A DNA stretch of 64,000 bases, from positions 62,001 through 126,000 of the forward strand of contig CALWSP010000025.1 in NCBI GenBank assembly GCA_944384235.1, in the 5' to 3' direction. Shown here one piece after another: positions 1 to 64,000 of the stretch. The notes beneath the pieces were generated by a model. That model was not told the DNA's origin, did no database searches, and was given only the letters and a program-made list of their open reading frames with translations. Both the position numbers and the translations under genes were made by a program. The first letter of the stretch is position 1; each line of letters opens with the position of its first letter. This stretch comes from an uncultured Clostridia bacterium (GTDB lineage Bacteria > Bacillota > Clostridia > Lachnospirales > CAG-274).

Positions 1-448
1 CAAGCCTTGGCAAAATAGAAAAAATTTTAGGACAAATAAGAAGCATAAAAACTCCAATTCCGTTCCAAATTAATTGCTTTTGACCAAGCTCACTATTTAA
101 CCTATATAACATCATAAGCCCTATATCCATAATAAAAAAGATACAGTTATATAATAAATGGCTACTATTTGGGTAAATTTTAATAGCTAAAAAACTCCCT
201 AAAATAATAAGTGCTAGCCCAAGAACACAATAAATAATTAAGTCCGTTTCAAAACTTGATGTAATAAGAACTATGCTAGCTGTTATATGAAATAAAATAA
301 TACATATCCTTTGGTTGCTAAGTGCCATAGGTATATTAATTTTTATAATATCCTGCCTAGATAAATTAATCATAAAGCCAGCAAAAACAAAAACAGTAAT
401 GTAAAGAATAAAAAGATACTTAGATATAATTATAAATAAATCCGTCAT
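1..448 (-). CDS. SEDS (FtsW/RodA/SpoVE) family protein, N-terminal part, cut by window edge
   Basis: An open frame of about 149 codons starts at ATG 448 and runs off the left edge without a stop. The Shine-Dalgarno GAGGGGTG lies inside the last codons of the U32 peptidase gene, and the ATG follows that gene's TAA directly, so the two are translationally linked. The product has a hydrophobic N-terminus and at least four predicted membrane segments. A stretch reading GLMMLYRLNSELGQKQ resembles the start of SEDS glycosyltransferases, which polymerise peptidoglycan with class B PBPs in division or elongation. The catalytic region lies outside the window, so the family call is an inference from this motif and topology. 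Another polytopic envelope protein is possible. Confidence 0.6.
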   Translation of the reverse strand, partial: MTDLFIIISKYLFILYITVFVFAGFMINLSRQDIIKINIPMALSNQRICIILFHITASIVLITSSFETDLIIYCVLGLALIILGSFLAIKIYPNSSHLLYNCIFFIMDIGLMMLYRLNSELGQKQLIWNGIGVFMLLICPKIFSILPRL

Positions 449-2782
449 TTAAAGCACCCCTCTGTTAAAATGTCCTCCAGTTGTATTTTCTAACTCAACA
501 ATATCTCTCACTTTGTTTCCTTTTTCAATAACACTAATGTGTTCTTTTGCTATTTCAAGAGTATCTTTGTAACTTTCAACACTAAATTCAAGCCTTGCAT
601 ATCCAAATCCAGCCTTTTTAATTTCATCAAATTTTTTTAAAGTGCACATAGGCATTGAATTTAAAATAAATGCAACACATTCTTCACAGTCCCTAATAAC
701 TGGAAACTCTGTTTTCGTTCTGTCAATAAGGGAGTAATTTGCTTTTTCATTTTTATTTTTACAATATTTTTTCTTGCCTTTTTCTGCTTCATAAAGCCCA
801 ACTGGACATTGGTTAGTTGTCATAAGAGTAAGCCTTCCATAAACAACAACTTCGCTTTTTAAATCTGCAATTTGGCTTAATTCTCCTGTGTTTAATTCAG
901 TAGATAAACAAATTCTATCTCCATAAATGTTTCTTAAAACATTAATAGTTTGGCTGTTCATAGTATTTAAACTAAAGTCAGATATAATCTCTTTTTTAGA
1001 CTTAACTTTAGCATAACTTCTCATAAGAAAACCATCACAATAGTCTTCAAATTTGTCAATATATTTTTGATACCCACTTTTAGAAACAACTGGCAAAGCT
1101 ATATACATTTTAACATTTTTTTCTTTGCACATTTTGTATCCGTTAATTGCATCAAATAACCCATCAAAATATATTTCTTTAACACCAGCTTCAATACAAG
1201 CCTTTAACTGGTCTAAATTTCTAACAAGAGCTGTAACTAATATTTTTTCAGCCTTTTCCCCTTTTTCTGCCTTGTAATTAACTTTCTCGCTTTTTCTTTC
1301 ATAGCTTTTAACAATTCTTTCTGCTAAAACATCACAAGCATTTCTCCTAAACGCATTTAATAAAGAAACTGGCATATAAATGTTTTCATCAACTTCTAGG
1401 TTTAAAATTTCAAAGTCAAAAGGAGTATCCCCTGTTTTTAAAATTCTCTTTTCAATATCTTCTTTAGTCATAGGCTGGTTTTGAGCTTCTTGAGCAACTT
1501 CTCCATAAACTTTAAACCCATAGTCTAAAAACTCTATATAACTACATTCAAAACCTATCTTAACATTAATTCTAACATTAATTTTTTTATTTATTGCTTG
1601 ATATGTCCTTTTTAATCTATCGTTTAATTTTTTGTCAAAAGATTTAAAAACTAAGTCGCCCTTTTTAACCTTGTCTTTTAAATTAACAACAATAACCTCT
1701 CCAGATTGAGCATCTTTGTTTATGCCAACACCAGTGTGCCTATCTGCCCAAATTTCAATGCCATCGCCTGCTACAACACTATCTTTTAATTTAATTTTAC
1801 AACTTTTTGTTTTGTTGTTAAAATCTAAAACATACCCTATTTCAACACCACTACTTTTGGGAGATTTGCTAATCATACTTTGTCCAGAATGACAGTTATA
1901 ATATCCACTTGAAGATTGCCCACCTCTGTTAAATATTTGAGTAATATCCTTTAAATCTTGCTTTTCAACCTTTAATTTTTCCCCACCACAAACCTTGTCT
2001 ATGTATTTTCTATATTGTGATACAACTTCGTAAACATATTCAGGGCTTTTCATTCTGCCTTCAATTTTTAAACTGTCTGTGTCCGTTTCTACAACCTTGT
2101 CAATTATCTCAAGAGTTGAAATATCCTTTGGCGATAAAAGGCAACCCTTTTTAACAATTTTTCCATTTTTAATGAAAGTGTAATCCATTCTACAAGGCTG
2201 GGCACAACAGCCCCTGTTTCCACTTCTTTGCCCAATCACACTACTCATTAAACATCTACCACTGTAACAAACACATAACGCACCGTGGGCAAAGCCTTCA
2301 ATTTCAACACTGCCCTTAATTTTGTTAATAGCCTCCACTTCTTCAATGTTAAGCTCTCTTGCAAGAACAATTCTGTTAAAGCCAATTTCCTTTAAAAGCT
2401 CAACCCCCTCTACATTGTGGGTAGACATTTGAGTTGAAGCACTTTTAATAATGTTTGGAAAATATTTTTTAACAAGGTCAAAAATTCCAATGTCCTGAAT
2501 AATAATTCCGTCTGCACCAAAGTCATATACCGTTTTAACAAAGTCTAAAACACTTTGAATTTCATTTTCCTTAAATAAAATATTTAAAGTAATGAAAACT
2601 TTAATCTTTCTTAAATGACATAAGTCAATAATTTCTTTTAACTGCTCATCAGATGGGTTTAAAGCATACTTTCTAGCATTAAAACTTTTTCCACCTATGT
2701 ATATAGCATCACAACCACCATTAATTGCAGCAATTACACTTTCCTTTGAACCTGTGGGTGCTAAAATTTCTGGTTTTTTCAT
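449..2782 (-). CDS. U32 family peptidase (RlhA-type, with DUF3656-like region)
   Basis: A 777-residue protein with the U32 signature near residues 160-185 (EGFAHGALCVCYSGRCLMS, then further cysteines in GNRGCCAQPC). The N-terminal TIM-barrel-like part begins KKPEILAPTGSKESV, typical of the family. The length and the C-terminal cysteines (CEEC and MPMC) fit the long U32 class that carries a DUF3656 domain. The E. coli relative RlhA is needed for 23S rRNA C2501 hydroxylation, and the cysteines suggest an iron-sulfur cluster. True peptidase activity is doubtful for this class. The start ATG has the Shine-Dalgarno TAGGAGAG. It lies 9 bases after the ZapA-like gene and directly before the SEDS gene, all on one transcript. 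Confidence 0.88.
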   Translation of the reverse strand: MKKPEILAPTGSKESVIAAINGGCDAIYIGGKSFNARKYALNPSDEQLKEIIDLCHLRKIKVFITLNILFKENEIQSVLDFVKTVYDFGADGIIIQDIGIFDLVKKYFPNIIKSASTQMSTHNVEGVELLKEIGFNRIVLARELNIEEVEAINKIKGSVEIEGFAHGALCVCYSGRCLMSSVIGQRSGNRGCCAQPCRMDYTFIKNGKIVKKGCLLSPKDISTLEIIDKVVETDTDSLKIEGRMKSPEYVYEVVSQYRKYIDKVCGGEKLKVEKQDLKDITQIFNRGGQSSSGYYNCHSGQSMISKSPKSSGVEIGYVLDFNNKTKSCKIKLKDSVVAGDGIEIWADRHTGVGINKDAQSGEVIVVNLKDKVKKGDLVFKSFDKKLNDRLKRTYQAINKKINVRINVKIGFECSYIEFLDYGFKVYGEVAQEAQNQPMTKEDIEKRILKTGDTPFDFEILNLEVDENIYMPVSLLNAFRRNACDVLAERIVKSYERKSEKVNYKAEKGEKAEKILVTALVRNLDQLKACIEAGVKEIYFDGLFDAINGYKMCKEKNVKMYIALPVVSKSGYQKYIDKFEDYCDGFLMRSYAKVKSKKEIISDFSLNTMNSQTINVLRNIYGDRICLSTELNTGELSQIADLKSEVVVYGRLTLMTTNQCPVGLYEAEKGKKKYCKNKNEKANYSLIDRTKTEFPVIRDCEECVAFILNSMPMCTLKKFDEIKKAGFGYARLEFSVESYKDTLEIAKEHISVIEKGNKVRDIVELENTTGGHFNRGVL

Positions 2783-2791
2783 TTTTCTCTC

Positions 2792-3742
2792 CTATTTTTT
2801 CTTAATACTTGATTCATATCTTTCAATTTTTCTTAAAAGCTCCATATTTTCAGTTCTTAACTTAGCAAAAGCAGTTTTAAGCTGGTTTTCTTCGTTAATT
2901 TCAATACTGTTTTTAAATGTATCAAATTGGTCTTTAACTGAAATAACATCTTTTTTAAGGTTTTCATTTTCCAATGAAAGCTCGTCTTTTTCCTTGCTAA
3001 GCGTTTTAACTTGGTTTTCTAGCTCTTTAATGCTTTTGTTTAATGCTTTAACCTTAATAGCAAGCTCGTCCCTTTCTTTGTTCACACTACTTAATTTAGT
3101 GTTTCTTTCAAAAGCCTTTTGATTTAATTCACTTAAAGCAACATTTTTTTCATTTAACTTTTTACTTAAATTGTTAAGCTCTTGATTTTTGCTGTTAATT
3201 TTGTTGTTAAACTCGTTAATAGTAATTTCATTTTCATATAACTTAGCGTTTAACTCAACAATATCTCCGTTTAAAACATCAATTTTTCTTTCTAATGCCT
3301 CAACTTTGTCCTCGCTTCCTTGAACATTTTCTTTCATATTTTCAAGCTCGTTGTTTTTGCTTTCAAACCTGTCAAGAAGCAAATTGTAATCGTTCATTTT
3401 TATGTTATAAAGGTTTTTTAACTCGTTTATATCTTTGTTCTTTGTTTCTAACTCAGTGTTTAACTTGTTTATAATGCTACTGTCTTTTTCATCAGCTGTT
3501 CCAGAAAGAATAGTTTTGCTTTTTTCCTTTTCTTTAAATAAATCATCAGCAATATTTAAAGCTAATATAACTGGAAAATTTTCATTGTACACAATTTCAG
3601 GCGAAGAATCTGCTTTTAATTCCCCAATTTTGTTGTCTAAATAATCTGCAACAGTTTTAATATATCCCTCACTATCAGAACTCGCTAACTTGTAAATTCT
3701 ACCCCCAATATTAACTTCAATTTTATTTTTATTAACGCTCAT
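2792..3742 (-). CDS. ZapA-like cell division protein with long coiled coil
   Basis: Residues 1-75 resemble ZapA (NKIEVNIGGRIYKLAS, then a helix with VADYLDNKI), the FtsZ-ring associated family. The remaining 240 residues are highly charged and rich in Lys, Glu, Asn and Leu with heptad character, so they form a long coiled coil. Typical ZapA proteins are about 85-110 residues, which makes this 316-residue form a large extension. No signal peptide or membrane segment is seen, so it is cytoplasmic. It is first in a likely operon with the U32 peptidase and SEDS genes, and a good extended -10 promoter precedes it. A role at the division site is inferred from the ZapA domain only. Confidence 0.72.
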   Translation of the reverse strand: MSVNKNKIEVNIGGRIYKLASSDSEGYIKTVADYLDNKIGELKADSSPEIVYNENFPVILALNIADDLFKEKEKSKTILSGTADEKDSSIINKLNTELETKNKDINELKNLYNIKMNDYNLLLDRFESKNNELENMKENVQGSEDKVEALERKIDVLNGDIVELNAKLYENEITINEFNNKINSKNQELNNLSKKLNEKNVALSELNQKAFERNTKLSSVNKERDELAIKVKALNKSIKELENQVKTLSKEKDELSLENENLKKDVISVKDQFDTFKNSIEINEENQLKTAFAKLRTENMELLRKIERYESSIKKK

Positions 3743-3789
3743 TGACTAATCCTCCAACAATCTAAAAAATCTAATTTCATAATATAACA

Positions 3790-3819
3790 ATTATATCACA
3801 CTTTACCTCCCTTATACAA
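3790..3819 (-). promoter_or_regulatory. SigA-type promoter for the zapA-like/U32/SEDS operon
   Basis: On the minus strand, TTGTAT (3819-3814) and TATAAT (3795-3790) are 18 bases apart. A TGA precedes the -10, giving an extended -10 box. It lies about 50 bases before the ATG at 3742. Confidence 0.55.
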
Positions 3820-3984
3820 TTACCCTAATCAACTTTTCTTGATAAAATATTAAAAAGTAATTAAATTTTTACAAATTAATAAAATTTTTTTATGATTTCT
3901 CTTTATTTTTATGCGAATTTGTTATAAAATATAAGAAGGTATGTAATTAGAATTTAAACTTATAAATTAAGGGAGGCCGATTTA

Positions 3985-5076
3985 ATGATATCAAATCAAA
4001 TATTACAAAGTACAATAGATGGTCTTAAAAATATTACAAGACGTGAACTTAGTGTTGCTGAAAGAGAGGGTAAAGTTGTAGCCACAACTGAAGAAGGAAA
4101 GTTAAACACTTTAATAGATAATGCCGATATTTTCATTTCAAGCCCAGCTGAAAACCAACTTGTTCAGGGCTACCAATACTTTAAAGTTTTTGACAATGGC
4201 TCAGCAGAATACATCGTCTTAATAAAAGGCGATGATGAAGAAACTTATAGAATTGGAAAAATGACAGCCTTCCAACTTCAAAACCTTCTTGTAGCCTATA
4301 AGGAAAGATATGATAGAGATAATTTTATCAAAAACCTCCTTTTAGATAATCTCTTGCTAGTTGACATTTATTCAAGAGCAAAAAAACTACACATTGAAAA
4401 TTCAGCAAGACGAATTGTCTACTTAATTGAAACAGAAATAGATAAAGACTTAAATGTTGTAGAAATAGTAAGAAGTATATTCCCAACAAAACAAAAAGAC
4501 TTTGTCACAGCAGTAAATGAAAAAAGTATCATCTTGGTTAAAGAGTTAAAAGAAAAAGATGGAAAAGAGGAAATTGAAAACATAGCAAAAAGCATCTACG
4601 ACACTTTAACAGCCGAAGCAATGACAAACATTTATGTTTCAATAGGTACAGCTGTTAATGATTTAAAAAATGTTTCTCTTTCCTATAAAGAAGCTAAACT
4701 TGCCCTTGAAGTTGGCAAAATTTTTGAAGAGAATAAATATGTAGTAAACTATGAGCAACTTGGAATAGGCAGGCTTATATATCAGCTAGATGGTTCTCTT
4801 TGCAAAATGTTTGTTAATGAAGTTCTTCACGGCATTTCAATTGACCAATTTGACGATGAAACACTAGCAACTGTAAATAAATTCTTTGAAAACAACCTTA
4901 ACGTTTCTGAAACATCTAGACAACTTTATATCCACAGAAACACTTTAGTTTATAGGCTAGATAAACTTCAGAAAATGACAGGCTTAGATTTAAGAAATTT
5001 TGATGATGCAATAATTTTCAAAATAATGCTTATGGTAAGCAAATATTTAAATTATAGAGAGAACTATGTTTATTAA
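3985..5076 (+). CDS. PucR/CdaR-type helix-turn-helix regulator
   Basis: A 363-residue cytoplasmic protein. The last 60 residues hold the PucR-family helix-turn-helix (VSETSRQLYIHRNTLVYRLDKL), which is diagnostic for the CdaR/PucR C-terminal domain. The middle part (about 150-280) looks like the GGDEF-related domain of the family (TNIYVSIGTAVNDLKNVSLS, then YKEAKLALE). The N-terminal 140 residues are not recognised and may be the sensor. The ATG at 3985 has a good GGGAGG Shine-Dalgarno. The gene lies just upstream of ftsE on the same strand, so it may be transcribed with the ftsEX module. The signal it senses cannot be read from the sequence. Confidence 0.85.
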   Translation: MISNQILQSTIDGLKNITRRELSVAEREGKVVATTEEGKLNTLIDNADIFISSPAENQLVQGYQYFKVFDNGSAEYIVLIKGDDEETYRIGKMTAFQLQNLLVAYKERYDRDNFIKNLLLDNLLLVDIYSRAKKLHIENSARRIVYLIETEIDKDLNVVEIVRSIFPTKQKDFVTAVNEKSIILVKELKEKDGKEEIENIAKSIYDTLTAEAMTNIYVSIGTAVNDLKNVSLSYKEAKLALEVGKIFEENKYVVNYEQLGIGRLIYQLDGSLCKMFVNEVLHGISIDQFDDETLATVNKFFENNLNVSETSRQLYIHRNTLVYRLDKLQKMTGLDLRNFDDAIIFKIMLMVSKYLNYRENYVY

Positions 5077-5112
5077 AAATTGTTCTCAAATAAGAAAGGA
5101 AGTTATCTCTAT

Positions 5113-5820
5113 ATGATAAAAATGGAGAATGTAACAAAAGTCTATGAAAATGGTGCTGTTGGTATGAGAGATACAACACTCCACATCAATAAAGGCGAGT
5201 TTGTTTTTGTTGTTGGTTCCTCTGGTTCAGGAAAGTCAACTTTTATGCGTCTTTTGTTAAAGGAAGTTGAACCAACTTCAGGCAAAATAATAATAAATGG
5301 AACAGACATTACAAAGCTAAAAAGAAGGCAAATTCCTTATTTAAGGCGAAAAATTGGCGTAGTCTTTCAAGACTTTAGGCTTTTGCCATCAAAAACAGTC
5401 TATGAAAATGTAGCCTTTGCAATGCAAGTAATCGAAACAAACCCAAAAATAATAAGAAGAAATGTTCCACAAATTTTAGCAATGGTAGGCCTAGGCAAAA
5501 AAGCAAATGCCTACCCAAACCAGCTCTCAGGCGGAGAGCAACAAAGAGTTGCCCTAGCAAGAGCAATAATAAATAGGCCACCTATCTTACTAGCAGATGA
5601 ACCTACTGGTAATTTAGACCCTGAAACAGCTTGGGAAATTATGGAACTTATACAAGAAATACACAGAAATGGAACAACAGTTGTAATTTCAACTCACGCT
5701 AAAGATATTGTAGATAAAATGCAAAAAAGAGTTGTAACAATAAATAAAGGTAGCGTGTTAAGAGATATAGAAGGTGGTGGATATAGCGATGAAGCTAAGA
5801 ACGTGGAAATACTTTATTAA
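5113..5820 (+). CDS. ftsE: cell division ATP-binding protein FtsE
   Basis: ABC-type ATPase of 235 residues that powers FtsX, coupling cytoplasmic ATP hydrolysis to activation of a cell-wall hydrolase outside the cell. Walker A (GSSGSGKST, residues 35-43), the signature [15 protein letters not shown], Walker B ([13 protein letters not shown]) and the switch histidine (VISTHAKD) are all present. The [16 protein letters not shown] stretch is typical of FtsE. The frame could be opened by TTG at 5080, but ATG 5113 has AAAGGAAG upstream and gives the usual FtsE N-terminus ([11 protein letters not shown]). The gene overlaps ftsX by about 32 bases, as is common for this pair. Confidence 0.96.
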
Positions 5821-6859
5821 TCAAGGCATTAGTGGTATCTTCAAAAACGGCTTAATGAGCTTTGCCTCCACAGCTATTGTAAGTGCTTGCATTTTTATTG
5901 TAATTTTATCTCTTTGCATAATAACAAATGTAAATTATATAATGCAGCAAATAGAATCTGAAATAGGCATAACACTCTATCTTGGCGAAAAACCAACACA
6001 AGCTAACGTTGATTCCTTAATAACAACTTTAAAAAATATGCCAGAAGTTAGTGAAGTAACATTTATTTCAGCTGATGAGGCGTTAGAAGATGCAAAAGAC
6101 ATTTATAACACAGAGTTTTTAGATGGCCTAAAAGATGATAATCCTTTACCTCGTTCAATTGAGTTAAAACTAAAGGACATTAAACTACAAAAACTTTTCA
6201 TTAAAAAATTAGAACAACTCCAGTGGGAATTTGAAGAACAAATTTTAGGAATTAAAAAAGCTGATACTCCAGCAACAGACTCAGCCAACGAGCAAGTCAT
6301 TCCACAGTCCCAAACAACAACAGCTGTTCAAACTAGCTCTCTTTTTACTGAAACAGTTTATGCTAATGAGTTAACTTTAGGCGATAAAGACTATGAGTTC
6401 CAAGGTATAGAGCTTATAAGCCACGCTCAACAGCTCACAGACACCCTTGTAACAATAGATGCAGCCTTTAAAATTATTTCAATAACTCTTATAGCAATTT
6501 TAAGCATAATTTCAATTGGAATAATAATGAACACAATTAAATTAACAGTCTTTGTAAGAAAAAATGAAATCAACATAATGAAATATGTAGGTGCAACAGA
6601 CTGGTTCATTAGATGGCCATTTATAATAGAAGGTATAGTAATTGGCCTTGTAGGTGCAATCCTACCATCTATAATATGCACTTTAGGCTACATAAAAATT
6701 TATAGCCTTTTTGAAAACGAGTATATTTTAAAAAATATAGCACACCTTAAACCAGCTATGGACATTTTCACTGTCATAATTCCAATTTCATTGCTAATAG
6801 GTATGCTAATTGGTGCTATTGGAAGCATTAGCTCCATAAGAAAACACCTTAAAGTATAA
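5789..6859 (+). CDS. ftsX: cell division protein FtsX with enlarged extracellular loop
   Basis: Permease-like partner of FtsE, with four predicted membrane segments: one near residues 18-45 and three in the last 130 residues. The large extracellular loop after the first segment is about 180 residues, longer than usual. It contains a low-complexity Ser/Thr/Gln stretch ([14 protein letters not shown] and nearby) between the normal loop fold and the second segment. Total length is 356 against about 300 in well-known FtsX proteins. I chose ATG 5789, which has AAGGTGG 12 bases upstream, rather than the in-frame GTG 5774. The start lies inside ftsE, and the next gene is a secreted M23 protein, the probable target of FtsEX. 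Confidence 0.95.
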
Positions 6860-6881
6860 TAAATTCAACAAAGGAAGTGAA

Positions 6882-8084
6882 ATGATGAACAAAAAAATTA
6901 TGGGGGTTTTTCTTGCTTTAACTCTCTCAGCTACAACTGTAAGTGTTAATGCAGAGTCTGTATCCTCTTTAAAAAATAAAAGTTCGTCTTTTAAAACACA
7001 AATAAGTCAAGCTCAAAAAAAATTAAATGAAACAAATGCACAAAAGTCTGCAGCTCAATCTGATGTTCAAAAATTAGATAGAGAGCTTGCACAAGTTCAA
7101 GCAGAACTAAATAATTTAAACATTAAATTAAATGAAACAACAAAAAACCTTGAACAAAAACAAAAAGAGCTTGAAGAAGCAAAAAAAGTAAAAGAAGAAC
7201 AATATGAAACCCTTAAAAAAAGAATTAGAGTTATGTATGAATATGGTAACTCTAGCTATCTTGAAGTAATTTTAGGTGCTGATAGCTTTTCTGATTTTCT
7301 TAAAAGAGTAGAATATGCAAATAGGTTTATGTCTTATGATAAAGAACTTTTGGAAAATTATACTCAGGCAGAAAACATAATTAACACAAATGTTAATGAA
7401 ATAGCTGCAAACAAAAAAGAAATAGAAGATATAAAAGCAAAGCAAACTACAAAACAACAAGAGTTAGATTCTAAGATAATCCAAAAAACAGCAATTGTTA
7501 AACAACTTGACTCTAACGCAGCTACATATGAAGCTCAAATAGCAGATTTAGAAAAACAAGATAAGAATGTTCAAGAACTTATCCAAAAAGCTCAAAAGGC
7601 TGCTGAAGAAGCTGCAAAAGCTGCTCAAAAGGCACAACAGTCAACTACAATTTCAAATAACTCAAGTAAGGTTTATAACACAGACGGGAAAAAATTCCAA
7701 TACCCAGTTCCAGCTTATAATGGCTACACTCCAAACTCTGGCTATGGTTATAGAGGTAGCCCAATTAGTGGCAAACAAGAGTTCCACACAGGTGTAGACC
7801 TTAAAGCAACTTTAAACACAGATGTAATCGCTGCTGAAAGCGGAACTGTAATTTATGCTGGCTGGAGAGGTGGCTACGGAAAATGTATAATCATTGACCA
7901 CGGTGGTGGCTACTCCACTTTATATGCCCACAATAACATTTTAAAAGTTTCTCAGGGCCAACAAGTTTCACGAGGTCAAGTTATTTCAGGTGCAGGTACA
8001 ACAGGCTATTCAACAGGTGTTCACCTCCACTTTGAAGTTAGAATAAACGGAAAACACACAAATCCAACAGGATATATTTACTAA
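6882..8084 (+). CDS. secreted coiled-coil murein hydrolase (M23 peptidase, EnvC/PcsB-like)
   Basis: A 400-residue exported protein. Residues 1-24 are a signal peptide ending VSVNA. Residues 30-255 form a long coiled coil, with an Ala/Lys-rich run near 230-255. Residues 290-395 are an M23 (LytM) domain with all zinc-site motifs: FHTGVD, YAHN and HLHFEV. It is therefore likely an active peptidoglycan endopeptidase rather than a degenerate activator. Coiled-coil plus hydrolase proteins of this shape (EnvC, PcsB, CwlO by analogy) are controlled by FtsEX. The position 22 bases after ftsX supports that partnership. The Shine-Dalgarno is AAAGGAAG before ATG 6882. Confidence 0.93.
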
Positions 8085-8096
8085 TGAGGTGAAGAT

Positions 8097-10250
8097 ATGA
8101 ATAACAAAATGGTGCTTGCCATATTGTCTGTTTATGCCTTTATATTATGTTGTGTTTTTGGCTTGCAGTATTATTCAAGTAAGTCAAATATATCTGCTCC
8201 ATCTACATCAGAAAATGTAGTTGTAGAAGATAGGCTAGATTCTGCTGTTGTTTTGTACGAAAACAGCCCAGTTATTCTAGTAAACAAGGCTCAAACACTT
8301 ATTAATAAAAACGATGCGTCAATGGTTCCTATAATAGAAAATCAAAATGTATATGTTCCTGCATCATTTTTCCAAACAGCCTATAAAGCTACAACATCAG
8401 AAGATTTATCAGCTTGTAGTGCCACAATAAGACTTGACAATCAAGCACTAGTTCTTGATAGGTCAAAAGCTGACCTTGTAGATAGCAACAAAGAAAAGGA
8501 TATAGAATATAACAATAGGGTTTTTATAAAAAATGGGTGTATATATGTTCCTCTAGAAGTCTTTGCTAAAGCCTTTAATAAGTCAATTCACTATTACGAC
8601 AATTTAACAATAATTTCTGATATGCATAATGTCTTTACAGATGCTGAAAACACAGACTTTATTAATAGCTTAAAATCGCAAGTAAACGACCTTCCTTATG
8701 TTGCAACAGAGGAAAATATGAAAGAAATAGCTCGTTTTAGCACAGCAAATAACATTTTAAAACAGATAGGAAACACTAATAAAACAACAGAAATTCCACC
8801 TGTTCAGCTTTTACAAAATAGAGATTCAAACAATATTAAGTCAATATCTAATTATATTTTTTATGCTAATAATAATAAAATATATGTTTTAGATACAGCT
8901 TCAAATAGCGAAATAACAACAAAAACTATTGAACTTGAGCAGAATTTTAATTGTGAAAAAATATATATACAAAATAATTTGTTAGTTGCTGTTGGAACAA
9001 GTTCATATGAAGAAAATAATTCACAGTCAACACTATATGCCTTTGATATAACAAATAAACAGGATATTAAAAAACTTAGGGAAATTAAAATAGATGGATA
9101 CTATACAAACTCTATACAAAATGGTAACTTCATCTACACTTTAATAAACTGCCCTATTTCAAGCCTTTCTTCAAACGGAAAATTTTATCCACCTGTTTAT
9201 ATAGACTCTTTAAACAACTATAATAAAAAGAGCCTAGACTATGAAAATATGCAGTATTTCCCTGAAGGTTCTTCAACAAACTATATGATTGTTTACTCCT
9301 TCAACCTTTCAGATATAAACTTCCATCCAGAAGTTAAGTCCTACTTAGGTGCTGGGGATAATGTCTATATGTCAAATAATAATGTCTATATAGCTAAAAA
9401 TAGATATAATGCTTTTTCTTCAAATGAAAACATAGAAAATACTTTCATTTATAGGCTAAGCCTTTTAAATGGAAAAATTTATATGTCAGGCAAAGGAAAT
9501 GTTCAAGGCTATCTTGTTGATAAAAATTCAATGAATGAATATTCTGGCTACTTTAGGTTAGCAACACAATACAAGAAAAAAGGCATAAATAAAAATGTAA
9601 CAAATGTCTATATTTTAAATAATAACCTTGAAATATGTGGCTTTGCAAACGAAATAGTTTCTGGAGTAGAAACAGGTGGAGCTATATTTGATAAAAATAA
9701 GCTTTTCATCTCACCTAGCAAAAAAGGTCAAGCTCTCTACTCTGTCGACTTAACAGAACCAACTAACCCAAGAGGAAATGGCATCTTAAAGCTTTCAAGC
9801 GGTAATCTTTTAATCTATATGTATGATGAAAACCATATAATTACAATAGATAACGGAAATGATAAGCTCTCCATTTCTCTTTATGACATTTCAGATAAAG
9901 ATAATCCTGTTTTAAAATATAAACAGGAATTAGGTCAAGGAAATATAGAAACAAACTTGTTTAAAGACAATTCGAGCTTTTTCTTTGATAAAGAGAAAAA
10001 CACATTCACTATACCAGTAACAATTTATGAAAACCAAGAAAAGAAAAACCAAACTTTCAACGGTGGATATGTCTATAAAGTCAACTTAGACGATGGCTTT
10101 GAAAGAATTGGAGTTCTTTCTCTCCCAAATAGTGATGCTCAAATTCATACTTTTAAACAAAATGGTTTCAAATACACATTTATGTCTAACAATCTTATTG
10201 TTTCTGACACAGATAACCTTGAAAATGTAAAAGAATATTCCATTTACTAA
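8097..10250 (+). CDS. secreted stalk-domain plus beta-propeller protein
   Basis: A 717-residue protein with an N-terminal signal or anchor segment (residues 1-25, VLAILSVYAFILCCVFGLQ). Residues 75-180 look like a copper-amine-oxidase N-terminal (stalk) domain, with two YVP repeats (VYVPASFF and IYVPLEVF). Residues 190-717 match the family of secreted C-terminal beta-propeller proteins distantly related to WD-40, with repeated YxFDIT-like strands such as LYAFDITNKQDI. It starts 12 bases after the M23 gene with a GAGGTGAAG Shine-Dalgarno and ends at a strong terminator. It is thus the last gene of the ftsEX-hydrolase unit. Its function is not known. An extracellular scaffold is an inference. 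Confidence 0.82.
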   Translation: MNNKMVLAILSVYAFILCCVFGLQYYSSKSNISAPSTSENVVVEDRLDSAVVLYENSPVILVNKAQTLINKNDASMVPIIENQNVYVPASFFQTAYKATTSEDLSACSATIRLDNQALVLDRSKADLVDSNKEKDIEYNNRVFIKNGCIYVPLEVFAKAFNKSIHYYDNLTIISDMHNVFTDAENTDFINSLKSQVNDLPYVATEENMKEIARFSTANNILKQIGNTNKTTEIPPVQLLQNRDSNNIKSISNYIFYANNNKIYVLDTASNSEITTKTIELEQNFNCEKIYIQNNLLVAVGTSSYEENNSQSTLYAFDITNKQDIKKLREIKIDGYYTNSIQNGNFIYTLINCPISSLSSNGKFYPPVYIDSLNNYNKKSLDYENMQYFPEGSSTNYMIVYSFNLSDINFHPEVKSYLGAGDNVYMSNNNVYIAKNRYNAFSSNENIENTFIYRLSLLNGKIYMSGKGNVQGYLVDKNSMNEYSGYFRLATQYKKKGINKNVTNVYILNNNLEICGFANEIVSGVETGGAIFDKNKLFISPSKKGQALYSVDLTEPTNPRGNGILKLSSGNLLIYMYDENHIITIDNGNDKLSISLYDISDKDNPVLKYKQELGQGNIETNLFKDNSSFFFDKEKNTFTIPVTIYENQEKKNQTFNGGYVYKVNLDDGFERIGVLSLPNSDAQIHTFKQNGFKYTFMSNNLIVSDTDNLENVKEYSIY

Positions 10251-10252
10251 CT

Positions 10253-10292
10253 AAAAATGACAGAAATTTTTTCTAAATTTCTGTCATTTTTT
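10253..10292 (+). terminator. rho-independent terminator of the ftsEX/propeller operon
   Basis: A perfect 17-bp stem (arms 10253-10269 and 10275-10291) around a 5-base loop, ending in a run of T. It lies directly after the propeller stop codon. Confidence 0.9.
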
Positions 10293-10306
10293 ATATACAT
10301 TTATAT

Positions 10307-10335
10307 TTGACTTATTATATATAAATTGATATACT
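10307..10335 (+). promoter_or_regulatory. SigA-type promoter of aroD
   Basis: TTGACT (10307-10312), a 17-base spacer and TATACT (10330-10335), with TGA before the -10 as an extended box. It lies about 40 bases before the aroD start. Confidence 0.7.
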
Positions 10336-10376
10336 ATATTTAATATTAACACTTTTTTAATATAGGGGGCTAAGAA

Positions 10377-11153
10377 ATGAATCCAATTGAAGTAAGAAAA
10401 TTAAAAATTGGAGAAGGCATACCTAAAATCTGTCTTCCAATTGTTGGTCATACTCAATACGAAATCACATCTCAAGCTATGACAATAGCGGCTTTAAAAC
10501 CTGATATAGTAGAATTTAGAGCAGATTGGTATGATGAGTGCACAAACGAGGATAACCTCATAGAAATGCTTAACTTAATTAGAAAACTAGTAGATTCAAA
10601 GCCTATTCTTTTCACTTTTAGAACTTTAAACGAAGGTGGAATTCAACCACTAGAAATAGAGGATTATATAAAAATAAATGAAATAGCAATTAAAAGTGGC
10701 CTTATCGATATGATAGACATTGAACTTATGATTGGCGATGATTATGTAAAAAACATAATTAAACTTGCAAAAGAACATAATGTAGTAGTTCTTGTTTCTA
10801 ACCACGATTTCGAAAAAACACCTGAAAAAGAAGATATTCTTTCTCGCCTAGAAAAAATGAATGAATTAGGCGCTGACATAGTTAAAATCGCAGTTATGCC
10901 AAATAATAATAAAGATGTTTTAGCTCTTTTAGATGTCACAGACACTTTCCACACAAAATATCCAGACTGCCCCGTTGTAACAATGTCAATGGACGGCAGA
11001 GGTGTAGTAAGTAGGTTAGCTGGCGAAATTTTTGGCTCTGCAATCACTTTTGGTTGTGCAAGAAAAGCCTCTGCACCAGGCCAAATTGAAGCTGGAGAGC
11101 TTGCAGTTGCCCTTAGAATACTCCACTACAACTTATATCATAAAGAAATGTAA
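10377..11153 (+). CDS. aroD: type I 3-dehydroquinate dehydratase
   Basis: Third step of the shikimate pathway, 3-dehydroquinate to 3-dehydroshikimate, by a Schiff-base mechanism. The 258-residue length is normal for the type I enzyme. Visible key residues are the EFRADWYD substrate-binding motif, the catalytic His in SNHDFEKTP and the Schiff-base Lys in VKIAVMP. The C-terminal MDGRGVVSRLAG and SAPGQI motifs are also present. The start ATG has a GGGGGC Shine-Dalgarno. It is a single-gene unit with its own promoter and terminator; no other shikimate genes lie in the window. Confidence 0.96.
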   Translation: MNPIEVRKLKIGEGIPKICLPIVGHTQYEITSQAMTIAALKPDIVEFRADWYDECTNEDNLIEMLNLIRKLVDSKPILFTFRTLNEGGIQPLEIEDYIKINEIAIKSGLIDMIDIELMIGDDYVKNIIKLAKEHNVVVLVSNHDFEKTPEKEDILSRLEKMNELGADIVKIAVMPNNNKDVLALLDVTDTFHTKYPDCPVVTMSMDGRGVVSRLAGEIFGSAITFGCARKASAPGQIEAGELAVALRILHYNLYHKEM

Positions 11154-11154
11154 T

Positions 11155-11187
11155 AAAAAAACAGCTTTAATAAAAGCTGTTTTTTTA
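11155..11187. terminator. bidirectional terminator between aroD and the convergent unknown gene
   Basis: Fourteen-base arms (11155-11168 and 11173-11186) around a 4-base loop. A-run and T-run flank the GC core, so it can serve both converging transcripts. Confidence 0.85.
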
Positions 11188-11188
11188 A

Positions 11189-12292
11189 TTAATTAAAAAT
11201 AGCTATAAACACTGGTGGGTTTTTGTCATAAGCTAACATAAGGTTTATGCTTTCTTCAATGTTAGTTGCTTTGTTAAACTCTAAGTTGTTGTCGTCACCT
11301 AAATATCCAACATATCTGTTTCCATTTTTAGCTTGAACATAAGTAAACCTACCACAATTAACTGCATAAGCTCCTTCTTTCTCACTTTCGTCCATTAACC
11401 CTATTTCAACTAACGCATTTATATATTCTTCTAACCCATCTGTAACTATCTCGTCAAATTCGCTAATGTTGTAAATAGGCATAAGCCCTAAATCCATATC
11501 AGGGTAATTATTATTTATTTCTACATAAGGGTTTTGGCTTTTTGCAAGGTCTTTGTCAATCACTTTCCAACCATCTTCGTTTATAAGAGCAATTTCTCTT
11601 AAATCTTTAGGGTTTTCAACCCCACCAGCCACAACAACTGCATACTTATCATCGCAAGCAATATGCTTTATATCCATATTAACTATACCTGCTGCATTTA
11701 ATATGTTTAAATAAATGTCGCTTTCTTTTGACGGATTTACTATATTGTTGTGAGTTGGAGCATACTTCATTAAAAGGTTTTTAAACTCTTTTTCATTAAA
11801 CGTTGCTTCATCACCATTTTTAGATAAAACATAATATCCGCTACTTGAATTTATAGACATAAATAACTCTAATTCTTCACCTAAACCCTCAACAACGTCG
11901 TCGCCTCTAACAAATAAAATATCCATCTCAGCAATTTCTTTGTTTGATAATTTGCTGTTTTTTTCCACAATGTCACTAGCCATAACATTCATTTTAGCCC
12001 TATAATTATATAAAAGACCATATTGGCTAACTAACACACTGTCGTTAACATTTTCATCATAATACTTTTCAGCGTTTTCAAGCAAAGTTTTCATTTCGCC
12101 TTTAATCTCGTCTGTAAGCTCTATGTCTGATAAACCAATTGCAATTTCTGTAATGTTGCTTTTTCTGTAAACAACATACCCAATAACACTAATAACACAT
12201 AAAGCAATAACAATAGCTAAAATAATAATAGGCTTTTTGCTTTTTTCCTCTTTTCCTATTTGGCTGTCAAAACTAATGTTTTTATTCTCCAT
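11189..12292 (-). CDS. unknown single-pass membrane protein (367 aa)
   Basis: I do not recognise a family. The first 23 residues are charged, followed by one strong membrane segment (IIILAIVIALCVISVIGYVVY). The remaining 320 residues are probably outside the cell. They are acidic, with short repeated beta-like stretches and no cysteine cluster or catalytic motif that I can name. The start overlaps the end of the upstream 138-codon gene by 11 bases, so the two are translationally coupled. The pair follows trmL on one transcript. An anchored, solute-binding or NTF2-like fold is possible but not supported by any clear motif. Confidence 0.75.
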   Translation of the reverse strand: MENKNISFDSQIGKEEKSKKPIIILAIVIALCVISVIGYVVYRKSNITEIAIGLSDIELTDEIKGEMKTLLENAEKYYDENVNDSVLVSQYGLLYNYRAKMNVMASDIVEKNSKLSNKEIAEMDILFVRGDDVVEGLGEELELFMSINSSSGYYVLSKNGDEATFNEKEFKNLLMKYAPTHNNIVNPSKESDIYLNILNAAGIVNMDIKHIACDDKYAVVVAGGVENPKDLREIALINEDGWKVIDKDLAKSQNPYVEINNNYPDMDLGLMPIYNISEFDEIVTDGLEEYINALVEIGLMDESEKEGAYAVNCGRFTYVQAKNGNRYVGYLGDDNNLEFNKATNIEESINLMLAYDKNPPVFIAIFN

Positions 12293-12698
12293 CTCTATAC
12301 TCCATCTCCTTATCTTTTATAGTGTCAAAAACATCTTCAACTTCATTTTTATGAATTGCTAAAATTTCGGAAACCTTTTCTTCAAGTATAGATAAATCCT
12401 CATCATAATCAATAATAACTTCCCAAACAGGGTTGTAATCATCATCACACTCTATAACATCACACTTGCCCTTAAAACATTCTGTGTCGTAATAATCATA
12501 TATAGCAGAATATTCCCAGTCTAAAACATCTTTTTTGGTAGATAACTTTATGTGCAACTTTCTACCACTATCTTCGTCAGTAGCAAAAATATTGACAATA
12601 TAATCTACATTTTCAACTAAATCAAGACTTGCAAGTTCTTTTTCTAAAAAACCCGTATTTTTATTTTTTAACATTATAACAATAATTGTATCTTCCAT
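12282..12698 (-). CDS. unknown acidic protein, 138 aa
   Basis: A small soluble protein, strongly acidic, with many Asp and Glu (CDVIECDDDYNP, DYDEDLSILEEK). There is no signal peptide, membrane segment or known catalytic motif. It looks like a small conserved clostridial family of unknown function; it may match DUF6762, though I am not sure of that number. ATG 12698 has a GGAGG Shine-Dalgarno 9 bases upstream. It starts 12 bases after trmL ends, and its stop overlaps the next gene's start. The coupling suggests a shared role with the membrane protein that follows. Confidence 0.75.
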   Translation of the reverse strand: MEDTIIVIMLKNKNTGFLEKELASLDLVENVDYIVNIFATDEDSGRKLHIKLSTKKDVLDWEYSAIYDYYDTECFKGKCDVIECDDDYNPVWEVIIDYDEDLSILEEKVSEILAIHKNEVEDVFDTIKDKEMEYRDGE

Positions 12699-12710
12699 AT
12701 AAAACCTCCA

Positions 12711-13208
12711 TTAAACCTCGTCCCAGCTGTGTCTGTGCAAATCACCCTCAGAACTTAATCCTTTAAAGCCTGTCTGCCTTAAAGCCTCATATAACACAAT
12801 AGCAACAGAATTAGCTAGGTTTAAACTTCTGTATTGCTCAAGCATAGGTATTCTAATGCAATTTTCCTTGTTTTTTAAAAGAATTTCTTCAGGTATTCCA
12901 CTACCCTCGCTGCCAAACATTAAAAAATCATCATCACTATATGAAACATCAACATAAGAGTTTTTAGCCTTAGTTGTTCCCATATAAATTTTTGCATTAG
13001 GATTTTTCTCCATAAAATCCTCAAAATTGTCATAATATGTCACATCTAAGTCAGACCAGTAATCCATTCCTGCTCTTTTCAACGTTTTGTCGTCAATTCT
13101 AAAACCCAAAGGCCTAATAAGGTGTAGCTTTGCACCAGTTGCAACACAAGTACGGCCTATATTTCCTGTGTTCATAGGTATTTCAGGTTGATATAAAACT
13201 ATGTTCAT
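12711..13208 (-). CDS. trmL: tRNA (cytidine(34)-2'-O)-methyltransferase TrmL
   Basis: SPOUT methyltransferase of 165 residues that 2'-O-methylates the wobble base of tRNA-Leu isoacceptors. The N-terminal MNIVLYQPEIPMNTGNIGRT, the GSEGSGIPEE motif, and RIPMLEQYRSLNLANSVAI near the C-terminus are the three diagnostic motifs of the trefoil-knot fold. The family acts on tRNA-Leu with CAA and UAA anticodons in E. coli. It is the first gene of an operon with two unknown genes and has its own promoter. Confidence 0.95.
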   Translation of the reverse strand: MNIVLYQPEIPMNTGNIGRTCVATGAKLHLIRPLGFRIDDKTLKRAGMDYWSDLDVTYYDNFEDFMEKNPNAKIYMGTTKAKNSYVDVSYSDDDFLMFGSEGSGIPEEILLKNKENCIRIPMLEQYRSLNLANSVAIVLYEALRQTGFKGLSSEGDLHRHSWDEV

Positions 13209-13244
13209 TTTTCACACTTCCAAATCATTTTATTTATTGCTTTT

Positions 13245-13273
13245 ATAATATCACAAATCCATAAATTTTACAA
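13245..13273 (-). promoter_or_regulatory. promoter of the trmL operon
   Basis: On the minus strand, TTGTAA (13273-13268), a 17-base spacer and TATTAT (13250-13245), with TGA before the -10 as an extended box. It lies about 37 bases upstream of the trmL ATG. Confidence 0.6.
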
Positions 13274-13299
13274 TATAGATAAAAGTTTTTTTAAAATAC

Positions 13300-13328
13300 T
13301 TGACAAAGACAATTATTTATATTACTAT
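13300..13328 (+). promoter_or_regulatory. promoter of the PerR-like gene
   Basis: TTGACA (13300-13305), a 17-base spacer and TACTAT (13323-13328), just before the GGGAGG Shine-Dalgarno and ATG 13361. The spacer is AT-rich, but I could not identify a clear Per or Fur box. Confidence 0.65.
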
Positions 13329-13360
13329 GCTATTAAAAAGTTGTGTGCGGGAGGTATATT

Positions 13361-13783
13361 ATGAATTATCTTACAGAAAATTTAAAAGCAAACAAATTAA
13401 AAGTAACACCACAACGCTTGGCTATATATTCCTATCTTGTTGATAATTGCAATCACCCAACAGTAGAAACCATATATAACGATTTAAAAAATATGTTTCC
13501 AACAATGAGTTTAGCAACTGTATATAAAACAGTAGCTTCCCTTAGAGATGTTAAACTAATAAAAGAATTTAATGTAGGCGAAGATAGTAATAGATATGAT
13601 GCTAAAATAGAAACGCATTCCCACGTAATCTGTAAAAAATGTAATAGCGTTTCTGATTATTTTGGTAACATAGATATGCAAGAAAGCATAAATGATTTAG
13701 AAAATCTTTCTGGTTTTGATATAGATGCTTACGACATAAATTTTTATGGTGTTTGTAACAAATGTAAAAAACAAAATTTCTAA
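13361..13783 (+). CDS. perR: Fur-family regulator, PerR-like
   Basis: A 140-residue Fur-superfamily repressor. The winged helix contains PTMSLATVYKTVASL, the family DNA-recognition helix. Metal ligands fit PerR rather than Fur: a His in NHPTVETIY, then Asp and two His in RYDAKIETHSH, and a later Asp in SVSDYFG. Two CxxC pairs (CKKC and CNKC) form the structural zinc site. PerR senses peroxide through iron-catalysed histidine oxidation. The in-frame GTG 13343 was rejected because ATG 13361 has GGGAGG 6 bases upstream. It is a single gene with its own promoter and terminator. Confidence 0.87.
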   Translation: MNYLTENLKANKLKVTPQRLAIYSYLVDNCNHPTVETIYNDLKNMFPTMSLATVYKTVASLRDVKLIKEFNVGEDSNRYDAKIETHSHVICKKCNSVSDYFGNIDMQESINDLENLSGFDIDAYDINFYGVCNKCKKQNF

Positions 13784-13803
13784 AACATTTTCTAACTATA
13801 ACC

Positions 13804-13839
13804 AAAAAAGATTGCCAGCTTAAGCTGGCAATCTTTTTT
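13804..13839. terminator. bidirectional terminator between perR and yhbY
   Basis: A perfect 36-base palindrome with GATTGCCAGCTT arms, flanked by A6 and T6. It can stop both converging transcripts. Confidence 0.9.
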
Positions 13840-14131
13840 ACTTTTTAGGTAGTTCAATAATAGGCTTGTCCTTTTTAGGTCTGTAAAGAATAAATTTTCT
13901 GCCAATAACTTGAACAACCTCTGACCTAGTTCTTTCTCCACAAGTATGAGCTACATCTCTAACCTCATCAAAACAGTTGTCAAGAACTGTGCATTTAATA
14001 AGTTCTCTTGCTTCAATTGCTTCATTACAACTTTCTACTACTTCAGGAGTAACACCATTTTTACCAATAGATACAACTGAATCAATTTTAGTAGCCATTT
14101 TTCTTAAAAATGCTCTTTGCTTGCTAGTCAT
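13838..14131 (-). CDS. yhbY: YhbY/CRS1 domain RNA-binding protein
   Basis: A 97-residue single CRM (CRS1-YhbY) domain, with the signature GKNGVT followed by the RELIKCTVL strand and a basic C-terminus (FILYRPKKDKP). YhbY binds pre-50S ribosomal particles and helps assembly. It begins 12 bases downstream of obg on the same strand, and Obg is also a 50S assembly GTPase, so joint expression makes sense. Its stop codon lies inside the bidirectional terminator stem. Length and motifs match the family fully. Confidence 0.93.
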   Translation of the reverse strand: MTSKQRAFLRKMATKIDSVVSIGKNGVTPEVVESCNEAIEARELIKCTVLDNCFDEVRDVAHTCGERTRSEVVQVIGRKFILYRPKKDKPIIELPKK

Positions 14132-14143
14132 TTCAACCCCTCC

Positions 14144-15442
<1,299 letters not shown>

Positions 15443-15444
15443 CT

Positions 15445-15473
15445 ATAATAATCCTAAAAATATGTTATGTAAA
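15445..15473 (-). promoter_or_regulatory. possible obg promoter overlapping the leader hairpin
   Basis: On the minus strand, TTTACA (15473-15468), a 17-base spacer and TATTAT (15450-15445). The -35 box sits in the distal arm of the 73-nt inverted repeat. If real, the leader would be very short and the hairpin would not be part of this transcript. Confidence 0.4.
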
Positions 15474-15532
15474 CTCATATTCCACAATACTAGAAAATCT
15501 AAAATTCTGGAATATAAATTTTCATAACATAT
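15460..15532 (-). repeat. 73-nt near-perfect inverted repeat (candidate structured RNA) upstream of obg
   Basis: Arms of 35 bases (15460-15494 and 15498-15532) flank a 3-base loop. Outer pairs are ATATGTTATG with CATAACATAT, then ATATTCCA with TGGAATAT, then TAGA with TCTA. Read as minus-strand RNA, only three positions mismatch (A-A, G-G, U-U) and three are G-U wobbles. Read as plus-strand RNA, the same three wobbles become C-A mismatches. The hairpin begins one base after the T-run of the rpmA terminator. Confidence 0.75.
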
Positions 15533-15533
15533 T

Positions 15534-15563
15534 AAAAAACTGACCTAAAAAAGTTTAGGTCAG
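15534..15563 (-). terminator. terminator of the rplU-prp-rpmA operon
   Basis: On the minus strand, a 10-bp stem (CTGACCTAAA with TTTAGGTCAG) and a 4-base loop are followed by T6. It sits between rpmA and obg. Confidence 0.85.
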
Positions 15564-15583
15564 CCTAATTAGTTAATTATTAA

Positions 15584-15868
15584 TTACTCAGCTACTGGGT
15601 AAACAGAAACCTGCTTCTTGTCCCTACCCTTTCTCTCGTACTTAACTATACCGTCAACAAGAGCAAATAAAGTGTCATTGCCACCTCTACCTACGTTAAC
15701 ACCTGGGTGAATTTTAGTACCTCTCTGAGTATAAAGAATGTTGCCAGCCTTAACAATCTGACCGTCAGCTCTCTTAGCACCTAATCTCTTAGACTCAGAG
15801 TCACGACCGTTCTTAGTAGAACCAACACCCTTCTTATGAGCAAATAACTGAAGGTTAATTCTTAACAT
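15584..15868 (-). CDS. rpmA: 50S ribosomal protein L27 with cleavable N-terminus
   Basis: A 94-residue L27. The start MLRINLQLF precedes AHKKG, the true mature N-terminus. This is the Firmicutes-type extension that Prp removes after the Phe, so that the L27 tail can reach the peptidyl transferase centre. GTG 15871 also opens the frame, but ATG 15868 is at better spacing from AGGAGG. The body has the standard [17 protein letters not shown] motif. Order rplU-prp-rpmA is standard, and Prp is encoded 9 bases upstream. Confidence 0.97.
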
Positions 15869-15880
15869 CACTTACACCTC

Positions 15881-16183
15881 CTAATCACAAACGATTATAT
15901 CGTCTTTATAACTTTCTTCAATAGATTTTAAACCAAGAACAAGACTATCCATTAAAAGCCTAGCTTTTCCCTTTGTGTCAAACTCAGACACAATTAAAAC
16001 AGCATCTCCACCCTCTGGAGCAATTTCAACTTCAAAATGTGCGTCAGTAAATTCTTCAATACTGTTGCAAGTGTTTAAAAACAAAATAGACACAGCCGAA
16101 CAAACAATAGGGTCGCCGTGGTTGTCTATTTTAACACCACAAATCTCGTTCTCATTGTTTCTGATAACATTTATATTTATCAT
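15881..16183 (-). CDS. prp: ribosomal-processing cysteine protease Prp, short catalytic loop
   Basis: A 100-residue DUF464-family protease between rplU and rpmA, which cleaves the L27 N-terminal extension. The VCSAVSILFLNT helix after the active-site Cys and the C-terminal LVLGLKSIEE fit the family. The His-Cys segment is unusual: in S. aureus and B. subtilis Prp, GH and the Cys of DIVC or DLVC are 12 residues apart. Here NHGDPIVC places them only 6 apart (His22, Cys28). The L27 substrate still has its leader, so I expect the protein is active. Sequences around it are otherwise intact. Confidence 0.9.
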   Translation of the reverse strand: MININVIRNNENEICGVKIDNHGDPIVCSAVSILFLNTCNSIEEFTDAHFEVEIAPEGGDAVLIVSEFDTKGKARLLMDSLVLGLKSIEESYKDDIIVCD

Positions 16184-16191
16184 TTTATAAA

Positions 16192-16500
16192 TTAGCCGTT
16201 AATTTTTTCAATCTTTAACTGAGTGAAAGGCTGTCTATGACCATTTTTCTTATGGAAGCCCTTCTTTGGCTTGTACTTGTAAACGATAACTTTCTTAGCC
16301 TTGCCATCGCCAATAACTGTTGCCTCAACAGTTGCCTTAGAAGCGTCAGCACCAAACTTAAAGTTGTCGCCATCACATACAGCTAAAACCTTGTCAAAAG
16401 TAAACTTAGAGTCAGCCTCAACACCTAACTTTTCAACAGTGATGATATCACCCTCAGCTACCTTGTACTGCTTACCACCTGTTTCAATAATTGCGTACAT
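16192..16500 (-). CDS. rplU: 50S ribosomal protein L21
   Basis: A 102-residue ribosomal protein that binds 23S rRNA with L20. The start [14 protein letters not shown] and the C-terminal [18 protein letters not shown] are diagnostic. The Shine-Dalgarno GGAGGTGTAC precedes ATG 16500. It is first gene of the rplU-prp-rpmA operon and is preceded by a consensus promoter and an L21-leader-like 5' UTR. Confidence 0.98.
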
Positions 16501-16582
16501 CCTTTGTACACCTCCTTAAACAAAACTCGCCGAATTTGGTGTGAAAAAAATCAACTTGTAAACCTTTTCGTGCGGCATAACA
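16501..16582 (-). ncRNA. L21 leader-like 5' UTR
   Basis: About 80 nt between the promoter and rplU. It contains CACGAAAAGG, TTCACACC, TTCGGCGAG and the GGAGGTGTAC Shine-Dalgarno. These pieces resemble the Firmicutes L21 leader, which is thought to mediate autoregulation by a ribosomal protein. The call rests on my memory of the motif and needs a covariance-model search. Confidence 0.6.
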
Positions 16583-16587
16583 AACAC

Positions 16588-16616
16588 ATTATACCATAGT
16601 TAAATATCAATGTCAA
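16588..16616 (-). promoter_or_regulatory. strong SigA promoter of rplU-prp-rpmA
   Basis: On the minus strand, consensus TTGACA (16616-16611) and consensus TATAAT (16593-16588) are exactly 17 bases apart. This is the best-matching promoter in the window. Confidence 0.9.
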
Positions 16617-16635
16617 CTATTTTAAGCCATTTTTT

Positions 16636-16950
16636 CTATAAATTTTGCATTTTAAAAATTCTATAAAAACCAATTTCTTTTTTTAACATTTTAATCATAA
16701 ATAACAACACAGAAACATTGTTAATCTCTTTAAAAAAAGGAACTTTTCTAAACTTAAATGGAAATAAAATGTAAAAAACGCAAATTGCCACAACATACTT
16801 ACTGCTTTTAGATACATACTTGTATTTGCCTTTAGTATAATCTAAAACCATATCCACAAAAGTTAAAAAATCTCTTTTGTAAATGGCTAGTTGCGGAGTT
16901 GTTTCAACCACTTTTATTATATTTTTACAAAACTTTTCTACTTTTTTCAT
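16636..16950 (-). CDS. DUF1232 (YkvA)-like membrane protein with altered motif
   Basis: A 104-residue protein. The middle and end (SKSSKYVVAICVFYILFP, then NNVSVLLFMIKMLKKEIGF) match YkvA/DUF1232 proteins of unknown function. The family usually has a PIDLIPD...DD core in this place. Here it reads PFKFRKVPFFKEINN, so the conserved acidic residues are replaced by basic or neutral ones. One hydrophobic segment is present. It begins 3 bases after the PEGA gene ends, so the two are coupled. No terminator is visible before the rplU promoter. Confidence 0.65.
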   Translation of the reverse strand: MKKVEKFCKNIIKVVETTPQLAIYKRDFLTFVDMVLDYTKGKYKYVSKSSKYVVAICVFYILFPFKFRKVPFFKEINNVSVLLFMIKMLKKEIGFYRIFKMQNL

Positions 16951-16953
16951 ATT

Positions 16954-18282
16954 TTACTTAGCCTTTAAATCAAAACTACCAGAAATTTCCTGCCCGTCAA
17001 CAGATACATTAATTTGCTTGCTCTGGCTTTCATATCCATCACAAACAGCCTTAGCTATATAAGAGCCTAAAGCAAGCTCAACCTTAACACTACCCTTTCC
17101 AACGTACTCATCGTTAATATATATTTCAGCTTCACTAGGGTTAGCATTAAGGGATAAAATTCCAGATTCTTTAAGCCTGCTCATATTAACCTTTAAAGTG
17201 TTTTGGTCCTCGTCAATAGTAACAGTTGAAGTAAAAGTTTTGTAACCATCTTTTTGAGCTATAACCTTGTACTCGCCATAAGGCAATAAAATAGACTCCT
17301 CTTCATTATACTCTTTGTCATTTAAATATAAAATATAGTCCTCAACATTTGAATACACAGTTAATGCGCCAGTGCTAACCACAACGTTAGAAAGGTCTAA
17401 AACAGCTGGAGTTTTTTCGCTAACTGTAACTTGCTTTTCAATATCAGAAATGTTTCTTCCTGTAACTAAAACAGTGTGAGTACCCTCGCTTAATGTTAAA
17501 ACAGGGTTTCCAATGCTAACAGTTGTGTCAACATTATCAATTTTAACTCTAGCATTTTTAATTTTGTTAATGTTTTTAAGCTCAACAGTTCCGTGTCCAT
17601 TTACAACTTGAATACTATAAACTCTGTCAACAATCCCATTGTTGTATCCAGTTAATTTTAATGTGTCTAATGGGCTAAGTTTTTCAAGAGTTATGCTGTT
17701 TCCTGATTTGTCCCTAATTGAAATAATATTTTCGTCGTATTTATATGAAGCATCTTTGTGTTCTTTTGACTCAGAGCCAAATTTAATAAGCTTAGCAGTT
17801 TTGTTAACTCTAGCACCAATGTCGTTAAATGTCCAAGCATTTTCACATTCTTTTAACTCAACTAAATTTTTCTCTTTGTCAAAAACATAAGTAAAAATAT
17901 CTCCAACATAAATGTTAGCTTCATTTATAGCCTTAGGAAAAATTGTTTTTTCTGTAACATTAACAATGTTTGTTGTGTCGTTTTTTAAATTTTTAAATGT
18001 AATACTAGACCCATTTTCTAATTTGTTAATGTTTGTAACAACAGCGTCAACATCAGAGCCAATTAAATTTGCTTGAGCCTGCCCTGCAATATCATTTGCA
18101 GAAAATGTATTAGTATTTATTTCATCTTCTGCATCAGCCATCATATAATTGTAACCTATGGAAAAACTTCCTATACCAACAAAGAAACCAATTATCATAA
18201 CAAGACCAACCATCACAGGAGTAACACTTTTTTTCCTCCTTTTGTTTCTTGTTAATTCATTTTTTCTTTTACCTTTATACAT
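16954..18282 (-). CDS. PEGA domain surface protein
   Basis: A 442-residue protein with a basic N-terminus (YKGKRKNELTRNKRRKKS) and one membrane segment near residues 25-48. The long remainder is external. The last 150 residues hold two PEGA domains, one around GALTVYSNVEDYILYLNDKE and one around GILSLNANPSEAEIYINDEY, each ending in a GYK/GYE turn (KDGYKTF and CDGYES). PEGA domains are found in S-layer-like or cell-wall associated proteins. The frame could start at GTG 18294, but ATG 18282 has AGGAG 11 bases upstream. A possible promoter TTGACA at 18458-18453 is weak in its -10. Substrate and role are unknown. Confidence 0.8.
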   Translation of the reverse strand: MYKGKRKNELTRNKRRKKSVTPVMVGLVMIIGFFVGIGSFSIGYNYMMADAEDEINTNTFSANDIAGQAQANLIGSDVDAVVTNINKLENGSSITFKNLKNDTTNIVNVTEKTIFPKAINEANIYVGDIFTYVFDKEKNLVELKECENAWTFNDIGARVNKTAKLIKFGSESKEHKDASYKYDENIISIRDKSGNSITLEKLSPLDTLKLTGYNNGIVDRVYSIQVVNGHGTVELKNINKIKNARVKIDNVDTTVSIGNPVLTLSEGTHTVLVTGRNISDIEKQVTVSEKTPAVLDLSNVVVSTGALTVYSNVEDYILYLNDKEYNEEESILLPYGEYKVIAQKDGYKTFTSTVTIDEDQNTLKVNMSRLKESGILSLNANPSEAEIYINDEYVGKGSVKVELALGSYIAKAVCDGYESQSKQINVSVDGQEISGSFDLKAK

Positions 18283-18566
18283 AATAATAAACACTCCTAT
18301 ATTTTTTTAAAAAAATCTAGTAACAAAATATCTTATTATATATTTTAAATGTAAATGCCTTAAATAACAAGCCTTTTTTTAATTTTGTTAAATATATCCA
18401 TTAAATATCTAAAGATTAAACAAATTTACTAAATAAAAGAAAGTTAATTTTTTGTCAAATTTGCACAAAACTTAATTTTTTTAATAAAAAAACAAAAAAA
18501 TTGTTTTAAATTTAACAATATTGTTGTATAATGATAAAAGATATATTATATATGAGGAGGCTAACT

Positions 18567-19457
18567 ATGTATAAAATTGTCAAAAAGAGAATGCTTACAC
18601 CTACCATTTACGAAATGGAAATTGATGCACCTCGTATTGCAAAATCTGCATTACCTGGTCAATTTGTAATTTTAAAAATAAATGAAAAAGGTGAAAGAAT
18701 TCCTTTAACAATATCAGACTACGATGCAAAAAGGGGCACAGTTTCAATTGTAACTCAAGCTGTTGGTAAGTCCACAATGGAGCTTATGAACTACGAAGAA
18801 GGGGATTATATTTCTGATTTTGTAGGTCCTTTAGGTCGCCCAAGTGATTTATGCGAAAAAACACCAGAAGAGCTTTCAAAAATGAACATAATTTTTGTAG
18901 CTGGTGGTGTAGGTGCAGCTCCAGTTTATCCACAGGTGAAATACCTTCACGAAAGAGGCATAAAAGCTGATGTTTTAATTGGTGCAAGAAATAAAGACCT
19001 TTTAATTTTAGTTGATGAAATGAAAAAAGTTGCTGAAAATGTATACATAGCAACTGACGATGGCTCTGCTGGCTTTGCTGGCCGTGCAACAGACCTTTTA
19101 GAAGACCTTGTTAAAAACCAAGGCAAAGAATATAACCACGCTGTAATAATTGGCCCAATGATTATGATGAAATTCACATCTATGGCAACAAAGGCTTTAA
19201 ATATCCCATCTATTGTAAGTTTAAACCCAATAATGGTTGATGGCACAGGAATGTGTGGTGCTTGTAGAGTTGTTGTTGATGGCGAAGTTAAGTTTGCTTG
19301 CGTAGACGGCCCTGAATTTGACGGCCATAAGGTAGATTATGATGGTGCTATGAGAAGACAAACTATGTATAAAACTGAAGAAGGTAAAGCAAAACTTAAA
19401 TTTGAAGAAGGCAGCACACATAAAAACGGTGGCTGTGGTTGCGGAGGTGACAAGTAA
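18567..19457 (+). CDS. nfnA: NfnA, NADH-dependent ferredoxin:NADP+ oxidoreductase alpha subunit
   Basis: A 296-residue small subunit of the electron-bifurcating NfnAB (also called SudB/GltA-like). It holds FAD and a [2Fe-2S] cluster and exchanges electrons with NADH. Visible elements are the FAD-binding PLTISDYD, the NAD-binding FVAGGVGAAPVYPQ, and the C-terminal cluster ligands CGACRVVVDGEVKFAC. The C-terminus ends GGCGCGGDK. An in-frame ATG at 18531 exists, but GAGGAGG lies at good spacing before ATG 18567. The stop overlaps the nfnB start. The pair lets the cell make NADPH from NADH and reduced ferredoxin. Confidence 0.92.
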   Translation: MYKIVKKRMLTPTIYEMEIDAPRIAKSALPGQFVILKINEKGERIPLTISDYDAKRGTVSIVTQAVGKSTMELMNYEEGDYISDFVGPLGRPSDLCEKTPEELSKMNIIFVAGGVGAAPVYPQVKYLHERGIKADVLIGARNKDLLILVDEMKKVAENVYIATDDGSAGFAGRATDLLEDLVKNQGKEYNHAVIIGPMIMMKFTSMATKALNIPSIVSLNPIMVDGTGMCGACRVVVDGEVKFACVDGPEFDGHKVDYDGAMRRQTMYKTEEGKAKLKFEEGSTHKNGGCGCGGDK

Positions 19458-20845
19458 TGGCTATTAATTTTACAAAAGTTCCAGTTAGAGAGCAAGAACC
19501 AAAGGTAAGAGCAACAAACTTTGATGAAGTATGTCTTGGCTACACAGAAGAAGAGGCTGTTTTAGAAGCACAAAGATGTCTTAACTGTAAAAACCCAATG
19601 TGTGTTAAAGGCTGCCCTGTAAATATCAACATTCCAGGCTTTATAACTCATTTAAAAGAAAAGAACTTTGAAGCTGCAGCAAAAGAAATAGCTAAATACT
19701 CTGCTCTTCCAGCAGTTTGTGGTAGAGTTTGTCCGCAAGAAACACAGTGTGAAGGAAAATGTGTTGTTGGTAATAAAGGCGATGCAGTTTCAATTGGTAA
19801 ACTTGAAAGGTTTACTGCAGATTGGGCAAGAAAAAATAAAGTTGATTTAACAGAAAAAGCTGAGCCAAACGGCAAGAAAGTAGCTGTAATTGGTGCTGGC
19901 CCTGCTGGCTTAACTTGTGCAGGAGATTTAGCTAAAAAAGGCTATGATGTAACAATTTTTGAAGCTTTACACAAAGCTGGTGGCGTTTTAAGCTACGGTA
20001 TTCCAGAGTTTAGGTTGCCAAAAAACGAAGTTGTTCTGCCAGAAATTGAAAACATAGAAAAACTTGGCGTTAAAATTGAAACAAATGTCCTTGTTGGAAG
20101 AACTGTTTCTATTGACTCTCTTTTAGAAGATGAGGGCTTTGACGCAGTGTTCATTGGCTCTGGTGCTGGTCTACCAAACTTTATGAACATTCCTGGCGAA
20201 ACAGCTATGGGTGTAGTTTCTGCTAATGAATATCTCACAAGAGTAAATTTAATGAGAGCTTTTGATGAAAGCTATGACACTCCAGTTAAAACTGGTAAAA
20301 AAGTAGCTGTTATTGGCGGTGGTAATGTTGCTATGGACGCTGTAAGAACAGCTTTAAGGCTTGGTGCAGAAGCCCACATTGTTTATAGAAGAAGTGAAGC
20401 TGAACTTCCAGCAAGACTTGAAGAAATACACCACGCAAAAGAAGAAGGTGTAATCTTTGACACTTTAACTAACCCAGTTGAAATCCTTGTTGATGAAGAA
20501 GGTTGGGTAGCTGGTATGAAATGTGTTAAAATGGAATTAGGCGAGCCTGATGAAAGCGGAAGAAGACGCCCTGTTGTAATTCCAAATTCAGAATTTGTTA
20601 TGGACGTAGATATGGTAATAATGAGTTTAGGTACTTCCCCTAACCCGCTTATAACATCTACAACACCAGGCCTTGAAACAAATAAAAGACAATGTATAAT
20701 TGCTGAAGAAAACACAGGCTTAACATCAAAAGAAGGTGTTTATGCTGGTGGTGATGCAGTAACTGGTGCTGCAACAGTTATTCTTGCAATGGGTGCAGGT
20801 AAAAACGCTGCTGCTGCTATTGATGAATATTTGTCTAATAAATAA
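19457..20845 (+). CDS. nfnB: NfnB, NADPH-side subunit of the bifurcating oxidoreductase
   Basis: A 462-residue flavoprotein homologous to glutamate synthase small subunit, carrying two [4Fe-4S] clusters and the bifurcating FAD. N-terminal cluster ligands are CLNCKNPMCVKGCPV and CGRVCPQETQCEGKC. Two dinucleotide folds follow: VAVIGAGPAGLTCA near 145 and VAVIGGGNVAMDA near 285. The start overlaps the nfnA stop by 1 base, and a strong terminator follows. Because nfnA is directly upstream and there is no glutamate synthase large subunit, NfnB is favoured over GltD. Confidence 0.93.
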   Translation: MAINFTKVPVREQEPKVRATNFDEVCLGYTEEEAVLEAQRCLNCKNPMCVKGCPVNINIPGFITHLKEKNFEAAAKEIAKYSALPAVCGRVCPQETQCEGKCVVGNKGDAVSIGKLERFTADWARKNKVDLTEKAEPNGKKVAVIGAGPAGLTCAGDLAKKGYDVTIFEALHKAGGVLSYGIPEFRLPKNEVVLPEIENIEKLGVKIETNVLVGRTVSIDSLLEDEGFDAVFIGSGAGLPNFMNIPGETAMGVVSANEYLTRVNLMRAFDESYDTPVKTGKKVAVIGGGNVAMDAVRTALRLGAEAHIVYRRSEAELPARLEEIHHAKEEGVIFDTLTNPVEILVDEEGWVAGMKCVKMELGEPDESGRRRPVVIPNSEFVMDVDMVIMSLGTSPNPLITSTTPGLETNKRQCIIAEENTGLTSKEGVYAGGDAVTGAATVILAMGAGKNAAAAIDEYLSNK

Positions 20846-20852
20846 TTACTTT

Positions 20853-20878
20853 AAAACGCACCTTTGGTGCGTTTTTTT
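20853..20878 (+). terminator. terminator of nfnAB
   Basis: AAAACGCACC and GGTGCGTTTT arms with a 3-base loop, then a T-run. Confidence 0.9.
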
Positions 20879-20925
20879 GTCGAATTATGTAATAAACTTT
20901 ATTTATTACATTTATGTTACATTTG

Positions 20926-20954
20926 TTGACATATTATTCCATTTATGGTATTAT
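20926..20954 (+). promoter_or_regulatory. promoter of abrB-ispF
   Basis: TTGACA (20926-20931), a 17-base spacer and TATTAT (20949-20954). An overlapping TATAAT at 20952 would give a 20-base spacer and is less likely. The start codon is about 55 bases downstream. Confidence 0.65.
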
Positions 20955-21008
20955 AATTCCGTAAATGTAATATTTTTCTACAAATTTATTATATAAGGAG
21001 GGCTATTT

Positions 21009-21272
21009 ATGAAAGCTACTGGTATAGTAAGACCTGTTGATAACGCAGGAAGATTAGTTTTACCAAAAGAACTTAGAGATAGATTTAATATACAAGACGG
21101 AGATGCTCTAGAAATTTTTACAACAAGCGACACAATTGTTTTAAAAAAATATGCTCCAGCTGACATTTTCACTGGAGAAATGGACGATTTAATTGAATTT
21201 ATGGGTAAAAAAGTTTCAAAATCCACAATAAAAGAACTAGCAAGAATTGCTGGCTACACAATTAACGAATAA
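21009..21272 (+). CDS. abrB: AbrB/SpoVT-type transition-state regulator
   Basis: An 87-residue DNA-binding protein with the swapped-hairpin AbrB fold in its first 50 residues ([21 protein letters not shown], then the [16 protein letters not shown] strand turn). The remaining 37 residues form a small helical tail. AbrB proteins repress stationary-phase and sporulation genes during growth in Bacillus, and the domain also occurs in SpoVT. The protein is too short for SpoVT with its GAF domain. AAGGAGGG precedes the ATG. It precedes ispF by 14 bases and shares its promoter. Confidence 0.88.
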
Positions 21273-21286
21273 TTTTGGAGGCTTTT

Positions 21287-21763
21287 ATGAATATTAGAGT
21301 AGGTTTAGGTTATGATGTTCATAAACTATGTGAAAATAGAGAACTCATTTTAGGCGGAGTAAATATTCCATACGAAAAAGGCCTTTTAGGCCACTCTGAC
21401 GCTGATGTTTTAGTTCACGCAATTATGGACGCTCTTTTAGGTGCATCAAAGCTAGGTGACATAGGTGTTTTGTTTCCAGATACAGACCCAAAATATAAAA
21501 ATATATCTAGCATAACACTTCTAAAATATGTAAAAGAAAAATTAGATGAAAAAAACATAAAAATAATAAATATAGATTCAATTATAGTGGCTCAAAGGCC
21601 AAAAATGCGTCCATATATTTCAAAAATGGAAGAAAACATTTCAAAAGCTCTAAACATTTCTGTTGATAACATAAATGTTAAAGCAACAACAGAAGAAGAA
21701 CTAGGCTTCACTGGAAGTGGCGAAGGAATTTCATCAAAAGCAGTTTGTTTAATTGAACTTTAA
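21287..21763 (+). CDS. ispF: 2-C-methyl-D-erythritol 2,4-cyclodiphosphate synthase
   Basis: Fifth enzyme of the MEP isoprenoid pathway, converting CDP-ME 2-phosphate to MEcPP with release of CMP. The 158-residue length is typical. Zinc-site residues are in GYDVHKL and [19 protein letters not shown]. The C-terminal [16 protein letters not shown] motif is intact. The frame could start at 21275, but TTGGAGG there is the Shine-Dalgarno for ATG 21287. It shares a transcript with abrB and ends at a terminator. Confidence 0.96.
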
Positions 21764-21788
21764 AACAGGTTTTAAAGCCTGTTTTTTT
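21762..21788 (+). terminator. terminator of abrB-ispF
   Basis: AAAACAGG pairs with CCTGTTTT around an 8-base loop, followed by a T-run. The stem begins at the ispF stop codon. Confidence 0.85.
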
Positions 21789-21807
21789 GTTTCTATCTTT
21801 CCCCCTC

Positions 21808-21836
21808 TTGACAATTTAACATTTTAAGTATAAAAT
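21808..21836 (+). promoter_or_regulatory. promoter of the Cys T-box leader
   Basis: TTGACA (21808-21813), a 17-base spacer and TAAAAT (21831-21836). It lies just before the start of Stem I of the T-box. Confidence 0.7.
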
Positions 21837-21842
21837 GAATAT

Positions 21843-22073
21843 AGTATATAAAGGCTGTGATAAAAAGAGTAGTCACTACAAGCATTTCCAGAGAGAGGTA
21901 TAAAGCTGAAATTACCTTAATGTAAGTTTTGATGAAGTGCATTTTTGAGCCGAATAGATGAATTTTAAGTAGTTTATTCCGTCTTGGCTGCGTTAAAGTC
22001 CCAAAGTGCTGATTATTCAGAATTAGAGTGGAACCACGAGCCATCGTCTCTATGAGGGGGTGGCTCTATTTTT
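21843..22073 (+). ncRNA. T-box riboswitch, tRNA-Cys specific
   Basis: A leader RNA that controls cysE-cysS by reading uncharged tRNA. Stem I opens with GGCT (21853) pairing to AGCC (about 21958) and has the AGAGAGAGG element near 21890. The specifier is TGC at 21938-21940, a Cys codon, in context GATGAAGTGCA. The T-box bulge is TGGAACC at 22029-22035. Its fourth base A pairs with a U discriminator, which tRNA-Cys has. A terminator stem (GAGCCA 22038-22043 with TGGCTC 22061-22066) is followed by a T-rich run at 22067-22073. Uncharged tRNA-Cys is expected to stabilise the antiterminator and turn on both genes. Confidence 0.92.
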
Positions 22074-22094
22074 ATGCAAATGGAGTTGAATTTT

Positions 22095-22793
22095 ATGAAA
22101 TTTTTCTTATTAATAGCCTTAATTTTAATAATAGCTGTTTACATTGCTGGTCAAAATGAAATAAAAACCATAAAGAAAAAAGACCCTGCAATAAAAAGTG
22201 CCTTTGAAGTTATACTCTACTCAAGTTTTTGGGCAATACTTTTGCACAAAATATCTCACAAACTATATAAATGCCATCTTTTCTTTTTATCTAGACTTAT
22301 ATCCCAAATTTCTAGGTTTTTTACTGGCATAGAAATACACCCAGGAGCTAAAATAGGTAAAGGGGTGTTTATAGACCACGGTATGGGAGTTGTAATAGGT
22401 GAAACCTGCGAAATAGGAGATAATGTTATAATCTACCAAGGTGTAACATTAGGTGGAACAGGTAAAGAAACAGGCAAAAGGCACCCAACAATAGAAAATA
22501 ATGTGCTAATAGGTGCAGGAGCAAGAGTTTTAGGCCCAATTACAATAGGAAAAAATAGTAAAGTTGGAGCTGGCTCTGTCGTTTTACACAATGTTCCGCC
22601 TAGCTCAACTGTTGTTGGCATACCTGCTAAAAACGTAAATAGAGATACTTGCATATGCCCGTCAGATTCTCTAGACCAAATAAAACTTCCAGACCCAGTA
22701 GAAATGGAATTATGCCGTTTAAAACTTCAAATAGAAAAATTAGAAAATGAATTAAATAAAATAAAAAAGGAGAAAAACAATGTTAGTTTATAA
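22095..22793 (+). CDS. cysE: serine O-acetyltransferase with N-terminal membrane segment
   Basis: Converts serine and acetyl-CoA to O-acetylserine, first step of cysteine synthesis. The left-handed beta-helix core (EIHPGAKIGKGVFIDHG, then GETCEIGDN, VTLGGTGK and the KRHPTIENNV loop) is complete, including the catalytic His. The first 22 residues (MKFFLLIALILIIAVYIAGQ) are strongly hydrophobic, which is unusual since soluble family members start with DIRAVFERDP-like helices. That helix follows here as KKKDPAIKSAF. I took ATG 22095 over 22074 because GGAG is at the right spacing. The gene overlaps cysS by 14 bases and sits under a Cys T-box. Confidence 0.93.
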   Translation: MKFFLLIALILIIAVYIAGQNEIKTIKKKDPAIKSAFEVILYSSFWAILLHKISHKLYKCHLFFLSRLISQISRFFTGIEIHPGAKIGKGVFIDHGMGVVIGETCEIGDNVIIYQGVTLGGTGKETGKRHPTIENNVLIGAGARVLGPITIGKNSKVGAGSVVLHNVPPSSTVVGIPAKNVNRDTCICPSDSLDQIKLPDPVEMELCRLKLQIEKLENELNKIKKEKNNVSL

Positions 22794-24183
22794 TAGCTTA
22801 ACAAAGAAAAAAGAGGAATTTGTCCCTCTTGAAGAAGGCAAAGTTAAAATGTATGTATGTGGCCCAACAGTTTATGACTATATCCACATAGGTAATGCAA
22901 GACCTTATGTAATTTTTGACACAATCAGAAGATATTTAGAATATAAGGGCTATGAAGTGAACTATGTTCAAAACTTCACAGATGTAGATGATAAAATAAT
23001 TAAAAAAGCTAATGCTGAAGGAGTAGATTCAAAAGTAATTTCTGAAAGATATATAGCAGAAGCTAAAAAAGATGCTGAGGGTTTAAATGTTGAAGTTGCA
23101 ACAAAAAACCCTAAAGTAACAGAAGAAATACCTGAAATAATTGAAATGATACAAACTTTAATTGATAAAGGCTATGCTTATGAAGTAAATGGCTCAGTTT
23201 TTTATAGCACAAAATCTTTTGATGGCTATGGAAAACTTTCAGGTAAAAACATTGATGACTTAGAAGCTGGTGCAAGAGTTGCAGTTGATGATGCTAAAAA
23301 AAGCCCAATGGACTTTGTTCTTTGGAAACCTAAAAAAGATGGTGAACCATACTGGACATCACCTTGGGGAGATGGTAGACCTGGCTGGCACATTGAATGT
23401 TCTGTAATGGCAAAAAAATATTTAGGCGACACAATCGACATTCACGCAGGTGGAGAAGACCTTATCTTCCCTCACCACGAAAACGAAATTGCTCAGTCAG
23501 AAGCAGCAAATGGAAAACCTTTTGCAAAATATTGGCTCCATAACGGCTTTATAAATGTAGATAATAAAAAGATGAGTAAATCTCTTGGCAACTTCTTCAC
23601 TTTAAGAGAAATAACAGCTCACATACCTTATGATGTGGTAAGGTTTTTCATTTTAAGTGGCCATTATAGAAGCCCAATTAACTTCTCAAGCGAGTTAATG
23701 GAAGCAGCAGGAGCTGGGCTTGACAGAATTAAAAACTCTTATAAATCTCTTTTGTTCTTTGAGTCAAAAGCTACTGGCGAAATGAACGAAAAAGAAAAAG
23801 AGCTTAATTTAGAAGCAGATAAATTTAAATTAGACTTTGAAAAAGCTATGGATAACGACTTTAACACAGCAGATGCTATAACTGCAATTTTTGAAATATC
23901 AAGGTTTGCAAACACAAATGTAAACGAAAATTCTTCTAAAGAGTTTGTAACTTCAATAAGAGAAAAATTCCTTGAACTTTGCAATGTTTTAGGCATAATA
24001 CCTTTTGAAGAAAATAAAAACTCCTCCATTTCAGAAGAAGAAATTCAAAAGTTAATTGACGAAAGAACAGCTGCAAAAAAAGAAAAGAACTTTGCTAGAG
24101 CTGATGAAATTAGAGAAGAACTTTTGTCAAAAGGTGTAGTTATAGAAGATACAAGAGCTGGTGTACGCTGGTCATATAAATAG
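22780..24183 (+). CDS. cysS: cysteinyl-tRNA synthetase
   Basis: Class I synthetase of 467 residues that charges tRNA-Cys. The HIGH-type motif is YIHIGNARPY and the second is NKKMSKSLGN. Zinc ligands are CGPTVYDY (first Cys), GWHIECSVM, and the HHENEIAQSE region. A shared leader with cysE makes sense: low charged tRNA-Cys raises both synthesis of cysteine and charging. The start ATG lies inside the last codons of cysE with AAAGGAG upstream. The following mrnC begins 7 bases after the stop. Confidence 0.98.
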   Translation: MLVYNSLTKKKEEFVPLEEGKVKMYVCGPTVYDYIHIGNARPYVIFDTIRRYLEYKGYEVNYVQNFTDVDDKIIKKANAEGVDSKVISERYIAEAKKDAEGLNVEVATKNPKVTEEIPEIIEMIQTLIDKGYAYEVNGSVFYSTKSFDGYGKLSGKNIDDLEAGARVAVDDAKKSPMDFVLWKPKKDGEPYWTSPWGDGRPGWHIECSVMAKKYLGDTIDIHAGGEDLIFPHHENEIAQSEAANGKPFAKYWLHNGFINVDNKKMSKSLGNFFTLREITAHIPYDVVRFFILSGHYRSPINFSSELMEAAGAGLDRIKNSYKSLLFFESKATGEMNEKEKELNLEADKFKLDFEKAMDNDFNTADAITAIFEISRFANTNVNENSSKEFVTSIREKFLELCNVLGIIPFEENKNSSISEEEIQKLIDERTAAKKEKNFARADEIREELLSKGVVIEDTRAGVRWSYK

Positions 24184-24190
24184 GAGAAAT

Positions 24191-24583
24191 ATGGAACTTT
24201 TTAAAAACATAGAAATTGACCCTATCAAATTAAATTCCCTTGCCCTAGCCTTTGTTGGCGACACAATTTTTGACCTTTTAACAAGAGGAATGATAGTTGC
24301 AGAGGGAAACTCCCCAGTAAATTTAATGCATAAAAAAGCAAAATCAATAGTAAATGCAACTTCACAATCAAAAATATATTCAAAAATAGAACCTTTTTTA
24401 ACTGACGAAGAGCTAGGTGTTTTAAAAAGAGGTAGAAATGCCAAAAGCAACACACAAGCTAAAAACCAGTCCATTGTGGACTATCGTAGAGCAACTGGTG
24501 TTGAAGCACTTTTTGGCTATTTGTACTTAAAAGGAAACTTTGATAGAATACAAGAACTTTATAAAATAGGATTAGAAGATTAA
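24191..24583 (+). CDS. mrnC: Mini-ribonuclease 3
   Basis: A 130-residue RNase III-like endonuclease without the dsRNA-binding domain, which matures 23S rRNA ends in Firmicutes. The signature NSLALAFVGDTIFDLLTRG holds the catalytic Asp, and the later GYLYLKGN helix closes the active site. I used ATG 24191, 6 bases after TAGGAG, over the in-frame 24161 that overlaps cysS. The cysS-mrnC-rlmB order is conserved in Clostridia and Bacilli. Confidence 0.93.
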   Translation: MELFKNIEIDPIKLNSLALAFVGDTIFDLLTRGMIVAEGNSPVNLMHKKAKSIVNATSQSKIYSKIEPFLTDEELGVLKRGRNAKSNTQAKNQSIVDYRRATGVEALFGYLYLKGNFDRIQELYKIGLED

Positions 24584-24611
24584 ATCTAAAAAATTAAGGA
24601 GATACTTAAAT

Positions 24612-25466
24612 ATGAGAAAACAAGATAATAGACGAGCAAAAGCTAAAAAAGAGGTTCGCCCTGATAAAAAGGCTTTTGCAAAAAAAGACTTTAGAAACAA
24701 TAAATATGAAGATAATTCCGCTTTTGAAGATGGCCTACAACTTGAGGGAAGAAACCCTGTTATGGAAGCTTTAAACCACAATAAACCTATTGATAAAATA
24801 ATTGTAAAAAAAGGTGCAATAGAGGGCACACTAAAAGTTATAGTTGCTAAAGCAAGAGAAAAAGGCATTGTTGTTCAAGAAGTAGATAAAGAAAAAATGT
24901 CGCTTATTTCTAAAAGCAATAATAACCAAGGTGTAATTGCCCTTTGCCCTGCTCACGAATATTGTGAACTTAGCGACATAATAAAAAATGCTAGAAACAA
25001 AGGCGAAGACCCATTTATAATAATTTGCGACGAAATCACAGACCCACATAATCTTGGTGCAATAATTAGAACAGCTGATGCAGTAGGTGCTCACGGCGTA
25101 GTTATTCCAAAAAGACGTGCCGTTGGCCTAACAGCCATTGTAAGCAAAACATCTGCAGGTGCGTTAGAATTTGTTCCAGTAGCAAGAGTAACAAACATTG
25201 CAAGAGCTGTTGACGAGCTTAAAAAAGAAAACATTTGGGTAGCTTGTGCTGATATGAAAGGTAAAGAATATTTCAATCAAGATTTAAAAGGAGCAATTGC
25301 CCTTGTAATTGGTAGCGAAGGTTCTGGAGTTAGTGAGCTTGTAAGAAAGAAATGTGACTTTACAGTTGGTATTCCTATGTATGGTAAAATTAGCTCTCTT
25401 AACGCAAGTGTATCTGCTGGCTTAATTATGTATGAAGTAGTAAGACAAAGAAATTTTAATAACTAA
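24612..25466 (+). CDS. rlmB: 23S rRNA (guanosine-2'-O)-methyltransferase RlmB family
   Basis: SPOUT methyltransferase of 284 residues, of the TrmH/RlmB family. The N-terminal 40 residues are basic (RRAKAKKEVRPDKKAFAKK) and probably bind RNA. The L30e-like domain follows (GRNPVMEALNHN). The knot motifs are DPHNLGAIIRTADAVGAHGV, VIGSEGSGV and GKISSLNASVSAGLIMYE. RlmB methylates G2251 in E. coli 23S rRNA. Spacing 28 bases after mrnC and the family order support co-transcription. Confidence 0.92.
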   Translation: MRKQDNRRAKAKKEVRPDKKAFAKKDFRNNKYEDNSAFEDGLQLEGRNPVMEALNHNKPIDKIIVKKGAIEGTLKVIVAKAREKGIVVQEVDKEKMSLISKSNNNQGVIALCPAHEYCELSDIIKNARNKGEDPFIIICDEITDPHNLGAIIRTADAVGAHGVVIPKRRAVGLTAIVSKTSAGALEFVPVARVTNIARAVDELKKENIWVACADMKGKEYFNQDLKGAIALVIGSEGSGVSELVRKKCDFTVGIPMYGKISSLNASVSAGLIMYEVVRQRNFNN

Positions 25467-25477
25467 GGAGTGATAAA

Positions 25478-26308
25478 ATGGCTGATTGTAAATCTTGCCC
25501 ATCAAATGGAAAATGTGGTAACGACAGTGGAAAATGTGGCGTTCAAAATAACCCACTTAATAAAGTAAAACATATAATTGGCGTAATGAGTGGTAAAGGT
25601 GGCGTTGGTAAGTCAACTGTGTCAGCAATGTTAGCAAAAGAGTTAGCAAAAAAAGGCTTTAAAGTTGGTCTTTTAGACGCTGACATAACTGGCCCAAGTG
25701 CTTGTAGGTTAATGGGTTTAACTGGTAAAAGAGCTTTTGCAGAAAACAATTTAATCATACCAGTTGAAAATGAAGATGGAATTAAAGTTTTAAGCCTAAA
25801 CCTTATGCTTCCTGATGAAAACCAACCAGTTGTTTGGAGAGGAACACTCCTTTCAAACTGCGTAAAACAGTTTTGGGTTGAAGCTCTTTGGGGCGAGTTA
25901 GACTACTTAATAGTTGATATGCCACCAGGAACAGGAGATGTTTCTTTAACTGTAATGCAAAGCATTCCACTTAGTGGCATAGTAATGGTAAGTATACCTC
26001 AAGATATGGTAAATATGATTGTTTCAAAATCAATTAATATGACAAAAATGCTTAATGTTCCTATTTTAGGCCTTGTTGAAAATATGAGCTACATCATTTG
26101 CCCACATTGTGGCGAAAAAATTAAAATTTATGATGGCGAAACAACAAACGATTTCTTAATTCAAAACGAAGTAGCCTTGTTAGGTGAACTTCCAACAGAC
26201 GTTACAGTTTCTGGTATGGCAAATAACGGATATAGCAATGTAAAGTCTGAAATATCTGCTGAATTTGAGAAAATAACTAATAACGTAATTATGGCTTTAG
26301 AAAGATAA
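25478..26308 (+). CDS. mrp: Mrp/NBP35 iron-sulfur cluster carrier ATPase
   Basis: A 276-residue P-loop ATPase that carries and delivers [4Fe-4S] clusters. The N-terminal cysteine-rich segment (CKSCPSNGKCGNDSGKCGV) is a ferredoxin-like or cluster-binding extension found in clostridial members. The deviant Walker A is GKGGVGKST near 40. Walker B reads YLIVDMPPGTGD. The CxxC pair is in YIICPHCGEKI near residue 208. It lies 11 bases after rlmB and ends before a hairpin that also precedes sipL. A role as apbC-type assembly factor is inferred from the family. Confidence 0.93.
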   Translation: MADCKSCPSNGKCGNDSGKCGVQNNPLNKVKHIIGVMSGKGGVGKSTVSAMLAKELAKKGFKVGLLDADITGPSACRLMGLTGKRAFAENNLIIPVENEDGIKVLSLNLMLPDENQPVVWRGTLLSNCVKQFWVEALWGELDYLIVDMPPGTGDVSLTVMQSIPLSGIVMVSIPQDMVNMIVSKSINMTKMLNVPILGLVENMSYIICPHCGEKIKIYDGETTNDFLIQNEVALLGELPTDVTVSGMANNGYSNVKSEISAEFEKITNNVIMALER

Positions 26309-26320
26309 AAATGTTTCATA

Positions 26321-26374
26321 AAATACCTCCCTACCTCATATCCTTTAATATATGAGTATGGAGGTATTTTTTTT
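26321..26374 (+). terminator. terminator-like hairpin whose 3' arm is the sipL Shine-Dalgarno
   Basis: AAATACCTCC (26321-26330) pairs with GGAGGTATTT (26360-26369), with an inner CTCATAT/ATATGAG stem (26335-26341 and 26350-26356) and an 8-base loop. A run of T ends at 26374, directly before ATG 26375. The same GGAGG is the only Shine-Dalgarno for sipL, so folding would block its translation. Confidence 0.75.
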
Positions 26375-27925
26375 ATGAATTATATAACAGAACATATCAC
26401 AGCAGATAAAATAATAGGCTCTGAAAAAACACAAATAATGAAAGAAGGAGAAATATCCTTAAGTGAGCAAAGCCCTGATATAGACATAATTTTAAAATGC
26501 GATGCAAAAATAATTCCTGAAGATAATTACATTGAAGAAGATAAGTTAAACTATAAATTAACCCTTGTCATAACAGCTCTTTATTGTGGAAAGGACAAGA
26601 GTATACATAGTGCAAGCGAAGATGTGTTAATTGAAGAATTTATAAATATAGATGGTGCAAAAGAAGATATGTACTCCTTCATCTACCCTAGCATTACACA
26701 CATTGAATGTAAAAAATTAAATAATAGAAAATTAACATATAAAGTAATGGCTGAAGTAAAAGGCGTTGTCACACAATCAGCTGAAATAGATGCAATAACA
26801 GACCTTTACGATATACCAAAAGACCAACAACTTCTAAAAAATATAACAACACCAAAAACACTTTCAAAAAATAAAGAATGTGTAAGTTTAACAGAAGATG
26901 TCGCAATTCCTGCCACAAAACTTCCAATACAAGAAATTTTAAGTGTAACTACAAACATCTCAAACCCAGAATATAAACCTTTAGAAGATGGTGTGGAATT
27001 TAGTGGAGATGTTTCTGTAACTCTTTTGTACACAAGCACAGAAGGTGGCTTTCCTGAACTTTTTGAATTTGATTTACCTTTTAATTTTTCGCTAGATGCA
27101 ATAAATACAGAGCTAGATAGCATTGTAGATGTAAATTCTTACATAAAAGATTGCTTTTATAATGTTTCTGAAAACGAAGATGGCGAGCCTAGGCTTTTAA
27201 ATTTAGAAATTAATATCTGCTCTGACATACATACTTGCCAAATAGAAAACCACGAAGTTTTAGACGATGCTTATTCCACAAATAACCAAATAAATTTCAC
27301 AACAACCACCCTTTGCTATTCAAACATAGTTTGTAGAAATAAAGGCCAATGTCCAGTTAAAGAAGTTATAACATTAGACGAAAAATGCCCAGATATGCTA
27401 CAAATTTTTAGAGCAACTGGAACAGTCTATACAGATGATATAAATATTTATGAAAATAAAGTTGTTTTAAGTGGAGCTATAAATGTGGATATTATGTATA
27501 TAACTGGAAATGATGATATACCTATTTATTGCTACTCAGATACAATTCCTTTTAAACAAAACATAGACTCAAGGGGAGCAAAAGAAACAATGGAAGCAAC
27601 TGTAAATGCTAATATAGCCCATATTGGTTTTAATATGCTTTCTGATAGAGAGTTAGAAGTAAGGTGTGCCTTAAACACAAGCACAACTGTTAGAGATAAA
27701 ACTTGTATAGACCTTATAACAGGCGTTGAAGTAACTCCTTTGCCACAAGATGTAATAGATAAAATACCTAGCATAATAATTTATACAGTTAAAAAAGGCG
27801 ATACCCTTTGGAAACTATCTAAAAAATTTAACACAACAATAAAATCAATAGCAAATATTAATAATATAGAAAACCCAGACTTAATTTATCCAAACCAAAA
27901 ACTAATTATTGTAAAAGGAGCATAA
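26375..27925 (+). CDS. sipL: SipL-like SPOCS domain protein with C-terminal LysM
   Basis: A 516-residue sporulation protein. SPOCS (DUF3794) repeats fill most of the length, with the repeated pattern CP..I....V.....Y visible as KEVITLDEKCPDMLQIFRA and similar. The C-terminal LysM domain (YTVKKGDTLWKLSKKFNTT) is near residue 470. In C. difficile SipL, the LysM domain binds SpoIVA and anchors the coat. That role is assumed here. There is no signal peptide, as expected for a mother-cell protein. Translation starts right after the hairpin that contains its Shine-Dalgarno. sigG lies nearby in the window, but on a separate unit. Confidence 0.88.
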   Translation: MNYITEHITADKIIGSEKTQIMKEGEISLSEQSPDIDIILKCDAKIIPEDNYIEEDKLNYKLTLVITALYCGKDKSIHSASEDVLIEEFINIDGAKEDMYSFIYPSITHIECKKLNNRKLTYKVMAEVKGVVTQSAEIDAITDLYDIPKDQQLLKNITTPKTLSKNKECVSLTEDVAIPATKLPIQEILSVTTNISNPEYKPLEDGVEFSGDVSVTLLYTSTEGGFPELFEFDLPFNFSLDAINTELDSIVDVNSYIKDCFYNVSENEDGEPRLLNLEINICSDIHTCQIENHEVLDDAYSTNNQINFTTTTLCYSNIVCRNKGQCPVKEVITLDEKCPDMLQIFRATGTVYTDDINIYENKVVLSGAINVDIMYITGNDDIPIYCYSDTIPFKQNIDSRGAKETMEATVNANIAHIGFNMLSDRELEVRCALNTSTTVRDKTCIDLITGVEVTPLPQDVIDKIPSIIIYTVKKGDTLWKLSKKFNTTIKSIANINNIENPDLIYPNQKLIIVKGA

Positions 27926-27950
27926 AAAAAGAGGCAACGCCTCTTTTTTT
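27924..27950. terminator. bidirectional terminator between sipL and mscL
   Basis: A7 GAGGC, a 3-base loop AAC, GCCTC T7. Both flanks are suited to termination in either direction. Confidence 0.88.
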
Positions 27951-27951
27951 G

Positions 27952-28374
27952 TTATTCAAGCTCAGATGTGCAGTTCGGGCATCTAGTAGCTTCAATGTTA
28001 ATTTCTGTCTTGCAATATGGACAAACCTTTGTTGTAGGAGAAATAATTTCCTCCTCTTTTTTTCCAATGGAATTAACTTTGTTAATAGCTTTTACTAAAA
28101 CAAAAAGCACAAAAGCAGTAATAATAAAATCTATAATTGTGCTTATAAGCTGGCCAATTGGAAATGGCCCAACAATTAAATCGCTAAATAAAACTTCTGT
28201 GCTGCTTTCACCAAAAATAAACTGTAAAATCAAAGAAATTAAAGGTGTAATAATGCAACTAACCATCATATTAACAATTTTAGTAAACGCACCACCAATA
28301 ACAACACCAACAGCTAAGTCAATCATATTTCCTTTAACTGCAAATGTTTTAAATTCGTTTAAAAAACTTCTCAC
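27952..28374 (-). CDS. mscL: large-conductance mechanosensitive channel with C-terminal zinc ribbon
   Basis: MscL opens under membrane tension to release solutes during osmotic downshock. The N-terminal amphipathic helix and first segment (FLNEFKTFAVKGNMIDLAVG) and second segment (IGQLISTIIDFIITAFVLF) are typical. The 25-residue C-terminus carries CPYCKTEINIEATRCPNC, a zinc ribbon; E. coli MscL lacks this. The frame opens at 28407, but GTG 28374 has AGGAGG 6-7 bases upstream, and gives the standard MRSFLNEF start. Length 140 is then normal. It is a single gene with a shared terminator. Confidence 0.93.
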   Translation of the reverse strand: MRSFLNEFKTFAVKGNMIDLAVGVVIGGAFTKIVNMMVSCIITPLISLILQFIFGESSTEVLFSDLIVGPFPIGQLISTIIDFIITAFVLFVLVKAINKVNSIGKKEEEIISPTTKVCPYCKTEINIEATRCPNCTSELE

Positions 28375-28516
28375 AACATATCCTCCTTTTAAACTATTAT
28401 TAAACATTTTACATCAAAAAAAGGCTTGTGTAAATAGTTTTTTGCCATAATATGTTTTTACATATATTGAATAAATTTGCACTTCTAGGCAAACCTTATA
28501 TCTAGGAGGGATTTTA

Positions 28517-29290
28517 ATGGCAATAACTAAAGTTGAAATATGCGGAATAAATACAAGTAAGTTACCAGTACTATCTCAAAAAGAAAAAGATGAACTATTT
28601 ATAAAAATAAAACAAGGAGATAATGACGCTCTATCAAAATATATATACGGAAATTTAAGGCTAGTTTTAAGTGTGGTGCAAAGGTTTAATAACCGTGGAG
28701 AAAGTGCCGATGACATCTTTCAAGTAGGCTGTATAGGGCTTATAAAAGCAATTAGAAACTTTGACATTAATAGAGGTGTAAGGTTTTCTACCTATGCCGT
28801 TCCAATGATAATAGGCGAAATTAGACGATATTTAAGAGATTATAACCCTATAAGAGTTAGTCGCTCGGCAAGAGATACAGCCTATAAAGCACTTCAAGCA
28901 AAAGAAAGCCTAACAAAAGAAAATAATAAAGAACCAACTTTAGATGAAATATCTAAAAAAATAGAAATTCCAAAAGAAGATATTGTCTACGCTCTTGAGG
29001 CTATACAAGACCCTATATCCTTGTTTGAACCAATATACCACGATGGAACTGATGCTCTTTATGTAATGGACCAAGTAAGTGATACAAAAAACACAGATGC
29101 AAATTGGCTAGAAAATATTTCTTTAAAAGAGGCACTAAAAAAACTAGATGAAAGAGAAAGATATATAATTAATTTAAGATTTTTTAAAGGAAAAACACAA
29201 ATGGAAGTGTCAGAGGAAATTGGAATAAGCCAAGCTCAAGTAAGCCGTTTGGAAAAAAGTGCTTTAAAAAATATGCGAAAATATATGTAG
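28517..29290 (+). CDS. sigG: RNA polymerase sporulation sigma factor SigG
   Basis: A 257-residue sigma-70 family factor for late forespore gene expression. The N-terminal VEICGINTSKLPVLSQKE is a hallmark of SigG. Region 2 (GNLRLVLSVVQRF, FQVGCIGLIKAIRNFD, and RFSTYAVPMIIGEIRRYLRD) and region 4 (LDERERYIINLRFF, then QMEVSEEIGISQAQVSRLE) are intact. A GGAGGG Shine-Dalgarno precedes ATG. A TGAATA at 28468 could be a SigF/SigG -35, but I could not place a good -10. Presence of this gene shows the organism can sporulate. Confidence 0.97.
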   Translation: MAITKVEICGINTSKLPVLSQKEKDELFIKIKQGDNDALSKYIYGNLRLVLSVVQRFNNRGESADDIFQVGCIGLIKAIRNFDINRGVRFSTYAVPMIIGEIRRYLRDYNPIRVSRSARDTAYKALQAKESLTKENNKEPTLDEISKKIEIPKEDIVYALEAIQDPISLFEPIYHDGTDALYVMDQVSDTKNTDANWLENISLKEALKKLDERERYIINLRFFKGKTQMEVSEEIGISQAQVSRLEKSALKNMRKYM

Positions 29291-29298
29291 GAGGAAAT

Positions 29299-30489
29299 AT
29301 GTATACAATTAATTTAACAGAAGGTGTTGACCTTCACATTGTTAAAACAGATAAATTTAACACAATCACATTTTGCTTTCTTCTCAGAACACCTTTAAAA
29401 TTCTCCACAGCCACCTCAAATGCACTAATAGCAAAGTCAATATTAAATGGAACATCTAACTTTAAAAATCAGCATAAACTCGAAATACACCTAGAAAATA
29501 TAGACACCATAATATCTTCAGAAATTCTCAAAAAAGGCGAAGAACATATAGTTGAACTTTATGTTAAAACAACCAAAAATTATTTAGAAGAAGCTGTTAA
29601 AACTTTGGGCGACATTGTTTTAAACCCTTTGTTTAATAACATTGATTCAGCAAAAATTGCTTTAAAAAACACAATTTTGTCCCAGTATAATAATAAAAGG
29701 GTTTATGCTTTTAATAAATTTATAGAAAATATGTGTAAAGAAGAAGCTTATAGCATAAATGGAGATGGCTATGTAGAGGATATAGAAAAAATATCTCCAC
29801 ATAAATACTATAAAGAACTTTTGCTTTGTTCAAAAATAGATATAATTGCTTTGGGTAATATAGATGAAGTTTTGTTTACAAACTATATAAAAAAGCATAT
29901 CCCCCTTTCCCCTAGAAAAATCACTTTAACGCCTTGCGAGTATATTTATACCCCAGAAAAAATAAAAAATATAAACGAAAATATAGACATTACACAATCA
30001 AAACTTTGCATAGGCTTTAGAGCAAATGTAGACCCAATTTCTAATGATTGGTATAAATTAGTTTTAGCCAATGAACTTTTTGGAGGAAGTGCAAATTCAG
30101 CAATTTTTATGGAGGCACGAGAAAGCCAGAGCCTTTGCTACTATATTAGCTCAAAACTACTTCGCTATAAATCAATAATGGTAGTTGAGGCTGGAATAGA
30201 CCATAAAAATAAAGATAAAGTTGTTAATATAATTAAAAAAGCCATTTCTAATATATCAGAAGATAACCTTGAAATAGCTAAAACAAATATAATAAATAGC
30301 TATAAAATGGCACAAGATGAGCCAGAAAGAATAATAGACCTAGTTTTGGGTGGGCTAATAGCTGGTCAAATAACTTCTTTTGAAGAAGCAATTGAAAATA
30401 TAAAATCTATAAAAAGTACAGATAATATACTTCAAAATTGTAAATTAGATACTATTTATATGCTTGGTAAGGAGGATATAAATGCTTGA
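29299..30489 (+). CDS. M16-family protein YmfF-like (no zinc motif)
   Basis: A 396-residue protein of the M16 insulinase fold without the HxxEH zinc-binding motif in its N-terminal lobe (it reads SNALIAKSILNGTSNF there). This matches YmfF, the non-catalytic partner of the YmfH peptidase, which database names link to EF-P 5-aminopentanol modification. The C-terminal lobe has the R/Y pair region (ESQSLCYYISSKLL). It starts 8 bases after sigG and its stop overlaps the next start by 8 bases, so the two subunits are co-produced. A TPP-like paired heterodimer is inferred. Confidence 0.82.
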   Translation: MYTINLTEGVDLHIVKTDKFNTITFCFLLRTPLKFSTATSNALIAKSILNGTSNFKNQHKLEIHLENIDTIISSEILKKGEEHIVELYVKTTKNYLEEAVKTLGDIVLNPLFNNIDSAKIALKNTILSQYNNKRVYAFNKFIENMCKEEAYSINGDGYVEDIEKISPHKYYKELLLCSKIDIIALGNIDEVLFTNYIKKHIPLSPRKITLTPCEYIYTPEKIKNINENIDITQSKLCIGFRANVDPISNDWYKLVLANELFGGSANSAIFMEARESQSLCYYISSKLLRYKSIMVVEAGIDHKNKDKVVNIIKKAISNISEDNLEIAKTNIINSYKMAQDEPERIIDLVLGGLIAGQITSFEEAIENIKSIKSTDNILQNCKLDTIYMLGKEDINA

Positions 30490-31696
30490 TATTAAGAAAA
30501 AAATTTTAGATAATAAAACCACCTGCTATGTTGTAAATAAACCAAATTATAATCAATCACAAATTATGGTTGCTTTTAATTATGGTTCTTCTAACATTGA
30601 GTTTGAGCTTAATAATAAAACTTTTAAACAACCTTATGGAATAGCACACTTTCTTGAACATAAAATGTTTGAACAAGAAGATGAAAACATTTTTGATAGC
30701 TTTTCAAAACTAGGTTTAAGTGCTAATGCTTTTACAAACTTTAAATCAACAGCATACTATTTTTCTGGCTGCGAAAACATTTATGAAGGCTTTAAACTTC
30801 TTGTTAAAATGGTGTCTAGCCTTTATCTAACAAAAGATAATGTAGAAAAAGAAAAAGGAATAATAACTCAAGAAATAAATATGTATAAAGACGACCCCTA
30901 TTGGCAAATCTACTTTAATCTTCTTAAAGCAATGTATTCTAAAAACCCAATTAGGGAAAGTGTTGCTGGAGATGTTTGTGATATAGAAAAAATAGATATA
31001 AATATGCTCTATGATAGCTATAATAGTTTTTATAGCTATGAAAATTGCGTAGTCATAGCTTGTGGAAATTTAGATAGTGAAAAAATATTTGAAATTGCAG
31101 AAAACCTAAAACTAAACACAAACTCCCCTAAAAAATTAAGCTATAATGACCACATTTTAAAACATAAAATTTCAGAAAATATGCCAGTTACAAAACCAAT
31201 TTACCACATTGGAATAAAAGATGTTAGAAAAGGAAACTTGGTAGATAAAATTTGCATAAATAACATTATTTTTCATTTACTTTTTGCAAATAGCTCGCCT
31301 CTTTATGAAAACTTATACACAAATAAACTAATTGATGATAGCTTTTCTTATGAAATACTAAATGAAAAAGACTATGGCTTTTTAATAATAAAAGGCGAAG
31401 GAGATTCAAATAAAGTTTTAAAAGAAATAATTGAGGAAATATCCTCTTATATTTTAAAGGGAATTGAAAAAGAAACATTTAGTAGAATAGTAAAAAAACT
31501 AAAAACCCAAATTTTGTTTAGCTTTGAAAACATATCCTCTATTAATAACCTAATTTTAGATTGCTACACAAAAAATATAGAAATACTGGACATTTATAAT
31601 AATTATGATACAATAGAAGTAGAACAAGTTGTAAACACAATGAAAGAACTCTTTAAAGAAGAGAATATAGTTCTTTCAGAAATAAAGGAGATATAA
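30482..31696 (+). CDS. M16-family peptidase YmfH-like
   Basis: A 404-residue M16 peptidase with the inverted zinc motif HFLEH (AHFLEHKMFEQ) near residue 57 and a distal Glu in KEKGIITQEINMY. It pairs with the preceding YmfF-like subunit. In B. subtilis the ymfF-ymfH genes sit near EF-P modification and stress functions. The genuine substrate is not known. It starts 8 bases inside the previous gene. lgt begins directly after its stop, so all three may share a transcript. Confidence 0.85.
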   Translation: MLDIKKKILDNKTTCYVVNKPNYNQSQIMVAFNYGSSNIEFELNNKTFKQPYGIAHFLEHKMFEQEDENIFDSFSKLGLSANAFTNFKSTAYYFSGCENIYEGFKLLVKMVSSLYLTKDNVEKEKGIITQEINMYKDDPYWQIYFNLLKAMYSKNPIRESVAGDVCDIEKIDINMLYDSYNSFYSYENCVVIACGNLDSEKIFEIAENLKLNTNSPKKLSYNDHILKHKISENMPVTKPIYHIGIKDVRKGNLVDKICINNIIFHLLFANSSPLYENLYTNKLIDDSFSYEILNEKDYGFLIIKGEGDSNKVLKEIIEEISSYILKGIEKETFSRIVKKLKTQILFSFENISSINNLILDCYTKNIEILDIYNNYDTIEVEQVVNTMKELFKEENIVLSEIKEI

Positions 31697-31697
31697 T

Positions 31698-32567
31698 ATG
31701 GGTGATATTTTTTTTCCTCATTTAAACTTAAAAATTAACCAATTAAACAGAGTAGCCTTTGAAATATTAGGCTTTAAAATTTACTGGTATGGAATCTTTA
31801 TAGCAATAGGGGCAATTCTTGGTCTAACTTTATGTCTTAAAGAAGCAAAAAGAACAAATCAAAGTCAGGATTTATATTCTGACTTTGCATTTTTTTCAAT
31901 TATACTAGGTGTTTGTGGAGCTAGAATATATTATTTAATTTTCCACGGTGATAGCCTTTTAGAGTTTTTTAAATTTAGAAATGGTGGCCTTGCAATTTAT
32001 GGAGGTATAATAGGTGGCCTGCTTTCAGCAATTATATTTTCAATATATAAAAAAATTAACTTTTTTAAATTGCTAGACACTTGCTCAATGAGTGTTTTAA
32101 TTGGCCAAATATTTGGCAGATGGGGTAATTTTTTTAATAGAGAGGCTTTTGGTAGCTACACAGATAACCTTTTTGCTATGGCAATCAAAGCAGATACAGT
32201 TGTTGGCCTTAAAATAACTGGAGATACTGCTATCTATCAAGGAAATGCTACCTACCCTATAACAATTTATAACAACATAAAATACATACAGGTTCACCCA
32301 ACATTTTTGTATGAATGCCTTTGGAATATAATCTTATTTATTTTTATGTTTAATTTTAGAAAACACACAAAATATAATGGCCAAATGGTAGCTATTTATT
32401 TTATAGGCTATGGAATTGGAAGATTTTTCATAGAAAGCCTAAGAACAGACCAACTTTTAATATTTAATGTCCCAGTAAGTATGGTTGTATCAGCTCTTTT
32501 AGTGGTTTTAGGCCTTGCTTTACTATTTTTTTCAAAATTTTTAAAAAAATTTGAAAAAACTTCTTGA
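31698..32567 (+). CDS. lgt: prolipoprotein diacylglyceryl transferase
   Basis: A 289-residue, seven-segment membrane enzyme that adds diacylglycerol to the lipobox Cys of prelipoproteins. Visible motifs are the N-terminal YWYG (FKIYWYGIFIAIG), the signature GQIFGRWGNFFNREAFG with the Arg and Asn/Glu of the active site, and the HPTFLYEC segment. C-terminal GYGIGRFFIESLRTD is also conserved. The -35 of the tRNA promoter overlaps its stop codon. Confidence 0.97.
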   Translation: MGDIFFPHLNLKINQLNRVAFEILGFKIYWYGIFIAIGAILGLTLCLKEAKRTNQSQDLYSDFAFFSIILGVCGARIYYLIFHGDSLLEFFKFRNGGLAIYGGIIGGLLSAIIFSIYKKINFFKLLDTCSMSVLIGQIFGRWGNFFNREAFGSYTDNLFAMAIKADTVVGLKITGDTAIYQGNATYPITIYNNIKYIQVHPTFLYECLWNIILFIFMFNFRKHTKYNGQMVAIYFIGYGIGRFFIESLRTDQLLIFNVPVSMVVSALLVVLGLALLFFSKFLKKFEKTS

Positions 32568-32592
32568 CAAATATAAAAAATAGTGGTAGAAT
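32564..32592 (+). promoter_or_regulatory. promoter of the tRNA cluster, overlapping the lgt stop
   Basis: TTGACA (32564-32569), a 17-base spacer and TAGAAT (32587-32592). The -35 box contains the TGA stop of lgt (32565-32567). Confidence 0.8.
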
Positions 32593-32622
32593 ATCTATTG
32601 TGTTCAGGAGAACGTAGCAAAT

Positions 32623-32707
32623 GCAGTCTTGGCGGAATTGGCATACGCGCTAGACTAAGGATCTAGTCCGGGTTAACTGGGTACGGGTTCAAGTCCCGTA
32701 GACTGCA
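32623..32707 (+). tRNA. tRNA-Leu (AAG)
   Basis: Class II tRNA of 85 nt with a long variable arm. Acceptor GCAGTCT pairs with AGACTGC and the discriminator is A. Anticodon stem CTAGA/TCTAG holds the loop CTAAGGA, so the anticodon is AAG. An A34 Leu tRNA would normally be deaminated to inosine. No CCA is encoded. Confidence 0.95.
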
Positions 32708-32711
32708 TTAT

Positions 32712-32783
32712 GCGCGAGTGGCTCAGTGGTAGAGCATCGCCTTGCCAAGGCGAGGGCCGCGGGTTCGAATCCCGTCTCGCGCT
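32712..32783 (+). tRNA. tRNA-Gly (GCC)
   Basis: 72 nt. Acceptor GCGCGAG/CTCGCGC with discriminator T, anticodon loop TTGCCAA, T-loop TTCGAAT. CCA is not encoded. Confidence 0.96.
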
Positions 32784-32797
32784 TCATACTTTAATAT

Positions 32798-32869
32798 TGG
32801 GCTATCGCCAAGCGGTAAGGCACAGGGTTTTGATCCCTGCATTCGCAGGTTCGAATCCTGCTAGCCCAG
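32798..32869 (+). tRNA. tRNA-Gln (TTG)
   Basis: 72 nt. Acceptor TGGGCTA/TAGCCCA, discriminator G, anticodon stem CAGGG/CCCTG with loop TTTTGAT. The U-A first pair and G73 fit tRNA-Gln identity. Confidence 0.96.
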
Positions 32870-32882
32870 CTAAGTATGATAT

Positions 32883-32954
32883 TGGGCTATCGCCAAGCGG
32901 TAAGGCACCGGATTCTGATTCCGGCATCCGTAGGTTCGAATCCTACTAGCCCAG
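32883..32954 (+). tRNA. tRNA-Gln (CTG)
   Basis: 72 nt. Same acceptor and D-arm as the preceding tRNA-Gln. The anticodon arm CCGGA/TCCGG has loop TTCTGAT, giving CTG. It appears to be a tandem duplicate that has diverged in the anticodon and T arms. Confidence 0.95.
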
Positions 32955-32962
32955 TCTTTGAT

Positions 32963-32988
32963 AGAGAGTTTAGCTCTCTTATTTTTTT
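32963..32988 (+). terminator. terminator of the tRNA cluster
   Basis: AGAGAG pairs with CTCTCT around a 5-base loop, followed by TATTTTTTT. Confidence 0.8.
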
Positions 32989-33016
32989 GCCCTTTTTAAT
33001 TTAATTTTTCTAAAAC

Positions 33017-33045
33017 AAAAAGTCCTCTTTCGAGGACTTTTTTTA
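33017..33045 (-). terminator. terminator of the MATE gene
   Basis: AAAAAGTCCTC (33017-33027) pairs with GAGGACTTTTT (33032-33042) around a 4-base loop. On the minus strand the stem is followed by T5 and a G, then more T. Confidence 0.8.
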
Positions 33046-34452
33046 ATTGCCTAACGGCTTAATAATTTTCTTGTACATATATCTAAAGGCAATAACACAA
33101 AGTGTAACAGATACTACCTCAGCTATTAAAAATGCGTACCAAACAAGGCCAATCTTTTCTGTTAAAGATAATAAATAAGCAACAGGAACAATAACTATTA
33201 ACTGCCTTGAGAAAGACACAATCATAGAAATAATACCGTTTCCTAAAGCTTGGAAAACAGATAAACTAATAATACAAAAACTTGCAACAGGGAAACTTAA
33301 ACTAATAATTCTTAAAGCTGGAACACCCATTAACTTTAAATGCTCAAAGTTGCTTTCGTTACCAAACATATAAAGTAACTTGTCAGGAATTAATTGGAAC
33401 ACAACAGCCCCTAAACATAAAATAGCAAAAGCATACATAAAACTTAACTTTATAGTCTTTGTAAGTCTGCTCTTTTCCTTTGCACCTAAACAAAAAGCAA
33501 CAATAGGAACCATACCGTTGTTTAAACCAAAAACTGGCATAAACACAAAACTTTGTAACTTAAAGTAAATACCAAACACAGCAATAGCAATGTTTCTAGA
33601 TTCTTCTAAAGAAAGACCAGTTCCAACAATGTTCATAGAACCAAGAATAGTGTTAATTCCAAGAACCATAATAGAGCCAATAGACTGCATAATAATAGAT
33701 GGAACACCAATATATAATATTTTTCCAATAGTTTCTTTACAAGGTCTAAACTTTAAAGCTTCTTTTAAATCAATTTCTTTATTAATTTTAATATTAAAAA
33801 TAAGAGCTAACATACCAGCTGCAATCTGTCCAATAACAGTAGCAATAGCAGCGCCAGCCATACCCATTCTAGGAGCACCAAATAAACCAAAAATTAAAAT
33901 AGGGTCTAAAATAATGTTAATAATTGCACCTAACATTTGTGTATACATAGAAAAAATTGTTCTACCAGTTGCTTGTAACATTTTCTCAAAACAAAATTGA
34001 GCTAACATACCAAAACTAAATATACAAACAATTTTTAAATAAATAGTTCCCTCTTTTACAATTTCTGGCGAATTAGACTGAGATGCCATAAACGCATCTA
34101 CACCAAAAATACCAATTAATAAAAATATAAGGTAACTAATAGCATAAATAATTATACCGTTAACAGCAGTTTTATCAAGCCCTTCTTTATCCCTAGCACC
34201 AAGACATCTTGATAAAATTGCATTCATACCTACACCAACACCGCTACCAACAGCTATCATTAAAGTTTGAATAGGGAAAACTAATGAAATAGCTGTCATA
34301 CAAGATGCACTATACTTTGCAACAAACACACTGTCTACAACATTGTAAAGAGCTTGCACAAGCATAGAAATCATAATAGGTAAAGCCATAGACAACAATA
34401 GCTTGTTCACAGGCATTTTCGCCATTTTGTTTTCTTTTAAACTTCCTTCCAT
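33043..34452 (-). CDS. MATE family efflux transporter
   Basis: A 469-residue inner-membrane protein with twelve predicted segments in two pseudo-repeats. The first segment has ALPIMISMLVQALYNVVDSVFV, whose shape (NxxDxxFV) is typical of MATE cation/drug antiporters. The second repeat has GVPSIIMQSIGSIM and later SFSRQL. MATE proteins export cationic drugs or toxins in exchange for Na+ or H+. The frame opens at 34458, but ATG 34452 has GGAGG 6 bases upstream. A MarR regulator lies 32 bases upstream on the same strand and probably controls it. Confidence 0.93.
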   Translation of the reverse strand: MEGSLKENKMAKMPVNKLLLSMALPIMISMLVQALYNVVDSVFVAKYSASCMTAISLVFPIQTLMIAVGSGVGVGMNAILSRCLGARDKEGLDKTAVNGIIIYAISYLIFLLIGIFGVDAFMASQSNSPEIVKEGTIYLKIVCIFSFGMLAQFCFEKMLQATGRTIFSMYTQMLGAIINIILDPILIFGLFGAPRMGMAGAAIATVIGQIAAGMLALIFNIKINKEIDLKEALKFRPCKETIGKILYIGVPSIIMQSIGSIMVLGINTILGSMNIVGTGLSLEESRNIAIAVFGIYFKLQSFVFMPVFGLNNGMVPIVAFCLGAKEKSRLTKTIKLSFMYAFAILCLGAVVFQLIPDKLLYMFGNESNFEHLKLMGVPALRIISLSFPVASFCIISLSVFQALGNGIISMIVSFSRQLIVIVPVAYLLSLTEKIGLVWYAFLIAEVVSVTLCVIAFRYMYKKIIKPLGN

Positions 34453-34484
34453 TTTCAACCTCCAAAAATCGTTTTAACAAATTA

Positions 34485-34910
34485 TCAATTTTCATCTACA
34501 AACTCAGATAACTTGTCCAAAACTTTATAAAAAATTTTTAAATCCTCGCTAGTTACAGACTTCATAAGTTTGTTTTCAAAACTAGCAATTTTTCCCATAG
34601 ACTCTGCCATAACCTTTTCCGCTTTGCTAGTTGCAGTAATTTTTTTTAACCTTGCATCGTGCAAAACAGGGTTTCTTTCTATATATCCCTTTTTTTCTAA
34701 ATGTGATAATATAGCAGAAACACTAGAACGGCGAATTGAAAATTCATCTTCAATATCCCTTTGAAAAACATCTCTATCTTTGTTTTTAATAATATAAACA
34801 ATTATTGCATATTGAGAATGTGTCAAATCATATTTAGATGCAATTTGGTCAATTTGTCTACGAATTTTGTTGGAAACTTTGTGAATATCCTTTCCAATTC
34901 TTCTATCCAT
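34485..34910 (-). CDS. MarR family transcriptional regulator
   Basis: A 141-residue winged-helix repressor. The DNA-binding domain is at about 50-105 (FQRDIEDEFSIRRSSVSAIL, then HLEKKGYIER and wing DARLKKI). Dimerisation helices are at both ends. It is first gene of a two-gene operon with the MATE pump, the usual MarR-efflux layout, and an inverted repeat sits on its own promoter. Repression relieved by a substrate of the pump is inferred. Ligand is unknown. Confidence 0.93.
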   Translation of the reverse strand: MDRRIGKDIHKVSNKIRRQIDQIASKYDLTHSQYAIIVYIIKNKDRDVFQRDIEDEFSIRRSSVSAILSHLEKKGYIERNPVLHDARLKKITATSKAEKVMAESMGKIASFENKLMKSVTSEDLKIFYKVLDKLSEFVDEN

Positions 34911-34928
34911 ATAAATATCCTCCTAAAA

Positions 34929-34942
34929 GTTAGCTACCTAAC
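34929..34942 (-). promoter_or_regulatory. probable MarR operator
   Basis: GTTAGCTACCTAAC is a near-palindrome with perfect 5-base arms (GTTAG and CTAAC). It lies directly downstream of the -10 box of the marR promoter and covers the likely start of transcription, so binding there would block the operon. Confidence 0.6.
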
Positions 34943-34971
34943 ATTTTAACAATATAAATCAATTTTGTCAA
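34943..34971 (-). promoter_or_regulatory. promoter of the marR-MATE operon
   Basis: On the minus strand, TTGACA (34971-34966), a 17-base spacer and TAAAAT (34948-34943). Confidence 0.75.
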
Positions 34972-35011
34972 TTATTTTTAATAAAAAAACATATTATTTT
35001 ATTAAAATTTA

Positions 35012-35040
35012 TTTAAATATTTATTAATATATGTTATAAT
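35012..35040 (+). promoter_or_regulatory. promoter of hisC-like gene (extended -10)
   Basis: TATAAT (35035-35040) preceded by TGT forms an extended -10. The -35 at 35012-35017 (TTTAAA) is poor. The GAGGTG Shine-Dalgarno lies about 20 bases further on. Confidence 0.55.
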
Positions 35041-35070
35041 AATTAAAATTTAATTTAACGAGGTGATACA

Positions 35071-36141
35071 ATGAAGTTATGGCAAGAAAATATTAAAAAA
35101 ATAACACCATACACTCCTGGTGAACAGCCAGAAAATAAAAATATAATTAAACTAAACACAAATGAATCTCCCTACTCACCCTCTCCAAATGTAATAAATG
35201 CCTTAAAAAACTATAATATAAATAATTTAAGGCTTTACCCTAGCTTTGTTTGTGATGAACTAAAGACAGAACTAACAAAAATATATCCAGTAAATAAAGA
35301 TGAAATTTTTTTAGGAAATGGCTCAGATGAAGTTTTGGCCCTTTGCTTTATGACTTTTTTTAACTCCAAAAAAAGTATACTCTTTCCAGACATTACTTAC
35401 TCTTTTTATAAAGTTTGGTGCAACCTTTATAACATTCCTTTTAAAACAATTCCCGTTGATAAAAACTTTAAAATAAATAAAGAAGATTATTTTAAACAAA
35501 ACGGAGGAATAGTAATTACAAATCCAAATGCTCCAACTTCTATTTATATGGATACTTCAGAAATTGAAGATATTTTAAAAAACAATAAATCTTCTATTGT
35601 CATAGTTGATGAAGCATATATTGACTTTGGTGGCAAAACTATGGCACACCTAATTAATAAATATGATAATCTAGTTGTAGTTCAAACTTATTCAAAATCA
35701 AGAGCTTTAGCAGGAATAAGGGTTGGATATGCTCTAGCAAATAGCGAGCTTGTTTCAGCTTTAGAATCAGTAAAAAATAGCTTTAATAGCTACACTTTAA
35801 ATTCTCTTTCTCAACTTGTTGCAACTGAAGCAACAAAAGATACTCAATACTTTAATTTGTGTGTAGATAAAATCAAATCATCAAGACAATGGACTATAAA
35901 CGAACTAAATAACCTAGGTTTTTCAACCCTTGATAGTAGAACAAATTTCATTTTTACAACAAATAAAAATATAGATGCAAAATATTTGTTTGAAAAACTA
36001 AAAGAAAAAAATATCTACATACGATACTTTGATAAACCAAGAATAAATCAACACTTGAGAATTACAATAGGAACTCAAGAACAAATGGAAAAACTAATTA
36101 AAGCAATAAAAGAAATAATCAAAAAAACCTCTATTAGCTAA
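35071..36141 (+). CDS. hisC: histidinol-phosphate aminotransferase family (HisC-like)
   Basis: A 356-residue class I/II PLP aminotransferase. The N-terminal IKLNTNESPYSPSPNV, the LGNGSDEVLAL motif, NPNAPTSIY and IVDEAYIDFGG (PLP Asp) are HisC features. The Schiff-base Lys is in TYSKSRALAG, and RVGYA and LRITIGT bind phosphate and carboxylate. It lies alone, without other his genes, so broader aromatic or histidinol phosphate specificity is possible. The stop codon TAA is exactly the loop of the following terminator hairpin. Confidence 0.9.
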   Translation: MKLWQENIKKITPYTPGEQPENKNIIKLNTNESPYSPSPNVINALKNYNINNLRLYPSFVCDELKTELTKIYPVNKDEIFLGNGSDEVLALCFMTFFNSKKSILFPDITYSFYKVWCNLYNIPFKTIPVDKNFKINKEDYFKQNGGIVITNPNAPTSIYMDTSEIEDILKNNKSSIVIVDEAYIDFGGKTMAHLINKYDNLVVVQTYSKSRALAGIRVGYALANSELVSALESVKNSFNSYTLNSLSQLVATEATKDTQYFNLCVDKIKSSRQWTINELNNLGFSTLDSRTNFIFTTNKNIDAKYLFEKLKEKNIYIRYFDKPRINQHLRITIGTQEQMEKLIKAIKEIIKKTSIS

Positions 36142-36158
36142 GCTAATAGAGGTTTTTT
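36122..36158. terminator. bidirectional terminator of hisC and the M29 aminopeptidase
   Basis: Perfect arms of 17 bases (A6 CCTCTATTAGC and GCTAATAGAGG T6) with loop TAA, which is the hisC stop codon. The stem therefore comprises the last hisC codons. Confidence 0.9.
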
Positions 36159-37268
36159 CTACATTAAGTTTTCTGGGTTTAAACACTTTAACTCATCAAT
36201 AACAAACATTCCATCTTTTCTAATTAAAACATCATCAAAATAAATTTCTCCCCCGCCATACTCTTGAGTTTGAATAAGAACTAAATCCCAATGTATAGCA
36301 CTTCTGTTTCCATTGTCAGCATCTTCATAAGCATTCCCTGGAGTAAAGTGAATAGAACCTCTTATTTTTTCGTCAAATAAAATGTTCTTCATTGCCTTTG
36401 TAATAAATGGGTTCACGCCAATAGCAAACTCGCCAACATATCTTGCACCTTCGTCAGTGTCAAAAACTTTGTTAATTCTTTCTGTGTCGTTTGCTGTTGC
36501 CTCAACAATTTTACCATTTTCAAACTTCAACTTAACATCAGTGTAAGTAACTCCTTGATATTCAGTTGGAGTGTTGTAGCTAATAACACCATTTACACTT
36601 TCTTTAACAGGTGCAGTATAAACTTCACCATCAGGAATGTTCATCTCGCCAGCACACTTAATTGCAGGAATGTCCTTAATACTAAAACTAATATCTGTTC
36701 CATTTCCAACAATTCTAACCTTGTCAGTTTTGTTCATAAGCTCAACAAGGTTATCCATAGCCTTGCTCATTTTTCCATAATCTAAATTACACACTTTAAA
36801 ATAAAAATCTTCAAAAGCATCTAAGCTAGTTCCTGCAGATTGAGCTAAAGAATTGTTTGGATATCTTAAAACAACCCACTTAGTTTTTAATCTAGTTTCT
36901 AAAATAGCATTGTCATATTCTTTAGACCATATTGCTTGCTTTTCACCAGGAACGTCAGCAAGCTCAGAAGTGTTGTCGTTGCAACCAATTCCAATATAAG
37001 CGTCAAACATAGCCATTCTAGCGTTGTCAATTTCCTTAATTTCGTTAAACATTTCCTTGCTACAGCCCATTAAAAGCTCTCTTTGAATAACATTTGACTT
37101 AATTTCAACAAAAGGATAAGCCCCAACATTATAAATTTCTCTAATTAAAGCCTTAACAAGAGGAAAAGCAGATGTACCGTTGCAGTTAATCATAACCTTT
37201 TCCCCTTTTTCAACTCTACAACTATAATTTACTAAATTCTTTGCAAGTGTTTCAAATCTACTATCCAT
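36159..37268 (-). CDS. M29 family aminopeptidase
   Basis: A 369-residue metallo-aminopeptidase (AmpS/AMPT type). Metal ligands are visible as a Glu in the GEFAIGVNP region (about 270), the His in GSIHFTPG, and the His-Trp-Asp in SAIHWDLVL, with a second Glu in AGEMNIPDGE. It removes N-terminal residues from peptides in the cytoplasm. The frame opens at 37283 with TTG, but that base run is the Shine-Dalgarno (TTGGAGGG) of ATG 37268. It follows an ECF S component by 38 bases on the same strand, so peptide or vitamin use may be linked. Confidence 0.93.
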   Translation of the reverse strand: MDSRFETLAKNLVNYSCRVEKGEKVMINCNGTSAFPLVKALIREIYNVGAYPFVEIKSNVIQRELLMGCSKEMFNEIKEIDNARMAMFDAYIGIGCNDNTSELADVPGEKQAIWSKEYDNAILETRLKTKWVVLRYPNNSLAQSAGTSLDAFEDFYFKVCNLDYGKMSKAMDNLVELMNKTDKVRIVGNGTDISFSIKDIPAIKCAGEMNIPDGEVYTAPVKESVNGVISYNTPTEYQGVTYTDVKLKFENGKIVEATANDTERINKVFDTDEGARYVGEFAIGVNPFITKAMKNILFDEKIRGSIHFTPGNAYEDADNGNRSAIHWDLVLIQTQEYGGGEIYFDDVLIRKDGMFVIDELKCLNPENLM

Positions 37269-37306
37269 AATTAAACCCTCCAATATAATTTATTTTAACC
37301 AAAAAT

Positions 37307-37801
37307 TTATATTAAATTCTGAATTTTAACTTTATCAAGAGCAGAACCTAAAATAATATAAATAATAAAGCTTACAATTGCTTGGAATAAATTTGGTAAA
37401 ACAGAACCAACAGCAGCCCCATATCCATACATAAATATTTCACAAACAAAATAGCCTAAAACCATAATAAGAACACCTAAAATAGCCCCAAACAATTTAT
37501 AAAAGCTAAAAAATTTAACACTTTTAGATGCAATAAAACTAATAACAAAACCTTCTAAACCCTTAACAACAAGTGTTACAGGAGCATAATTTACATACCC
37601 AGCTAAAATGTCAGCAAGGGCAGAACCAACTCCACCAGCAACCATTCCAAACGGCATACCTAAAAGAGCTGATATAACCATAATAACGCTGTCCCCAACA
37701 TTTACATACCCGTTAGTTATAGGAATAGGTATAACTATCATAGTTGCTACACAAACAAGAGCTATTAAAAGCCCGTATATACAAATTCTTTTTATATTCA
37801 T
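37307..37801 (-). CDS. ECF transporter S component
   Basis: A 164-residue protein with five to six membrane segments. The start (KRICIYGLLIALVCVATMIV) and the region GYVNVGDSVIMVISALLGMPFG fit the substrate-binding S subunits of energy-coupling-factor vitamin transporters; the loop NxGD is typical. The shared EcfAAT module is not in the window. Substrate cannot be told from sequence; the shape recalls thiamine-precursor or pyridoxine-type S units. GGAGGA precedes ATG 37801. Confidence 0.87.
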   Translation of the reverse strand: MNIKRICIYGLLIALVCVATMIVIPIPITNGYVNVGDSVIMVISALLGMPFGMVAGGVGSALADILAGYVNYAPVTLVVKGLEGFVISFIASKSVKFFSFYKLFGAILGVLIMVLGYFVCEIFMYGYGAAVGSVLPNLFQAIVSFIIYIILGSALDKVKIQNLI

Positions 37802-37891
37802 TTTAATATCCTCCTTTTTAAAAAGGGCATTAAACTAAAATCTAACACCCTAATATCTTAAACATATTAATATTAAAACATTAGATAAAAT

Positions 37892-39265
37892 CTAACTAAA
37901 AAACTTTTGCTTATATCCCATAAAGAATATAAAAACAACAATTAAAGGTAAAATGTAAGATACATAAAATCTTATAGCCTTTGGAAATTTAATTCCCTTT
38001 CCTGTGTTAGCCTCTTTAATAAATTTATCCCAGCCCCAGCCATATTTGCTAGTGCAAAACAAAAGATAAATTAAACTGCCAATAGGTAAAATGTTGTTTG
38101 AAATAATAAAGTCCTCTAAATCCTGAATTGTGCTTCCCTCGCCTAAAGGTGCAAAACCACTTAAAACATTAAAACCTAAAACACAAGGCATTGAAAGAAC
38201 AATCATAGCCACAAAATTAATTAAAATAGCTTTCTTTCTAGACCAATTAAATAAATCCATTGTGCAACTTAAAATATTTTCAAAAACAGCTATAACAGTT
38301 GACAACGCAGCACAAGACATAAACACAAAAAATAACGCTCCCCAAACTCTGCCACCAGCCATTTGGTTAAAAATGTTAGGTAGAGTTATGAACACTAATT
38401 GAGGTCCTTCACCTGGGTCAACTCCAAAAGCAAAACAGGCAGGAAAAATAATAAGACCAGCCATAATAGCCACAAAAGTGTCAAGCAAACAAATTCTAAT
38501 ACTTTCTCCACCTAACGAAAATCTCTTATCTACATAACTACCAAAAATAGCCATTGCACCAATACCAAGACTTAATGTGAAAAAGGATTGGCCCATAGCC
38601 GCAAATATAACTTCACTTAAACCACAATCTTTAACCTTTTTAAAATCTGGCACAAGATAAAATTTAATTCCCTCTAAAGCACCGTCTAAAGTCACGCTTC
38701 TAATAACTAAAATTATAAGAAAAAATAAAAGACAAACCATCATTACCTTAGTAATTTTTTCAACGCCATCTTTAAGCCCTTTGCTACAAATTAAAAAACT
38801 AATTAAAACGCAAACAACCATCCAAAATGTCATATATAAAGGTCTAGATAACATATCCGAAAATATGCTACCCATTTGTTCTGGTGCTAATCCAACAAAC
38901 TCCCCTTTAATCATTTTATAAACATAAGCTAAAATCCAGCCACACACAGTTGTATAAAACATCATAAGAAGATAACAGCCAATAATTGCAATATATCCGC
39001 CAATTTTCCATTTTGAACCTTTACAAGTTAATTGTTCAAAAGCACCAACGGCTGATTTTTGGCTAGCACGGCCAACAGCAAATTCCATAACCATAATAGG
39101 AAGCCCTAAAATAAGTAAAAACAAAAGATAGATAAGAACAAAGGCTGCTCCACCATATTTTCCAGTAATATATGGAAACCTCCAAACGTTTCCAAGCCCA
39201 ATAGCGCAACCAGCAGAAATTAAAATAAAACCAAGCCTTGATGAAAAGCTTTCTCTTTCTTGCAT
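37892..39265 (-). CDS. sodium-dependent transporter (NSS/SNF family)
   Basis: A 457-residue membrane protein with eleven to twelve segments of the LeuT fold. The N-terminal FSSRLGFILISAGCAIGLGNVWRFPYI and following GGAAFVLIYLLF are the family hallmark, including the sodium and substrate sites in the unwound first helix. Bacterial members carry amino acids such as tryptophan, tyrosine or leucine with Na+. The frame opens at 39307, but AAGGGGTG supports ATG 39265. The ECF and M29 genes lie downstream on the same strand. Confidence 0.94.
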   Translation of the reverse strand: MQERESFSSRLGFILISAGCAIGLGNVWRFPYITGKYGGAAFVLIYLLFLLILGLPIMVMEFAVGRASQKSAVGAFEQLTCKGSKWKIGGYIAIIGCYLLMMFYTTVCGWILAYVYKMIKGEFVGLAPEQMGSIFSDMLSRPLYMTFWMVVCVLISFLICSKGLKDGVEKITKVMMVCLLFFLIILVIRSVTLDGALEGIKFYLVPDFKKVKDCGLSEVIFAAMGQSFFTLSLGIGAMAIFGSYVDKRFSLGGESIRICLLDTFVAIMAGLIIFPACFAFGVDPGEGPQLVFITLPNIFNQMAGGRVWGALFFVFMSCAALSTVIAVFENILSCTMDLFNWSRKKAILINFVAMIVLSMPCVLGFNVLSGFAPLGEGSTIQDLEDFIISNNILPIGSLIYLLFCTSKYGWGWDKFIKEANTGKGIKFPKAIRFYVSYILPLIVVFIFFMGYKQKFFS

Positions 39266-39293
39266 AAATTCACCCCTTAATAATTTTTTTAAC

Positions 39294-39322
39294 ATTATAG
39301 CATACAAAAATTAATATTTCAA
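39294..39322 (-). promoter_or_regulatory. promoter of the NSS transporter gene
   Basis: On the minus strand, TTGAAA (39322-39317), a 17-base spacer and TATAAT (39299-39294), with TGC before the -10 as an extended box. Confidence 0.7.
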
Positions 39323-39339
39323 CAAAAATAACATTATAT

Positions 39340-39368
39340 TTGACTATTTATTAGTTTTTATATATAAT
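39340..39368 (+). promoter_or_regulatory. promoter of hflX
   Basis: TTGACT (39340-39345), a 17-base spacer and consensus TATAAT (39363-39368). It diverges from the NSS promoter 18 bases away. Confidence 0.75.
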
Positions 39369-39449
39369 TAATTAAACTAACAAAATATATGTGGTATAAA
39401 TATTTATATACATTAAATACTAATATAAATAAAAAAATTGAGGTAATAT

Positions 39450-40709
39450 ATGTTATACGAAACTGAAAAACAAGTTGAAAAAGTTGTTCTTGTAGCCATA
39501 GACACTGGCGATGGCGAGTTTGATACAGAAAGTTGTTTAGATGAACTTGCTGAGCTTGCAAAAACAGCAGGTGCAGAAGTTGTTGGCAGGCTAATACAAA
39601 AAAGAGAAGCCATAAATAGAGCTACTTATTTAGGTAAAGGTAAAATAGAAGAATTAAAAGCATATATAGAAACAGTTGAAGCAACTGGAATAATATGCGA
39701 TGATGAGCTAAACCAAAATCAAATAAGAAACTTAGAAAACGCTCTAGACACAAAAGTAATGGATAGAACTTTATTAATTTTAGACATCTTTGCTCAAAGA
39801 GCTCGCTCAGCAGAGGGTAAAGTTCAAGTAGAGCTTGCACAGCTTAAATACAACCTTGCACACCTTACTGGTAGGGGTAAAGAAATGTCAAGGCTTGGCG
39901 GTGGAATTGGCACAAGAGGTCCAGGTGAAAAGAAACTTGAAACAGATAGAAGAAACATTGCTGATAGAATATCAGACTTAAATAAAGAGTTAAAAGAAAT
40001 AGAAAGACATAGAAATGTTCTTAGAGAAAAAAGACTTGAGTCTAAAGTTCCTGTAATAGCACTAGTTGGCTACACAAATGCAGGCAAATCAACCCTTTTA
40101 AACACTTTAACAGGAGCAGGAGTTTTTGCAGAGGATAAACTTTTTGCAACTCTTGACACAACAACAAGAGCAGTAGAAACTGAAAGTGGTGCTAAATATT
40201 TGTTCACAGATACAGTTGGCTTCATTCAAAAACTTCCACATAACTTAATTAAAGCCTTTAGAGCCACTTTAGAAGAAGCTAAATATTCTGACATACTTCT
40301 TCACGTTGTAGATGCTTCAAACCCTATGAGAAACGAACAAATGAATGTTGTTTATAAAACTTTAAAAGAGCTTGGAGCGGAAGATAAACCTGTAATAACA
40401 GTATATAATAAAATAGATAAAGACGGTGTTCAAAAACCCCTTTTGAAAGACCCTAAAGCTCTTGAAACAATTTCCATTTCAGCAAAAAAAGAAATTAATA
40501 TTGATTTACTAATTCAAAAAACAGAAGAAATAATAAAAAGCTTTAAACAGAGCATAGAAGTTTTAATTCCATATAGTGAAGGGCATCTTCTTTCAATTGT
40601 CCACGGAAACTGTGAAATAACTAAATCAGAAAATAGAGAAAATGGCTACTACTTTGAACTTTATGCTGATGAAGAAACAAAAAATAGGCTACAAAACTTT
40701 GTAATATAA
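39450..40709 (+). CDS. hflX: ribosome-splitting GTPase HflX
   Basis: A 419-residue GTPase that binds the 50S subunit and rescues stalled or heat-damaged ribosomes. The N-terminal HflX domain (RATYLGKGKIEEL) and the glycine-rich GGGIGTRGPGEKKLETDRR motif at about 150 are specific. The G domain has P-loop GYTNAGKST, G3 DTVGF and G4 NKID. Length is normal. It is a single gene, and its terminator is shared with rnpB on the other strand. Confidence 0.97.
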   Translation: MLYETEKQVEKVVLVAIDTGDGEFDTESCLDELAELAKTAGAEVVGRLIQKREAINRATYLGKGKIEELKAYIETVEATGIICDDELNQNQIRNLENALDTKVMDRTLLILDIFAQRARSAEGKVQVELAQLKYNLAHLTGRGKEMSRLGGGIGTRGPGEKKLETDRRNIADRISDLNKELKEIERHRNVLREKRLESKVPVIALVGYTNAGKSTLLNTLTGAGVFAEDKLFATLDTTTRAVETESGAKYLFTDTVGFIQKLPHNLIKAFRATLEEAKYSDILLHVVDASNPMRNEQMNVVYKTLKELGAEDKPVITVYNKIDKDGVQKPLLKDPKALETISISAKKEINIDLLIQKTEEIIKSFKQSIEVLIPYSEGHLLSIVHGNCEITKSENRENGYYFELYADEETKNRLQNFVI

Positions 40710-40743
40710 AAAAAGGACTATCTAAAAGATAGTCCTTTTTTTT
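40708..40743. terminator. bidirectional terminator of hflX and rnpB
   Basis: A-run GGACTATCT and AGATAGTCC T-run arms around loop AAA. The hflX stop codon touches the left arm, and the rnpB 3' end lies 4 bases from the right edge. Confidence 0.88.
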
Positions 40744-40746
40744 ATT

Positions 40747-41083
40747 GAGCCAATCTATAAGCCGAGTTCTGTATTTGATAGTCATCTATCTAGTATTATT
40801 GTCGCCAATAATATCAAGCGTTCTTTACCTCAGAACGAGACGAGCAGCCTCAATGTTCCGATTTGAACTTGCTCCGAATGGGGTTTACAGGGACCCAAGA
40901 TGTTACCACCTTGGCGGTAAGCTCTTACCTTACCTTTCCACCCTTACCTGAAAAAATCAGGCGGTTTATTTCTGTTGCACTTTCCTTAGAGTCGCCTCCA
41001 CCAGACGTTATCTGGCATTCTGCTCTGTGGAGCCCGGACTTTCCTCACGCTATAAAAATAGCCTGCGACTATCTGACTGACTC
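40747..41083 (-). ncRNA. rnpB: RNase P RNA (bacterial type A)
   Basis: About 337 nt. On the minus strand, conserved pieces appear in order: GAGGAAAGTCCGGGCTCC near the 5' end, GGCGACTCTAAGG, GGAAAGTGCAACAGAAA, ACCGCC, GGTAAGGGTG, GTAAGAGC, and ACAGAACTCGGCTTATAGA at the 3' end. Helix P1 forms between GAGTCAGTC (5') and GATTGGCTC (3') with wobbles. The RNA is the catalytic subunit that matures tRNA 5' ends. The 5' end is 17 bases from the end of the CorC-type gene on the same strand, and no clear promoter is seen in the gap, so it may be partly processed from that mRNA. Confidence 0.95.
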
Positions 41084-41099
41084 AAAAAATAACTTAGTT

Positions 41100-42410
41100 T
41101 TATTCAGCTGATTGTAGTTTTATAGCAGTAACAATAGATATTCTCTTGCCCTCTATTTTCTCTACTTTAAAATTGTATCCATTATAAACAACATTAATGT
41201 CCTTCTCATTTTCGTCAGGAATTCTCTCTAATTGCCCAATTAAGAAACCACCTAATGTGTCAAATTCTTCAACAGGCAATTTAATATTTAACTTTTCAGC
41301 CACATCTTCAAGAGGTGTATATCCATCAATTCTAGTAACACCTTCTATAACATCTGTCATATCTGGAACTTCTTCACTGTCATACTCATCTTGTATTTCA
41401 CCCATAACTTCTTCTATAAGGTCTTCCATAGTAACAATGCCCTCAGTTCCACCATATTCATCAGCAACAATAGCCATATGCACCTTTTTTTGTTGCATTT
41501 CCTCAAATAAGCTGTCTGCCTTTTTAGTTGATGGAACAAAAAATGGTTCCATAATAATGTCTTTTAAATTAAAGTTTTCTTTTCCTCTGCTAATAATGGA
41601 GTTCATAAAATCTTTTATGTGTAAAATACCAATAATGTTGTCAATATCTTCCTCATAAACAGGTATTCTAGTAAACTTCTCGCTAGTCACAACATTAATA
41701 AGTTCCTCAACGCTAATGTCAATAGGAACAGCAACAATGTCCTTTCTGTGAGTAGCAATTTCAACAACACTTTTGTCGTCAAAATCAAAAATGTTGTTAA
41801 TCATTTCTTTTTCGTGTTCATCAATACTGCCTTCTTCACCGCCAGCATCAACCATCATAAGAATTTCGTTTTCACTAACATCTTTTTCATTTTTTTCTTC
41901 CTCTTTTAAAAATAAATCTAAAACTTTTATAGATATATCAATTAAAAATATAAAAGGTGTAAATAAAAATGAAAGAGCTTTTAATAACCAAATAAATTTT
42001 AAAACAAACTTGTCTGGATATTTTTGAGCAATGCTTTTTGGCACAATAATGCTAAATAAAGCAAAAAAGTATGTGAAAATTAAAATCACTATAACAGCAA
42101 CACCAAAATTTACATATTGAGGCTTAATACCAAAAAAATCATAATTAAATTTTTGAGTAATATCAAAAAACACTCTAAAAGCTAGTAAAAAACCAATAAT
42201 TATTCCAATTAAAGCATTAATAATACCAGCTGCATTTTTATATTTATTGCTATATTGTAATATTTCGTTTATTTTATTATAATTAGGAGCTAACTTGTCT
42301 GAAGTATATTTAGCTCGTCTAATTTCCATAACAGAAATAGAAGATGAACAACCAGTTATAATCCCCTTTAATAAAATTAATAATAAAATAATGACTATGT
42401 CACTTATCAA
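41100..42410 (-). CDS. CNNM/CBS/CorC-type transporter-associated protein
   Basis: About 436 residues. The N-terminal CNNM (DUF21) membrane domain has four segments. Two CBS domains follow at about 210-330 (VVEIATHRKDIVAVPID, then FVPSTKKADSLFEEMQQKK and ADEYGGTEGIVTMEDLIEE). A C-terminal CorC_HlyC domain ends the protein. The family is linked to magnesium or cobalt efflux, though often named hemolysin-like. ATG 42425 has no Shine-Dalgarno; the GGAGG that follows it fits TTG 42410 at 8 bases, so I favour TTG. rnpB lies directly downstream. Confidence 0.88.
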   Translation of the reverse strand: MISDIVIILLLILLKGIITGCSSSISVMEIRRAKYTSDKLAPNYNKINEILQYSNKYKNAAGIINALIGIIIGFLLAFRVFFDITQKFNYDFFGIKPQYVNFGVAVIVILIFTYFFALFSIIVPKSIAQKYPDKFVLKFIWLLKALSFLFTPFIFLIDISIKVLDLFLKEEEKNEKDVSENEILMMVDAGGEEGSIDEHEKEMINNIFDFDDKSVVEIATHRKDIVAVPIDISVEELINVVTSEKFTRIPVYEEDIDNIIGILHIKDFMNSIISRGKENFNLKDIIMEPFFVPSTKKADSLFEEMQQKKVHMAIVADEYGGTEGIVTMEDLIEEVMGEIQDEYDSEEVPDMTDVIEGVTRIDGYTPLEDVAEKLNIKLPVEEFDTLGGFLIGQLERIPDENEKDINVVYNGYNFKVEKIEGKRISIVTAIKLQSAE

Positions 42411-42512
42411 ATTAAAATCCTCCATAAAAATAAATACTTCACATTATTATATAGTCTATTACAATACACAAAAAAAGTCAAGTAAGAATTTTATTTGTCA
42501 TACTCTTTATTC

Positions 42513-42541
42513 TTGACAAAAAAGTGAAATAGTATTAAAAT
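42513..42541 (+). promoter_or_regulatory. promoter of proS
   Basis: TTGACA (42513-42518), a 17-base spacer and TAAAAT (42536-42541). The GAGGAG Shine-Dalgarno follows at 42561. Confidence 0.7.
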
Positions 42542-42575
42542 TTATATAGATTATTAATATGAGGAGAATATAACT

Positions 42576-44009
42576 ATGGCTAAAGATAAATTAGTTACAG
42601 CAATTACTTCAATGGAAGAAGATTTTGCTCAGTGGTATACAGATGTAGTTAAAAAAGCTGAGCTTATTGATTACTCCAGTGTAAGAGGCTGTATGATTTT
42701 AAGACCAAATGGCTATGCAATTTGGGAAAACATTCAAAAAGAACTTGATGGAAGATTTAAACAAACTGGCGTTGAAAATGTGTATATGCCTCTTTTCATT
42801 CCAGAAAGTCTTTTACAAAAAGAGAAAGACCACGTAGAAGGTTTTGCTCCTGAGGTAGCTTGGGTAACACACGGTGGTTCAGAAAAACTTCAAGAAAGAC
42901 TTTGTGTAAGACCAACTTCAGAAACACTTTTTTGTGACTTATATTCAAACATAGTTCAGTCTTATAGAGATTTACCAAAGCTTTACAACCAGTGGTGTTC
43001 TGTTGTAAGGTGGGAAAAAACAACAAGGCCTTTCCTTCGTAGTATGGAGTTTTTATGGCAAGAAGGCCACACAGCTCACGCAACAGCTGAAGAGGCAGAA
43101 GAAAGAACAATCCAAATGTTAAACCTCTATGCAGAATTTTGTGAAAATGTTCTTGCAATCCCAATGATTAAAGGCAAAAAAACAGATAAAGAAAAGTTTG
43201 CAGGTGCACACTCAACTTACACAATTGAAGCTCTTATGCACGATGGTAAGGCACTTCAGTCTGGAACTAGCCATAACTTTGGCGATGGCTTTGCTAAAGC
43301 TTTTGACATTCAATACACAGACAAAGAAAATAAACTCCAGTATGTTCACCAAACATCTTGGGGTATGTCAACTAGACTTATTGGTGCTGTAATTATGGTT
43401 CACGGCGACAATAGTGGCCTTGTTCTTCCGCCAAAAATTGCACCAAACCAAGTAGTAATTGTTCCAATTATGCAGAAAAAAGAAGGCGTTTTAGATAAGG
43501 CAAACGAATTAAAACAAAGAATTTCAAAGGTTGCAAGGGTAATCCTTGACGATTCAGATAAATCTCCTGGCTGGAAGTTTAGCGAACACGAAATGAGAGG
43601 TGTTCCTGTAAGAGTAGAAATTGGCCCAAGAGATATTGAAAACAACCAAGCTGTTCTTTCAAGAAGAGATAATGGCGAAAAAATCACAGTAAATCTTGAT
43701 AACATTGAAGAAGAAATAACAAAACTTCTTAACGCTATACAAGTTGACCTTCTTGAAAAGGCAAGAAAACATAGAGATAGCCATACATACACAGCCACAA
43801 ATATGGACGAGTTTGAAAAAACAATTAATGAAACACCTGGCTTTATTAAGGCTATGTGGTGTGGAGATGAAGCTTGTGAGCTTAGCATTAAAGAAAAAAC
43901 AGGTGCTACTTCAAGATGTATGCCTTTTGAACAAGAAAACATTTCTGACACTTGCGTTTGCTGTGGTAAGAAAGCTAAAACAATGGTTTACTGGGGTAAG
44001 GCATACTAA
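42576..44009 (+). CDS. proS: prolyl-tRNA synthetase, archaeal/eukaryote-like type
   Basis: Class II synthetase of 477 residues. It has no editing (INS) domain of the common bacterial type and carries a C-terminal zinc-binding region ([20 protein letters not shown], then [14 protein letters not shown]). These are the marks of the ProS type 3 form seen in archaea, eukaryotes and some bacteria such as Clostridia. Motif 2 is [25 protein letters not shown]. Motif 3 is [17 protein letters not shown]. The promoter is plain SigA type and no T-box is seen upstream. A tail-anchored unknown gene follows 23 bases later. Confidence 0.96.
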
Positions 44010-44032
44010 TTTAATTAATACGGGGGGATTAT

Positions 44033-44461
44033 ATGGAAATTATTAATGCAGTAATAGAAAATACTAATTCACCAGAAGTACAAAATTTATTAGCAAAATT
44101 AAATTCATCTGATGAAGTTTTATATACTAGTGAAAGTGAAGATGGTCAAACACTAAATGTGGAATACATAGAGCCAATAAACAATGTTAAAATTTTAGGT
44201 AATATACCTGAAAACATTGTTTCTTCTGTAAAAGAAAAATATGGCGAAAATGCTTCCATCGATATTTATGACTATGTAATAACATACGATAATGGAGTTT
44301 ATGGCTTAGTTGTAGACATTGAAGTTGACACTGTTGAAGATGAAAAGCCAGTTAAACAAAAAAGGCTGCCTTTACCTTTGCTAATAATAGTAGGCTCAAT
44401 AACAGCTATTTTAACTGTTATTCTAGTTGTTTTAAAATTAATATTTCATAAAAAGAAATAG
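44033..44461 (+). CDS. unknown tail-anchored protein, 142 aa
   Basis: I do not recognise this family. The first 115 residues are soluble and acidic (VDIEVDTVEDEKP near the end). They are followed by a basic turn (KQKRLPLP) and a single C-terminal membrane segment (LLIIVGSITAILTVILVVLKLIF) with a HKKK tail. This layout fits a C-terminally anchored cytoplasmic domain. A strong CGGGGGG Shine-Dalgarno precedes ATG 44033, and it ends at a terminator. It likely shares the proS transcript. No catalytic motif is visible. Confidence 0.75.
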   Translation: MEIINAVIENTNSPEVQNLLAKLNSSDEVLYTSESEDGQTLNVEYIEPINNVKILGNIPENIVSSVKEKYGENASIDIYDYVITYDNGVYGLVVDIEVDTVEDEKPVKQKRLPLPLLIIVGSITAILTVILVVLKLIFHKKK

Positions 44462-44489
44462 GGATATAGTTTAACTATATCCCTTTTTT
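44461..44489. terminator. terminator between the tail-anchored gene and purD
   Basis: GGGATATAG pairs with CTATATCCC around a 5-base loop, then T6 on the plus strand. The minus-strand T-run is weaker. Confidence 0.8.
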
Positions 44490-44495
44490 CATTCC

Positions 44496-45755
44496 CTACT
44501 TTATTCCAATGTCTTTTCTAAAGTGCTTGTCTTTAAAATCCACTAAATTTACGCCATTGTATGCAGTTTTAATAGCTTCATCAAGAGTTTTTCCAACGCC
44601 AGTAACACCAAGAACTCTACCGCCGTTAGTTATAAATTTTCCGTCTTTAAAAGCTGTGCCAGAATGGAAAACAATTGTGTTTTCAACTTTCTTAATGTCC
44701 TCAAGTCCGAATATCTCATATCCCTTTTCATACTTTTCTGGGTATCCACCACTTGCTAAAATAACACAAGCACAAGCGTTATCTTCCCACTTAACATCAA
44801 CTTCTTCAAGCTTTCCGTCAATACAAGCTTCAAATATGTCTAATAAATCAGTTTTTAACCTTGGCAAAACAACTTGAGTTTCAGGGTCGCCAAATCTAGC
44901 ATTGTATTCAATAACTTTCATACCCTTTTCAGTTAGCATAAGTCCAAAGAAAATAATTCCCTTAAACTCTCTCCCCTCTTTACTTAAAGCTTCAACAGTA
45001 GGTTTGTATATTTTCTCCATACAATCCTTTGCTATTTCTTCGCTATATACTCTAGATGGAGAAAAAGTACCCATACCACCAGTGTTTAAACCTTTATCCC
45101 CGTCTAAAGCCCTTTTGTGGTCTTGAGCTGAAACCATAGGAACAATAGTTTTTCCGTCACAAAAGCTTAAAACAGACATTTCCTGGCCTGTCAAAAATTC
45201 TTCAATAACAACCTTGTTTCCACTTTCTCCAAACTTTTTGTCCACCATAATTGTTTGAAGGCCGTCAATAGCTTCTTCTAAGTTGTTACAAATTAAAACA
45301 CCTTTTCCAAGTGCTAAACCATCAGCCTTTAAAACAACAGGAAAATCTCCAGCCTTAACATATTCAACAGCTTTTTCATAGCTTTCAAAGGTTTCATACT
45401 TTGCAGTTGGTATGTTATATTTTTTCATAAGCTCTTTACTAAAAGCTTTGCTACCTTCAATTATGGCAGCATTTGCTCTTGGCCCAAATATTCTAAGCCC
45501 CTCCCTTTCAAACCTGTCCACAATTCCTGCAACAAGAGGGTCGTCCATACCAACAACAGTTAAATCAATTTTCTCTTTTTTAGCAAATTCAATTAAAGCC
45601 TCAAAATCCATTGCACCAATATTCACAATTTCAGCCACTTCGCTAATTCCAGCGTTTCCAGGTGCACAAAATATTTTTTCTACCTTTAGGCTTTGTGCTA
45701 ATTTCCAACAAATAGTATGCTCTCTACCACCGCTACCAACAACTAAAACTTTCAT
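44496..45755 (-). CDS. purD: phosphoribosylamine-glycine ligase
   Basis: Second step of purine synthesis: phosphoribosylamine, glycine and ATP to GAR. The 419-residue ATP-grasp protein begins MKVLVVGSGGREHTICWKL. It has the ATP-grasp lysine in PVVLKADGLALGKGV, the family MVSAQDHKRALDGDKG motif, and the metal-binding YNARFGDPETQ near 290. It is last in a purM-purN-purD operon on the minus strand, starting 5 bases after purN. Confidence 0.97.
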   Translation of the reverse strand: MKVLVVGSGGREHTICWKLAQSLKVEKIFCAPGNAGISEVAEIVNIGAMDFEALIEFAKKEKIDLTVVGMDDPLVAGIVDRFEREGLRIFGPRANAAIIEGSKAFSKELMKKYNIPTAKYETFESYEKAVEYVKAGDFPVVLKADGLALGKGVLICNNLEEAIDGLQTIMVDKKFGESGNKVVIEEFLTGQEMSVLSFCDGKTIVPMVSAQDHKRALDGDKGLNTGGMGTFSPSRVYSEEIAKDCMEKIYKPTVEALSKEGREFKGIIFFGLMLTEKGMKVIEYNARFGDPETQVVLPRLKTDLLDIFEACIDGKLEEVDVKWEDNACACVILASGGYPEKYEKGYEIFGLEDIKKVENTIVFHSGTAFKDGKFITNGGRVLGVTGVGKTLDEAIKTAYNGVNLVDFKDKHFRKDIGIK

Positions 45756-45760
45756 ACAAT

Positions 45761-46381
45761 CTATCTCCTTTTTACGATACCATTTTCAATTTTAAGTCTA
45801 TTTTCAGAAAACAATTTAATTGCCTCAGGGTATATAACCCATTCAGCTTCTTCCATAACCCTTTTTTGTAAAACTTCTGGCGTATCATCGTCAAAAACAT
45901 CAACTGCCTTTTGTAAAATAATTGGGCCTGCGTCACACTCTGCCGTAACAAAATGCACAGTTGCGCCAGTTAATTTAACACCATAATCTAAAACAGCTTT
46001 ATGTACTTTTAAACCATAATACCCCTCGCCACAAAAACTAGGAATTAAAGCTGGGTGAATGTTCATAATTTTGTTTTCAAATTCATTAATAAAATCCTCG
46101 CCTAAAATAACCATAAACCCAGCAAGAACAATTAAATCAACATTTCTTTCCTTAAAATATTTAACTAATGCAAGCTCATACTCTTTTTGCGAATTAAAAT
46201 CACTTTTTTTAATAACACAATTTTCAATAGACTTTTTTTCAGCCCTTTCAAGAGCATAAGCCCCTTCCTTGTTGCTAACAACACAACAAATTTTAGCATT
46301 AATATTTTCTCTTTCAATAGCATCTAAAATGGCTTGTAAATTAGTTCCGCCACCGCTAACTAAAGCACCTATTCTAATCAT
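45761..46381 (-). CDS. purN: phosphoribosylglycinamide formyltransferase
   Basis: Third step of purine synthesis, transferring formyl from 10-formyl-THF to GAR. The 206-residue length is normal. Motifs are GALVSGGGTNLQAILD, AGFMVILG, and HPALIPSFCGEGYYGLKVH, which includes the active-site Asn-His (NIHPALIP). The Asp is in ECDAGPII. It lies between purM and purD on the same strand. Confidence 0.97.
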   Translation of the reverse strand: MIRIGALVSGGGTNLQAILDAIERENINAKICCVVSNKEGAYALERAEKKSIENCVIKKSDFNSQKEYELALVKYFKERNVDLIVLAGFMVILGEDFINEFENKIMNIHPALIPSFCGEGYYGLKVHKAVLDYGVKLTGATVHFVTAECDAGPIILQKAVDVFDDDTPEVLQKRVMEEAEWVIYPEAIKLFSENRLKIENGIVKRR

Positions 46382-46412
46382 AATCTCTACCTCTTAAAAT
46401 TATTAATAAACA

Positions 46413-47438
46413 TTATTTAAGCTTAATTTCAATACCCTCACCATCAGTGACATCACCAATGATATAAGCCTTTTCACCTAAGTCTTTAATAATTTCTAAG
46501 GCATTTTCAGCGTCATTTTTATCAACAGCAATAACCATACCTATACCCATATTGAAAGTGTTGTACATACTCATTCTTTCAACATTGCCTCTTTTTTGAA
46601 TAAGCTCAAATATAGGTAAAATATCCCAGCTACCTTCTTTAATATTCACCTTTGTGCCTTTTGGCATCATTCTAGGTATGTTTTCAATAAAGCCACCGCC
46701 TGTAATGTGGCTTATACCTTTAACATCTATTTTTTTAATAAGCTCTAAAATAGTTTTAACATAAATTTTTGTAGGAGTAATTAAGGCTTCACCAACTGTG
46801 CTTCCTAAACTATCTTCATAAACAGATAAACCCTCTTTGCTAATGTCAAAAACCTTTCTAACAAGAGAATATCCATTTGAATGAATACCACTTGAAGCAA
46901 TACCAATTAAAACATCTCCAGCTTTAATCTTGCTGCCGTCAATTGACTTTGCCTTGTCCATAATGCCAACAGTAAACCCAGCTAAATCATACTCATCTAT
47001 TGGGTAAAAGCCAGGCATTTCCGCAGTTTCACCACCAATTAAAGAACAACCAGCTTGCCTGCAACCCTCTGCAACACCGCTAACAATTTCAGCTATTTTC
47101 TCTGGCTCGTTTTTACCACAAGCGATATAATCTAAGAAAAATAATGGCTCTGCACCACTACACACAACATCATTTACACACATTGCAACTGCATCAATAC
47201 CAATTGTATTGTGCTTGTCCATAACAAAAGCTAATTTTAGCTTAGTTCCAACACCGTCAGTTCCACTAACTAAAACAGGCTCTTGCATATCTTTGGCTTT
47301 AGCTATGCTAAATAACCCGCCAAAACCACCAAGCTCAGTTAAAACTTCTGGTCTAAAAGTGCTTTTAACATCGCCTTTCATCAATTCAACTGCCTTGTAA
47401 CCTGCCTCTACATCTACACCTGCTGCCTTATAGTCCAT
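46413..47438 (-). CDS. purM: phosphoribosylformylglycinamidine cyclo-ligase
   Basis: Fifth step of purine synthesis, closing the imidazole ring to give AIR. The 341-residue enzyme has the N-terminal [20 protein letters not shown] and the ATP-binding [14 protein letters not shown]. The middle [22 protein letters not shown] is diagnostic. It is first in purM-purN-purD. I looked for a purine riboswitch in the 80-base upstream gap and saw none. Confidence 0.97.
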
Positions 47439-47495
47439 ACAATTATCCTCCTTAAACTATATATGCTTATTAAATTTTTAAATAAATATAGCTCT

Positions 47496-47524
47496 ATTTT
47501 AAATTAATTATCTCAAAATGTCAA
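47496..47524 (-). promoter_or_regulatory. promoter of purMND, overlapping the stop of the M16C gene
   Basis: On the minus strand, TTGACA (47524-47519), a 17-base spacer and TAAAAT (47501-47496). The -35 hexamer includes the TGA stop codon of the upstream peptidase gene (47523-47521). Confidence 0.75.
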
Positions 47525-50196
47525 TCAATCAAATATAATTGTTTAAAATAATTGCTTTTTTCTATATCTTTTTTCATACCAACAGAAGCAAAACCCTCAA
47601 TTTTAGCCATAAAAAGCCTTTCACCAAATTCTTTAATGTCTTTTGGCTTAGCATTTAAAATTTCAAGCCTTCTTTTTGTTGCAATATTTTTTTCGTCTTT
47701 AGCAAAAAACTTTCTCATAGCAAGCCTTGTTAATTCATATTTTTTAATAGGCGTATCAACTGCGTTTATAGTTCCAATAATAAATCTTTCAATATCTTCT
47801 TCGCTATACTTTGTGTTTAAAATATACTCACCAGCTCTTTTAAACACCTCAAAAGTTTTTTCAAAATTAGGGTCTCTGTAACTATACATATATCCAGCAG
47901 TTTTTAAAAATGCACAGCCTCCACCATAAGCTCCACCTTCAATTCTTATTTTATCCCAAAGATATTCCCTTGAAATAATTTGCTGAACAACTCTTGCAAC
48001 GCCTGTATCTGAGTTAATGTTAAAAGAAACAGCGTTAAAGTTCACATTTCCGTCAATAATAACACCAAGACTTTCACATAACTCAAACTTTTCAACTATT
48101 CCCCTTTTTCCTCCATCTTCTAAAGAGTCAATTAATTTTTCAACATAAGATGTAATAAGCTCTCTGTCCTCTTTTTTGCAACCAATGCCATAAAATGCAC
48201 TTCCTTTTTTAAACACACCTCTTACATCTTTTAAATCGCTTTTTATAATCTCTAAATCGCTGTCTAAATACTTGTAGTAATTAATTCCCTTTCCACTATT
48301 TTCCCAAGCTGCAGCACTGCTAATCATAGCCATAGATTGCTCAATAGCCTTTAAATTTCCACTTTCTATATAATTGCTTCTAACACCTTGTTTGTTTTCC
48401 AAAATAAGCCTAGAAACTTTTTCTTTGTTCTCAAAATCCACATCAATAACTTTTCTTATAAGCTCAATACATTTTTCCACATTTTCCTTTAAACATTTAA
48501 GCTTAAATAATAACACTGGTCTAAATAATTCATCTCTTTGTAAAGTTGTTAGCTGAACACTAAACCCACCTGCATAATAATCTAAATCGTTAGATAATTT
48601 TTCGTTGTATAAATCTACAATACTTCTATACGCATTTAAAGCAACTGTGTTTTTATGCTCTGAAACATCAAAATATAAGTCTATATAAACAATATCCTCA
48701 CTTTCAAGAGGCACAAAAACATTTTCGCCAAAATTTTCATATTTTAATTTAAAACCCTCTTTTGATATGTCGCTAACTTTTGTTGAAATTAACTTCTTTA
48801 TTTCTTCTTTTTCATCAACTTGGCTTTGATATTTAATTAAAGATTCATTGTTTTTTTCCACAACATCTTTTTCTTGTTTTTTAACATCTTTGTCAGCAAT
48901 TAAAATTCCAAAACCACCTTTATCCACAAAATATTTTTTAATAAGCTCTTTTATATCTACTTTTTCTAGCTCGTCAAATAATTCATTTATTCTAACTAAC
49001 TTAAAACTTTCATCTCCGTTTAAAAAACTTTTAATAATTAATAACCCATAAAATAAGCCTCTAGGCTTGTATCCAAACTCTTCTTCTTTAAAATAAAATT
49101 TAATGCTGTTTATAACACCTCTTAATTTATATTCATCTACGCCATTTTCAGCAATGTCCTTAAAAACATTGTTAATAACTTCTTTAAATCTTTCAACATC
49201 ATTTTCTTCTGAGTTTTCCACAACAATATCCATAACTGAGCATAAACCACTGTCGTCAAAACTGCAACTAACTCTGTCACCAAGTTTGTTGCTTAAAATT
49301 GCCTCTTTAATGTTTCCACCCTCTACATAACATAATAAATTAGAAAGCATACCTAACATAAGACATTCAACTACATTTGAACTTAACCCAGTGCTGTAAC
49401 TAACAGATAAAATATTTTTTCCGCTAGTGTTGTATCTGTGTTTAACACTAAAACTGTCTTTTATTCTTACTTTTTCTTTAGCTATAGGCTCCTTATATTC
49501 AAAATCAGATAAAAACTCATTGTCAATAATATTTAAATAATTTTCAATATCTAAATCGCCGTATAAATAAATCACGCTGTTTGACGGGTGATAATGTTTT
49601 TTGTGAAAATCTAAAAATTCTTCATAACTTAATTCAGTAATATAATCAGGGTTTCCACCAGAATCATTTGAATATTTACACCCAGCAAACATCTCCTTGT
49701 TTATTATTTCAGATAATATAACAGTTGGGTCTGAATATACACCTTTCATTTCGTTTAATACAATTCCATTAAACCCTTCGCCGTCGCTATACCAACCCTC
49801 TTGCCTAAATATGCCCTCGTTTTTATACATAAGAGGTCTAAAAACAGCGTCTAAATAAACTCTCATTAAAGTTTTAAAATCTTTTTCGTTTGTGCTTCCA
49901 ATAGGATACACAGTTTTATCTCTGTATGTCATAGCATTTAAATAAGTGTGTATTGAACCCTTGTCAAGTATATTAAACGGGTCTTTAACTCTAAAGTTTT
50001 CTGAACCACATAACACGCAATGCTCAACAATGTGAGGTATGCCCTTGTCGTTATCTGGCAAAGTGTTAAAAGCAATTGTAAACACTCTGTTTAAATCGCT
50101 GTTTTTCACATAAATTAACTTGCAGCCTGTGTTGTGTTCATAAACATAAGCACTTCCTAAACCCTCTATTTCTTCATTTCTTGTTAATTTAAACAT
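47521..50196 (-). CDS. M16C insulinase family peptidase (presequence protease-like)
   Basis: An 891-residue metallopeptidase of the PreP/falcilysin type with two fused M16 halves. The inverted zinc motif HIVEH (GIPHIVEHCVLCGSENF) is near residue 56, with the distal Glu in GIVLNEMKGVYSDP and the FNILDKGSIHTYLNAMTYRD stretch typical of M16C. The C-terminal half lacks the zinc motif but has GGAYGGGCAF, as usual. Such enzymes clamp around and cut unfolded peptides. There is no signal peptide. The Shine-Dalgarno AAAGGAG precedes ATG. It is separated from the upstream TPR gene by a terminator. Confidence 0.94.
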   Translation of the reverse strand: MFKLTRNEEIEGLGSAYVYEHNTGCKLIYVKNSDLNRVFTIAFNTLPDNDKGIPHIVEHCVLCGSENFRVKDPFNILDKGSIHTYLNAMTYRDKTVYPIGSTNEKDFKTLMRVYLDAVFRPLMYKNEGIFRQEGWYSDGEGFNGIVLNEMKGVYSDPTVILSEIINKEMFAGCKYSNDSGGNPDYITELSYEEFLDFHKKHYHPSNSVIYLYGDLDIENYLNIIDNEFLSDFEYKEPIAKEKVRIKDSFSVKHRYNTSGKNILSVSYSTGLSSNVVECLMLGMLSNLLCYVEGGNIKEAILSNKLGDRVSCSFDDSGLCSVMDIVVENSEENDVERFKEVINNVFKDIAENGVDEYKLRGVINSIKFYFKEEEFGYKPRGLFYGLLIIKSFLNGDESFKLVRINELFDELEKVDIKELIKKYFVDKGGFGILIADKDVKKQEKDVVEKNNESLIKYQSQVDEKEEIKKLISTKVSDISKEGFKLKYENFGENVFVPLESEDIVYIDLYFDVSEHKNTVALNAYRSIVDLYNEKLSNDLDYYAGGFSVQLTTLQRDELFRPVLLFKLKCLKENVEKCIELIRKVIDVDFENKEKVSRLILENKQGVRSNYIESGNLKAIEQSMAMISSAAAWENSGKGINYYKYLDSDLEIIKSDLKDVRGVFKKGSAFYGIGCKKEDRELITSYVEKLIDSLEDGGKRGIVEKFELCESLGVIIDGNVNFNAVSFNINSDTGVARVVQQIISREYLWDKIRIEGGAYGGGCAFLKTAGYMYSYRDPNFEKTFEVFKRAGEYILNTKYSEEDIERFIIGTINAVDTPIKKYELTRLAMRKFFAKDEKNIATKRRLEILNAKPKDIKEFGERLFMAKIEGFASVGMKKDIEKSNYFKQLYLID

Positions 50197-50221
50197 CTTC
50201 TATCTCCTTTCCAAACTATTT

Positions 50222-50253
50222 AAAAAGGGATAGGTTTTAAAACCCACCCCTTT
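50222..50253 (-). terminator. terminator after the TPR gene
   Basis: On the minus strand, AAAGGG pairs with CCCTTT, with an inner GGTTTT/AAAACC stem, then T-rich. It stops transcripts before the M16C gene. Confidence 0.7.
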
Positions 50254-50265
50254 AAATTTAAATTT

Positions 50266-51534
50266 CTAAGAAGCATTGTCTACATATTCTTGAGCTTCTT
50301 TTTTAATGCTTTCAACAGGGTGCTTTTGAGCCACTGTCTTAAAATAATTTAAAGCACTAGCCTTATCTCCTTGTTCATCAGCAATCTTTCCAAGCTGATA
50401 CATAGAACTATATCTAACCTCGTCACCCTCATTTGTGCATTTAATAGCTTTGTTAAAATAATTTTTAGCACTTTCGTAGTTTCCATTTTTACTAGCTTTA
50501 GTGCCTAAACTAAAATATTCACTAGCAGCTGCTGGCAAAACATTTTTACAAAGCTGAGAATATTTGTTTAAAACATCTTGATTAAAGCCAGCTGTACTTA
50601 AAGAAATTAACTTTTCAGCAGCCTCATCAATACTACCCTCGTTGTAATAATTTTGTATGTCTGTAAGAAGTCTAATTCTTTGTTGTAATTCTTGACTATC
50701 CACAGTATATAACCTAGAACGCAAATTTTCGTTCTCTTCTGATAACCTTCCTATGGTTTCGTCTTTTTTGCCTATTTCACTTTCCATACTACTTTTAAGA
50801 ATATTATACTCATTTTCTAATTTTGTATAATCTCTTTTAAACGTTTTTATAACAGTTGGCAGTCCCATACAACCAATTAAAACACTTGAAATAACAAAAC
50901 CACTAACAAAATAACTAACAGTATTGTTTCTTCTACCTTTAGTTTTTGAGTCCTTGATTTTAGGCTTAAAAAACAACTTCTTTTCTGGCTTAAATAAATT
51001 ATAATATTTAATTGCAATAGAATTTGTTGTGTCTATTTTAAGAACTTTTTCAGCCATTTTAAATGCCTCAACTTCTCTTCCTTTTTCAGCATAACAAAGA
51101 GAAAGTAAATTCATAGCATCAATAAAATTTTTATTTAAATCAATGGCTTTTTTTAAATTTAAAATTGCCATATCTGTGTTGCCTTTTTTAGCAAAATCTA
51201 AAGCCTCGTTGTACTTTCCAATAGCCTGATATAAATCTTTAGACTTTCTGTCGCTTTCTAACTCTGCAATGTAGTCAATTGCAATATTGTCAGTTATTTT
51301 ATATTTATAACTAATAACCCAATTAATAAGTGCCTCAGCAACACGCCCAATTTGGTAAAAACAAAGGCCTAAAAGGTTTCTTGCAGAAATATTTTTCTTG
51401 TTTAACTTTAACGCCTCGTTAAGTAAATTAATAGCGTCACTTATTCTGTTTTCTCTGCAACACTCAATAGCACCGTTATATCTTAAATTAGACAAAACTT
51501 CCACTTTCTTTTGTAAAGAGCTTAAATATAACAT
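50266..51534 (-). CDS. TPR protein with one membrane segment and coiled coil
   Basis: A 422-residue protein. Residues 15-165 hold three to four tetratricopeptide-like repeats (AIECCRENRISDAINLLNEA, then AINLKKA-type units). A membrane segment is at about 210-230 (TVSYFVSGFVISSVLIGCMG), followed by a coiled coil to 275 (SEIGKKDETIGRLSEENENL) and two further repeats at the C-terminus (YFSLGTKASKNGNYESAKNYF). It resembles bitopic TPR scaffolds with domains on both sides of the membrane. It begins 11 bases after the small gene at 51546-51677. Confidence 0.82.
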   Translation of the reverse strand: MLYLSSLQKKVEVLSNLRYNGAIECCRENRISDAINLLNEALKLNKKNISARNLLGLCFYQIGRVAEALINWVISYKYKITDNIAIDYIAELESDRKSKDLYQAIGKYNEALDFAKKGNTDMAILNLKKAIDLNKNFIDAMNLLSLCYAEKGREVEAFKMAEKVLKIDTTNSIAIKYYNLFKPEKKLFFKPKIKDSKTKGRRNNTVSYFVSGFVISSVLIGCMGLPTVIKTFKRDYTKLENEYNILKSSMESEIGKKDETIGRLSEENENLRSRLYTVDSQELQQRIRLLTDIQNYYNEGSIDEAAEKLISLSTAGFNQDVLNKYSQLCKNVLPAAASEYFSLGTKASKNGNYESAKNYFNKAIKCTNEGDEVRYSSMYQLGKIADEQGDKASALNYFKTVAQKHPVESIKKEAQEYVDNAS

Positions 51535-51545
51535 ATCATTTCCCC

Positions 51546-51677
51546 TTACATACTCTTTTTAAGTTCTCTTAGAATATCTAAAATATCCTCAACATTGTTT
51601 ATATCAACATTGTTTGGAACATCTTTATCCTCCTTAATAGGAGTAAATTTATCAAGTTCAGCCTTAAAATCTAACAT
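51546..51677 (-). CDS. small unknown protein, 43 aa
   Basis: ATG 51677 has a good Shine-Dalgarno (GAGGTGAG, spacing about 5). The frame has 43 codons to TAA at 51546. The product starts MLDFKAELDKFTPIKEDKD and ends DILDILRELKKSM, so it looks like an acidic disordered part followed by an amphipathic helix. It lies 13 bases after aspS and 11 bases before the TPR gene on the same strand, an operon-like setting. The helix might bind the TPR domain of its neighbour; that is only an inference. I do not recognise a family. Confidence 0.65.
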   Translation of the reverse strand: MLDFKAELDKFTPIKEDKDVPNNVDINNVEDILDILRELKKSM

Positions 51678-51690
51678 AGACTCACCTCAA

Positions 51691-53493
51691 TTATTCTTCA
51701 GAGTTTTCAACTTCAGCTACTTCAATGCCAAGCTCAACTAACTGCTTTTGTTCAACCACATCAGGAGCGTTTGTAAGTAAACAACTAGCGTCTTTTACCT
51801 TAGGGAAAGCGATAACATCTCTAATGCTTTCTGTGTTGTTAAGTAACATAATAATTCTGTCAAGGCCAAAAGCTAAACCACCGTGAGGAGGAGCACCATA
51901 TTTAAACGCATCTAATAAAAATCCAAATCTCTCTTGTGCATCTTCTTCGCTAAAACCTAAAAGCTTAAACATCTTTTTCTGAATTTCTTGAGAATGAATT
52001 CTAACTGAACCGCCACCAAGCTCACAACCGTTTAAAACCATATCATAAGCCTTAGCTCTAACCCTAGCTGGCTCTGTTTCAATATATTCTAAATCCTCGT
52101 CCATTGGAGATGTAAATGGGTGGTGCTTAGCAACATATCTCTTTTCTTCCTCGCTGTATTCAAGAAGAGGGAACTCTGTAACCCATAAGAACTTATACTC
52201 GTTAGGGTCAAGAATTTCAAGCCTTTTAGCAACTTCAAGTCTTAAAGCACCTAAAGCGTCAAAAACAACACTGTCCTTATCTGCACAAATTAAAATTAAA
52301 TCGCCTGCTTTAGCGTTAAATCTTTCAGCAATTTCTTTAATCTTTTCATCGTCAAAGAACTTAGAAATAGTAGTTTTAAAGCTACCATCTTCGTTTACAA
52401 CAATCCAAGCAAGGCCTTTAGCTCCATAAGTTTTAGCAACGTCAACTAAAGAATCAATTTTCTTTCTTGGAAAACTTCCGCAACCTTCTGCATTAATGCC
52501 TCTAACACTTCCACCGTTGTCAATAGCATTTTGGAAAACACCAAACTCTGAACCATTTACAATGTCAGTGATGTTTTTAAGCTCCATACCAAATCTAATG
52601 TCAGGCTTGTCAGAGCCAAACCTTTCCATAGCCTCATTATATGGCATTTTTAAAAACGGAGTTTCAACTTCAACGCCTTTAATCTCTTTAAAAATGCTTT
52701 TAATAAGATTTTCGTTAATAGTCATAACATCTTCAGCCTCAACAAAAGATAATTCCATATCAATTTGAGTAAACTCAGGCTGTCTGTCAGCTCTTAAATC
52801 CTCATCTCTAAAACACTTAGCAATTTGAAAATATCTGTCAAAACCAGACACCATTAAAAGCTGTTTAAAAAGCTGAGGAGATTGAGGTAAACCATAGAAA
52901 TTACCTGGGTGAACTCTACTTGGAACAATATAATCTCTTGCCCCCTCAGGAGTAGACTTTCCTAAAATAGGTGTTTCAATCTCAATAAAACCGTTGTCGC
53001 TTAAAAAGTTTCTAACAATTTGGCAAACCTTGTGTCTAGTAATAATGTTTTCAGCAACACTAGGTCTTCTAAGGTCTAAATATCTGTACTTTAACCTAAG
53101 CTCAGTGTTAATGTTTATATTGTCCTCAATTTGGAATGGAGGTGTTTCAGCCTCAGATAAAATTTTAAGACTTTCAACATTAACCTCTATTCTACCAGTT
53201 TTCATATTAGGGTTAATATTTTCCTCAGTTCTAGCCTGAACTTTACCAGTTATAGCTATAACATACTCGCTTCTAATTTCGCTTTCTTTTGCAATTACAT
53301 CATCGCTACTATTATCTTTGTCAATAACAACCTGAACTATACCTGTTCTATCTCTTAAAAGCACAAATGAAAAGTGGCCAAACTCTCTTTTTCGGCTCAC
53401 CCAACCCATAAGGTTAACCTCTTGGCCAACCATACTTTCATTTACATCGCAACAATAACAACTTCTTTTTAAACCTTGCATTAATTCTGCCAT
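51691..53493 (-). CDS. aspS: aspartyl-tRNA synthetase
   Basis: A 600-residue class IIb synthetase. The OB fold is N-terminal (VNLMGWVSRKREFGHFSFV). Motif 2 includes FRDEDLRADRQPEFTQIDMELSF. The GAD insertion domain is in the middle (about 290-420). Motif 3 is GLAFGLDRIIMLL. The ORF extends back to 53529, but that would overlap hisS, and GGAGAATAAAA supports ATG 53493 just after the hisS stop. The hisS-aspS pair is conserved in Firmicutes. Whether it is discriminating or also makes Asp-tRNA-Asn is not readable here. Confidence 0.96.
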   Translation of the reverse strand: MAELMQGLKRSCYCCDVNESMVGQEVNLMGWVSRKREFGHFSFVLLRDRTGIVQVVIDKDNSSDDVIAKESEIRSEYVIAITGKVQARTEENINPNMKTGRIEVNVESLKILSEAETPPFQIEDNININTELRLKYRYLDLRRPSVAENIITRHKVCQIVRNFLSDNGFIEIETPILGKSTPEGARDYIVPSRVHPGNFYGLPQSPQLFKQLLMVSGFDRYFQIAKCFRDEDLRADRQPEFTQIDMELSFVEAEDVMTINENLIKSIFKEIKGVEVETPFLKMPYNEAMERFGSDKPDIRFGMELKNITDIVNGSEFGVFQNAIDNGGSVRGINAEGCGSFPRKKIDSLVDVAKTYGAKGLAWIVVNEDGSFKTTISKFFDDEKIKEIAERFNAKAGDLILICADKDSVVFDALGALRLEVAKRLEILDPNEYKFLWVTEFPLLEYSEEEKRYVAKHHPFTSPMDEDLEYIETEPARVRAKAYDMVLNGCELGGGSVRIHSQEIQKKMFKLLGFSEEDAQERFGFLLDAFKYGAPPHGGLAFGLDRIIMLLNNTESIRDVIAFPKVKDASCLLTNAPDVVEQKQLVELGIEVAEVENSEE

Positions 53494-53495
53494 TT

Positions 53496-54824
53496 TTATT
53501 CTCCAATCTGTCTTTTTATTTCTTTGCAAGCATCTTCAATTTTCACAGTTTTCTGCTCGCCAGTTTCCATATTTTTAATGGAGCAAGTTCCAGATTTTTG
53601 CTCATCTTCTCCAATAACAGCCACAAAAGGAACACCAAGCTTGTTTGCATATTTCATTTTTTGCTTCATACCCTTGTTAGCATAATAAACATCTGTTATT
53701 AAGCCACCATCTCTAATAGCCTTTGCTGTCTTTAAAACATACTCCATTTCAACGCCCATAGGCACAACTAAACAATCAACTAAAGATGCTCTTTCAACCT
53801 TTATTATTCCTGCATCTTTTAATTGTGAAAATAATCTTGTTAAACCAATAGATATTCCAATTCCAGGCAATTTAGTGTTAGTATAATACTCAGTTAAGTT
53901 GTCATATCTACCACCAGAACAAACACTGCCTAAACTTCTGTAATCATCTAAAATAGTTTCATAAACAGTTCCTGTGTAATAGTCTAAACCTCTAGCAATA
54001 GTCAAATCAATAGTAAAATAATCTTCGTCAATGCCAAAAACTCTCATATATTCAGTAACTACATTAAGCTCATTCACACCTTCAATAAACATTTCGTTTT
54101 CAACGCCTAAATTTTTCAAAGCGTTAATTTTTTCGCTTTCACTGCCATCAATAGAAATAAATTCAATAATTTTTTTAATATTTTCCTGCTCAACGCCAAT
54201 TTTTTCAAGCTCTAAAATAACGTTTTCTTCGCCAATTTTCTCTAGCTTGTCAATAATTCTTAAAATGTCAGATATTTTGTCTTCAAGCCCAATGCTAGCA
54301 AAAAAGCCGTTTAAAACTTTTCTGTTGTTTAATCTAATTGTAAACTTGCCAAAATCAAGCTTTCTAAAAACATTGTAAATTACAGCAGGCATTTCTGCAT
54401 CATAAGCAATGTCAAGCTCCTCGTTTCCTATAATGTCAATATCACATTGATAAAACTCTCTAAATCTTCCCTTTTGTGGTCTTTCACCTCTATATACCTT
54501 GCTCATTTGATATCTTTTAAAAGGGAATGTAAGCTGTCCACTGTGCTGAGCAACATATCTTGCAAGAGGCACAGTCAAATCAAATCTTAAAGCTAAGTCA
54601 TTGTCACCTTTGTTAAATCTGTAAATTTGTTTTTCAGTTTCTCCCCCAGCCTTAGCTAAAAGAACTTCTGAAAGCTCAATAACAGGTGTGTCTAAAGGTA
54701 AAAATCCAAAACTTTCGTAAACGCCTCTAATAGTGTCATAAATTTTGTTAAATAAAATTTGTTCCTCTGGTAACAATTCCATAAAACCAGTTAATATTCT
54801 AGGTTTAACCTTGTCTTTAGCCAT
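53496..54824 (-). CDS. hisS: histidyl-tRNA synthetase
   Basis: A 442-residue class II synthetase. Motif 2 includes FPFKRYQMSKVYRGERPQKG. The HisRS-specific motifs are RGLDYYTGTVYE and SVCSGGRYDNL. The C-terminal anticodon-binding domain starts near 345. It lies 21 bases after hemZ and just before aspS, in the rel-dtd-MBL-hemZ-hisS-aspS order common in Clostridia. There is no T-box, so expression probably follows the rel operon. Confidence 0.97.
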   Translation of the reverse strand: MAKDKVKPRILTGFMELLPEEQILFNKIYDTIRGVYESFGFLPLDTPVIELSEVLLAKAGGETEKQIYRFNKGDNDLALRFDLTVPLARYVAQHSGQLTFPFKRYQMSKVYRGERPQKGRFREFYQCDIDIIGNEELDIAYDAEMPAVIYNVFRKLDFGKFTIRLNNRKVLNGFFASIGLEDKISDILRIIDKLEKIGEENVILELEKIGVEQENIKKIIEFISIDGSESEKINALKNLGVENEMFIEGVNELNVVTEYMRVFGIDEDYFTIDLTIARGLDYYTGTVYETILDDYRSLGSVCSGGRYDNLTEYYTNTKLPGIGISIGLTRLFSQLKDAGIIKVERASLVDCLVVPMGVEMEYVLKTAKAIRDGGLITDVYYANKGMKQKMKYANKLGVPFVAVIGEDEQKSGTCSIKNMETGEQKTVKIEDACKEIKRQIGE

Positions 54825-54845
54825 TTTTCAATACTCCTTTTTAAA

Positions 54846-56279
54846 CTACACAGGCAAAACGCCTTTAATAGCTGAATTTTTTCTTTCAATCATTTCGTCA
54901 ATTCTGTTAATATAATCATCAACACTTTTAACATTAAACACTCGCTCTATTTGATTTTTCTCTCTTAACAAAAGCTTAGTAGATGCCCCTGCACCAAGAG
55001 CTAAAATGCTTTGTTTTTCCTCCATTATTGCAACATTGTATATACATTGACAATTTTCCTTGCAATAACCAACATTTTCAAAGTTGCCAACCATATTTTT
55101 CTGTCTATACATATAATAAGGTAACATATCCATTTTTTCAGTGTACTCTCTTGAAATGTTAATAAGCTTGTCCATTTTTTCAGCTTCAGTCATACTGTAA
55201 TTTTCAAGAGTTTCTTTTAACCTTGAGGCTCTTTTAACTGCAAGCGTATGTACTGTAATGCTCTCTGGTGAAAGTTTTTCAAGCCCTTCCATTGTAGCTA
55301 TAACCTCTTTTTCACCTTCTTCAGGAAGCCCCAAAATAATGTCTGTGTTTATGTGTTTGTGTCCAACTTTTCTAGCTAGTTCGTAAACATTTAAAAACAT
55401 ATCAACACTATGTTCTCTGCCAATTAACTTTAATGTTTTTTCATTTAGCGTTTGAGGGTTAATAGAAAGCCTTGAAACATTGTGGTCTTTTAAAATCTTT
55501 AGCTTTTCTTCGTTTATTGTATCTGGCCTGCCAGCTTCAACTGTGTATTCTAAAGGAATTTTAAAATTCTTTTCAACGCTATTTAATAGCTTTTCTAACT
55601 GCCTTTCGTTTAATGAAGTTGGAGTGCCTCCACCAATATATATACTTTCAATTTCAATTCCGTCTAAAAACTTTTTAGAACTTTCCATTTCCTTAATCAA
55701 AGCATCAACATATCTGTCAACCCTGTCATTATATTGCTTTAATGGATATGAAGTAAATGAGCAATATAAACACCTTGTAGGGCAAAATGGAATGCCAATA
55801 TATAAACCTGCTTTTTTATATCCATTTTCTACAATTTTCTTTTCTTCGTTAGCAACTCTAATCATAAGTTCTAATTTTTCGTCGCTAACAAAATACTTTT
55901 CTTTAAAAGTTTTTCTAATACTTTCTGTGCTTTCGCCCTTTTCCCAGGCTTCGCTAACTAACTTAGCTGGTCTAACACCTGTTAAAATCCCCCAAGGTAG
56001 AGGTATGTTCAATTTTTCGTTTATACACCTAGCAATGCTTAAACCTAAAACTCTTTTAATTTCTCTTTGGCTTTTGTTTTCAGCAACACACTCCTTTGAT
56101 GAAATCAAAACACCATCTTTATATAAAAACGCCCTTGCACTTAACTCAGAAATTTCGCTAACAAGAACCCTATCCTCGCAAACACTATCCACTTGAACAT
56201 ACTTTTCATTAGGATAAAACATCATTAACATAGACACAACATCATCAACCATATTGTGTCCTTTTAAAACATAATTCAT
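54846..56279 (-). CDS. hemZ: HemZ-type coproporphyrinogen III oxidase-like radical SAM protein
   Basis: A 477-residue radical SAM enzyme. The cluster motif is CPTRCLYCSF near 170. HemN-like features follow (GGGTPTSLNERQLEKLL, then GRPDTINEEKL and INTDIILGLP). The N-terminal 150 residues are the extra domain of the HemZ subgroup. B. subtilis HemZ was named for coproporphyrinogen oxidation, but the true role in clostridia that lack full heme pathways is uncertain. The frame opens at 56285; ATG 56279 has AGGGTG upstream. It sits between the MBL gene and hisS. Confidence 0.9.
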   Translation of the reverse strand: MNYVLKGHNMVDDVVSMLMMFYPNEKYVQVDSVCEDRVLVSEISELSARAFLYKDGVLISSKECVAENKSQREIKRVLGLSIARCINEKLNIPLPWGILTGVRPAKLVSEAWEKGESTESIRKTFKEKYFVSDEKLELMIRVANEEKKIVENGYKKAGLYIGIPFCPTRCLYCSFTSYPLKQYNDRVDRYVDALIKEMESSKKFLDGIEIESIYIGGGTPTSLNERQLEKLLNSVEKNFKIPLEYTVEAGRPDTINEEKLKILKDHNVSRLSINPQTLNEKTLKLIGREHSVDMFLNVYELARKVGHKHINTDIILGLPEEGEKEVIATMEGLEKLSPESITVHTLAVKRASRLKETLENYSMTEAEKMDKLINISREYTEKMDMLPYYMYRQKNMVGNFENVGYCKENCQCIYNVAIMEEKQSILALGAGASTKLLLREKNQIERVFNVKSVDDYINRIDEMIERKNSAIKGVLPV

Positions 56280-56293
56280 AAACAAACACCCTA

Positions 56294-56914
56294 TTATAAA
56301 TAACTATTGTTCTCAATTTCATAGCCAATTTGAGTTTGCTGCCCGTGTCCCGAATAAACAACAGTTTCTAATGGCAATGTAAATAATTTGTTTTTAATGC
56401 TATCAACTAATTTTTTTGAGTTTCCACCAGGAAAATCTGTTCTTCCAACACTCATAAAAAATAAAGTATCTCCCGAAAAAACAACGCCTTCTTTTTCAAA
56501 ATAATAGCAACAACCACCTTCTGTGTGGCCAGGAGTAGCAATAACTTTGCAAACTAAGTTTCCAACTTCAATAAAATCTCCGTCTTTAACCACCTTGTCA
56601 TACTCCACAGTAAATGGCTTTGAAAACATAGCAGAAAGGTTGTAGCTAGGCGAACTTGCAACAGTTTGCTCTCCATCACAAATTATAACCTTAGCGCCAG
56701 TTTTTTCTTTAATTTCTTTAACAGCACCACAGTGGTCAAAATGAGCGTGAGTAAGACAAATAGCCTTAACATTAAAACCACCTTTTTCTATTTCACAACA
56801 TAGTTTCTCACCCTCATTTCCTGGGTCAATAACTATTGTGTCTTTAGTCTTTTCGTCAATAACAAAATAACAATTTTCACCCATATCAGATGAAATAAAA
56901 ACCTTTAATTTCAT
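56294..56914 (-). CDS. MBL-fold hydrolase (glyoxalase II-like)
   Basis: A 206-residue metallo-beta-lactamase-fold protein. The zinc motif THAHFDHCG is near 60, the third His in TPGHTEGG, the bridging Asp in SGDTLFF, and a final His in YSGHG. Small glyoxalase II-like proteins of this length are widespread in the rel-dtd region of Firmicutes. The actual substrate is unknown. I chose ATG 56914, which has GAGGAT upstream, over TTG 56926. Confidence 0.9.
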   Translation of the reverse strand: MKLKVFISSDMGENCYFVIDEKTKDTIVIDPGNEGEKLCCEIEKGGFNVKAICLTHAHFDHCGAVKEIKEKTGAKVIICDGEQTVASSPSYNLSAMFSKPFTVEYDKVVKDGDFIEVGNLVCKVIATPGHTEGGCCYYFEKEGVVFSGDTLFFMSVGRTDFPGGNSKKLVDSIKNKLFTLPLETVVYSGHGQQTQIGYEIENNSYL

Positions 56915-56927
56915 ATATATCCTCAAC

Positions 56928-57377
56928 TTAAAATAATTTGTCGCTATCTAAAAGTATAGTAATTGGTCCATCATTTAAAAGCTCCACTTTCATATCAGCT
57001 TGAAATATGCCAGCTTCAACTTTGTCGTAATTACTTTTAGCATATTTAATAAAATCATCAAATATTTTTCTTGCCTCGTCAGGCTTAGCACCCATAGCAA
57101 AACTAGGTCTGTTGCCCTTTCTTGCATCAGCATAAATAGTAAAATTAGGTATAATCAAAACACCATAAGAAAGGTCGGATATAGACTTGTTCATTTTTCC
57201 TTCCTCATCTTCAAAAATTCTAATGTTTTTAATTTTATTAAATATCCATTCAAAAGTTTTTTGGTCATCACCAGCATTTATGCCTAAAAGAGCAACAATT
57301 CCCTTTTCAATTTTTCCAACAACACTTCCGTCAACCTCAACTTTTCCATATGAAACTCTTTGTAAAACAACACGCAT
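56928..57377 (-). CDS. dtd: D-aminoacyl-tRNA deacylase, with altered SQ motif
   Basis: A 149-residue Dtd that frees D-amino acids (and Gly mischarged on Ala-tRNA) from tRNA. The start MRVVLQRVSYGKVEVDG and the NDGPITILLDS cis-Gly-Pro motif are typical. The other active-site motif, usually SQFTL, reads PNFTI here (LIIPNFTIYADARKGNRPSF). The ATG overlaps the last base of the rel stop codon. The gene order rel-dtd is nearly universal in Firmicutes. Confidence 0.94.
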   Translation of the reverse strand: MRVVLQRVSYGKVEVDGSVVGKIEKGIVALLGINAGDDQKTFEWIFNKIKNIRIFEDEEGKMNKSISDLSYGVLIIPNFTIYADARKGNRPSFAMGAKPDEARKIFDDFIKYAKSNYDKVEAGIFQADMKVELLNDGPITILLDSDKLF

Positions 57378-59641
57378 TATGAATTCACTCTTTCTATTTT
57401 TTCTACACCGCCAACATTCATAAGTTTTTTACAAAGCTCCTCAAGTTGCTCTGTTCCACTTATTTTTAGAGATAAATCCACCACTGCTGTGCCGTTTTTA
57501 AGACTTCTAGCGTTAATGTTAATAACAGCTAAACCGTTGTCAACAACAATTTTTAACACATCAAGTGTAAGCCCATCTCTATCATCAGCTATAATTCTAA
57601 TATCAGCTTTAAATCTTCCAGAAACATTGTCCTTGTCAATAGTCCATTCAACCTCTAAAAGCCTGCTTCTTTCTTCTTCTGTAAGGTTAATAACATTAAC
57701 ACAGTCAGTTCTGTGAATAGAAACACCTCTACCCCTTGTAATAAAGCCAACAATTTCATCTCCAGGAACTGGCGAACAACACTTAGAAAACCTAACTTCA
57801 ATGTCCCCAACACCGTGAACATAAACGCCACTTTTGCTTTTTCTTCTTGTTTGAATAGGAGCATTAACTTCAGCTTGAATTTTAGCTTTAATAGCTTCTT
57901 CCTGCTCTTTTAATAACTCTTGAGCAGTTTTGTTTTTCTTAACCTCAGCCTTGTATTCTTCAATTAACTTGCTAAGAACTTGCCCCTCTTTAAGCCCGCC
58001 GTGTCCAACAGCTGCACAAAGGGAGTTCCAGTCTTTAAAACTGTATCTAGTCATAACAAGGTTCATACCCTTTTCAGTAAGAAGGTCGTTAATGTTATAT
58101 CCTTTTTTCTTAGCATCTTTTTCTAAAAGCTCTTTGCCCCTAATAATGTTTTCTTCTTTGTTAATCTTTTTATACCATTGGTTAATTTTAGACTTAGCCT
58201 GGCTAGTTTTAACAAATGTGAGCCAATCCCTGCTAGGTCCTCTAGAGTTTTGAGATGTAACAATTTCAACTCTGTCACCATTTTTAATTTGATAGTCAAA
58301 ATTTACAATTCTTCCGTTAACTCTTGCACCAACCATTGTGTTTCCAACAGCTGAGTGAATAGCATAAGCAAAGTCCACAGGGGTAGACCCTTCTGCAAGA
58401 GAAATAACTTCGCCACTTGGAGTAAAACAGAAAACGTTTTCGCTAAAGGCATCTAAGTCAGTTTTAATAGTGTCCATAAACTCGTGGTTATCTGACATAT
58501 CCTTTTGCCACTCTAAAATCTGTCTTAACCAAGATAACTTAGCGTCTTCATTGCTATCTTCAACACCTTCAGTAATGCCCTTTTTGTATTTCCAATGGGC
58601 AGCAATACCATATTCAGCAATTCTGTGCATTTCATATGTCCTAATCTGAATTTCAAAAATCATTCCATCAGGCCCAATTAATGTGTTGTGAAGCGACTGA
58701 TACATATTTGCCTTTGGCATAGCAATATAGTCTTTAAACCTGTTTGGCATAGGTGTGTATGTTTCGTGCACCACACCTAAAACACCATAACAATCCTTAA
58801 CATTGTCCACTAAAACTCTAACAGCAAATAAGTCAAATATTTGGTCAATAGTTTTGTTTTTTGTGTGCATTTTTTTGTAAATGCTAAAAAAATGTTTAGG
58901 TCTGCCATAAACTGTGCAGTTTTTAATTCCAGCATCTTCACACTTTTGCTTTATTTCATCAACTATTTTGTTAACAAACTCAACCCTTTCAGATTGCTTT
59001 CTGTTTATTTTGTCTACAAGGTCGTAATATGCTTCAGGCTCTAAATATCTAAGACATAAATCCTCAAGTTCGCTCTTAATTTTTGAAATACCAAGCCTGT
59101 CTGCTAAAGGAGCGTAAATATCTAAAGTTTCTTGAGCCTTTTCCTTTTGTTTTTCAGGCCTCATAAACTTTAAAGTTCTCATATTGTGAAGCCTGTCTGC
59201 AACCTTAATCAAAATAACTCTAATGTCTTTTGCCATAGAAAGAAACATCTTTCTATAATTTTCAGCCTGCATTTCCTCTTTTGAAGAATATTCAATGTTA
59301 GAAAGTTTAGTAACCCCGTCAACTAAAAGTGCAACATCTTTGTTAAACATTTCAGCAATTTCATCAAGTGTGTAATTTGTGTCTTCAACAACATCGTGTA
59401 ATAAACCAGCAGTTATACTTTCTAAATCAAGCTCAAGCTCTGCCAAAATTTTCGCCACACAAAGAGGGTGAATAATATATGGCTCACCAGATTTTCTTTT
59501 TTGATTTCCGTGAGCTTCTAAAGCTAACTTATATGCTTTTTCAACTAAAGATAAGTCCTTTGAACTGTTATATTTTTTAATTTCGCTTATAAGTTCTAAA
59601 TAAAGTTTTTCAACTTGATTTTCATTATCATTTTTGCACAT
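57377..59641 (-). CDS. relA: bifunctional (p)ppGpp synthetase/hydrolase Rel
   Basis: A 754-residue stringent-response enzyme. The N-terminal HD hydrolase domain has GEPYIIHPLCVAKIL and HDVVEDT. The synthetase domain has YQSLHNTLIGPDG and EIQIRTYEMH. TGS (about 400-460), the zinc-finger or helical region (VRFSKCCSPVPGDEI), and a C-terminal ACT domain (FKADIRIIADDRDG) follow. All parts are intact, so it should both make and break (p)ppGpp under ribosome control. It has its own promoter and leads the rel-dtd-MBL-hemZ-hisS-aspS operon. Confidence 0.97.
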   Translation of the reverse strand: MCKNDNENQVEKLYLELISEIKKYNSSKDLSLVEKAYKLALEAHGNQKRKSGEPYIIHPLCVAKILAELELDLESITAGLLHDVVEDTNYTLDEIAEMFNKDVALLVDGVTKLSNIEYSSKEEMQAENYRKMFLSMAKDIRVILIKVADRLHNMRTLKFMRPEKQKEKAQETLDIYAPLADRLGISKIKSELEDLCLRYLEPEAYYDLVDKINRKQSERVEFVNKIVDEIKQKCEDAGIKNCTVYGRPKHFFSIYKKMHTKNKTIDQIFDLFAVRVLVDNVKDCYGVLGVVHETYTPMPNRFKDYIAMPKANMYQSLHNTLIGPDGMIFEIQIRTYEMHRIAEYGIAAHWKYKKGITEGVEDSNEDAKLSWLRQILEWQKDMSDNHEFMDTIKTDLDAFSENVFCFTPSGEVISLAEGSTPVDFAYAIHSAVGNTMVGARVNGRIVNFDYQIKNGDRVEIVTSQNSRGPSRDWLTFVKTSQAKSKINQWYKKINKEENIIRGKELLEKDAKKKGYNINDLLTEKGMNLVMTRYSFKDWNSLCAAVGHGGLKEGQVLSKLIEEYKAEVKKNKTAQELLKEQEEAIKAKIQAEVNAPIQTRRKSKSGVYVHGVGDIEVRFSKCCSPVPGDEIVGFITRGRGVSIHRTDCVNVINLTEEERSRLLEVEWTIDKDNVSGRFKADIRIIADDRDGLTLDVLKIVVDNGLAVININARSLKNGTAVVDLSLKISGTEQLEELCKKLMNVGGVEKIERVNS

Positions 59642-59676
59642 ACTATCACCTCTTTCAAATTAATTAAATAAATTTA

Positions 59677-59705
59677 ATTATATACCTATTTAACTCATTT
59701 TTCAA
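59677..59705 (-). promoter_or_regulatory. promoter of the rel operon
   Basis: On the minus strand, TTGAAA (59705-59700), a 17-base spacer and consensus TATAAT (59682-59677). Confidence 0.75.
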
Positions 59706-59755
59706 GTCTTTTACAAATAATATAACTCCATTTTACATTAAAAATAAGTTAATAA

Positions 59756-60232
59756 TTAATTAGGATATATCATATTTTCATCTTTAATGTTTGTCAAAAC
59801 TTCGTCATAAAATTTCTTACATTCCCACTTTGCAAAATTTAAATTGTGGTCAAGATAATTTCCACACTCTTTAGATGTTGTTGCTGGAATTTTTCCCTCA
59901 AAATCAATAACATACTTAACAGAGTTTGCAATAGGCTCTAAAACATCTTTAGGAGATAAGTCCCCTTTAAAAATAATATACATACCAGTTCTGCAACCCA
60001 TAGGCCCAACATAAATAATTTTGTCTGCCCATTTTTCATCTTCTCTTAAATATACAGCCATAAGATGCTCCAGAGTGTGTATAGCTGCTATGTCCATACA
60101 AGGCTCGATATTTGGCCTTTTAAACCTAACATCAAATGTAGTCACAACTTCGCTTCCTACCTTGTCTTTTCTTGAAACATAAATGCCTCTTAATAATTTA
60201 TCGTGGTCTATTGTAAAACTTGCTACTTTCAT
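59756..60232 (-). CDS. luxS: S-ribosylhomocysteine lyase LuxS
   Basis: A 158-residue metalloenzyme that splits S-ribosylhomocysteine to homocysteine and the AI-2 precursor DPD. The HTLEH motif (AIHTLEHLMAVYLR) and the Cys of KECGNYLDHNL are the metal ligands, and GPMGCRTGMY carries the active-site Cys. Length is normal. It stands alone. No SAH riboswitch or pfs gene is seen next to it. Confidence 0.97.
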   Translation of the reverse strand: MKVASFTIDHDKLLRGIYVSRKDKVGSEVVTTFDVRFKRPNIEPCMDIAAIHTLEHLMAVYLREDEKWADKIIYVGPMGCRTGMYIIFKGDLSPKDVLEPIANSVKYVIDFEGKIPATTSKECGNYLDHNLNFAKWECKKFYDEVLTNIKDENMIYPN

Positions 60233-60269
60233 ATTGTATCTCCTTGTTTAATATAATATTTAAATACTA

Positions 60270-60298
60270 AATATAATTTTATTATAAATAACTGTAAA
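60270..60298 (-). promoter_or_regulatory. possible luxS promoter
   Basis: On the minus strand, TTTACA (60298-60293), a 17-base spacer and TATATT (60275-60270). The region is very AT-rich, so chance matches are likely. Confidence 0.35.
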
Positions 60299-60427
60299 TT
60301 ACAAGAGAAAACAAAAAAATACATCTAATATTTTTTCTATAATTATGCAAATTGTATAATATGTTAATTTTTTAACTTATTTTTACCTTTTAGTTATATA
60401 TTTAATACAAAAAAAATCTTAATTTAC

Positions 60428-60456
60428 TTGTATTTTTATAAAATATATTGTATTAT
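60428..60456 (+). promoter_or_regulatory. possible promoter of the rnf operon
   Basis: TTGTAT (60428-60433), a 17-base spacer and TATTAT (60451-60456), about 40 bases before the rnfC ATG with an AAGGAGG Shine-Dalgarno. Confidence 0.5.
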
Positions 60457-60494
60457 TAATGTATAAAAAAATAAATTAAGGAGGAAATTAAATT

Positions 60495-61823
60495 ATGAAT
60501 CTTAAAACATTTAAGATTGGTGGTATACACCCCCCTGAAAATAAGGCAATAACAGAAAATAAACCCATCGAAATTGTTATGCCAAAAGAGGGCGCAACTA
60601 TGGTATACCCCCTCATTCAGCACATTGGCAAACCTGCCACTCCTGTTGTAAAAAAAGGAGATAGGGTTCTTATGGGTCAGAAAATTGCTGAAGCTGAAGA
60701 GTTTCTTTGCTCGCCAATTCATTCATCAGTTTCGGGAACAGTAAAAGACATTAAACCTACTCTTGCCTTAGATGGAAAAACGGTAGATTCTATCATAATC
60801 GAAAACGATGGCCTTTTTGAAGAAGACCCATCAATGAAAGAAATTCCAGACTGGACTAAACTTTCAAGAGAGGAAATTTTAACAAAAATTAAAGATGCTG
60901 GTATAGTAGGCTTAGGTGGTGCAGGCTTCCCAACACACATTAAACTTAACCCACTACCAAGCGATAAAATCGACACTATCATAATAAATGCAGCAGAATG
61001 TGAACCTTACTTAACAACAGACCATAGAGTAATGTTAGAAAATGCTGAAAGAATAGTTGAAGGTCTAAAAATTATGCTCTCTCTACATAAAGGAGCAAAA
61101 GGCTATATAGCAATAGAAAACAATAAACCTGATGCAATAAAAAAACTTGCTTCTGTTTGTCAAAACATAGAAAATATTTCTGTCATATCTCTTATGACAA
61201 AATATCCACAAGGTTCAGAAAAGCAGTTAATTTACGCTGTAACTAATAGAGAAGTTCCATCTGGCAAACTTCCAGCTTCTGTTGGTTGCATTGTAAATAA
61301 TGTAGACACAGTTTTAGCAATAGAAAGAGCTTGTTGTAAAGGCAGGCCTCTTATGAGAAGAATTGTAACACTATCTGGAGATGGAGCTAATAACCCTGGT
61401 AACTACCAAATTAGAATAGGTATGAACATTCAGGAATTTTTAGACCAAGTAGGTGGAATTAAAGAAGATGTGTCAAAAATCATTTCTGGTGGCCCAATGA
61501 TGGGTAAAGCTATCTTCTCAACAGACATTCCATTTATAAAAACATCTTCTGCAATTCTTTGCTTAACAAAAGAAACGGCTACTTTGCCACCAGAGAGCAA
61601 TTGTATAAGGTGTGGAAAGTGTGTGTCAGCTTGTCCAATGGGTCTTATGCCACTAGTTTTAAATCAAGATGCTCTTTCAGGCAGTATAGAACTTTTTGAT
61701 AAACATAACGGAACAGACTGTATAATGTGTGGTTCTTGCTCTTATGTTTGTCCAGCAAGTAGACACCTAGCACAAACAATAATAGCATACAGAGGCGAAG
61801 TATTGGCTTCTAAAAGAAAGTAA
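60495..61823 (+). CDS. rnfC: Rnf complex subunit RnfC
   Basis: A 442-residue peripheral subunit that takes electrons from or to NADH at the Rnf complex. The barrel-sandwich N-terminus (GGIHPPENK, then SPIHSSVSGTVKDI) is followed by the NADH/FMN-binding region GLGGAGFPTHIKL and NAAECEPYLTTDHR. Two ferredoxin-like cluster motifs are at the C-terminus (CIRCGKCVSACPMGLMP and CIMCGSCSYVCPASRHL). It starts the rnfCDGE(AB) operon of Clostridia. The complex couples reduced ferredoxin oxidation to Na+ or H+ export. Confidence 0.97.
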   Translation: MNLKTFKIGGIHPPENKAITENKPIEIVMPKEGATMVYPLIQHIGKPATPVVKKGDRVLMGQKIAEAEEFLCSPIHSSVSGTVKDIKPTLALDGKTVDSIIIENDGLFEEDPSMKEIPDWTKLSREEILTKIKDAGIVGLGGAGFPTHIKLNPLPSDKIDTIIINAAECEPYLTTDHRVMLENAERIVEGLKIMLSLHKGAKGYIAIENNKPDAIKKLASVCQNIENISVISLMTKYPQGSEKQLIYAVTNREVPSGKLPASVGCIVNNVDTVLAIERACCKGRPLMRRIVTLSGDGANNPGNYQIRIGMNIQEFLDQVGGIKEDVSKIISGGPMMGKAIFSTDIPFIKTSSAILCLTKETATLPPESNCIRCGKCVSACPMGLMPLVLNQDALSGSIELFDKHNGTDCIMCGSCSYVCPASRHLAQTIIAYRGEVLASKRK

Positions 61824-61838
61824 TAAGGAGGAACTGAA

Positions 61839-62861
61839 ATGAACAATAAATTAATGGTTTCATCATCACCTCATATTCGTTCAAAAGAAACCGTATCTAG
61901 CGTTATGAGAGATGTTGTTATTGCCCTTGTTCCAGCAACAGTAATGGGCGTTGTATACTTTGGCCTTTCAGCCTTAGTAACTGTAATTGTATCAATTTTA
62001 TCAGCAGTTTTATGGGAAAGTTTCTACAATAAAATTGCAAAAAAACAAAACACAGTAAAAGACTTTTCTGCAGTAATCACAGGTCTTTTGCTTGCTCTTA
62101 ATATCCCTGCTCTTTCCTTTAACGAGCACCCAATAGCAATTTTTGCTCTTCCTATTCTTGGAACAGGCTTTGCAATTATAATAGCAAAAATGCTTTTTGG
62201 TGGTTTAGGTCAAAACTTCATTAACCCAGCTCTAGCTGGTAGAGCTTTTTTAGTTGCTTCCTACCCAACGCTAGTAACAGGTTCAGTTTTTAAAGAGTCA
62301 AACTTTATGCCAGTAATATCTAGTGCAACAGTAGACACAGCAAGCTATGCAACACCACTTTCAAACATTAAAGCTGGTGCTAGCTATGGAGCAGACTTAA
62401 TGCAAGGTCTACTTGGAAACACAGGCGGAACAATAGGCGAAACTTGTGCAATAGCGCTAATATTAGGTGGCATATACCTCATATACAAAAAAGTAATTTC
62501 TTGGAAAATTCCAGTAACATTTATTTTAACAGTTTTAGTCTTTACATATATCTTCAAATTCTGTGGAATTGAAGGTGCTTTAAACAGAAACTACACAGAG
62601 CTTTTTTATGGTGGTCTTATGCTTGGTGCGTTTTTTATGGCAACAGACTATGCTTCCTCTCCAGTCACTCCAATAGGTCAATACATTATGGGCTTTGGTT
62701 GTGGTTTTATAACAGTTTTAATAAGAATTTTTGGTGGCTATCCTGAAGGCGTGTCCTACTCTATTCTTCTTATGAACCTTTGCGTGCCTTTAATTGACAG
62801 ATGGACTTTCCCAAGAACATTTGGCCATAAAAGCCCAGCAAAAGCTAAGGAGGTGAAATAA
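61839..62861 (+). CDS. rnfD: Rnf complex subunit RnfD
   Basis: A 340-residue membrane subunit with eight to ten segments, related to NqrB. The first segments follow SSSPHIRSKETVSSVMRDV. The FMN-anchoring region is near SSATVDTASYATPLS, where a Thr is the expected covalent FMN site by analogy with RnfD/NqrB. The ATDYASSPVTPIGQ stretch is also conserved. It begins 15 bases after rnfC with AAGGAGG. Confidence 0.95.
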   Translation: MNNKLMVSSSPHIRSKETVSSVMRDVVIALVPATVMGVVYFGLSALVTVIVSILSAVLWESFYNKIAKKQNTVKDFSAVITGLLLALNIPALSFNEHPIAIFALPILGTGFAIIIAKMLFGGLGQNFINPALAGRAFLVASYPTLVTGSVFKESNFMPVISSATVDTASYATPLSNIKAGASYGADLMQGLLGNTGGTIGETCAIALILGGIYLIYKKVISWKIPVTFILTVLVFTYIFKFCGIEGALNRNYTELFYGGLMLGAFFMATDYASSPVTPIGQYIMGFGCGFITVLIRIFGGYPEGVSYSILLMNLCVPLIDRWTFPRTFGHKSPAKAKEVK

Positions 62862-62862
62862 T

Positions 62863-63420
62863 ATGTCAAATATTATTAAACCAGCTGTTGTTTTGTTAAT
62901 CTTCTCTGTTGTTGCTGCAGGTCTTTTAGGCTATGTAAACCAAATAACTGCAGAACCTATTGCAGCAAGAGAATTAGAGGCAACTCAAAGCAGTATGAAA
63001 GCAGTTTTGCCAAATGCTGATAGCTTTGGAGAAACAATAGAAGTAAATGAAGGTGATGTATCTTCTGTTACACCAGCCTTTGATGCAAATAAAAACGAAA
63101 TAGGCTACGCAGTAGCAATAACAACAAAAGGCTTTTCTGCTGGCTTAAAATTAATGTATGGTGTTGATTCTAACGGCGTAATTACAGGCCTTTCAATAGT
63201 AGATTGCTCAAATGAAACTCCAGGTCTTGGTGCAAATGCAGCAAATGAAAGTTTTTATTCCCTTTTCACAGGCAAAACATCAGGTGTAGCTGTTGATAAA
63301 GACGGTGGCGAAATTGAATCCATAACAGGTGCTACAATAACATCAAGAGCTGTTGCAAACGCTGCAAACACAGCAATAGACTATGTTAAAGAAAACTATT
63401 TGATTGGAGGAGTGAATTAA
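62863..63420 (+). CDS. rnfG: Rnf complex subunit RnfG
   Basis: A 185-residue subunit with an N-terminal membrane anchor (AVVLLIFSVVAAGLLGYVNQ) and an external FMN-binding domain. The flavinylation motif is SITGATITSRAV near the C-terminus, in which the second Thr is the expected covalent FMN site. The flavin transferase ApbE is not in the window. The stop overlaps the rnfE start by 1 base (TAATG). Confidence 0.95.
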   Translation: MSNIIKPAVVLLIFSVVAAGLLGYVNQITAEPIAARELEATQSSMKAVLPNADSFGETIEVNEGDVSSVTPAFDANKNEIGYAVAITTKGFSAGLKLMYGVDSNGVITGLSIVDCSNETPGLGANAANESFYSLFTGKTSGVAVDKDGGEIESITGATITSRAVANAANTAIDYVKENYLIGGVN

Positions 63421-64000
63421 TGAATCCAGCTAAAATAATAAAAAACGGAATAATAAATGAAAACCCAACTTTTGTTCAAGTAATAGGTATGTGTCCAACT
63501 TTGGCAGTAACTTCCTCTGCTGAAAACGGAATTGGTATGGGGCTTTCTACAACAGCAGTTCTTATCTGTTCAAACTTTGTTATTTCTTTAATTAGAAAAA
63601 TAGTTCCAGATTCAGTAAGAATACCTTGCTATGTAGTTGTAATCGCTTCCTTTGTAACGTTGGTTCAAATGCTTTTAAAAGCTTATGTTCCAGCCCTTGA
63701 TAAAAGCTTAGGCGTTTATATCCCTCTTATTGTAGTAAACTGCCTTATTCTTGCAAGAGCAGAAGCATATGCAAGCAAAAACAACCCAGTTTCTTCACTT
63801 TTTGATGGAATTGGTATGGGCTTAGGCTTCACTTTAGCTTTAACAGTTCTTGGCACAGTAAGAGAATTTTTAGGAAATGGCAGTGTTTTTGGCTTTGCTA
63901 TTTTGCCAGAAAATTGCAAAACATTACTTATGATTTTACCTCCAGGTGCTTTCATCACATTAGCATTTTTAATGGTATTAGTTAATTTAATTAAAAACAA
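63420..64000 (+). CDS. rnfE: Rnf complex subunit RnfE, cut by window edge
   Basis: The open frame starts at ATG 63420, overlapping the rnfG stop, with GGAGGAG upstream, and runs off the right edge after about 193 codons. The product matches RnfE/RsxE (NGIINENPTFVQVIGMCPTL, then IPLIVVNCLILARAEAYAS and a TVLGTVREFLGNG stretch). It has several membrane segments. E. coli RsxE is about 231 residues, so roughly 35-45 residues are missing. rnfA and rnfB should follow outside the window. Confidence 0.95.
   Translation, partial: MNPAKIIKNGIINENPTFVQVIGMCPTLAVTSSAENGIGMGLSTTAVLICSNFVISLIRKIVPDSVRIPCYVVVIASFVTLVQMLLKAYVPALDKSLGVYIPLIVVNCLILARAEAYASKNNPVSSLFDGIGMGLGFTLALTVLGTVREFLGNGSVFGFAILPENCKTLLMILPPGAFITLAFLMVLVNLIKN

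Follow-up and report, generated by a model that had tools for sequence, protein, structure and literature searches.

Why does a long, nearly perfect hairpin lie between rpmA and obg in this uncultured Clostridia bacterium, and does it matter as RNA, as DNA, or not at all? We analyzed it within a window (the whole stretch of 64,000 nucleotides) and in related genomes, which we refer to by handles such as G004 where they need to be told apart. Unless another locus is named, coordinates are positions in the window.

A long hairpin upstream of obg

An inverted-repeat search and folding both confirmed the hairpin upstream of obg, at 15459-15533 on the minus strand. Read in the sense of obg, it has a 5' arm of 36 nt (15498-15533), an apical loop of 3 nt (15495-15497), and a 3' arm of 36 nt (15459-15494). 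Alignment with the orthologous hairpins of two relatives, G005 and G004, agrees with both arms; the apical part is not conserved in the orthologs. The original prediction had the 3-base loop right, but it gave the arms as 35 bases, which omits the outermost A-T pair. Its count of three mismatches and three G-U pairs on the minus strand stands: 30 of the 36 pairs are Watson-Crick, three are G-U, and the three mismatches are A-A, G-G, and T-T.

As RNA, the minus strand of the hairpin folds with a minimum free energy of -32.8 kcal/mol (z = -9.26) and the plus strand with -21.4 kcal/mol (z = -7.58), and for neither strand was any of 200 shuffles as good. As single-stranded DNA, one strand reaches -16.8 kcal/mol (z = -8.8) and the other -13.6 kcal/mol (z = -6.1). 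We also scanned 458 kb of this genome (the window and a further 394-kb sample) for ungapped palindromes. The hairpin ranks first among the 28 that are at or above the listing threshold, followed by a G+C-rich palindrome and then by terminator-like stems; first-order Markov resampling of the scanned 458 kb yielded no palindromes at that threshold. No second copy of the hairpin was found in its own genome: besides the hairpin's own two strands, the longest match was at most 34 bases. The hairpin is probably a local, modest gene-leader element that is real rather than due to chance.

The neighboring genes are those for L27 (rpmA), ObgE, and L21 (rplU), and all three are above the NCBIfam cutoffs. 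On the minus strand, rpmA (15584-15871) scores 129.2 bits against TIGR00062 (cutoff 90.35), and obg (14144-15427), which encodes the GTPase ObgE of 427 amino acids, scores 586.8 bits against NF008955 (cutoff 406). The gene order on this strand is rplU-prp-rpmA and then obg-yhbY, with prp assigned from sub-cutoff matches only. A terminator scan placed the stem of an intrinsic terminator for rpmA at 15537-15566 on the minus strand, with its T-run at 15539-15534, and similar terminators are present in the related spacers. The outermost pair of the hairpin abuts this T-run. On the other side, 31 bases (15428-15458, minus strand) separate the hairpin from the ATG of obg, and these include the ribosome-binding site, AGAAAGGGAG (15444-15435), as read from the sequence.

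Pairing is maintained in three species of one genus

We located obg in all 7 genomes of the genus that we searched and in 45 of 48 genomes of the family. Of the six congeners, G005 and G004 have a hairpin that is orthologous to this one and likewise lies between rpmA and obg, so the element is carried by three of the seven genomes. Both spacers have an identical counterpart: the one in G005 matches "Candidatus Gallispira edinburgensis" (L018), and the one in G004 matches L035. A MAFFT alignment of the three spacers, made from sequence only, brings both arms into register: apart from gaps around the loop, the paired part is interrupted only by a gap of 2 bases in the 5' arm, opposite two extra bases of G004.

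In a tree of obg, the window's genome joins G004 (support 88/93), and these two group with G005 and G003 (97/99), apart from G001, G002, and G006 (100/100). The three species of that sister clade have short spacers without the hairpin. G003, which belongs to the same clade as the window's genome, has a spacer of similar length; it does not match the hairpin model, and its fold is no better than shuffles. Outside the genus, none of the obg spacers matched the model in a search of the window and 29 loci, and across the 48 family genomes, only the three obg hairpins were found below an E value of 0.01. Similarly, at E ≤ 0.01, the G005 and G004 hairpins were each found only at their own locus among 7 genomes. 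In a DNA search across 61 genomes, short A+T-rich matches were numerous; among the matches listed, none outside the window's own genome covered the whole stem. One other match to the hairpin model, at 1108-1177 of L053 (30.9 bits), lies downstream of its obg and between convergent genes, and it looks like an ordinary terminator.

The arms have changed considerably: relative to the window's genome, 20 of 64 positions differ in G005 (31%) and 19 of 64 in G004 (30%). Under a null in which the same substitutions fall randomly on bases of the same kind, 16.0 of 32 Watson-Crick pairs would be retained in G005, and 15.0 in G004. The actual numbers are 23 of 32 (P = 0.0016) and 21 of 32 (P = 0.006). 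Pairs that changed on both sides are less striking when taken alone, with four in G005 (P = 0.04) and two in G004 (P = 0.24). In the three-row alignment, 87.9% of the cells are paired, as compared to 82.8% with shuffled partners, and 3 of 500 shuffles reached the observed value. Sliding the register gave at most 59.1%, in a control that favors the true register, as the reference structure comes from the window's own species. Six pairs are altered on both sides in this alignment, which 7 of 500 shuffles equaled; RNAalifold predicts 26 pairs, of which 5 changed on both sides. Finally, the arms seem to be constrained, because their divergence (31% and 30%) is below that of the third codon positions of obg, which differ from the window's genome by 52% in G005 and 44% in G004.

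Compensatory changes in relatives had been proposed as a test, and pairing is indeed kept beyond what the substitution-matched null gives, across just three sequences with shared ancestry. Sequence comparison thus shows that three species share an orthologous stem that covaries. Bare folding of the whole spacers is less uniform: the hairpin in the G004 spacer is no more stable than in shuffles (z = -0.39; 161 of 500 were as good), and the G005 spacer folds better in the antisense direction (z = -5.0) than in the sense direction (z = -2.5).

Could such a pattern arise without selection? A chance quasipalindrome with no selected function could be maintained if template switching during replication repaired its arms against each other. 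This process is described for RNA hairpins in PMC8794818 and for quasipalindromes of Escherichia coli in PMC7202029, and according to the former, it can yield compensatory changes without selection, which makes it a serious alternative. Some of the changes are clustered, in favor of this idea: where the window's genome has C-G at the adjacent pairs 33/61 and 34/60, G005 has T-A at both, and pairs 28/66 and 30/64 are both altered in G004. The lack of a significant strand bias among the wobble pairs (see below) also fits. However, the other double changes affect isolated pairs, mismatches have persisted, and homogenization alone does not predict that the arms would be less diverged than the third positions of obg. 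Overall, we consider template switching a doubtful explanation, if one to be taken seriously.

RNA or DNA

The original prediction argued for selection on the RNA because the G-U pairs fit only the minus-strand transcript. With the orthologs included, this argument is not supported: wobble pairs in the sense and antisense directions number 3:0 in the window's genome, 3:3 in G005, and 3:2 in G004, or 9:5 over all three (one-sided binomial P = 0.21). By themselves, the three same-strand wobbles in the window's genome would arise by chance in 1 of 8 cases (one-sided). Two of these (alignment columns 25/69 and 27/67) probably arose in its own lineage, as both orthologs have T-A there. G-U asymmetry from one genome is thus weak evidence for RNA, and its significance was lost once two orthologs were added. 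When folded alone, the hairpin is more stable in the sense than in the antisense direction in all three species: besides the values given above for the window's genome, the orthologs have -19.5 versus -18.2 kcal/mol and -14.0 versus -6.7 kcal/mol. This is consistent with a role as RNA, but it is partly the same fact as the wobbles.

A promoter for obg had also been suggested at 15445-15473 on the minus strand (TTTACA-17-TATTAT), overlapping the hairpin. It matches at 10 of 12 positions, yet it is absent from G005, and it is absent at this place from G004, where the only sense promoter-like site near obg runs into the ATG. Judging from shuffles, 1.4 promoter-like sites with at least 9 of 12 matches are expected by chance in this region. 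As a general rule, transcription starts about seven bases past the -10 box, so RNA from the proposed promoter would start within the ribosome-binding site of obg. It is probably not the functional obg promoter, although the hairpin arm may contain a weak promoter.

In all three species, the distance from the hairpin (measured from alignment column 83) to the ATG is 32-38 nt. Because the ribosome-binding site takes up part of this distance, a promoter that leaves that site within the transcript must either overlap the hairpin or lie upstream of it. The hairpin, then, is either part of the obg mRNA or overlapping the obg promoter.

The latter case would suit a palindrome that works at the level of DNA, as a cruciform or a protein site, and that overlaps and tunes the obg promoter. 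Besides the geometry, this idea fits the retention of Watson-Crick pairs, which do not significantly favor either strand, and the good folding of both strands as single-stranded DNA (z = -8.8 and -6.1). However, the arm has no conserved promoter match, with 10 of 12 positions in the window's genome, none in G005, and one ill-placed sense site in G004; the TTTACA/TATTAT match has the start-site problem described above; and arms of 36 bp far exceed the usual dimer site. A DNA-level element seems unlikely.

Possible read-through of the rpmA terminator

The geometry and the lack of a conserved promoter match favor transcripts that come from upstream through the terminator. Our preferred reading, to which we give a probability of roughly 0.4, is that the hairpin is a long duplex, specific to this lineage, which lies between rpmA and obg, is selected for its pairing, and acts in terminator read-through transcripts into obg. 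The hairpin would be transcribed by read-through of the rpmA terminator, which we infer because we saw no conserved promoter downstream and because there is no room for one that would leave the ribosome-binding site in the transcript without overlapping the hairpin. This RNA may be rare, since the rpmA terminator looks strong. More tentatively, the duplex might keep the abundant rpmA message apart from that of obg. A candidate route for this is double-strand cleavage by RNase III; alternatively, the duplex might shield the 5' region of obg against nucleases arriving from upstream. It would leave the ribosome-binding site untouched.

The original prediction placed one gene of the RNase III type (mrnC) in the window and expected another elsewhere, and we found one domain match at 24242-24535 and one on another contig. 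More broadly, PF00636 was above its cutoff in all 7 genomes of the genus, with two matches in the window's genome, which has both RNase III and Mini-III type genes. It is possible that the hairpin is an RNase III processing site. If it does act as RNA, it would be a small example of how a bacterium uncouples an essential GTPase gene from the genes for ribosomal proteins that precede it, and of a long stem that covariation has preserved within one genus.

Two kinds of known elements are similar. Intercistronic stems that are processed by RNase III are known from bacterial operons, and like them, the obg hairpin is a long imperfect duplex between genes in a genome with RNase III; it differs in that it lies behind a terminator, is very A+T-rich, and is lineage specific, and its cleavage is only predicted. 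Stem-loops that stabilize mRNAs from the 5' end are known in Firmicutes, and these also lie upstream of the ribosome-binding site and leave it uncovered. In those elements, the stem-loop marks the 5' end of an RNA, which for the obg hairpin is conjectural. Our PubMed Central searches gave no paper on terminator read-through or RNase III processing between rpmA and obg, and none on Gallispira; papers on rpmA and obg transcripts did not, judging by their titles and the opening of their abstracts, deal with this spacer.

Several other identities were rejected. The hairpin is not an intrinsic terminator: it has no G+C-rich base, no T-run follows it in G005 or G004, and the terminator scan reports the rpmA terminator only. 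It is not a recent multicopy MITE, as it occurs at one place only in its genome. Nor does it belong to a known Rfam family, as it matches only miRNA models, at 17-22 bits versus cutoffs of 86-139. The L21 leader (RF00559) is associated with the same gene cluster, but its place and structure are different; a match upstream of rplU (16513-16584, minus strand) scores 26.5 bits, which is under the gathering score of 36. By eye, the 5' arm might seem to encode a leader peptide, with ATG AAA ATT TAT.. in the window's genome and ATG AAG ATT TTT.. in G004, but G005 has ACG instead, and no ribosome-binding site precedes the ATG in the window's genome.

A dispersed repeat as a possible origin

The obg hairpin might instead be the relic of a palindromic repeat that is dispersed across the family, which was inserted before the window's genome, G004, and G005 diverged and was then decayed or domesticated. 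The covariance model built from the three hairpins matched repeat copies in other genera (E = 0.0154 in G030 and 0.123 in G008), and these copies have GGTTATGAG-type arms. A model of this repeat, which we call R2, has 126 matches in G030 and 105 in G008. The outer stem is of the GTTATGA type, in matching register, in both R2 and the obg hairpin, and their likeness is above that of stem-pair shuffles (P = 0.0098 for the window's genome, 0.00045 for G005, and 0.0004 for G004), although these P values are too favorable because the repeat was discovered by searching with these hairpins. Also, the obg hairpin of G004 is the sole match to R2 at E ≤ 1 in that genome (E = 0.218).

On the other hand, R2 has no match under E = 0.2 in the 7 genomes of the genus, and the best R2 match in both the window's genome and G005 lies elsewhere than obg. 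The obg site lacks the repeat's GTCAA end as well as its second and third stems, and the modeled R2 stem has 18 bp, as compared to 36 in the obg hairpin. The obg hairpin is also single copy, at an orthologous position, and has different ends, with no clear copies in the genus. We therefore view R2 as a possible origin of the hairpin, not as a family to which it belongs, and descent from the repeat as quite improbable. These ideas could also be combined: the hairpin might be one end of a dispersed palindromic element that was domesticated, so that it now processes or insulates the obg message and is preserved by compensatory change. We consider this very unlikely; if true, a mobile-element hairpin became the leader of an essential GTPase gene.

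R2 itself is a nonautonomous element with several inverted repeats and subfamilies, about 150-190 bp long in the copies that we compared. One end consists of GTCAA, a hairpin, and CATAACC(G/A)ACGG, followed by a ATTCAGTGGGAG-type stem and a AAGTAAGT..CCCCGC stem; example loci are L105, L111, L152, L160, and L156. In each of the carriers G030, G008, G011, G022, G034, G031, and G025, the model matches between 12 and 126 times, and R2 is apparently absent from the window's genus. Some of the carriers, but not all, have Y1 transposase genes.

Other features of the window's genome

The window's genome (G000) is small, with 1.75 Mb at 99% completeness as compared to 1.8-2.6 Mb in its congeners, and its branch in the obg tree (0.26) is longer than that of any other member of the genus. 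It also contains a G+C-rich palindrome (GGACAGGGGACGGTTCTCTGTC...) at 1675-1755 of L069 (contig C1), with a Y1-type transposase gene at 4795-5127 of the same contig. This pair looks like a REP-type hairpin with its transposase.
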